Virus record (IMG/VR): IMGVR_UViG_3300044655_002300
Location: 1 to 26,962 of that record
Origin: a virus
Direction: 5' to 3' (one strand)
DNA length: 26,962 bases
Made by a program: the position numbers and the translations under genes. The notes under the pieces were generated by a model. That model made no database searches and had not been told where the DNA came from. It saw only the letters and a program-made list of their open reading frames with translations. Below are positions 1-26,962 of this stretch, in pieces; within the stretch, counting starts at the first letter, position 1; each line of letters starts with the position of its first letter.

Positions 1-43
1 GGCAGACGGCGAGAGCCCAGCGTCGGAGCCCGCCGATGCGTGA
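1..43 (+). CDS. C-terminal tail of an upstream gene (partial)
   Basis: One frame is open from the left edge to a TGA at 41-43 and would encode the last 13 or so residues of an upstream protein, rich in Ala, Pro, Glu and Asp. Its stop overlaps the start codon of the next gene at 36, the same tight coupling seen across the window. Only a short tail is visible, so no function can be given, and the frame could be open by chance. Confidence 0.35.
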   Translation, partial: ADGESPASEPADA

Positions 44-890
44 CGACTTCGCCGTCTTGATACTGACTCACGGGCGCGCCGACCGCGTGATCACAGTTGA
101 GAACCTTCGCAGGGCGGGCTACACCGGCAAGATTTACCTCGTGATCGACAACGAAGACAAGACCGCCGATGACTATCGAGCAAGGTACGGCGATCAGGTC
201 TTGATGTTCGACAAGGAGGCTGTGGCGCAGACCTTCGACGAAGGGGACAACTTCAACGACCGACGGTCGATCATCTATGCCCGAAACGCGAGCTTTGACC
301 TTGCCCAATCGGTAGGAGTCAAGTACTTCGTGCAGTTCGACGACGACTACACAGGGTTCTACTTCCGGTTCCAATCGGCGGGCACCTATGGGGCGTGGCG
401 TTGCACTACGTTTGACGAGGTGATGAACGCGCTGATCGACTTCTTCGACGCAACCCCGGTCACTACGATCGCATGGTCACAGGGCGGCGACCATATCGGC
501 GGAGAGTCAAACCAGAACGCTATGCGTCGTAAGGCTATGAATAGTTTCCTTTGCTCAACGGATCGACGGTTCACGTTCACCGGACGGCTCAACGAAGACG
601 TCAACACCTACACCAGCCAGGGCGCGCGGGGCACCGTGTTCTTGACTGTGCTTGGAATCCAGTTGAACCAGAAGGCTACCCAGTCAAACGCCGGCGGGCT
701 CACGGAGATGTATCGCGACGGCGGCACCTACTTGAAATCGTTCTATACGGTCATGTATCAGCCATCATCCGTCAAGATTGGCGAAATGGGCGACCCTCGA
801 TCCCCAAACCACCGCATCCACCACAAGATCGACTGGCCCAAGACCGTTCCGATGATCCTCTCTCCCGAACACCGCAAGCCGAGGACCTGA
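36..890 (+). CDS. TET-associated-type DNA glycosyltransferase (TAGT-like)
   Basis: Predicted nucleotide-sugar-dependent glycosyltransferase of 284 residues. It resembles the phage family named TET-associated glycosyltransferase, thought to put sugars on 5-hydroxymethylcytosine made in phage DNA by a TET/JBP dioxygenase. Visible marks are the N-terminal strand and THGR (residues 4-14), VIDNEDKTADDY (36-47), a DEGDNF segment (68-73), a metal-binding D-x-D inside FDDDY (D102, D104) and a late NEDVN (186-190) whose E187/D188 could serve as catalytic base. A GGAG ribosome site sits 7 bases before the ATG. The gene precedes the terminase pair. Its base use is visibly less GC-rich, with many A or T third positions, unlike the genes that follow, which suggests separate acquisition. 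No TET, methyltransferase or hydroxymethylase is visible here. The family call is from memory of its motifs; glycosyltransferase is firmer than its DNA substrate. Confidence 0.7.
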   Translation: MRDDFAVLILTHGRADRVITVENLRRAGYTGKIYLVIDNEDKTADDYRARYGDQVLMFDKEAVAQTFDEGDNFNDRRSIIYARNASFDLAQSVGVKYFVQFDDDYTGFYFRFQSAGTYGAWRCTTFDEVMNALIDFFDATPVTTIAWSQGGDHIGGESNQNAMRRKAMNSFLCSTDRRFTFTGRLNEDVNTYTSQGARGTVFLTVLGIQLNQKATQSNAGGLTEMYRDGGTYLKSFYTVMYQPSSVKIGEMGDPRSPNHRIHHKIDWPKTVPMILSPEHRKPRT

Positions 891-893
891 CCG

Positions 894-1397
894 ATGACCA
901 ATCCAGCCTACGTCAAGGGCGCCCCGCGCCCGCTCAGCGTCCGGCGGCTGCTGCTCGCCGAGGCTGTCGCTGTCGGCATGACCCGCAAGAAGGCTGCCGA
1001 GTTCAGCGGCTTGTCGGTCAAGGGCGTCGAGGTCGCGCTGAAAGACCCGCGCATGAAGGCCGAGATCGAGAAGAAGATCGCGGAGATCACCAAGGAGACC
1101 CGCGGCAAGCTCCGGTCAGTCCGCAACGTGGCGATCGCTGCGCTCGGCAAGGTCGCCGGAGACGAGAACGCCCCGCCGGCCGCCCGCGTCTCTGCGGCGA
1201 CCGCGATCCTCGACCGGATCGGCGTGGGCAAGACCGAGATCGTCGAGATCGTGACCGATGACGCCGAGGGCTCGGCCGAAGACCGGATCGCCCGCCTCGC
1301 TTCGCGCTTGGGCTCCGCACTCTCCCGCATCCCCGACGCTGACGAGACCGCCGAGGACGAAGAGCCCGCCGACGAGAGCGACGACGAGGAGGGCTGA
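894..1397 (+). CDS. terS: Probable terminase small subunit
   Basis: Protein of 167 residues placed directly before the large terminase, the usual spot for the DNA-recognition subunit of the packaging motor. The N-terminal third (about residues 15-50) reads as a helix-turn-helix, with a GMTRKKAAEFSGLS helix pair. The middle (50-110) is helical with alternating charge, suitable for ring assembly. The last 30 residues are almost all Asp, Glu and Ala, a likely flexible acidic tail. A GAGGA ribosome site lies 8 bases upstream of the ATG. The stop overlaps the next start as TGATG at 1395-1399. The call rests on the helix-turn-helix and position, as this family diverges strongly; a generic DNA-binding protein is the alternative. 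Confidence 0.7.
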   Translation: MTNPAYVKGAPRPLSVRRLLLAEAVAVGMTRKKAAEFSGLSVKGVEVALKDPRMKAEIEKKIAEITKETRGKLRSVRNVAIAALGKVAGDENAPPAARVSAATAILDRIGVGKTEIVEIVTDDAEGSAEDRIARLASRLGSALSRIPDADETAEDEEPADESDDEEG

Positions 1398-3151
1398 TGC
1401 GCCCCGCCGACATCCCGGCCGTGCTCGCCGAGCTGCAGCGCAAGCTCGGGACGTACCGCGCCCTGGGCAAGCGTCCGCCCGGGGCACTGCTTGAAGCCCT
1501 CGCCGACATCGAGTTCGCCGTTGAGGCCCTCGAAGCCAAGCAGAAGGCGCGCCCGCTCGCCTACGCCCGGCTTTGGGCGCCGGAGTGCCGCACCTGCCCT
1601 CACCCCGACCCGCACGCCCCGGCGCCCCCCAAGGGCCGGCGCGGCATGCCGATGGAGCCGACCGGGCAGGGCATGGGGCACCGGTGCCCTGCCTGCGGTA
1701 TCGTCGAGGCCCGGACCTCGCAGGTCGGCGTGATCAGGGCGATGCTCGCCGGCGACTATGACCGGGCCTTCATCCTCGGGGGCAGCCGGACCGGCAAGAC
1801 CGAAGCCGGCGCGCAGCTCGCCGTCGCGGTTGCCTCAGGCTCCGACGACCCCGACGTGTGCGCTTGGGCAGACCTCAACGGCCTCGACATGTCGCGCATC
1901 CAGCGACACCCCGGGGTGTTCTGGGCTGTCTCGCAGACCTTCAACATGAGCCGCACCGTCCAGCGCGCAAAGCTTGACGTGTACCTACCGACAGGGTCGG
2001 TGCGCCGGTCTTGGCAGTCCGACAACGAAGCCGAGGTCAAGCTGCCGTCCGGAGGCCGGATCACCTGCAAAGCCTTCGCGCAGAACACGTCGGAGGGTAA
2101 CGCTCGGAACCCCTTTGAGGGAGCGCGCATCCACGGGGCATGGATCGATGAGGAGCCGCAGAGCCCCCAAGGTTTCGCGTCGATCACGGCCCGGACCATC
2201 GACTTCGACGGCCTGACCTACGCGACGATGACCCCGCTCTCGGGCTGGACTCCGTTCCTGACCGACAACGTCGGCCACCTCGACAAAGGCACGCCTGCGC
2301 CCCGGCGCCTGTTTGTGGCCTTCGTGCATGCGCTCGACAACCCGTACGTCTCGGCAGAGGTCGTCTCAGACAAGTGGGCAGGCAAGCCCGAGGCTGTGCG
2401 CCGGTCCCGCCTCCGCGGCGAGATCGTAGCCCTCGAAGGCGCCGTCCACCCCGACTTCCACAACGGCCCTCCCTACGTCATCCCTGCCTTCCAGCCCCCC
2501 GCGGAATGGACCCGCTACGGCGTGATCGACTTCGGCTCCCGCGCCCCCTTCTGCCACCTCTGGGCTGCTCACGACGAAAGCGCCGACGTGCTGCACGTTT
2601 ACCGCGAGCACTACGCCGCCGACATGCTGCTCTCCGACCACGCCGCCGAGATCTGGCGCGTCGAGGGCTGCCCGGACTGTCAGCCCCCCGAGATCGGCGG
2701 CGACGTGTGGCAAGCGTGGCGCGTGCGGGCCTTCCGCCCCGGCGGCACGGGGTGTGCGACCTGCCAGGGCTCGGGCTGCACAGCCGATGCCGTAAGCAAG
2801 CGCTGGGCCGACCCCGAGGGTAAGGACCAACGGGGCGTGCTCCAGTCGCAGTACGACCTCCCGACCGCACCGGCCCCCAAGGCACGGCCCGCGAGCTTCG
2901 ACGCGCTACACGAGCGCTTCGCCATCCGCGAGAAGTGGGGCACCCCCGGGGTGGTCATCCACGACACATGCCCCAACCTGATCCGCGAGACCTCGCGCTT
3001 GACGTGGCGCAAGACCGGCAGGGGCGGCGACGTCGACCGGTACGAGACCGACGGCGACGACCACGCCCACGACTGCCTGCGCTACCTCTGCTATGCCCTG
3101 CGCCGCGCCGCCGCGCCGGCAGAGGACGAAGCCCCCGCGCCGCGTTCTTGA
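1397..3151 (+). CDS. terL: Terminase large subunit (packaging ATPase/nuclease)
   Basis: Motor protein of 584 residues that translocates DNA into the prohead and cuts it. Walker A is GGSRTGKT (128-135). Walker B is AWIDEE, with D251 and catalytic E252. The C-terminal RNase-H-fold nuclease has candidate acids D378 (VIDFG), D472 (ADPEG) and D559 (DDHAHDCLRY). Two cysteine clusters are additions: C64/C67 with C97/C100 form a zinc-ribbon pattern before the ATPase, and C425/C428 with C453/C456 sit inside the nuclease domain before D472. An AGGAGGG ribosome site precedes the ATG, which overlaps the terS stop. The zinc-binding reading is inferred; the terminase identity is very secure. Confidence 0.95.
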   Translation: MRPADIPAVLAELQRKLGTYRALGKRPPGALLEALADIEFAVEALEAKQKARPLAYARLWAPECRTCPHPDPHAPAPPKGRRGMPMEPTGQGMGHRCPACGIVEARTSQVGVIRAMLAGDYDRAFILGGSRTGKTEAGAQLAVAVASGSDDPDVCAWADLNGLDMSRIQRHPGVFWAVSQTFNMSRTVQRAKLDVYLPTGSVRRSWQSDNEAEVKLPSGGRITCKAFAQNTSEGNARNPFEGARIHGAWIDEEPQSPQGFASITARTIDFDGLTYATMTPLSGWTPFLTDNVGHLDKGTPAPRRLFVAFVHALDNPYVSAEVVSDKWAGKPEAVRRSRLRGEIVALEGAVHPDFHNGPPYVIPAFQPPAEWTRYGVIDFGSRAPFCHLWAAHDESADVLHVYREHYAADMLLSDHAAEIWRVEGCPDCQPPEIGGDVWQAWRVRAFRPGGTGCATCQGSGCTADAVSKRWADPEGKDQRGVLQSQYDLPTAPAPKARPASFDALHERFAIREKWGTPGVVIHDTCPNLIRETSRLTWRKTGRGGDVDRYETDGDDHAHDCLRYLCYALRRAAAPAEDEAPAPRS

Positions 3152-3177
3152 CCTTGACAACGCCGCTGGGCTATGCT
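3148..3177 (+). promoter_or_regulatory. Candidate sigma70-type promoter for a leaderless portal mRNA
   Basis: TTGACC at 3148-3153 and TATGCT at 3172-3177 are 18 bases apart. A second hexamer, TTGACA, lies at 3154-3159 but is too close to this -10. The expected transcription start is at or next to the portal ATG at 3184, and no Shine-Dalgarno sequence is visible before that ATG. AT-rich promoter hexamers stand out in this GC-rich sequence. This is the only clear spacer between the terminase and the head genes. Confidence 0.5.
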
Positions 3178-3183
3178 GCACAC

Positions 3184-4668
3184 ATGAGCGCCGATCCCGC
3201 ACCCCTCGCCCTGCGCACGTCCACCCTGACCGGGCGGGCCGTCGCTGCCGTCGCGCGGGCCTTGGGCCTCACGTCGACCGTCGAGAAGCCGAAGGAGTTC
3301 GTGGCCGGCGGAGACTACGCCGCTGGTGCCCCGGTCGAGTCGGTCTACAGCCCCACGCTGTCGCTGTCTGCCAAGGGCAATGCGTACGTGTACGCATGCG
3401 TCGAGGCGATCACCGACGACCTCGCGAGCCTGCCCATCGTGGTCAAGCGCAACGGCGAGCCCGTGCCCAAGCACTGGGTCCACGGGATGCTGGCCAACAC
3501 CGGCTTTCCGTCGTCGCGGACCTACCGCAAGCAGATGGTCACCGACCGCATCTTGGCCGGAAAGGCGGCCAGCGTGCCGCTTTTCGGCGCCGCCCGAAAT
3601 GTCCCGGTCGGCATCCGATGGTCGCACCCGGCCCGCGTCCGCGTGGTCCCCGGCGGCGACGGTGTGCCGCTTGGCTACGAGATCGGCAGTGACAAGGTCA
3701 CCCAGTACCGCCCCGATCAGGTCGTCGCGATGCTCGCGCTCGGCTGGCAGGACGGCCCCGAGCTTCTGTCCGGCTTCGGGGCGACGCAGGTGCTCCACAG
3801 CGACCTCCTCGCCGACAAAGCCCTCTCCGCATCGGCCGCCAAAGCCGCCGCCGCCGGCCGCCCCGCCGCGATCTACAGACCCAAGGGCGATGGCGTGTCG
3901 GCGTGGTCGGCCCGGCAGGTCGAGACGATCCGCGACGCGCTCAAGAAGCTGTTCATGGACAACGACGGCGGGGTCGTCGTTAGCGGCGAGGCCAACGCAG
4001 AGCTTTCGATCCTCGGCTGGGCGCCCCGCGAGATGGAGGCCCCCCAACAGCGCAAGTGGATCCGCGAGAGCGTGCTGGCCGTCCTCAGTGTGCCCCCGGT
4101 CCGCATCGGCGCCGATGGAGCCAACACCTGGGCGACCAGCGACACGCAGATGACGGCGTACTGGACGCAGCTCCAGGGCCGCGTGGCGGAGTTTGACGAG
4201 GCCCTGACCGCGCTCGCCCGCAGCGTCGACCGCGACGACGCGATCACCGTCGAGCATGACTTCAGCGGCGTCCCCGCCCTGCAGGGCGCGATGAAGGCCA
4301 CGCTTGACCGGATCACCATGCACATCGGCAACGGCATGGACCCGGCGACCGCCTACGCCTACGAGGGCTGGGATGACCTGCCTCCCGGGGCCTTCACCTT
4401 CGCCCCGGCCGCGCAGGCCCCGACCCCCGGCGCGCCGCCCCCGCCCCCGCCCCCGGTCAACGATTCGCCAGACGATGACAGCGACGACCCCGAGGACATG
4501 CCCGACGTCTCCGACGCGCTCGAAGACGTCCCCGGCATGATCGCCGACCTCGACGACGCGCTTGCGGTCCTGCAGGACCCCGACGCTACCGATGAGGCCC
4601 GCGCCGAAGCCCTCGCCAGCCTGTCGAGCCTGCGGGATGACCTCGCCGCCCTGACCGGGGAGGAGTGA
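3184..4668 (+). CDS. Portal protein (HK97-type)
   Basis: Portal vertex protein of 494 residues, forming the ring through which DNA enters the head and to which TerL and the connector bind. Matches to the HK97-like portal family include VYACVEAITDDLASLPIVV near the N-terminus, a region ending in APREMEAPQQRKWIRE, and the stretch VLSVPPVRIGADGANTW followed by TQMTAYW. After the core, a run of prolines leads into a very acidic C-terminal tail with many Asp and Glu. The start is the ATG at 3184. In-frame TTG codons at 3148 and 3154 are possible but also lack a ribosome site. It lies between terL and the Mu gpF-like gene, as is typical. Confidence 0.92.
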   Translation: MSADPAPLALRTSTLTGRAVAAVARALGLTSTVEKPKEFVAGGDYAAGAPVESVYSPTLSLSAKGNAYVYACVEAITDDLASLPIVVKRNGEPVPKHWVHGMLANTGFPSSRTYRKQMVTDRILAGKAASVPLFGAARNVPVGIRWSHPARVRVVPGGDGVPLGYEIGSDKVTQYRPDQVVAMLALGWQDGPELLSGFGATQVLHSDLLADKALSASAAKAAAAGRPAAIYRPKGDGVSAWSARQVETIRDALKKLFMDNDGGVVVSGEANAELSILGWAPREMEAPQQRKWIRESVLAVLSVPPVRIGADGANTWATSDTQMTAYWTQLQGRVAEFDEALTALARSVDRDDAITVEHDFSGVPALQGAMKATLDRITMHIGNGMDPATAYAYEGWDDLPPGAFTFAPAAQAPTPGAPPPPPPPVNDSPDDDSDDPEDMPDVSDALEDVPGMIADLDDALAVLQDPDATDEARAEALASLSSLRDDLAALTGEE

Positions 4669-5868
4669 GTGCCCCGCCTCACCGACGCCGAGCGCAAGCC
4701 GACCCGAGCGATGGCCGCCGCGGCCCGCAAGGGGCTCCGCCTGCGCGCCGAGCACGGACGGGGCGGCACAGCGGTCGGCGTCGCGCGCGCCCGCGACCTG
4801 CAGAACCGGGTCACCCTGTCCGAAGACACGATCCTGCGGATGCACTCGTACTTCTCGCGCCACGCCGTCGACGCGCAGGCGCCCGGATGGGAGAGCGAGA
4901 CCGAGCCGTCCGCCGGCTGGATCGCATGGCTCCTCTGGGGTGGCGATGCCGGCAGGGACTGGGCCCGCGTCCGCCGAGACAAGCTCAAGGCGCCGAAGCG
5001 CCGCACCCTCCGCCTCCGCCGGGGCATCGTCACTCGCGCCGCGCGCCGCTCCCGCTCCCCGTCTGCCCGTCAGGCACAGCGCCTCTTCCGGTCGGCCCTG
5101 CGGTCATCCGAGGCTGTCATGGCGCGGGCGTGGTCGCGGGCCCTCACCGCCCAGCGGGACCGGATCATCGCCCGCCTCGCCGACCTCGATGCGGCCCGGG
5201 GTGTCCAATCTCGCATGCTGCCGCTGACCCCCGGCGCCCCGAGAGTCCAGCGCGTCATCCTGATCGATGACGTGATCGGCCTCTTCACCGCGGCGCGTGA
5301 GGCCCTGATCATCGCCGAGGCAGTGACCGGCATCGTCGAGAGCGTCGTCCAGATCGGATGGGGTCTGTTCAAGGACTGGCTCGGGGGCATCACCTATGAC
5401 CCGACCCTCTCGCCCTCGCAGAAGCTGCTTGCAGAGCAGGTGACCCGCGTCAGCGAGACCACCAAGCGCCAGATCGAGGCGGAGGTCTATGCAGGCATCC
5501 AAGCCGGCGAGTCCCTGTCGCAGATCCAAGAGCGCATCCGGTCGTCGCAGGCGTTCAGCCCGGCGCGGGCTCTAACCATCGCCCGCACCGAGGCCGCCCG
5601 CGCCCTGAACGCCGGCAGTCTGCTTGCGTACAACGACGCAGCCAACATCGGCGTCGACGTGCAGATCGAATGGCTGCGCGCGCCACGGGTCTTGGAACCT
5701 GACCGCTCCCATCGCCGCTGTCACGGTCAAAAAGTTGCACCCGGGGGTATGTTTGTGATACCGTCCGGCGAAGACGTGGGCGCCAGTGCCCCAGCCCCCG
5801 GCGGGTTCAATATTGCAAGGCAGGACATCAACTGCCGGTGTAGCACCCGCCCTGTGATCGAGGACTGA
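4669..5868 (+). CDS. Mu gpF-like minor head (head morphogenesis) protein
   Basis: Protein of 399 residues starting with GTG directly after the portal stop, with GGGGAGGA upstream. The C-terminal third carries the Mu gpF-like signature: ARTEAARALNAG, then HRRCHGQ and the closing INCRCSTRP. These proteins are minor head components linked with the portal and head assembly. The N-terminal 110 residues form a separate unit with GVARARDLQNRVTLSEDT, MHSYFSRH and IAWLLWGGDAGRDWA. I recall this block as a recurrent domain in phage structural proteins without a known function. Next comes an Arg-rich basic stretch (about 104-145), then hydrophobic segments near 195-245. Bases 5727-5840 use more A and T than the rest of the gene. 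Confidence 0.85.
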   Translation: MPRLTDAERKPTRAMAAAARKGLRLRAEHGRGGTAVGVARARDLQNRVTLSEDTILRMHSYFSRHAVDAQAPGWESETEPSAGWIAWLLWGGDAGRDWARVRRDKLKAPKRRTLRLRRGIVTRAARRSRSPSARQAQRLFRSALRSSEAVMARAWSRALTAQRDRIIARLADLDAARGVQSRMLPLTPGAPRVQRVILIDDVIGLFTAAREALIIAEAVTGIVESVVQIGWGLFKDWLGGITYDPTLSPSQKLLAEQVTRVSETTKRQIEAEVYAGIQAGESLSQIQERIRSSQAFSPARALTIARTEAARALNAGSLLAYNDAANIGVDVQIEWLRAPRVLEPDRSHRRCHGQKVAPGGMFVIPSGEDVGASAPAPGGFNIARQDINCRCSTRPVIED

Positions 5869-5870
5869 CC

Positions 5871-6599
5871 ATGACCATCCCGACCATCGTCGCCCCCGTC
5901 TGCGCCACACCCGAGGCTGTGACCCGCGACTATGCGGGCCGCAAAGCCGCCGGCGCGCTGCTCCCTGGTGAGACCCCGCCCGCCGCGGTCTATCGGGCGC
6001 TGCTCGGCATGGAGGCCGACGAAGAGGGCGAGGGCAAGCCGCAGCGCGAGCCCGGCCGATACCCCTTCGTGATGTCGGTCGGCACCCCGGACGGCGCCGA
6101 CGACGTGGTTGAGCAGACATGGAAGCTCGATAGGTTCGCCGCGAACCCCGTCGCGTTCTTCAACCACAGATCGTGGGGCCTGCCCATCGGCCGCTGGGAG
6201 CGCGTGCGCGTCGAGGGCGGGGTGCTCAAGGGTGATTTCGTGCCCACCGATGCGAGCGACGAAGGCCGCACCATCCGGGCCATGCTCGACGAAAAGACGC
6301 TGCGGGCCGCCTCTGTCGGCTTCATCCCCGGCAAGGCCACCGACCGCAGCAAGTACCCGACTGACCATCCCTTGTATGCCGAACGCGGGTACGTCTTCAG
6401 CGAGAACAACCTGCTGGAGTGCAGCATCGTCGGCGTGCCGATGCACCCCGACGCGACGATGGAGGGCACCGCCCCTGCCACCGCGCCTGGGCCCGTCGCC
6501 GAGAGCAAGGCCGCCCCGCCGCCCGATGACGGCCCGGACTTCGACTTCAACGCCGTCGAGCGCGCCTTCTCCGCAGCGTTCACCATCAAGGTTTCCTGA
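5871..6599 (+). CDS. Prohead maturation protease (HK97 gp4-like, peptidase S78)
   Basis: Protein of 242 residues that probably cleaves the scaffold-like delta domain of the capsid protein and itself during head maturation. The expected His/Ser pair is present: H99 in NPVAFFNHRS and S148 in RAASVGFIP, with the conserved DRFAANPV lead-in and the later NNLLECSIVGVPMHPDA segment. The last 40 residues are Ala/Pro-rich with acidic residues, a likely self-cleaved tail. It starts 2 bases after the Mu gpF-like gene and precedes the major capsid gene, the standard HK97 order. Confidence 0.92.
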   Translation: MTIPTIVAPVCATPEAVTRDYAGRKAAGALLPGETPPAAVYRALLGMEADEEGEGKPQREPGRYPFVMSVGTPDGADDVVEQTWKLDRFAANPVAFFNHRSWGLPIGRWERVRVEGGVLKGDFVPTDASDEGRTIRAMLDEKTLRAASVGFIPGKATDRSKYPTDHPLYAERGYVFSENNLLECSIVGVPMHPDATMEGTAPATAPGPVAESKAAPPPDDGPDFDFNAVERAFSAAFTIKVS

Positions 6600-6651
6600 C
6601 TCCATCCGCGCCGGGCGGCTCCACCCGGTCATCACCCCCAAGGAGGCCACG

Positions 6652-8265
6652 ATGGCCGACGTTCAGACCGCCGAGCAGCGCCTCGGTCAGACCCTCGCCG
6701 AGTGCGTCGTTGAGGTCAAGAGCCTCAAGGCAAACAGCGAGAAGTCGCAAGCCGACATCAACAACACCATCGAGAAGATGAGCGAGCAGATCAACAAGCT
6801 CGACCGTGATCTCGCCAGTGCCAAGGCCGCCGCGATCGCTGCGCCGGTCATCACCGGTGGAGATCTCGTCGTGCGCTTCGGCCGTGGCGCCGAGTTCCGC
6901 GGCTTCGGCCGGGTCCGTGAGGTCGCCGCCGGCTCCAGCCGCGTCAAGGTCTTCGAGGACGGGTTCTTCACCTGCGCCGAGACGCTGAACGAGGACCACG
7001 CCAAGGCCAAGGCGGCCTTCGAGCTGGCCAACGCCCGCGCCGCCGCTGTCCGCGGCTACAGCCTCCGCGAGACCGAGAGCGGCATCCTCGTTGTCAACCG
7101 GGCGCAGGTCAACCGGGCGCTCACCGAGATCGCCCCCGACCTCGTCGGCTACATGGCCGTCCTCGCCCACCGCTGCGGCCTCGCCGACAGCCCCGATCAG
7201 GTCATCGAGCGCGTCTTCGGTGTGTCGAGCGGCAACGGCGCCGACTTCATCCCCGCCGAGGTGCTCTTCCCCGAGATGACCCGCATCGCCGGCGCCGCGA
7301 TGTCGGACGGCCTGCCCGGTCTGTTTGCCCAGCGCAACCTGACCGCGAAGAACCCGTACATGATGATCACGTCGGCGCTGCCCCGCCCCTACAACAAGGG
7401 CGCCGCCACCCCGTCGTCGGTCTCCGAGATCCTGCTCAGCAACAGCACCACGGGCAAGGTCCCGATGACCGTCAAGGGCTTGGCCTGCGGCGTGCGCATC
7501 GATCGCGACTTCGAGGACGACTCGGTCCTCTCCGCGATGGTTGAGGTCCGCACCGACCTCGCCCGCTCGATGGCCCTCGGTCTCGCCGACGGCCTCATCA
7601 ACGGCGACACCAACGCCACCCATCAGGACACCGCGCTCGCCGCGTGGAACCCCGAGGGTGTCTTCGCGTTGTCCGGCGCCGGCGGCAGCCTCGACCACCG
7701 GAAGATGTTCTTGGGCCTGCGCGCCACTGCGTTCGACCTGAGCAACACCATCAACGTCGGCGGTGACCCCACCTTCGCCACGATCCAGGCGATGCAGGGC
7801 TCCTTCAACGGCGGCCGGGGCTACAACCCCAGCCGCTGCCTGATCGTGACCGACTTCGCGACCATCGTGAACAAGCTGAGCACGATCAGCGAGGTCACCA
7901 CGATGGAGAAGTACGGCAACCTCGCGACCGCGGTCACCGGCGAGCTGGCCAAGATCGGCGGCAAGCCGATCATCCGCAGCCCGTTCATGGGCCGCCACGG
8001 CACCAACACCGGCAGCTTCACCTCCGCCGGCCTCTACACCACCGGCGGGACCTACAACAAGGCCGCGATGCTCATGGTCGACGCTGACGCCTACGTGGTC
8101 GGCACCCGCAAGGGCGTCACCATCGAGAGCGCGGCCGAGGTCGGCACCGACACCAACCTCGTGATCGCGACGCAGCGCGTGGCCTTCCAGAGCCCGGACT
8201 ACGCGAGCGCCCCGACCAGCGGGTCGACCAAGAACGTCTGCCTCGCGTTCAACATCAACGTCTGA
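6652..8265 (+). CDS. Major capsid protein (HK97 fold)
   Basis: Head shell subunit of 537 residues. Residues about 15-70 form a charged coiled coil (KSLKANSEKSQADINNTIEK and onward) that fits the delta scaffolding domain removed by the protease. The rest matches HK97-fold shells in layout: an IPAEVLFPEM segment, an ITSALPRPYNKG region, CGVRIDRDFEDDS and LARSMALGLADGLINGD in the spine-helix region, and VVGTRKGVTIES plus VIATQRVAFQSPDYA near the end. The ATG at 6652 has a strong AAGGAGG site at 6640-6646, the best in the head module and consistent with high expression. An in-frame extension upstream to 6109 is a shadow over the protease gene. A stable hairpin follows the stop. Confidence 0.93.
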   Translation: MADVQTAEQRLGQTLAECVVEVKSLKANSEKSQADINNTIEKMSEQINKLDRDLASAKAAAIAAPVITGGDLVVRFGRGAEFRGFGRVREVAAGSSRVKVFEDGFFTCAETLNEDHAKAKAAFELANARAAAVRGYSLRETESGILVVNRAQVNRALTEIAPDLVGYMAVLAHRCGLADSPDQVIERVFGVSSGNGADFIPAEVLFPEMTRIAGAAMSDGLPGLFAQRNLTAKNPYMMITSALPRPYNKGAATPSSVSEILLSNSTTGKVPMTVKGLACGVRIDRDFEDDSVLSAMVEVRTDLARSMALGLADGLINGDTNATHQDTALAAWNPEGVFALSGAGGSLDHRKMFLGLRATAFDLSNTINVGGDPTFATIQAMQGSFNGGRGYNPSRCLIVTDFATIVNKLSTISEVTTMEKYGNLATAVTGELAKIGGKPIIRSPFMGRHGTNTGSFTSAGLYTTGGTYNKAAMLMVDADAYVVGTRKGVTIESAAEVGTDTNLVIATQRVAFQSPDYASAPTSGSTKNVCLAFNINV

Positions 8266-8273
8266 CCCCAACC

Positions 8274-8307
8274 CTGCCGGTGGGGCGCTCACCCGCCCCG
8301 CCGGCAG
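8274..8307 (+). terminator. GC-rich hairpin after the major capsid gene
   Basis: A 14-base-pair stem joins 8274-8287 with 8294-8307 around a 6-base loop, with one wobble pair (T8281 with G8300) that holds only in plus-strand RNA. It begins 8 bases after the capsid stop. There is no U tract but a C/T-rich run follows (8317-8330). It may be a partial terminator, an attenuator or a stabiliser of the abundant capsid mRNA. Confidence 0.5.
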
Positions 8308-8342
8308 CCGGTGCGCCCTCTCTCCCCCTCTGAGGTGACCCC

Positions 8343-8735
8343 ATGTCCGCCCCCGCCTACCATCAGATCGACATCAAGATCGGCACCGCTGCTGCCGGCG
8401 CGAACGAAGTCGCCCGCTACGTCAACAACACCCGGCCGACCAAGCTCTTCACCGAGTCGGTGTGCTTCGTCCCCGATACCGCTGTCACCGCGGCCGATGC
8501 CAACAGCGGCACCATCACCGTCAAGATCGGGGCGACCACGATCTCGACCCTGACCACCAACCTCGCCCAGGGCGACCTCGTCGCCGGCACCCGCTACGCG
8601 CTGACCCTGTCCGGCACCGGCGCCGACCTCGAGATCGACAGCCTGGAGTCGGTCAGCGTCACCAAGACCTACACCGGCAGTGGTGCGGTCATGTCCGGCG
8701 TGGTCTCCTTCAGCGTCACCGAGATCCGCTCCTGA
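8343..8735 (+). CDS. Small beta-rich structural protein, possibly head decoration
   Basis: A 130-residue protein right after the major capsid gene, the place where siphophages often carry a decoration or head-stabilising protein. It is rich in Thr, Ser, Gly and Val with alternating strand patterns (GTITVKIGATTISTL, VVSFSVTEI) and no membrane segment or signal peptide. A GAGGTGA ribosome site (8332-8338) supports the ATG at 8343. I do not recognise the family. Position and composition suggest a virion protein; a fibre-like head appendage is the other possibility. Confidence 0.75.
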   Translation: MSAPAYHQIDIKIGTAAAGANEVARYVNNTRPTKLFTESVCFVPDTAVTAADANSGTITVKIGATTISTLTTNLAQGDLVAGTRYALTLSGTGADLEIDSLESVSVTKTYTGSGAVMSGVVSFSVTEIRS

Positions 8736-8998
8736 TGCCCGCCACCCCGACCGCAGCCCCCGCCGCGGCCGGGGTGCCCGCTGTGCCCCCGCAGGATGCC
8801 CCCAGCGCCGCGGCCGCGCCGCTGGCCGGCCCTGCGCTCGCCGCCGCCCTCCCCCGCGCCTACGCCGCCACAGGCCGGGCCGCGGGAGGGCTCCCCTATC
8901 TGACGCGTCGGATGGTCACCGCCCCCGGCGCGCAGACAGGGCCGGGCGACGACCCGCCCGCCGAGCCGACCGACCCTGACCTCACCGGGGGCACCTGA
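8735..8998 (+). CDS. Ala/Pro-rich small protein, unknown function
   Basis: An 87-residue frame fitted exactly between the beta-rich protein and the adaptor, with TGATG overlaps at both ends (8733-8737 and 8996-9000), which argues that it is translated by coupling. It is dominated by Ala, Pro, Gly and Thr, with a more ordinary middle (PYLTRRMVTAPG) and an acidic, Pro-rich end, so most of it is probably disordered. No ribosome site is visible. I recognise no domain. Confidence 0.6.
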   Translation: MPATPTAAPAAAGVPAVPPQDAPSAAAAPLAGPALAAALPRAYAATGRAAGGLPYLTRRMVTAPGAQTGPGDDPPAEPTDPDLTGGT

Positions 8999-9594
8999 TG
9001 CCGATCATCACCGCCGCCCGCGTGCGCGTCCTCATGCCGGAGATCACCGGCACGGGTGAGGACACCACGATTGAGGCCCTGATCGACGCCGCCGACGCGC
9101 AGATCGCGCAGTGGTGCGGCATGGCGCGGGCCTCGTCGGGCGCCTACACGCTGGGCTCGACCGCCTACGTCCTCCGCGAGCCTGACCTCCACGTCGCCCA
9201 CGACGGCCGGCGCGTGCTCTTGCGCGTCCACAACGTCACCGCGTGGACCTCTCTCTACAGCGACCCGCTGCGCGCCTTCGGGGCCGATACCCTCGTTGCC
9301 AGCACTGACTACGAGACCGACGCGCTGATGTGCGCTTTCGACCTGCTGCCCTCAGCGACCGCGCTGACGCTTGAGCGCCGGGGCATCAAGGCATCGGTCA
9401 CCGCGGGGTGGTCCAGCCTGCCCGATGACCTTGAGCAAGCCGTCGCGATGCAGGCCCGGCACCTCTTCGCCCTGCGCAGGCATCAGGGCTTCTCGTCGGT
9501 CAGTGAGGGCGGGGTTTCTATCGGCCTCCGAGACGAGACGATCCCCGCCGCCGTCGCGCAGATCGTCGCCCCCTACCGCATCCCGGTCCTCTGA
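8998..9594 (+). CDS. Head-tail connector (gp6-like adaptor)
   Basis: Protein of 198 residues resembling HK97 gp6 or SPP1 gp15-type adaptors, which ring the portal and prepare the head to bind the tail. The N-terminal half shows the helical pattern of the family (ARVRVLMPEITGTGEDTTIE, then LIDAADAQIAQWCG). The C-terminal half has AGWSSLPDDLEQAVAMQARHLFALRR, a common adaptor segment in which a beta turn leads into a helix. It starts in a TGATG overlap with a G-rich run upstream. The order adaptor, gp10-like, tail terminator that follows is typical and raises confidence. Confidence 0.8.
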   Translation: MPIITAARVRVLMPEITGTGEDTTIEALIDAADAQIAQWCGMARASSGAYTLGSTAYVLREPDLHVAHDGRRVLLRVHNVTAWTSLYSDPLRAFGADTLVASTDYETDALMCAFDLLPSATALTLERRGIKASVTAGWSSLPDDLEQAVAMQARHLFALRRHQGFSSVSEGGVSIGLRDETIPAAVAQIVAPYRIPVL

Positions 9595-10166
9595 TGACCC
9601 CCGAGCAGTTCGCCGCGAAGCTGCGCAGCGTCGGCCAAGTCGGCGTGGCGCGGGCCGTGGGGCGGGCGCTCACGGCCACCGCCCTCGTCGCCGAGGGCGA
9701 GGCCAAGGGCCGCGCGCCGGTCCTGAGCGGCCACCTGCGCCGGTCGATCTCAGGCATCGTCCGGCAGGGCGCGCAGGGCCCCGAGGCCGTGGTGAGGGCA
9801 GGCGGGCGCGTCGAGGGCGCGGCCGATGTGGTCTATGCGGGCGTGCATGAGTACGGCTCCACGATCACGCCAAAGCGTGGGAAATACCTCCGCATCCCGC
9901 TCGGGCCAGCCAAGACACAGGCGGGCCTTGACCGCTACCCGACCCCTCTGCGGGTGAGCGGCGCCGGCCTGTTCTTCGTCAGGAAGTCCAAGGCGGGGCG
10001 CCTGCTGCTCATTCACAAGCCGTCCGGCGTCCCGTGGTATATGCTGGTCTCATCGGTCACCGTCCGCGCCCGCCCCTTCCTCCGCCCCGGCGCAGAAGAG
10101 GCCGCCCGGCGACTCCCTGCCCAGTTCGCTAAGCACCTCCGCACCGAGATCGACGCAGCCCGATGA
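9594..10166 (+). CDS. HK97 gp10-like head-tail joining/tail completion protein
   Basis: Protein of 190 residues. Family marks are the N-terminal helix (EQFAAKLRSVGQVGVARAVG) followed by RAPVLSGHLRRSI, the central VVYAGVHEYGSTI and the C-terminal RARPFLRPG segment. Members of the HK97 gp10-like family sit at the head-tail interface and aid tail attachment or completion. The loop between the HEYGS motif and the C-terminal motif is longer than in minimal members. It overlaps both neighbours (TGATG at the start, ATGA at the end), which suggests coupled translation. Confidence 0.85.
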   Translation: MTPEQFAAKLRSVGQVGVARAVGRALTATALVAEGEAKGRAPVLSGHLRRSISGIVRQGAQGPEAVVRAGGRVEGAADVVYAGVHEYGSTITPKRGKYLRIPLGPAKTQAGLDRYPTPLRVSGAGLFFVRKSKAGRLLLIHKPSGVPWYMLVSSVTVRARPFLRPGAEEAARRLPAQFAKHLRTEIDAAR

Positions 10167-10615
10167 GTGACTCTGCCACCACGATCACCGACGTCCTCAC
10201 GGCCATCCAGTCCGCTCTGGAGGGCGTGACCGGCCTGTCCGCGGCGACGGTGGTCTATGGCATCGGGGCGGGAAACACCGTCCCGTCCGGCAAGCTGGTC
10301 CAGTGGCGCCCCGTCGAGGGCCGCTTGGCCGTCGATGGCGGCAACCTGCGCAGCGACCTCGTCGACCTCCCGTGCGAGGTCAGGATCTACGCCCCGGCGA
10401 CCGCCGACACCCCCCGGGCCCGCGACGCCGCGATCCTCGACCTGTGGCAGACCCTCCGGACGCACTTCCTCGCGAACCGCACGCTGGGCGCCATCGTCCG
10501 CGACTGCCACGTCTCTTCGATCACCCTGCCCACGTCGGCTGCCGATCTCGGCCTGCCGTCGGGTGCCGGGGTCTGTGTGCTCACTGCCCGGTGGCAGTGG
10601 AAGGCTGTCCCATGA
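10163..10615 (+). CDS. Tail terminator protein (DUF3168/gpU-like)
   Basis: A 150-residue alpha/beta protein after the gp10-like gene, where siphophages encode the protein that caps the tail tube and stops its growth. It opens with a helix (ITDVLTAIQSALEGV), then strands around VVYGIG and VQWRPVEGRL, a helix region with RDAAILDLWQTLRTHFL, and a closing strand VCVLTARWQWKA. The length and order of elements suit the terminator fold, but no residue-level signature is decisive. It overlaps the previous gene by 4 bases and the next by 4. Confidence 0.65.
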   Translation: MSDSATTITDVLTAIQSALEGVTGLSAATVVYGIGAGNTVPSGKLVQWRPVEGRLAVDGGNLRSDLVDLPCEVRIYAPATADTPRARDAAILDLWQTLRTHFLANRTLGAIVRDCHVSSITLPTSAADLGLPSGAGVCVLTARWQWKAVP

Positions 10616-11427
10616 GTTGGGCCATCGCAACCAACGGGTCGCAGTACGCCTCCCGCATCGCCGTCACCGTCGACACCACCGGCATCGCCCCCGGTGCGTC
10701 CGTCGTCGCGCGCCTGACCATCGGCCCGGACCTCGAAGCGTTCTGGAGCACCGTCCAAAGCAACGGCTACGACGTGATGATCGCCTATTCCAACGGGTCG
10801 GCCATCACTCACGAGCGCGCTTCGTGGACCTACGCGAGCAAGATCGGCGTCTTCGACTTTGACGTGGCGCTCAACGCCGACGCGATCAGCGGGTCTGTGC
10901 AGGTCGTCTACCTGTACTGGGGCCCCGCGACGGTTGTCAGCGCCGATCCGAGCGCCGGCCCCTTCGCCAACACCGTCGTCGCATCGGCAGAGTCCCCGCG
11001 CGCCATGCCCGCCGGGCGCACCATCCTGATCGACAACGGGTCGTGGTCGGAGTCCGCGGCATCGCTGACCCCCGAGCCATCGCAGACCGTCGTGGCCATC
11101 CTCAACGAGCGCCGGCACTTCATCACGCCGCCGCTGCAGGGCTTGTCCTTCGGGGTCGGCGCGTCCTACCGTGGGTCAACGACTTTCGAGGACATCGACT
11201 GGTGTTACGTCAAGGCCGAAGACGCCGCAGCCGGCGCTCTCGCCGCATGGGCATCGGCCGCCAACCTGCGGGTCTGGACTGACGCCGACGGCTCGACGGT
11301 CCGCGGCCTCGTGACTCCGAACACCAACGTGAACGGAATGCTGACGCTGACCATCGGCTGGGGCCAGTCCGCCGGCGCCCTCGACAAGCGCGTCATCACC
11401 GTCCGAGCCATCGCCCCCGCGATCTGA
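10612..11427 (+). CDS. DUF2341-like beta-rich protein in the tail module
   Basis: A 271-residue protein starting in an ATGA overlap with the tail terminator. Its first 110 residues resemble DUF2341-type domains: SRIAVTVDTTGI, a long Thr/Val-rich strand pattern, YDVMIAYSNG and QVVYLYWGPA. Such domains are found in secreted and surface proteins, often next to concanavalin-like modules. Residues 130-215 look like a second beta-rich domain, and the last 60 or so (LRVWTDADGSTVRGL onward) a third. Few phages place an extra large protein between tail terminator and tail tube, so it may be a tail-decorating or adhesin-like virion protein. The family match is by pattern only. Confidence 0.55.
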   Translation: MSWAIATNGSQYASRIAVTVDTTGIAPGASVVARLTIGPDLEAFWSTVQSNGYDVMIAYSNGSAITHERASWTYASKIGVFDFDVALNADAISGSVQVVYLYWGPATVVSADPSAGPFANTVVASAESPRAMPAGRTILIDNGSWSESAASLTPEPSQTVVAILNERRHFITPPLQGLSFGVGASYRGSTTFEDIDWCYVKAEDAAAGALAAWASAANLRVWTDADGSTVRGLVTPNTNVNGMLTLTIGWGQSAGALDKRVITVRAIAPAI

Positions 11428-11459
11428 CCCTCTCTCCCGCCCCATAGGAGGCCCGCATC

Positions 11460-12377
11460 ATGGGTGTTCCCTACCGCTCCCTCGGATCGTGCCTTGGCCT
11501 TGGACTTGAGTCCAGCGCCGGCACCGCCGTCAGCCGCACCAAGTGGTGCCACCTCAACGGGTCGTCGCTGACGCAGACCCCCCGCAACCGCGCGACCCGC
11601 GGCCGGCTGGCGCACACTTCGGCGGCCTTCGTCGAGACCCGCTTCGTGGCCGATGAGCAGGTCGGCGGGACCGTCACCGTCCCGGGGTCCTACAGCGCGC
11701 TGGGGATGCTCCTGCGGGCTGCGCTCGGGACCGTCAGCGGCGCCGGGCCGTTCACCTTCGCCGCCGCCTCCGCGCTGCCCTCCCTGACCATCGAGCAGTT
11801 GGTCGGCACGTCCGGCAACAGCGAGGTTTTCGCGGGGTGCAAGGTCAACAGCATGACCATGAACGCGACCCCGGGCAGCGAGGTCACCTTCGCGTTCGAC
11901 ATCATCGCGCAGAGCAAGGCTGCCGCATCGTCCGCCGGCTCGCCGTCGCTGACCAGCGCCGTCCCCATCGAGCACTTCGAGGTCACCGTCACCTGGGGCG
12001 GGTCGTCCTTGGGCACGATCAAGAGCCTGTCCAGCGTGCTGTCGAACAACCTGAACCGCCGCCCGCAGTTGGGCAGCCTCCGCACTGCTGAGCCCTCTGT
12101 CGGCCCGCGCGAGGTGAGGACCACCGTCGTCGTTGACAAGGACTCGTTTACCCCGCGGTCCTCTGAGGTTGCCGACACGCAGGGCGATCTCGTGATCACC
12201 TGCACCGACACCGCGACCGGCGCGAAGACGCTGGTCTACACGATTCAGGACTGCACGGTCAAGGTCTCCGAGACCATCGGCGAGTCCATCGCCGACCTCA
12301 CGACATCGCTTGAGTTCGAGAGCATCGGCAACCCGGGCATCGTCCTGACCAACGGCGAGGCCACCTATGACGCCTGA
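11460..12377 (+). CDS. Major tail tube protein
   Basis: A 305-residue protein with the strand-rich pattern of siphophage tail tubes. Marks include an N-terminal SSAGTAVSRTKWCHL, the region EQLVGTSGNSEVFAGCKVNSMTM followed by VTFAFDIIAQSK typical of tube proteins of the TTP/tube_2 kind, and a C-terminal half that may be a second tube-like or Ig-like domain. A strong AGGAGG (11446-11451) sits 8 bases before the ATG, matching a highly made protein. It is followed by the assembly chaperone and the tape measure, the standard order. Confidence 0.85.
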   Translation: MGVPYRSLGSCLGLGLESSAGTAVSRTKWCHLNGSSLTQTPRNRATRGRLAHTSAAFVETRFVADEQVGGTVTVPGSYSALGMLLRAALGTVSGAGPFTFAAASALPSLTIEQLVGTSGNSEVFAGCKVNSMTMNATPGSEVTFAFDIIAQSKAAASSAGSPSLTSAVPIEHFEVTVTWGGSSLGTIKSLSSVLSNNLNRRPQLGSLRTAEPSVGPREVRTTVVVDKDSFTPRSSEVADTQGDLVITCTDTATGAKTLVYTIQDCTVKVSETIGESIADLTTSLEFESIGNPGIVLTNGEATYDA

Positions 12378-12846
12378 TGCCCCCGAGGCCCCCGCCTTTA
12401 GCCTCGCCTCCCTGTCCGTAGCCGGCACCGCCGCGGTCCCCGACGTCTCCAACGGCGTCCCCGTCGAGTGGCGTGTCAAGCGCTTCAGCGTCGCCGAGGC
12501 CACCCGTGCGGGACTCCTGTCCGGGGTCATCGGCGCCGCGGTCGCGCAGTCGCAGCCGTCCGCGGGCAGCGAGGCCGCCCCGGCCGGCGCGGTCATCGAG
12601 TCGACGATCCGGGCGATGCTCGACGGCGGCGAGAAGGCGGTCTTGGCCGCTGTGACCGGCGTCCGGGCGCAGGGCTCCGATGTGTGGACCGACTGCCAGA
12701 TCGTCGGCGTGGGCAAGGACGACCCCGCCGCGGGCCGCCTGTCGATCCTGTCGGTCAGCGCCAGCGGCCAGATCGCCATCACCCAAGAGGCCATGCGTCA
12801 GGCTCTGGAGGCGGTCCAGTCGGTCGGTTCGTTTCGCGCGGGCTGA
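12367..12846 (+). CDS. Tail assembly chaperone, short form (gpG-like)
   Basis: A 159-residue protein between tail tube and tape measure, the position of lambda gpG, whose role is to guide tail tube polymerisation around the tape measure. Residues 34-50 (VEWRVKRFSVAEATRAG) and a helical C-terminal half fit this family. It overlaps the tail tube gene by 11 bases. Its last codons (12829-12843) read TCG TTT CGC GCG GGC before TGA, and another open frame continues from here to 13039. This is the arrangement expected for a programmed frameshift that makes a longer G-T fusion. Confidence 0.75.
   Translation: MTPDAPEAPAFSLASLSVAGTAAVPDVSNGVPVEWRVKRFSVAEATRAGLLSGVIGAAVAQSQPSAGSEAAPAGAVIESTIRAMLDGGEKAVLAAVTGVRAQGSDVWTDCQIVGVGKDDPAAGRLSILSVSASGQIAITQEAMRQALEAVQSVGSFRAG
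12829..12846 (+). promoter_or_regulatory. Candidate programmed +1 frameshift site
   Basis: At 12832-12835 a rare TTT codon is followed by C, so a Phe tRNA with anticodon GAA could slip from TTT to TTC one base ahead. The zero-frame stop is four codons later at 12844. This shift moves ribosomes into the frame running to 13039, which has no plausible start of its own near here. A -2 shift would reach the same frame. The exact slip site is inferred. Confidence 0.45.
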
Positions 12847-13039
12847 CCCCGACCTCGCCCTGACCACAGACCTCGCCGCGCGCCGGTATGGCCAGCGACC
12901 CTCCGCGGTCCTCGGCCTGACCGACCCGTGGGAGGCCGTGGTCTGGGATGCAGTCTGTGCGCGCGCGGGCTATGCTCACGACGCAGAGCACGGCCCCATT
13001 CCCGCGCTTCTCTCCGCCCTCTCCGACTCGATGAGGTAG
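12836..13039 (+). CDS. Frameshifted C-terminal part of the tail assembly chaperone (gpT-like)
   Basis: This frame holds the downstream half of the chaperone pair, about 67 residues. It looks like a genuine protein from ADPDLALTTDLAARRYG onward, with LGLTDPWEAVVWDAVC and a helical end. Similar DPWEA-type segments occur in small proteins before tape measures. No ATG, GTG or TTG lies near its apparent start. The only upstream ATG in frame (12680) would force 50 residues of shadow-like sequence and a deep overlap. It is therefore best read as made by frameshifting from the 12367 start, giving a fusion of about 223 residues. It ends 4 bases before the tape measure start. Confidence 0.65.
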   Translation, partial: ARADPDLALTTDLAARRYGQRPSAVLGLTDPWEAVVWDAVCARAGYAHDAEHGPIPALLSALSDSMR

Positions 13040-13043
13040 CCCG

Positions 13044-15437
13044 GTGGCAGACAACATCATCGAAGCGATCATCCGGGCCAAAGACGAGGCCAGCCGGGCG
13101 TTTTTGGCTGCGGCGAGCAATGCTGACAAGTTGGCCAGTGAACAGGCGGCCGTCACCAAGTCCGGCAACGCGCTCGACCAACAGGCGGCAGACACCGCGG
13201 CGGCCCTGGAGCGGCAGGCGCAGGCTTCGGAGGAAGCGGCGCGGGCTGCGGCTGCGCTGGCGGCGCAGCAGGCGAAGCCGGGCCCCCAGCGCGGCCCCGA
13301 TGGGCGGTTCCTGCCGCGCGGACAGCAGGGGGCGGACGGATCACCAACACCCGGCCCGATGCCCTCGCCCTCACCCATCCCGCCGATCCCGGACCCGGAC
13401 CCGGACGGGAGCAAGGCAGACCAGATCAAGAACCTGAGCGGACGGGTGATGACCCTCCGCTACAACCTGATGGACGTCGGGCAGCAGCTTGCGGGCGGCG
13501 GGTCGCCGTTCATGGTCCTGATGCAGCAGGGCCCCGAGATCGCGGCGGCCCTCGGTGACGCCACTGAAGCGGCCGAGGTACTCAAAGCGTCGTTCGGCGG
13601 GATGCTGACAAAGCTGGCCCCCGTGGCCGGCATGCTCGCGGGCGTAGCCATCGCAGCCGCTGCGCTCGTGACGGCGATGATCGCACTCAAGAACGCGACC
13701 ACCGATGCCGACGACGCGAACGGTCGGCTGGGCGCCCGCCTCTTGGAGACCGGCGAGCGCGCCGCGACCGCGCAAGAGAAGATCGACGGCGTGCGGCTTG
13801 CCATCGCGGGGCTTCGGGCTGCAAACAAAGACGCTGAGATCGGGCTCAAAGAGCTGACCGGCGAGATCGACCGCTACGCCGCGCAGTCCGAGCGGTCCCG
13901 CATCGCCCTTGACGATCAGGTCGAGTCCAAGCGCCGCGACATCGCGCTCACGATTGAGCAGCAGAAGGCGCACATCGACGCTGTTGACGCGAAGATGAAG
14001 GACACAAGTGTCCTGAACAGCCTCACTGAGTCACAACGCGAAGAGGCAGCGATCTCCCGGCAGACCGCGGCCGAGAAGCTCGCCGCGGCCGAGAAGGAGC
14101 GCGATGAGCTGGGCAAGCTCTACACCGAGCGTCTCGGCATCATCACTGCCACCGAAGAGTACGGCCGGGCGCTGGCCGAAGAGAAGGACCGCGAAGAGGC
14201 CGCCAACAAGGCCCGCCAAGAGTCCAAGCGGCACCTGTCAGAGTTGAAGGCCAAGTATGACGATCTGGTCAAGGCTCTCGATGCATTCCAAGACCGCGAG
14301 CGACTTGAGTCCGCTCTGTCGGTGCCGGCCGATCTCATCCCCGCCGCAGCGATCCAGTCGGCCCGCGACCTCGAAGCGGCGATCAACCAGATCGCGCCGC
14401 CGCAGGACGTGCTTGACGACTATCAGCGGTTGACGTTGCTTCTCAGTGATGCGCAACGCTTGGCTGCCAGTAACCCGGGCCTGCAGGGCTGGGCCGATGA
14501 CCTCTCGGGACAGGTCGCCGATGCGCTGGTCAGCGGTGCAGCAGCGGGGATGGAGGGCGTCGCCAAAGACCTCCGCGGGCTGATGACCACCCTCGGCGCA
14601 GAGTACGCCAAGGCGGTCCAGCGCGGCGCCCGCGTCGGTGGCGCCATCGGCGACGTCTTGGGCGGCGACATCACCGGCGCCCTATCCAAAGGCATCCCGG
14701 CGCTTGCGATGAAGTTCGCCGATGCCTTCGCCGGTCAGGACGGCATGCTCGGCAAGATCGCCGCGGTCGCCGGCCCCTACGGCGCGGCCATCGGCGCGGC
14801 AATCAGCGGGATCACCGCGCTCGGGCAGCAGGGCGCGGGCGCCACGTCTAAAAGCCTGATGTCCGGCGTTGACGGCCTCATCGCGGGTTTCAAGATGCTG
14901 CCTGCGCTGGTCCGAAAGTTCATCCCCGACCTTGTCGTGACGCTGATCACCGAGCTGATCCCCGCCTTGATCGCCAACGTGCCCCGGATGTTCGTCGCGA
15001 TCCTCATCGAGCTTCCCGTCGCCATCGTCCGCGGGATCGTCCTTTGGTGGCGCGACATCGGCGGCTTCCGGGGCATCGCCCGGTCCATCGCCGACGGCGT
15101 GCGGGAGTGGTGGCGAGAGACGTGGGACCGCGTGAAATCGTGGTTCAAGGACATCTTCACCCCGGGCGACCAAGGCAGGGGCCGCAACCGGCGCAACGAG
15201 CAGCCGTCGCGGTTTGAGAGCGCCACCGAACAGATCAAGACGGTCACCTCTGGCATAGGTGAGGTGTTTTCGCGCACCGGGTCGCCCCGCGGGCGCCCGA
15301 TGCAGGCCGGCCCCACGCTGGTCCTGCAGGCCGCCAGCCTCCACCCCGACGTGGTGCCGCGCGCCCTTCGTGACCTCGACCGGATGACCCGCCCCGGCGG
15401 CCTGCGGCGTGGTACAACGGTCCTGGGGGGCACCTGA
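13044..15437 (+). CDS. Tape measure protein
   Basis: A 797-residue protein that sets tail length and probably helps DNA pass into the cell. It starts with GTG and the common N-terminal pattern IIEAIIRAKDEASRAF. A Pro/Gly-rich linker covers about 85-120. Residues 124-175 carry a TMP_2-like segment (YNLMDVGQQLAGGGSP, then VLMQQGPEIAAALG) known from lambda gpH-type tape measures. Long charged coiled coils follow (about 255-420). Hydrophobic, Gly/Ala-rich segments at about 180-215 and 530-690 could span a membrane. At roughly 0.15 nm per residue, the general rule for tape measures, the tail would be near 120 nm. It overlaps the next gene by 1 base. Confidence 0.92.
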   Translation: MADNIIEAIIRAKDEASRAFLAAASNADKLASEQAAVTKSGNALDQQAADTAAALERQAQASEEAARAAAALAAQQAKPGPQRGPDGRFLPRGQQGADGSPTPGPMPSPSPIPPIPDPDPDGSKADQIKNLSGRVMTLRYNLMDVGQQLAGGGSPFMVLMQQGPEIAAALGDATEAAEVLKASFGGMLTKLAPVAGMLAGVAIAAAALVTAMIALKNATTDADDANGRLGARLLETGERAATAQEKIDGVRLAIAGLRAANKDAEIGLKELTGEIDRYAAQSERSRIALDDQVESKRRDIALTIEQQKAHIDAVDAKMKDTSVLNSLTESQREEAAISRQTAAEKLAAAEKERDELGKLYTERLGIITATEEYGRALAEEKDREEAANKARQESKRHLSELKAKYDDLVKALDAFQDRERLESALSVPADLIPAAAIQSARDLEAAINQIAPPQDVLDDYQRLTLLLSDAQRLAASNPGLQGWADDLSGQVADALVSGAAAGMEGVAKDLRGLMTTLGAEYAKAVQRGARVGGAIGDVLGGDITGALSKGIPALAMKFADAFAGQDGMLGKIAAVAGPYGAAIGAAISGITALGQQGAGATSKSLMSGVDGLIAGFKMLPALVRKFIPDLVVTLITELIPALIANVPRMFVAILIELPVAIVRGIVLWWRDIGGFRGIARSIADGVREWWRETWDRVKSWFKDIFTPGDQGRGRNRRNEQPSRFESATEQIKTVTSGIGEVFSRTGSPRGRPMQAGPTLVLQAASLHPDVVPRALRDLDRMTRPGGLRRGTTVLGGT

Positions 15438-16219
15438 TGTCGGCTTCGCGCTTCTACTGGTACGGATGGGGCAGCGCTCGGCTGAACACCTTGGACGTGT
15501 ACCCGTCCGACCTGCAGGCTGTGCAAGAGAGCCTCGCCGACGGGGCGTCAACCCCCGGCGGGCTCGCCGTCCGCGTCCAGTACGGCAGCCGGTGGCGGGT
15601 CACCATCGAGGTCCCGCAGATCCCCGCCACTGACGTCGACGACTATCGGCAGTTGATCGCGCACCTGCGCAGGGGCGGCGCGGTCGGCTTCGCGCTCGAG
15701 CCCAGCAAGGCGATCCTCGCGTTCAGCGACCGCCCGATCAACGCCGGGCAGTCGATTCTCTTCACCAGCGGCGGCTCACAGATGGCCGCATGGGAGCCCT
15801 CGGCCGCGCTGTCCGCAGGCGACCGGCTCCTGATCCAGTCGCCGAACCCCGAGTCCGCGCTCGAAGACCGCCCCTTCTCTTCGGTGTCGTCGTCGGGCAT
15901 CCTGACGCTGCAGAGCGGTGTTTACGGCAACCTGCGGTCCACGCCCATCGCTATCCGGCCCTATGGGTTCTGGCCTGTGCTGACGCTCGACCCGGGCGAC
16001 GTCGCTGAGTTGGTCAGCGACCGCGAGCTGTACCACACACTCACGCTCCCGCTGATCGAGCACCCCGGGCACCTCGCCGCGCTGCGGGGCGTCGCGCTCG
16101 GGACGACGACCACGCCTCACGCCTCAGCGCTGCTGCGGTCGCTTGAGCAGGCCATCGGCCGGGCCCCGCGTGGGTCGACCACCCTGAGCGCGCCCCGCGG
16201 GCTGCAGGGGCGGACCTGA
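15437..16219 (+). CDS. Tail tip protein, possible distal tail protein
   Basis: A 260-residue protein directly after the tape measure, where the distal tail protein usually lies. It opens with aromatic residues (SRFYWYGWG) and is strand-rich, with RVQYGSRWRVTIEVPQIP, a helix around DDYRQLIAHLRRGG and a helical end. I do not recognise the family at residue level; the role is inferred from position and size. Start and stop both use TGATG overlaps, tying it to the tape measure before it and the larger tail protein after it. Confidence 0.6.
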   Translation: MSASRFYWYGWGSARLNTLDVYPSDLQAVQESLADGASTPGGLAVRVQYGSRWRVTIEVPQIPATDVDDYRQLIAHLRRGGAVGFALEPSKAILAFSDRPINAGQSILFTSGGSQMAAWEPSAALSAGDRLLIQSPNPESALEDRPFSSVSSSGILTLQSGVYGNLRSTPIAIRPYGFWPVLTLDPGDVAELVSDRELYHTLTLPLIEHPGHLAALRGVALGTTTTPHASALLRSLEQAIGRAPRGSTTLSAPRGLQGRT

Positions 16220-17796
16220 TGGGATGGCCGCTGGTCTTCCGGGAGCGGCTCGCCGCGGGCGTGCTCGCGCCGATCTTCGTCGTCCAGAGCGAAGAGTCCC
16301 TCGACCTCTTCGCCTCGGCGCCGATCACCGCCGGCGCGCTGCAGACCGTGTACCCGTGGCTCCACGTCGACGGTTTGACCTTCGGCCAGTACGGCGTGCA
16401 ACCCATTGAATGGGTGCCGGAAAGCGGCGCGTGGCGCTTCGCCGTCATCGCCGGCGCGCCCGAGGAGGGGCGGCGCCTGACCATCCTGCGCGCCTTGGGT
16501 CGCGGGACCGTTGTGCGGCTGCGCATGGGGTTCCCCGGCGATGGCTGGGGCGACTTTCAGACCATCGCGCAGGGGCGGATCAGCAAGACCGAGATCGGCG
16601 CTGACAGCGTGTTTACGTTCGAGGTGTGGGATATTGTCGCAGCCTTGACCGCCCGATGGGCCGGCGGTGGCAACCTGCGCGCCGAGCCGCAGCTTTTCAG
16701 CAAGTACCGCGCCCCGACGACGTTGACGGCGGCCTATACCGTGGGCGATACCACGCTGAACATCGCCGCGCCTGAGCCTGACGCGACCCGACAGACCGGG
16801 GCCATCGGCGCGGTCAAGGTCACCCCGACCGGTGGGACGGCCTTCTACCTGCGCTACAGCGGGTCAGCGACGGGCCCTGACCGCCTGACCGGCGTCACCG
16901 CGACGCTGACCTATGGCACGACCGCTGTAAACGCCGCGCTGGGCTCTGTTGTCGAGTACGTGCCGCTGGTCTTCGGGTCTATCCCCGACCTCGTCTGCAA
17001 GGTCCTGACGTCGACCGGTGGCGGCACCAACGGCGCCTATGACGTGCTCCCCGAGACGTGGGGCTACGGCCTGCGGGACGGCGTTCACGTTGACGTCAGC
17101 GACATCCAGAGCAGCACAAACAGCCCACTGACCGCTGGCCTGCCGTCATCGGGGCAGATCGAGGTCGTCGTCGACTCGGACCCTGACGACGGCTTGGCGT
17201 GGCTCAACGGCGTCATCGCCCCCTATGGCGCCTTTCTGGCCGTCCGGCAGGGCTTGATCACGCTGCGGTGTTGCCAAGACATCCGCCCACGCAGCGCTTC
17301 GACGGTGCGGACGCAGCACTACGGCGTCGACCCGGCGCAGGTCATGCCTGAGTCTCTGTCGGTGGCGTCGTCGGACTGGACGAATATCGCGTACAGCATC
17401 GTCGCCGTGCGCAACACCACGGGCACAACGACGGGCCCCAGCCTCTTTCGGTCGTATCCGTCCTACCCGCTCAAGGTATATGACATCAGCGCGTCGCTGT
17501 GGTCGGCGACCGCCGACGTGCGCCTCGCGACGGTCGACCGGCTGAAGGCATGGGCATGGGTGCCGGCCGAGGTCATCACCTGTGATGTGGCCGGCCTCGA
17601 CGTTTGGGATCTGTGCCCCGGCGACGTGGTGCGGTGGTCCTACCCCTACGCCGGCGGGCTCTACGCCAGCACCGCGCTCGGATGGTCGGCCCGGCTGGCG
17701 ATGGTTGTGAGCGTGCAGCCCGACCCGCTTCGGGGTATAGTGAGCATGTCCCTGGCGACGCTCCCCGATGACGCCGCCGACCGCTTGGAGGTCTGA
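16219..17796 (+). CDS. Tail hub/baseplate-like protein, unrecognised family
   Basis: A 525-residue protein in the tail-tip block. Residues 1-150 are strand-rich (LAPIFVVQS, a repeated aromatic pattern, FEVWDIVAAL). Residues 160-250 contain a Thr/Gly/Ala-rich insert that looks like an added beta domain (LTAAYTVGDTTLNIAAPE). The C-terminal half alternates strands and ends with VWDLCPGDVVRWSYPY and MVVSVQPDPLRGIVSMSL, a style I associate with tail hub proteins whose last strands bind ligand-carrying domains. No enzyme motif is seen. The hub role is inferred from order after tape measure and distal tail-like protein. Confidence 0.55.
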   Translation: MGWPLVFRERLAAGVLAPIFVVQSEESLDLFASAPITAGALQTVYPWLHVDGLTFGQYGVQPIEWVPESGAWRFAVIAGAPEEGRRLTILRALGRGTVVRLRMGFPGDGWGDFQTIAQGRISKTEIGADSVFTFEVWDIVAALTARWAGGGNLRAEPQLFSKYRAPTTLTAAYTVGDTTLNIAAPEPDATRQTGAIGAVKVTPTGGTAFYLRYSGSATGPDRLTGVTATLTYGTTAVNAALGSVVEYVPLVFGSIPDLVCKVLTSTGGGTNGAYDVLPETWGYGLRDGVHVDVSDIQSSTNSPLTAGLPSSGQIEVVVDSDPDDGLAWLNGVIAPYGAFLAVRQGLITLRCCQDIRPRSASTVRTQHYGVDPAQVMPESLSVASSDWTNIAYSIVAVRNTTGTTTGPSLFRSYPSYPLKVYDISASLWSATADVRLATVDRLKAWAWVPAEVITCDVAGLDVWDLCPGDVVRWSYPYAGGLYASTALGWSARLAMVVSVQPDPLRGIVSMSLATLPDDAADRLEV

Positions 17797-17799
17797 CCG

Positions 17800-18177
17800 A
17801 TGGCCACGATTGACCTGTCTGGATACCTCCGAGCCCCGTCAACGCGGCTGCTCGACAGCGCCATGGGCACCAACTGGCACGAGGTCATCCTGCCGTCGTG
17901 GTGCACGGTCGTCGTGATCACGTCCTCGGCGAGCATGTACTACGCCTTGGCGAACGGCGTGGCAGGCCGGACGCAGCCCGTCGCCGGCGCGGCGGCGAGC
18001 GGCACCTCTGACAAGGTGTCGGTTTCCGTCAGCGGGTCTGAGGGTAAGTTTTCCGTCGTGATGCGAGACGCCGAGGACAAGCCCGGCACGGTCGGAGTCA
18101 TCCCCAACCGCTCGATCTTTCTCGCCGCACAGACCGGCACCGCGGCGGTCTCGATTGAACTTGGGGTCGGACGATGA
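17800..18177 (+). CDS. Small beta-rich tail-tip protein, unknown
   Basis: A 125-residue protein with GGAGG (17787-17791) 8 bases before its ATG. Hydrophobic strands (VVVITSSASMYYALANG), a Ser/Val-rich middle (VSVSVSGSEGKFSVVM) and a Thr/Ala strand at the end suggest a compact beta fold, not a membrane protein. It lies between the hub-like protein and the fibre-like protein and overlaps the latter by 4 bases, so a virion role at the tail tip is likely. No family recognised. Confidence 0.65.
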   Translation: MATIDLSGYLRAPSTRLLDSAMGTNWHEVILPSWCTVVVITSSASMYYALANGVAGRTQPVAGAAASGTSDKVSVSVSGSEGKFSVVMRDAEDKPGTVGVIPNRSIFLAAQTGTAAVSIELGVGR

Positions 18178-19292
18178 GCGGCCGCCGCGGCTACGTACAG
18201 ATCGAGGCCGGCGGCACCCTGCCAGCCCTCACCGCCCCAACCCCGCCGACCCAAGGCCCGCCCGAGCCCGTCGGCACCACGTCCGTCTCCCTGACGTGGA
18301 CGCACCCGACCGCCCCAGCTTCGGGCATCACCTACGCCCTCACCGCCACCGACACTGCGACTGGCGACCCTGTCACCCCGTCGTCGGGATCGGGGCTCGG
18401 GCCGTGGGTCCTGCCCACGTCGGATGGGCAGGAGATCGTCGTGACGCTGGCGGTCACGCGGACGGCTGACAGCCAAGTCGCGCGGTCGCTGCCCTATTTT
18501 GTGGCGGTGGAGTCGAGCGGCAGCATCCCCGGCGCGTGGACCAAGATCGGCGATGTCAATTTTGTCGGCGCGACCGCGCAGACCTTCACGACCACCGGCG
18601 ACAAGACGGTCACCCTCGCCAACGCATCGACCGTCACCGTCAACGCGACGATGAGCGTCGGCACGATCACCACCGGCACCGCAGGCGTCGACGCCACCCG
18701 CGGCCTGATCGCCGACGTCCCCGGTGCGGTGGCCTCGACCGCCTACCGACTGCGCGCCGCGATCCCCGTCAGCCCAAGCGTCGGCAGCACCGATGACGTG
18801 CTCGTCTTGGTGCGCTGGCGCGTCAATATGGCCACCGGCACCGGCCAGCGCGCCCTGACCGGGGTCACGATTGCATCGGGCAGCGAGGCGTCTACCGAGT
18901 TCTCAGGCGCCGTGTGGCAGAACACCGCCGGCAACCTCGTGAAGTTGCAGAGTCGCAAAGGCGCGTCGGTGGCCGATGTTGCTGCGTCGGTGCCCACCGG
19001 CTGGCGCGACGGCACCACGCTGGTTCAGACCGACGTGCGCGTCGTGGGCAAGGCGCGGACGTTGTTTGCGACCGGCGGCACCCGCAACCCTGACAGCGGC
19101 AGCGCGACCTACCTTGCGGACATCGGCGGCGACAGCAGCGGCCCGAACGCCGGGCTTGAGGCCCCACTTTTCAGTGGCAGCACGATCTACGTCCAGCTCT
19201 ACAGTTGGAACGGCGCAGCGTCCGGCGGAGCGTGCTCGACCGCAATCGAGCGCATCCAGATCTTCGAGCGCACTACCTCCCGCGTCCCCTGA
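18174..19292 (+). CDS. Fibre-like or receptor-binding protein with FN3-like domain
   Basis: A 372-residue protein at the end of the tail block, where host-binding fibres are commonly encoded. Residues about 20-110 read like a fibronectin type III domain: a Pro-rich lead-in, VSLTWTHPTAP, then GITYALTAT and a late strand EIVVTLAVT. The remainder is rich in Thr, Ala, Gly and Val in short strands, as in trimeric fibres or carbohydrate-binding beta sandwiches (for example IYVQLYSWNGAAS). The host-binding role is inferred from position and composition; no specific receptor-binding family is recognised. Confidence 0.6.
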   Translation: MSGRRGYVQIEAGGTLPALTAPTPPTQGPPEPVGTTSVSLTWTHPTAPASGITYALTATDTATGDPVTPSSGSGLGPWVLPTSDGQEIVVTLAVTRTADSQVARSLPYFVAVESSGSIPGAWTKIGDVNFVGATAQTFTTTGDKTVTLANASTVTVNATMSVGTITTGTAGVDATRGLIADVPGAVASTAYRLRAAIPVSPSVGSTDDVLVLVRWRVNMATGTGQRALTGVTIASGSEASTEFSGAVWQNTAGNLVKLQSRKGASVADVAASVPTGWRDGTTLVQTDVRVVGKARTLFATGGTRNPDSGSATYLADIGGDSSGPNAGLEAPLFSGSTIYVQLYSWNGAASGGACSTAIERIQIFERTTSRVP

Positions 19293-19299
19293 GGCCATC

Positions 19300-19497
19300 A
19301 TGCAGATCAGCAACCTGCGCGCCGTCACCCTCGCCGATGAAGCCGGCGAGCGGGTCCGCCCCGCGTTCGAGAGCCTCGTCGACGAGCACTGCCCGGCGCT
19401 CTACAGCACCGACCCCGCCGTCGTCGCCGTCGCCAAGGCTGCCATCGCCGACGTGATCGCCGACGCCATCGTCGCCAGCGGCATCGGCGCCCCGTGA
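19300..19497 (+). CDS. Small helical protein, unknown
   Basis: A 65-residue frame starting at ATG 19300 with GAGG 5 bases upstream. The longer in-frame extension to 18976 lies over the fibre gene and is a shadow. The sequence begins MQISNLRAVTLADEAGE and ends in an Ala/Val/Ile-rich helix (VVAVAKAAIADVIADAIVAS). Its stop overlaps the next start as GTGA. No family recognised. Confidence 0.65.
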   Translation: MQISNLRAVTLADEAGERVRPAFESLVDEHCPALYSTDPAVVAVAKAAIADVIADAIVASGIGAP

Positions 19498-19811
19498 CCT
19501 CGGCAGGCCCCACCATCGCCGCCCTCGCGCTGCGCGACTGCGGCCCCAGCGGCCCCGGCGCACCCGTCAGGGACCACCTGCCGGTGCACCTGTCCGCCGA
19601 TGCGCGGGCGGTCTGTCTCGCCCGGCTGGCGCACGGTGAAGCCCTCTACGGCGCGCCGCTCGCGGTGGGGTGGGAGCCCGCGCCCGTGGAGGCGATCCAA
19701 GAGGCGGCCGACCTTGTGGCCTACCTCGTGGCCGCGCGGGCGAGCGAGGGGCGGGTGCGGGATGCCTGCGCCCTGCTCAACGACCTGATGCGGGAGGGAG
19801 TACGCCGATGA
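19494..19811 (+). CDS. Small helical protein with MazG-like E..D pattern, unknown role
   Basis: A 105-residue protein with GTG start overlapping the previous stop. The middle has ARLAHGEALYGAPLAVGW followed by VEAIQEAADLVAYLVAA. An LxxGxxxYGxPL motif leading into an ExxD-bearing helix recalls small phage proteins of the all-alpha NTP pyrophosphohydrolase (MazG-like) superfamily. Only one half of the expected metal site is visible, so an inactive or structural relative is as likely. It sits in the late gene run before the lysis genes. Confidence 0.55.
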   Translation: MTSAGPTIAALALRDCGPSGPGAPVRDHLPVHLSADARAVCLARLAHGEALYGAPLAVGWEPAPVEAIQEAADLVAYLVAARASEGRVRDACALLNDLMREGVRR

Positions 19812-19927
19812 CCCTCACGATCCGCGACCCCGACGGCGCCCCGGTCCGTGTCATGCGCCTGCGGTCCCGCGACCTGATCGACTACGCCACCCGATACCAG
19901 CGCCGGCGCGGCGCGGTGGAGGCTTGA
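19808..19927 (+). CDS. Very small basic protein, unknown
   Basis: A 39-residue frame, too small for strong statistics, with ATG overlapping the previous stop (ATGA at 19808-19811) and a GGGAGGGAG run about 7 bases upstream. It is Arg-rich (VRVMRLRSRDLIDY, RYQRRRGAVE), with a short strand at the start and a helix after. It ends just before the endolysin, whose GGAGG ribosome site lies within its last codons. The overlap geometry and ribosome site support translation. Confidence 0.5.
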   Translation: MTLTIRDPDGAPVRVMRLRSRDLIDYATRYQRRRGAVEA

Positions 19928-19929
19928 CC

Positions 19930-20343
19930 ATGCCGTACACCTGGGGCCAGTCCAGCCTCGCGCAGATCGCCACCGCCGACCCGCGCCTGCAGACCCTCTG
20001 CCACCGCCTGATCAAGCGCGCCGACCTGCCGCGCGACGTGCGCGTGCTCTTCGGCCACCGCAACAAGGCCGATCAGGACAAGGCTTTCGCGTCGGGCGCG
20101 AGCAAACTGCGGTGGCCAAAGAGCAAGCACAACAGCACCCCGTCCCTCGCCGTCGACATCGTGGTCCTTGACGGCGGGGGTGTGTCGTGGGATTGGGCGC
20201 ACTACAACGCCCTTGCGCCCATTGTGAAGGACGAATGGGCCAAGATGGCCGCCGAGGGCCTCACCGGCGGCGCCACGCTGACGTGGGGTGGCGACTGGCG
20301 CAGTTTCAAGGATGGGCCGCATTGGGAGCTGTCCGGTGTCTGA
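19930..20343 (+). CDS. Endolysin, M15-type peptidase (VanY/L-Ala-D-Glu-like)
   Basis: A 137-residue zinc peptidase that would cut the peptide part of peptidoglycan to release progeny. Zinc ligands are visible: H67 and D76 in SKHNSTPSLAVDI and H131 in DGPHWEL, with D128 the likely catalytic residue. FGHRNKADQDKAF (about 40-52) is the usual region before the metal site. It has no signal peptide or wall-binding domain, so it needs the holin. The ATG at 19930 is preferred because GGAGG (19918-19922) precedes it by 7 bases; an upstream TTG at 19924 is possible. The holin-like gene follows directly. Confidence 0.9.
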   Translation: MPYTWGQSSLAQIATADPRLQTLCHRLIKRADLPRDVRVLFGHRNKADQDKAFASGASKLRWPKSKHNSTPSLAVDIVVLDGGGVSWDWAHYNALAPIVKDEWAKMAAEGLTGGATLTWGGDWRSFKDGPHWELSGV

Positions 20344-20788
20344 GCCCATCCCGGCGCCGCCCCCGCGTGCTACGCTCGGGGCGATGACCCTCCCCCCCTA
20401 CCTCCGCGGCCCCGCCCTCGCCCTCGCCTGCCTCGCGCTAGCCTGCGTCCTGTGCGCAGCCGCCTGGGCGCAGGCGCCTGACCTCGCGCCTGCTGCAGCC
20501 GTCGTCGCCGACCCCATCGCCGCCACCCTCCCGCCCGGCTCGCCGTGGTGGGCCGGCGCGCTGCTCGCCGTGGTCGGCGCTGTCGTCGCCGCCGCGCGCT
20601 GGGCCGCCGGCCTCGTCGAGCGCCGCTTGGCCGCCGACGACGCGAGCCGCGCCGCCTACCGGCAGGGCATCGAGGGCCGGCTGGCGACCGTCGAGCGCGA
20701 GGCTGTCGAGACCCGGCTGCAACTCGCCCTCACCCGGCAGGCCCTGCAGCACGTCCGCGACACCCTGCGCGCCGCCGCCGACGACTGA
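20336..20788 (+). CDS. Holin-like membrane protein with two possible starts
   Basis: A small membrane protein next to the endolysin, so a holin or a related lysis helper is the likely role. From the ATG at 20384 it has 134 residues: a hydrophobic segment (about 9-30) ending in an AWAQA that could be a signal-peptidase site, a second hydrophobic helix (about 53-75), then a charged coiled coil to the end. A GTG at 20336, overlapping the endolysin stop with GGGAG upstream, would add 16 residues rich in Pro. The coordinates give the longer form. The ATG start is preceded by a TACGCT at 20371-20376. Two helices plus a coiled tail also fit a spanin-like protein. Confidence 0.65.
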   Translation: MSEPIPAPPPRATLGAMTLPPYLRGPALALACLALACVLCAAAWAQAPDLAPAAAVVADPIAATLPPGSPWWAGALLAVVGAVVAAARWAAGLVERRLAADDASRAAYRQGIEGRLATVEREAVETRLQLALTRQALQHVRDTLRAAADD

Positions 20789-20803
20789 CCACCTCCACCC
20801 CGT

Positions 20804-20819
20804 GCCCGGCGCACCGGGC
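20804..20819 (+). other. Small perfect hairpin after the holin-like gene
   Basis: GCCCGG (20804-20809) and CCGGGC (20814-20819) form a perfect 6-base-pair stem with a CGCA loop, 16 bases after the stop. No U tract follows. It could slow transcription or block ribosome movement between the lysis gene and the next gene. Confidence 0.3.
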
Positions 20820-20829
20820 CGGAGCCCCC

Positions 20830-21054
20830 ATGCTCGCCGTCCAGCCCGCCGCCCCCGCTGTCGCGCCCCTGCACATCGCCCCCGCGCCCACCGAGAGCCG
20901 GCTGCTGACGCGCCTGCGCCTGCCCCGGGCGACCGCGGCGGCGCTCGTGATGCTGCTCGACGCGGTGTGCAGCGAGCCCGAGCCCCGGCCCGAGCCGGAG
21001 GGGCAGACGCTGCGTCCCGATCCCCACCGCGGCCGCGCGCCGCAGGAGCTTTGA
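20830..21054 (+). CDS. Ala/Pro-rich small protein, unknown
   Basis: A 74-residue frame starting at ATG 20830 with GGAG 6 bases upstream. It has a Pro/Ala-rich start, a helical middle (LLTRLRLPRATAAALVMLLDA) and a Pro/Glu/Arg-rich end. No signal peptide, lipobox or membrane helix is clear, so it does not look like a spanin lipoprotein. It ends 3 bases before the next start. No family recognised; the in-frame extension upstream overlaps the holin-like gene and is a shadow. Confidence 0.55.
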   Translation: MLAVQPAAPAVAPLHIAPAPTESRLLTRLRLPRATAAALVMLLDAVCSEPEPRPEPEGQTLRPDPHRGRAPQEL

Positions 21055-21057
21055 CCT

Positions 21058-21408
21058 ATGGGCAACGTCGCCGACAATAGCCAGGGATGGCTTGTTTTCA
21101 CCCCCGGCGGCCCCCGCGTCGAGCTTGCCGTGGGTCGCCAGTCGACCCCATCGGGCCTGGAGTGGCACACCGCCACCGCCCTCGGCGAGCACCTCACCCA
21201 AGCGGAGTGGGCGACCCTCTGCGCCGATGCCATCGACACCGGCATCACCGACGCCGCGTGGCGGACCACGCTCGCCGGCTACAGCCCTGCGTGGCTGGCC
21301 CGCGCCGAGGCCCGCGCCGTGACGGTGGGGCGCCCGTCGACCGCCGTCGTGACCGCCCTGCGCGCCACCTGTCGGCGCTGGCACGGCTACCAGCTCCCGC
21401 CGCTCTAA
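21058..21408 (+). CDS. Hypothetical protein, last rightward gene
   Basis: A 116-residue protein with AGGAG (21044-21048) 9 bases before its ATG. It opens with strands (GWLVFTPGGPRVELAVG), then a helical region with several Trp residues (LTQAEWATLCADAI, DAAWRTTLAGYSPAWLARAE) and a basic C-terminus. No family recognised. It is the last gene on the plus strand; its TAA (21406-21408) overlaps the stop of the first gene met on the minus strand. Confidence 0.65.
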   Translation: MGNVADNSQGWLVFTPGGPRVELAVGRQSTPSGLEWHTATALGEHLTQAEWATLCADAIDTGITDAAWRTTLAGYSPAWLARAEARAVTVGRPSTAVVTALRATCRRWHGYQLPPL

Positions 21409-21860
21409 GGCACCGCCGGCTCGCCGTGCCCGGCCGCGAGCCGTCGCCGGCGCGTCTCCAGCTCGGCCGCCACGCCCCATCGGACCAGCACCGCGCAGCA
21501 CCGCCACGCGAGCCGGACCACCGCGACGACGACTGGCCACCGCGCGCCGGCCAGCTCGGCCGCGAGCAGCCCGCCCATCGCAGCGTGGACCGCCCACATG
21601 TCCGCCCGCGCCGCGTCGTCTCGCACACAGGCGGCCAGCTCGGCCCGCGCCCCGAGCAGCGCATCGACCACATCCGCCCGCGGGGCGAGGACCGGCGGCC
21701 CCTGCGGGTCGCTGACGGGCGCGGGGGCCTGCCGTGCGCTGCGGTGCGGTGCCACGCTCCCCCCGGGCGCACGTCCCCCGGGTGCGGTGGGGGCTCGGGC
21801 CTGGGCGGAGTCTACCGCGCGGCAGGGTCGCGCGGATTTCAGCGGGTGACAGGCTCCCAC
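21405..21860 (-). CDS. Hypothetical protein with hydrophobic helix, start uncertain
   Basis: A minus-strand frame of up to 151 residues if the GTG at 21858-21860 is used. The first 60 residues are Pro/Ala/Arg-rich with no clear ribosome site, so a later GTG may be the true start. The rest looks genuine: a helical region (DVVDALLGARAELAACV), then a hydrophobic stretch (PVVVAVVRLAWRCCAVLV) that may be a membrane helix, and an Arg-rich helix after it. It is the last gene of the leftward run and meets the rightward genes stop to stop. No family recognised. Confidence 0.5.
   Translation of the reverse strand: MGACHPLKSARPCRAVDSAQARAPTAPGGRAPGGSVAPHRSARQAPAPVSDPQGPPVLAPRADVVDALLGARAELAACVRDDAARADMWAVHAAMGGLLAAELAGARWPVVVAVVRLAWRCCAVLVRWGVAAELETRRRRLAAGHGEPAVP
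21417..21443. terminator. Possible terminator hairpin at the convergence point
   Basis: CGGCTCGC (21417-21424) and GCGAGCCG (21436-21443) form a perfect 8-base-pair stem with an 11-base loop, 9 bases after the last rightward stop. It has no U tract and lies inside the end of the leftward gene. Position at the meeting of two gene runs is the main argument. Confidence 0.35.
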
Positions 21861-22243
21861 TGTTCCGCGTCAAACACGGGCCGGCGGTAGTCCTTGATGC
21901 AGCCGTTGCCGTCGACGTTGAGGATGATGTAGTCCCCATACCCACGGTCGCCGTGGCACAGGTAGGCATCAGGGACGTAGTAGCCGCTCCACTTGGCAAT
22001 GTCGTTGCCTTCATCGTCCTGCAGCCAATACTCGCCCCGGTCGGCGACCTTGTAGTGGACAGCCGCCACCAAGCCGGGCGGCCAGTCCACAACGACACCG
22101 CGCTCAAGGTCGATACGCGGGCACCACTTGTCCCCTACCCGCATCGGGACGCGACCGCCCTTCTCCGTGTCGGGCGTGCCGTTGATGTCGGTGTCCTCCC
22201 AGTAGCGCACACGGGCCTCGACCCGCAGAAACACAGCGTCCAT
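21839..22243 (-). CDS. Phage-type hypothetical protein of 134 residues
   Basis: A well-formed protein with strands and many acidic and aromatic residues: RVEARVRYWEDTDING (7-22), KWCPRIDLERGVVVDWP (39-55), VHYKVADRGEYWLQD (62-76), IAKWSGYYVPDAYLCHGDRG (82-101) and YGDYIILNVDGNG (102-114). I recall close relatives as hypothetical proteins in many phage and bacterial genomes, but know no function. The clustered C/H/D residues (C41, C96, H97, D99) could bind metal, which is a guess. A GGGGGTGAGGG run precedes the ATG. Its base use is a little less GC-rich than its neighbours. Confidence 0.85.
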   Translation of the reverse strand: MDAVFLRVEARVRYWEDTDINGTPDTEKGGRVPMRVGDKWCPRIDLERGVVVDWPPGLVAAVHYKVADRGEYWLQDDEGNDIAKWSGYYVPDAYLCHGDRGYGDYIILNVDGNGCIKDYRRPVFDAEQWEPVTR

Positions 22244-22293
22244 CCCTCACCCCCATCGCGCCCCATCGGCGCCTCTGCCCTCACGCCCCACCA

Positions 22294-22314
22294 CCCGCCG
22301 CGACATGCGGCAGG
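22294..22314 (-). terminator. Minus-strand hairpin after the 70-residue gene
   Basis: On the minus strand an 8-base-pair stem with one G-U pair encloses a 5-base loop. In plus-strand RNA the wobble would be an A-C mismatch, so the fold suits leftward transcripts. It lies 11 bases after the stop of the 22326-22538 gene in the only noncoding gap (82 bases) of that part of the run. No U tract is seen. Confidence 0.35.
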
Positions 22315-22325
22315 GGCTCTTGGAC

Positions 22326-22538
22326 CTACATGCGCTCCATCAGCGCACTCCGCAGCGCCTCGATCTCCGTCTGCGCCACTGCGACCACTCCCCGCCAGCC
22401 CGACACCACGCGCCATCGGTCCAGCCCTGGCGCACGTTGCAGGCCGACGTGGTCGGTGTGCAGTTCATCGTCGCCGTAGACCTCGCGGACTCGGGCGAGC
22501 AGCCGGTCGCGCTCGCCATTGTCAGTCGGTGCGCCCAT
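22326..22538 (-). CDS. Small hypothetical protein, 70 residues
   Basis: The start is set at the ATG at 22538 (MGAPTDNGERDRLLA) because GGGGAGGTGA lies just upstream; an ATG seven codons earlier has no such site. The protein has a helix (ERDRLLARVREVYGDDE), a strand-rich middle with W and R residues (DRWRVVSGWRGVVAVAQ), and an ending helix. No family recognised. It follows the 73-residue gene after 24 bases. Confidence 0.65.
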   Translation of the reverse strand: MGAPTDNGERDRLLARVREVYGDDELHTDHVGLQRAPGLDRWRVVSGWRGVVAVAQTEIEALRSALMERM

Positions 22539-22562
22539 GCTCACCTCCCCATCCATCACGTC

Positions 22563-22784
22563 TCACCTCGCCCCACCCGCACCACGCGGGCAGGGCCACC
22601 ACCCCGGCCACCGCCGCGACCTGTCGCCGCGCGCGCTGACCGGTCGATCATCCCACGCCGTCGGCCGCTCCCGGGCCCGCACCGGCACCACGGCCTCGCC
22701 GTTCCGCACGTCGGCCGCGGCAGCGCAGGCAGCGCGGCGCTCGGCGGTGGTGCGGGGGCGGCGGAGGGCGTGGCGGAGCTTCAC
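22563..22784 (-). CDS. Small Arg-rich hypothetical protein, 73 residues
   Basis: The GTG start at 22782-22784 overlaps the previous gene's stop as GTGA, the same pattern used by three other genes of this run, which favours translation. The N-terminal half is basic and helical (KLRHALRRPRTTAERRA), the middle has NGEAVVPVRARER, and the C-terminus is Trp/Pro/Gly-rich and looks disordered. No family recognised. Composition is close to that of chance frames in GC-rich DNA, so confidence is moderate. Confidence 0.5.
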   Translation of the reverse strand: MKLRHALRRPRTTAERRAACAAAADVRNGEAVVPVRARERPTAWDDRPVSARGDRSRRWPGWWPCPRGAGGAR

Positions 22785-22969
22785 TGCGCCACCTCCCACC
22801 GCGCCACCGCGCGGCTCGCACCATTCGCCAGGGCCAGCGCCCCGGCCGTCGTCACCACCACCGCGCAGGCCACCACGGCCCAGCGCAGCGTCCAGAGCAG
22901 GCCGGCCTCGTCGTCGGCGAGGGCGGCGCGCTCGCGCTCCCAGGCGGCGCGCCAGTCGGGAGCGGTCAC
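22781..22969 (-). CDS. Single-helix membrane protein, 62 residues
   Basis: The GTG at 22967-22969 overlaps the previous stop as GTGA and gives 62 residues. The first 25 are charged and helical (DWRAAWERERAALADDE). A hydrophobic helix follows (about 26-49: TLRWAVVACAVVVTTAGALAL), then a short tail. The pattern suggests a bitopic inner-membrane protein. No family recognised; a lysis helper or superinfection factor would be guesses. Confidence 0.65.
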   Translation of the reverse strand: MTAPDWRAAWERERAALADDEAGLLWTLRWAVVACAVVVTTAGALALANGASRAVARWEVAQ

Positions 22970-23241
22970 TCGGTCACCTCGTTCGTGACTACAATCAGCC
23001 ACTGCTCATGCTGCTCGTTGGTCCGATACAGGCCCTTGGCGTCCTGCGCCCAGTCGTAGGTGGTGCGCTGGCGTAGCAGCGGCGCATCAGCCCCCGGCAG
23101 AGCCCACTCGGTCATCATGTCGCCCGGCAGAGCCCAGCCTGACCACCTCTGCAGGTCGCTGTGCGCCGCATGGATGGCCTGCGCTACCTCGCGCGAGGTC
23201 ACGATCAGCCGGCTCGGAATCACCTTGCACACGTCGCTCAC
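22966..23241 (-). CDS. Small hypothetical protein, 91 residues
   Basis: The GTG at 23239-23241 overlaps the stop of the acidic-protein gene (GTGA), with a GGGGTGGGG run upstream. The longer in-frame extension lies over that gene and is very Arg-rich, a shadow. The protein has VCKVIPSRLIVTSREVAQAI, then a helix, two WALPG motifs 14 residues apart, and a closing strand (QWLIVVTNEVTE). The repeated WALPG may be a small internal duplication. No family recognised. Confidence 0.65.
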   Translation of the reverse strand: MSDVCKVIPSRLIVTSREVAQAIHAAHSDLQRWSGWALPGDMMTEWALPGADAPLLRQRTTYDWAQDAKGLYRTNEQHEQWLIVVTNEVTE

Positions 23242-23432
23242 TCCCCACCCCCTTCGCCCTCGGGCGCGTCGTCGTCGCTGTCGCCGTCGGCGCTCTCGTC
23301 GCCGTCGCTCTCGTCCTCTGCCGGCGTGCCGTACTCGTCGCAGGCCGGGCGGCGCGCTGCCGCTCGGCTCTGGCGGGCCTCCCACCACGCGGGCGGGCCG
23401 TCGTAGCCCTCGGCGCTGAACACACGTCCCAT
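23238..23432 (-). CDS. Small acidic protein, 64 residues
   Basis: The ATG at 23432 has AGGAGG at 23437-23442 and gives MGRVFSAEGYDGPPAWWEA at the N-terminus. The last 30 residues are nearly all Asp, Glu, Ser and Gly in an imperfect DES/DGD repeat. The strong net negative charge resembles DNA-mimic or disordered regulatory proteins, but composition alone cannot settle this. No family recognised. It is followed by the 91-residue gene through a GTGA overlap. Confidence 0.7.
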   Translation of the reverse strand: MGRVFSAEGYDGPPAWWEARQSRAAARRPACDEYGTPAEDESDGDESADGDSDDDAPEGEGGGE

Positions 23433-23488
23433 GATGCCTCCTGTGGCGCCTCTCGCGGCGGGCGCCGGGCCGGTGGGTGAGGTGAGGC

Positions 23489-23674
23489 TCAGACGATCTT
23501 GACGTCCAGCCGCTCGCACGCGTCGTACACCGGGTTCACGTCGCAGCCGCACTCGTCAGCGATGGACATCGCCTCAGTCTCGGTGATGGCGCGCTCGCCG
23601 CCGATGCGCTCCCACTCGGCGACGGCGGCGAGGATGGCGGCGGTGACGGCGGTCTTGGTGGTAGCAGCGTACAT
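23489..23674 (-). CDS. Small hypothetical protein, 61 residues
   Basis: The ATG at 23674 has AGGAG at 23681-23685; the longer extension crosses a noncoding gap and is not used. The protein is mostly helical: MYAATTKTAVTAAILAAVAEWERIG, then AITETEAMSIADECG and a short end with YDACERLDVKIV. The ITETEAMSIADECG segment is shaped like the first helix of a helix-turn-helix. No family recognised. It is the first gene after a probable promoter and heads the leftward sub-run to 21405. Confidence 0.7.
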   Translation of the reverse strand: MYAATTKTAVTAAILAAVAEWERIGGERAITETEAMSIADECGCDVNPVYDACERLDVKIV

Positions 23675-23727
23675 GGTCGGCTCCTGTCGGTGGGGCGCCG
23701 GCGGGCTCAGCGCCGCCGGACACACAG

Positions 23728-23756
23728 AGCCTATGCGACCACGTATGGACGTGCAA
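23728..23756 (-). promoter_or_regulatory. Candidate leftward promoter
   Basis: On the minus strand TTGCAC (23756-23751) and TAGGCT (23733-23728) are 17 bases apart, about 55 bases before the ATG at 23674. The gap 23675-23776 is one of the few noncoding gaps in the leftward run and is richer in A and T than its surroundings. Confidence 0.4.
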
Positions 23757-23776
23757 TAGCCGCCGCACACTTTCAG

Positions 23777-24334
23777 CTAAGAAAGTTTCTGCGCCCCGAG
23801 ATCACGCTTCCGCACGTCGATCACGGCGAGCCCCGTCCTGGCGATCACCGCCTCGACCGCCGGCGTGGGCCACCCGTGCGGCTGGGGGCAGGACTTGCGC
23901 AGGTGCTCGGCGATGACCTCGGCGGTCGAGCCCTGCCGCATCCAGAACCGCGCGACCTTGACGGGATCGGCGACAGTGCCGTAGGCGTTGGCCTTCTGCG
24001 CGCCGTCGCGGGAGTCGATCAGCGCGTCGGCGGCCTCGCGCCCGATCCGCCGGGCGACCCGGAGCTGGCGCGTCCGGGCGATCACCTGCCGCTCGGACCG
24101 GTGCGGCAGCGCGGCGCACAGCTCGGCGATGGGGCGGCCTTCGGTGGCGTACTCGATGAGCACGGCGTCATCGGCAGGGCCCCACAGCGACGGGCGCGGG
24201 CCGCCGGCCCTGGATGCTGCCGCAGCGCGCGTGTGCGGCGGCGCGGCGTGGTCGGCTGGGGGCTCGCCGGGGGTGCGGGCGGACGGGGGGATCTTGGTGG
24301 GCTTGCCCTTGTAGACCCAGGACGAACGCGGCAT
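23777..24334 (-). CDS. Probable DNA-binding protein (Myb/SANT-like)
   Basis: A 185-residue protein from ATG 24334, with AAGGAGGGG just upstream and a TGATG overlap with the preceding gene. After a Pro-rich, basic N-terminus (1-48), residues 51-96 have WGPADDAVLIEYATEG, then ELCAALPHRSERQVIARTRQL. A Trp followed by acidic residues, then L-P-x-R-S-x-x-x-V-x-x-R, is the look of Myb/SANT or related helix-turn-helix domains. A second helical part (about 120-165) with ARFWMRQGSTAEVIAEHL could be another DNA-reading unit. Regulator or DNA-recognition roles are possible; the family call is by pattern only. Confidence 0.65.
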   Translation of the reverse strand: MPRSSWVYKGKPTKIPPSARTPGEPPADHAAPPHTRAAAASRAGGPRPSLWGPADDAVLIEYATEGRPIAELCAALPHRSERQVIARTRQLRVARRIGREAADALIDSRDGAQKANAYGTVADPVKVARFWMRQGSTAEVIAEHLRKSCPQPHGWPTPAVEAVIARTGLAVIDVRKRDLGAQKLS

Positions 24335-24567
24335 CACCCCTCCTTCGGCGCAACCGCGCCATACGCCGTCACCACATCCACCAGGACCGGAGCACCGCGC
24401 CCGCCCTGCCTGTACCGCTCCCGCAGCGCATCGGCCCGCGCCAAGGCCACCAGCACCGCCCCGGGCGCCACCCCGCCGGCCATCGCCGCGGCGGTCTGCG
24501 CGCGGCGGCGGGCGGCGACGCTGGCCTCGGTGACGACGTCGTCGCTGCCGTAGCCGGGGGCGGTCAC
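24334..24567 (-). CDS. Small helical protein, 77 residues
   Basis: The GTG at 24565-24567 overlaps the previous stop (GTGA), and the gene ends in a TGATG overlap with the DNA-binding protein. The protein is Ala/Arg-rich and helical (DDVVTEASVAARRRAQTAAA, LVALARADALRERYRQGG) with a strand-like end (PVLVDVVTAYGAV). Coupling to both neighbours suggests joint expression with the DNA-binding gene. No family recognised. Confidence 0.6.
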   Translation of the reverse strand: MTAPGYGSDDVVTEASVAARRRAQTAAAMAGGVAPGAVLVALARADALRERYRQGGRGAPVLVDVVTAYGAVAPKEG

Positions 24568-24923
24568 GATGCACCGCCGGCGGGCAACTCATCAGCTTTG
24601 CTTACAGGTTCAACCGGGGCGAGCTTCCGCACGATCTCCTCGGCGAGATCGAGCCCCCGCAGGCGCCCCGCGCCGTAGTGGTCATCATCCACGAGCCGAC
24701 TCTCCAGGGCGCTGTATCGCTTGTCAAGGGCTGCGCAGGCATCGTCAACCGCCCGGCGGTAGCCGGTGGCCTCGCCCTCGGAGCGGGCCGCGGTGATCAT
24801 GCCGGCCAGCGCCTCGGCGAGGTCCGCCAGCCCGACCGGCGTGAATCGCACCGCGCTGACCTCGCCCACGGTGTCGATGCTGATCGCGTCCATAATGGCG
24901 CGCAGCGCGTCGTCAGCGTCCAT
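24564..24923 (-). CDS. Hypothetical helical protein, 119 residues
   Basis: The ATG at 24923 overlaps the thyX stop as TGATG, and a G-rich run (AAGGGGGG) lies just upstream. The long in-frame extension to 25526 lies over thyX and is a shadow. The protein is mostly helical and charged: MDADDALRAIMDAISIDT, VGLADLAEALAGMITAARSE, then a coiled-coil-like AALDKRYSALESRL and LDLAEEIVRKLAPVEP. No family recognised; oligomerisation seems likely from the helix pattern. Confidence 0.65.
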   Translation of the reverse strand: MDADDALRAIMDAISIDTVGEVSAVRFTPVGLADLAEALAGMITAARSEGEATGYRRAVDDACAALDKRYSALESRLVDDDHYGAGRLRGLDLAEEIVRKLAPVEPVSKADELPAGGAS

Positions 24924-25801
24924 CACACACCCCCCTTCGCGGCCCACGCCGCGGTGATCAGGCTCATCGTCTCCCGCCGCTCCCGCTCGGGCAGCGCCCC
25001 CAGCGCCCCGGCCAGCGCGTCCGGGTCGAGACACCCGGCCAGGGCCCGCCACGCCGAGGCCGACAGGCGCGGCGCGTCGCGGACGTGCTCGACCCACGCC
25101 GACCACGTCAGCGGGTAGGCATCGGCGACCACCATCGCGACCTGCTCGGCGAGCAGGCGGGTCTCGCGCTGGGCGTCGGGGGCGCAGCGCAGGCGGAGGA
25201 AGTGGAGAAGGTTGTGCAGGTCGATCTTCCAGACGAAGGCCGTCATCGTGGCCAGCGGCAGGACGGAGCGGGCCTGCTCGCGGCTCACGCCGATGGCCCG
25301 CAGAGACCGGTAGAAGGACCGCTGGTTCGTGAGCGCGAAGCGCATCGCCTCCGCTGCAGCCGCGGGCGCCTTGACCACCGCGCCCCGGCCCTGCTTGCTC
25401 GCGCCCGGATCGGGGTCGGCGCAGAGATCGCCCAAGCCCTCCGCCGGCATGATCTCGGCGTCCATGGCGGGCTCGGTGTAGCGCAGGCTGCGCTCGTTGA
25501 CGCTGGCCGTCCGGTGCCGGAGCCACTGGCGGGCCACGAAGATCGGGGCCTCGACTTGGAACACCATCTCGGCCATCTCCAGCGGAGAGGTGTGGCCGTG
25601 ACGCTCAAGGAAGTTGATGAGCTTCGCGTCGGCATCGGCGCCGCGGTCGGCGCTCTCGCGGCCGTAGCTGACGCGGGCGGCCCGCGAGATCGAAGCGTCG
25701 GTGCCGCAGTAGTCCCGCAGGGTGATGCTGCCGATGTGGGGCACGGCGTGGCGGACGCCGAGGTGAGCCTCAGCGCCGGGGTTGATGGGGCGGAGGGTCA
25801 T
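24923..25801 (-). CDS. thyX: Flavin-dependent thymidylate synthase ThyX
   Basis: A 292-residue enzyme that makes dTMP from dUMP using methylene-tetrahydrofolate, FAD and NAD(P)H, feeding phage DNA synthesis. The diagnostic RHRTASVNERSLRY (residues 95-108) matches the ThyX motif RHRxxSxNExSxR. Other family segments are RVSYGRES, HTSPLEMAEMVFQVEAPIFV, and SREQARSVLPLATMTAFVWK leading into KIDLHNLLHFLRLR. The length and the C-terminal extension with SAWVEHVRDAPRLSASAW suit the longer type I recall from proteobacteria. An AAGGAG site (25807-25812) precedes the ATG, which overlaps the previous gene by 4 bases. It is the only clear metabolic enzyme of the leftward run. Confidence 0.95.
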   Translation of the reverse strand: MTLRPINPGAEAHLGVRHAVPHIGSITLRDYCGTDASISRAARVSYGRESADRGADADAKLINFLERHGHTSPLEMAEMVFQVEAPIFVARQWLRHRTASVNERSLRYTEPAMDAEIMPAEGLGDLCADPDPGASKQGRGAVVKAPAAAAEAMRFALTNQRSFYRSLRAIGVSREQARSVLPLATMTAFVWKIDLHNLLHFLRLRCAPDAQRETRLLAEQVAMVVADAYPLTWSAWVEHVRDAPRLSASAWRALAGCLDPDALAGALGALPERERRETMSLITAAWAAKGGV

Positions 25802-26094
25802 GCGGGCTCCTTGATCGGTGGGATGGGCTTCATCATCAGCAGGTCCGGCAGCTTCTCGACCACGTCAGCCAAGTCGCGCAGGCGGTTGGCGCGGGCAGCC
25901 TCAGTGGTCGCGCGGTCGACTTCCAGCGCAAGCTGATCGCGCGTCGCCTCCCACCACTGGCGCGATCCGAGGACCTCGCCCCGCACCCTTTCATAGTCGT
26001 GGTAGCCGAAGATCTTGTTTCGGCGCTCTTCGTTGAGGCGGTGTGCTTCAAGGACCTCGGCGCGCGTCATCGGACGCATGGTCGGCTCGGGCAT
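25798..26094 (-). CDS. Hypothetical helical protein, 98 residues
   Basis: The ATG at 26094 overlaps the previous stop as TGATG; a later in-frame ATG (MTRAEVLEAHR) is a possible alternative. The protein is charged and helical: RAEVLEAHRLNEERRNKIFG, WWEATRDQLALEVDRATTEA and RLRDLADVVEKLPDLLMM, ending in a Pro-rich tail. No catalytic motif or family recognised. It overlaps thyX by 4 bases, so the two are probably translated together. Confidence 0.7.
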   Translation of the reverse strand: MPEPTMRPMTRAEVLEAHRLNEERRNKIFGYHDYERVRGEVLGSRQWWEATRDQLALEVDRATTEAARANRLRDLADVVEKLPDLLMMKPIPPIKEPA

Positions 26095-26738
26095 CACAGC
26101 ACCTTCCGAGCGCAGACGGACAGCATCCGCGGATCGACCACCGTCGCGCGCCGCAGGCCCTCGCACTCGATCAGCAGGCCCGGCGTAGTGTTGTGGCCGC
26201 TCACCTGTACATCGCAGCGGCAGATCACCGCTCCGCGCGTCGCGCCGCCCCAGGTCATCCAGAGGTGACCGGCGGCCCAGGACCGGGAAACGTCGTCAAC
26301 CGGGCCAATCTCGAAGCGGTCGCCGGACTTCCAGCCGTAGTAGATCACGTCCTCGGTGGCGGCGGCCTTGGCCCGCAGCGCGTCAAGGTGCGCGGCCTCT
26401 TCGCGCTCGACGCGGGCGGACTCGCCGCCGGGCGGCTCGGCGAAGTCGGCGGGCTCGGGGAAGGACTCGGCGGGGCAGGGCAGCTCCGCGGTCTGCAGCG
26501 CGTCGTTGAGCTGGTCGCACAGCTTTTTCGCGAGTCGCAGGCCGTCGAGGCTGCCTGGGAACACCAGCGTTCCTCCCAGCCCGCTGTCGTCGTAGGCGAT
26601 CACGGGCGACTCATCGCCGAGGATCTCCCGCACATCAGCCGCAGTCAGCCACCGCTCGGTGGACTCGCGCGCAAGCGTCCACACATCGCGCCCGTTGATG
26701 TAGAAGCCCCGCACCCGCACCAGATCAACGTCATCCAT
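26094..26738 (-). CDS. Hypothetical protein, 214 residues
   Basis: The ATG at 26738 is chosen because AGGAGG (26744-26749) lies 5 bases before it. The N-terminal part (VRVRGFYINGRDVWTLARES, then WLTAADVREILGDESP) mixes strand and helix. The middle (about 75-125) is acidic and Pro-rich, probably a linker. The C-terminal part has EDVIYYGWKSGDRFEIG and a strand-rich end with several Cys (VICRCDVQVSGHN, LLIECEGL). No family recognised. It heads an overlapped set with the 98-residue gene, thyX and those after. Confidence 0.75.
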   Translation of the reverse strand: MDDVDLVRVRGFYINGRDVWTLARESTERWLTAADVREILGDESPVIAYDDSGLGGTLVFPGSLDGLRLAKKLCDQLNDALQTAELPCPAESFPEPADFAEPPGGESARVEREEAAHLDALRAKAAATEDVIYYGWKSGDRFEIGPVDDVSRSWAAGHLWMTWGGATRGAVICRCDVQVSGHNTTPGLLIECEGLRRATVVDPRMLSVCARKVL

Positions 26739-26848
26739 CCCATCCTCCTGTTGGTCGCACTCAGTCACCCGCCGACGTGGCAGGCGTGCACCCCGCGCCG
26801 CGGTGGCGGCGGCGACCGTGCGGGGCAGGCCCCGGAGGGCCGGGTAGG

Positions 26849-26962
26849 TCAGACCATCGACTGCGCGCCGGCGGTTGCATGCTTCACCGCGCCGGCTTCG
26901 CTCTTGAAGTGCCTCTCAGCACCGTAGACCGAGCGGGTCTGCGCGCTGTAGTCGTTGCCCAC
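26849..26962 (-). CDS. C-terminal end of a leftward gene (partial)
   Basis: A minus-strand frame runs from the right edge to a TGA at 26851-26849, giving at least 37 residues with GNDYSAQTRSVYGAERHF and a Lys/Ala/His-rich helix. The last three bases of the window read GTG on this strand, so the gene could start there or continue beyond the edge. Balanced composition with many A and T codons makes it look genuine. The 110-base gap from 26739 to 26848 before the next gene holds no clear promoter, only its ribosome site and GC-rich short inverted repeats. Confidence 0.5.
   Translation of the reverse strand: MGNDYSAQTRSVYGAERHFKSEAGAVKHATAGAQSMV

Follow-up and report, generated by a model that had tools for sequence, protein, structure and literature searches.

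The gene that opens this viral sequence encodes a putative glycosyltransferase standing directly ahead of the packaging genes, which raises the question of what the enzyme glycosylates and with which partner it works. The window analysed here is the whole of IMG/VR record IMGVR_UViG_3300044655_002300, a linear stretch of 26,962 bases that probably represents a fragment of a genome; megablast of the window against phages gave no match. A sequence-only reading had assigned the protein to the TET-associated-type glycosyltransferases (TAGTs) and tied it to a route through 5-hydroxymethylcytosine (5hmC). The features on which the argument depends are collected in Table 1.

Table 1. Features at the left end of the window, with the evidence for each assignment
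Feature	Position	Strand	Evidence
Upstream-gene tail ADGESPASEPADA*, cut by the left edge of the record (putative ParB-CTD partner)	2..43	+	Reading frame
TAGT-family GT-A glycosyltransferase, 284 aa, ATG start	36..890	+	PF20691 122.5 bits; PHROG_842 251 bits; AlphaFold2 and Foldseek
DxD motif D102-D103-D104	339..347	+	Invariant in 51 sequences; aligned with DDD of T6 Ggt
xED-type motif N186-E187-D188-V189-N190	591..605	+	N186, D188 and V189 invariant; aligned with C-E-D of T6 Ggt
H262-H263, candidate C-terminal metal-binding His	819..824	+	Invariant; role suggested by other GT-A enzymes
Terminase small subunit (probable)	894..1397	+	phrog_2538 1.5e-4; 65% to the same-place gene in L005
Terminase large subunit	1397..3151	+	PF03237 25.2 bits; phrog_2 2e-17; 57-71% to L005, L126-L128

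The family assignment stands, as the protein matches the Pfam TAGT profile over the full length of the profile (positions 1-205/205, E-value 3e-35, cut-off 27.5 bits) and PHROG_842, annotated as beta-glucosyl-HMC-alpha-glucosyltransferase, matches it with an E-value of 3.3e-74. The AlphaFold2 model is confident (mean pLDDT 87.7) and has a predicted GT-A fold that carries the DxD motif. The D-x-D (D102/D104) and late NEDVN motifs named from the sequence were both recovered in the alignment with relatives, with D102-D104, the N, D and V of NEDVN, and H262-H263 all invariant. In GT-A enzymes the DxD motif binds the sugar-nucleotide and metal, while an xED-type motif provides the general base of inverting members. 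Since N-E-D would serve as this base, the TAGT reaction is probably inverting, which matches the beta-linked gentiobiose product of T6. In a Foldseek search, the PDB neighbours of the model are assorted generic GT-A glycosyltransferases, several of which act on proteins (e.g. ColGalT1 and SunS), and the viral structure neighbours are TAGTs and the T-even-type Ggt of Klebsiella phage PKO111 (E 1.4e-7). Sequence searches of the PDB returned no match for the single TAGT and nothing beyond weak chance matches for the TAGT profile. Enzymes modifying glycans or teichoic acids, which the earlier reading had named as the matches that would speak against it, were not among the best matches in viral structures or families. 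The window gene is a phage TET-associated-type glycosyltransferase.

The record ends 35 bases to the left of the TAGT gene, and the sequence-only reading saw no partner for it. However, bases 2-43 hold the last 13 codons of an upstream gene which overlaps the start of the TAGT gene by 8 bp. The junction CCGATGCGT and the 8-bp overlap are common to the window and its relatives L005, L007 and L126-L128, in which the upstream gene encodes a ParB-like N-terminal domain (ParB_N) followed by a second domain, the CTD. Synteny with these loci extends into the terminase genes, at 65% for the small and 57% for the large subunit in L005 and at 70-71% for the large subunit in L126-L128. From the shared junction we infer that the cut-off window gene encodes the same ParB-CTD partner, the domain itself lying outside the record.

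To what extent this partner is a constant one was determined from relatives gathered by tblastn and IMG/VR searches (34 phage records and 68 contigs) and from a GTDB scan that contributed 44 further TAGT loci from many phyla; overall, the pairing was seen in about 190 related loci. In the examined loci the TAGT start coincides with, or lies close to, the end of an ORF, with 64 of 65 upstream proteins matching PHROG_620 (ParB-like) and 48 matching Pfam ParB_N. Profiles built here split the partner into ParB_N and a conserved C-terminal domain of about 110 aa, the CTD. Within the subfamily recruited by the window TAGT, rather than among all TAGTs, and with some records and contigs being near-duplicates so that the counts are not independent events, the gene before the TAGT carries the CTD in each of the 117 TAGT-recruited loci that have 350 or more bases upstream, ParB_N lies ahead of the CTD in 92/109 TAGT-recruited loci, the reverse search finds a TAGT downstream in 75 of the 76 CTD-recruited IMG/VR loci, and all 30 CTD records in INPHARED are TAGT records as well. 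Distance matrices correlate most strongly for TAGT and CTD (r = 0.83), followed by TAGT and ParB_N (0.70) and TAGT and the next long gene (0.50), with permutation maxima of 0.17 or less. As the pairing counts in both directions and the distance correlations favour the CTD, it is the CTD and not ParB that is the constant partner of the TAGT. A Pfam search of the CTD gave no assignment above cut-off, and in the PDB the model of the whole partner matches proteins of the ParB/sulfiredoxin type. The pairing spans viruses of bacteria and archaea. Two loci deviate: a prophage contig (L161 5566-7125) has a ParB-CTD without a TAGT, with another ORF starting right after it in a packaging-type neighbourhood, and in L070 the TAGT reading frame is broken by frameshifts.

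The pair occurs in two genomic settings. The idea of a modification module adjoining the packaging genes is upheld in the window, where the terminase genes directly follow the TAGT and portal, Mu F-like and protease genes lie further downstream, and in the cassettes with ParB, the downstream genes are mostly terminase. ParB-less CTD-TAGT pairs have a family A DNA polymerase on one side and a DnaN-like clamp on the other (L051, L059, L065, L105 and others) or adjoin primase/helicase genes; the ParB-less form is also present in Vibrio phages.

A first point of comparison is phage T6, whose Ggt attaches glucose to DNA cytosines that are already alpha-glucosylated and whose TAGT is reported to have a GT-A fold (PMC13216743). 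T6/T2 Ggt shares the Pfam and PHROG families of the window TAGT (T6 Ggt scores 35.8 bits against PF20691 and 263.6 bits against PHROG_842), and the DDD and E-D motifs align. The kinship is nevertheless remote: hhalign of the window TAGT family against T6 Ggt gave nothing, which leaves Pfam, PHROG and structure to carry the link. The two also differ in context, as T6 Ggt works in a dCMP-hydroxymethylase/alpha-GT pathway (PMC13216743), while the relatives of the window mostly lack a hydroxymethylase-type gene in a PF00303 search; no CTD was detected in the 30-kb T6 stretch L073, whereas the window TAGT family has its CTD partner. Another counterpart may be the “solitary TAGT” phages, which make up 288 of the 753 TAGT-bearing phage genomes of one survey, over a third, and carry neither alpha-GT nor beta-GT, the role of their TAGTs being left open there (PMC13216743). 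The relatives of the window seem to fall into this group. No partner for these enzymes is named in the passages of PMC13216743 consulted, whereas a CTD partner in ParB-fused and replication-type forms was found here.

A second comparison concerns the ParB module. The Gordonia phage CaiB has a ParB-TET-ADDT-kinase operon upstream of terminase (PMC9302106). It is headed by the same ParB_N module (83 bits), and both systems place the ParB_N gene first, followed by overlapping modification genes and then terminase. In contrast to the ParB-CTD/TAGT cassette, CaiB combines a TET, an amino-acid:DNA transferase and a kinase, its ParB is devoid of a CTD, and no TAGT was found in the operon. Because the same module, without a CTD, heads this operon, ParB_N seems to be an adaptor common to the DNA-modification operons of phages. 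Systems of the CaiB kind were reportedly predicted by Iyer et al. in 2013. What is already known comprises the TAGTs, the action of the T6 enzyme on DNA and the occurrence of ParB genes in modification operons of phages. The two-way TAGT-CTD pairing, the replication-type form without ParB and the tailoring genes described below were not found in the literature consulted, with priority uncertain since an earlier ParB-TAGT description is possible (Iyer et al. 2013).

The explanation that accounts best for these observations is a two-gene cassette of ParB-CTD and TAGT which glycosylates the virus's own DNA, and we consider it moderately likely to be correct. The ParB/sulfiredoxin fold binds nucleotides in known relatives of ParB_N. 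In the proposed mechanism, ParB_N would load the complex onto the DNA, a role that ParB may also have in other DNA-modification operons of phages, while in replication-type versions an association with the polymerase and clamp genes would replace this loading step. The helical CTD would act as a fixed adaptor or activator of the TAGT, which would then move a sugar from a nucleotide-sugar to DNA by GT-A chemistry, with DxD holding the donor and N-E-D serving as base, shortly before packaging. In some relatives, extra TAGTs, a radical-SAM enzyme, a methyltransferase, a kinase or a cytidylyltransferase may extend or decorate the sugar. We infer DNA as the substrate, the order of the steps and the role of the CTD; DNA is favoured by the polymerase/clamp setting, by the presence of T6 Ggt in the same Pfam and PHROG families, and by the co-purification of T4 alpha-GT with the T4 clamp gp45 (PMC13216743). 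Against the cassette weigh the negative searches of the complete isolates for an enzyme that would make a hydroxylated base, the remoteness of the T6 kinship, the generic GT-A neighbours in the PDB and the position of the partner gene outside the window. The literature consulted yielded no virion DNA analysis of these phages and nothing usable on how HHTV-2 or the Lactobacillus phages behave towards restriction.

The setting of the ParB-less versions, among replication genes and not structural genes, also bears on the main rival, in which the TAGT glycosylates a protein, be it the ParB-CTD partner, the terminase, a component of the capsid or tail, or a protein of the host. A late-operon position adjoining the head genes would suit such a role, and the protein glycosyltransferases ColGalT1 and SunS are among the PDB neighbours of the model. 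RefSeq names the E. coli homologue “GREB1-related”, and GREB1 has been reported to glycosylate a protein. The partner, however, has a ParB fold, and the TAGT shares its Pfam and PHROG families with an enzyme that glucosylates DNA, which makes a protein substrate unlikely.

The route favoured by the sequence-only reading, in which a TET/JBP dioxygenase, a hydroxymethylase or preceding host methylation gives rise to the 5hmC on which the TAGT acts and the partner enzyme is encoded at another place in the genome, was not borne out and appears quite unlikely. Neither Tet_JBP (PF12851) nor phrog_6059 was found in any of the 36 related records, which included T6 as a control. PF12851 is a weak detector, giving 20.9 bits for the CaiB TET control, and phrog_6059, at 462 bits for the same control, is a narrow phage-TET family; therefore, a divergent dioxygenase could escape detection. 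A C5-methyltransferase is present in 3/36 records, all of them contigs and none an isolate, and PF00303 (thymidylate-synthase/dCMP-hydroxymethylase type) is matched in the T6 control, where gp42 is also picked up, and otherwise only in a single contig and a single Vibrio phage. No TET, C5-methyltransferase or hydroxymethylase-type genes were found in the complete Lactobacillus phage isolates c5 (31.8 kb) and jlb1 (38.3 kb) or in the complete isolates HHTV-2 and NTR1, and the latter two kinds of gene were likewise not found in the Rac-like E. coli phage record. What speaks for the 5hmC route is the name of the family and the T6 precedent (PMC13216743), the three contigs with a C5-methyltransferase, and the fact that the window is a fragment whose own genome lies beyond the reach of the check. 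The steady partner of the TAGT is instead the CTD protein, usually fused to ParB. As no enzyme for a hydroxylated base was found in the four complete isolates, the acceptor is unexplained: either an unrecognised enzyme or the host supplies the hydroxyl, or the sugar is attached to the base itself. PHROG_6059, which matches the TET-like dioxygenase of CaiB (L199 801-1661), is named “queuine tRNA-ribosyltransferase”, likely a misnomer.

Modification of a host surface glycan for serotype conversion or superinfection exclusion, a common role of prophage glycosyltransferases with which the GT-A fold would agree, is highly improbable, as no flippase or membrane partner was seen beside the TAGT, which sits in packaging or replication operons and keeps its fixed CTD/ParB pairing across viruses of bacteria and archaea.

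A more tentative proposal, possible though on the doubtful side, is a hydroxymethyl-independent system of DNA glycosylation in viruses of bacteria and archaea. Here, CTD and TAGT would put the sugar on an ordinary base or a self-made acceptor, with radical-SAM, methyl, kinase or cytidylyltransferase tailoring as an option; the likelihood assigned to this proposal overlaps with that of the cassette model. If it is true, TAGTs would depend on the CTD as a new and obligatory cofactor domain.

The accessory genes look like such optional tailoring around a core glycosylation step. Tandem TAGTs occur in 12 loci. A radical-SAM enzyme is encoded directly 3' of the TAGT in L078 (10871-11830), L089, L098 and L100, and L097 shows a similar motif; most of these loci have a CNNRCPYC motif, and the genomes are mainly Clostridia-type. 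Methyltransferases are located inside or beside the module in L094, L115 and L186 and a P-loop kinase-like protein in that of L111, the assignments in L186 and L111 being mainly motif readings. Cytidylyltransferase-like proteins (PF01467), which could possibly supply an activated donor, lie inside or beside the CTD-TAGT pair in L197 (1330-2302), where the protein also carries a histidine phosphatase domain, and in L108 (5867-6295). The ORF that comes after three consecutive TAGT genes in L122 (4421-7016) has a CNRKCNYC motif.

The cassette also reaches into a well-studied species. Rac-like prophages of E. coli have ParB-CTD (ynaK), TAGT and terminase in the same order, and ynaK-TAGT is present with at least 80% of the query covered in 863 of 5,426 complete genomes (loci L116 4150-6123 and L202), so that it may shape phage restriction in E. 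coli. This system differs in its annotation, which assigns no function: in the examined records ynaK carries the PGAP label “incomplete pseudogene”, and the TAGT goes under various names, either “hypothetical” or “GREB1-related”. Full-length ParB-CTD ORFs are present in L002 and L116 despite this label, which may be an annotation artefact since it recurs across strains (E. coli ATCC 8739 and others). More generally, sugar-modified DNA bears on the escape from restriction, on the type IV enzymes that attack such DNA and on sequencing artefacts. With a fixed partner domain, two search directions and two genomic settings, the question of the lone TAGT becomes a two-protein experiment.

The base use of the TAGT gene had been read as a sign that it moved in with a modification or anti-restriction module. 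The difference itself is real, the gene having a GC content of 57% and a GC3 of 76% compared to 68-73% and 85-94% for most other genes of the window. However, the TAGT gene also lies below its surroundings in GC in other GC-rich phage loci, and across such loci the gap in GC3 is small on average (0.80 for the TAGT vs 0.835 for the next long gene, with the TAGT lower in 19/30). The gap is therefore largely a property of the TAGT family and weak evidence for a recent arrival of the window gene, and recent acquisition was set aside as an explanation. Elsewhere in the window, a Peptidase_M15_4 domain protein, a probable endolysin, is encoded at 19924-20343 on the plus strand (30.2 bits) and the flavin-dependent thymidylate synthase ThyX at 24923-25801 on the minus strand (PF02511, 162.8 bits).
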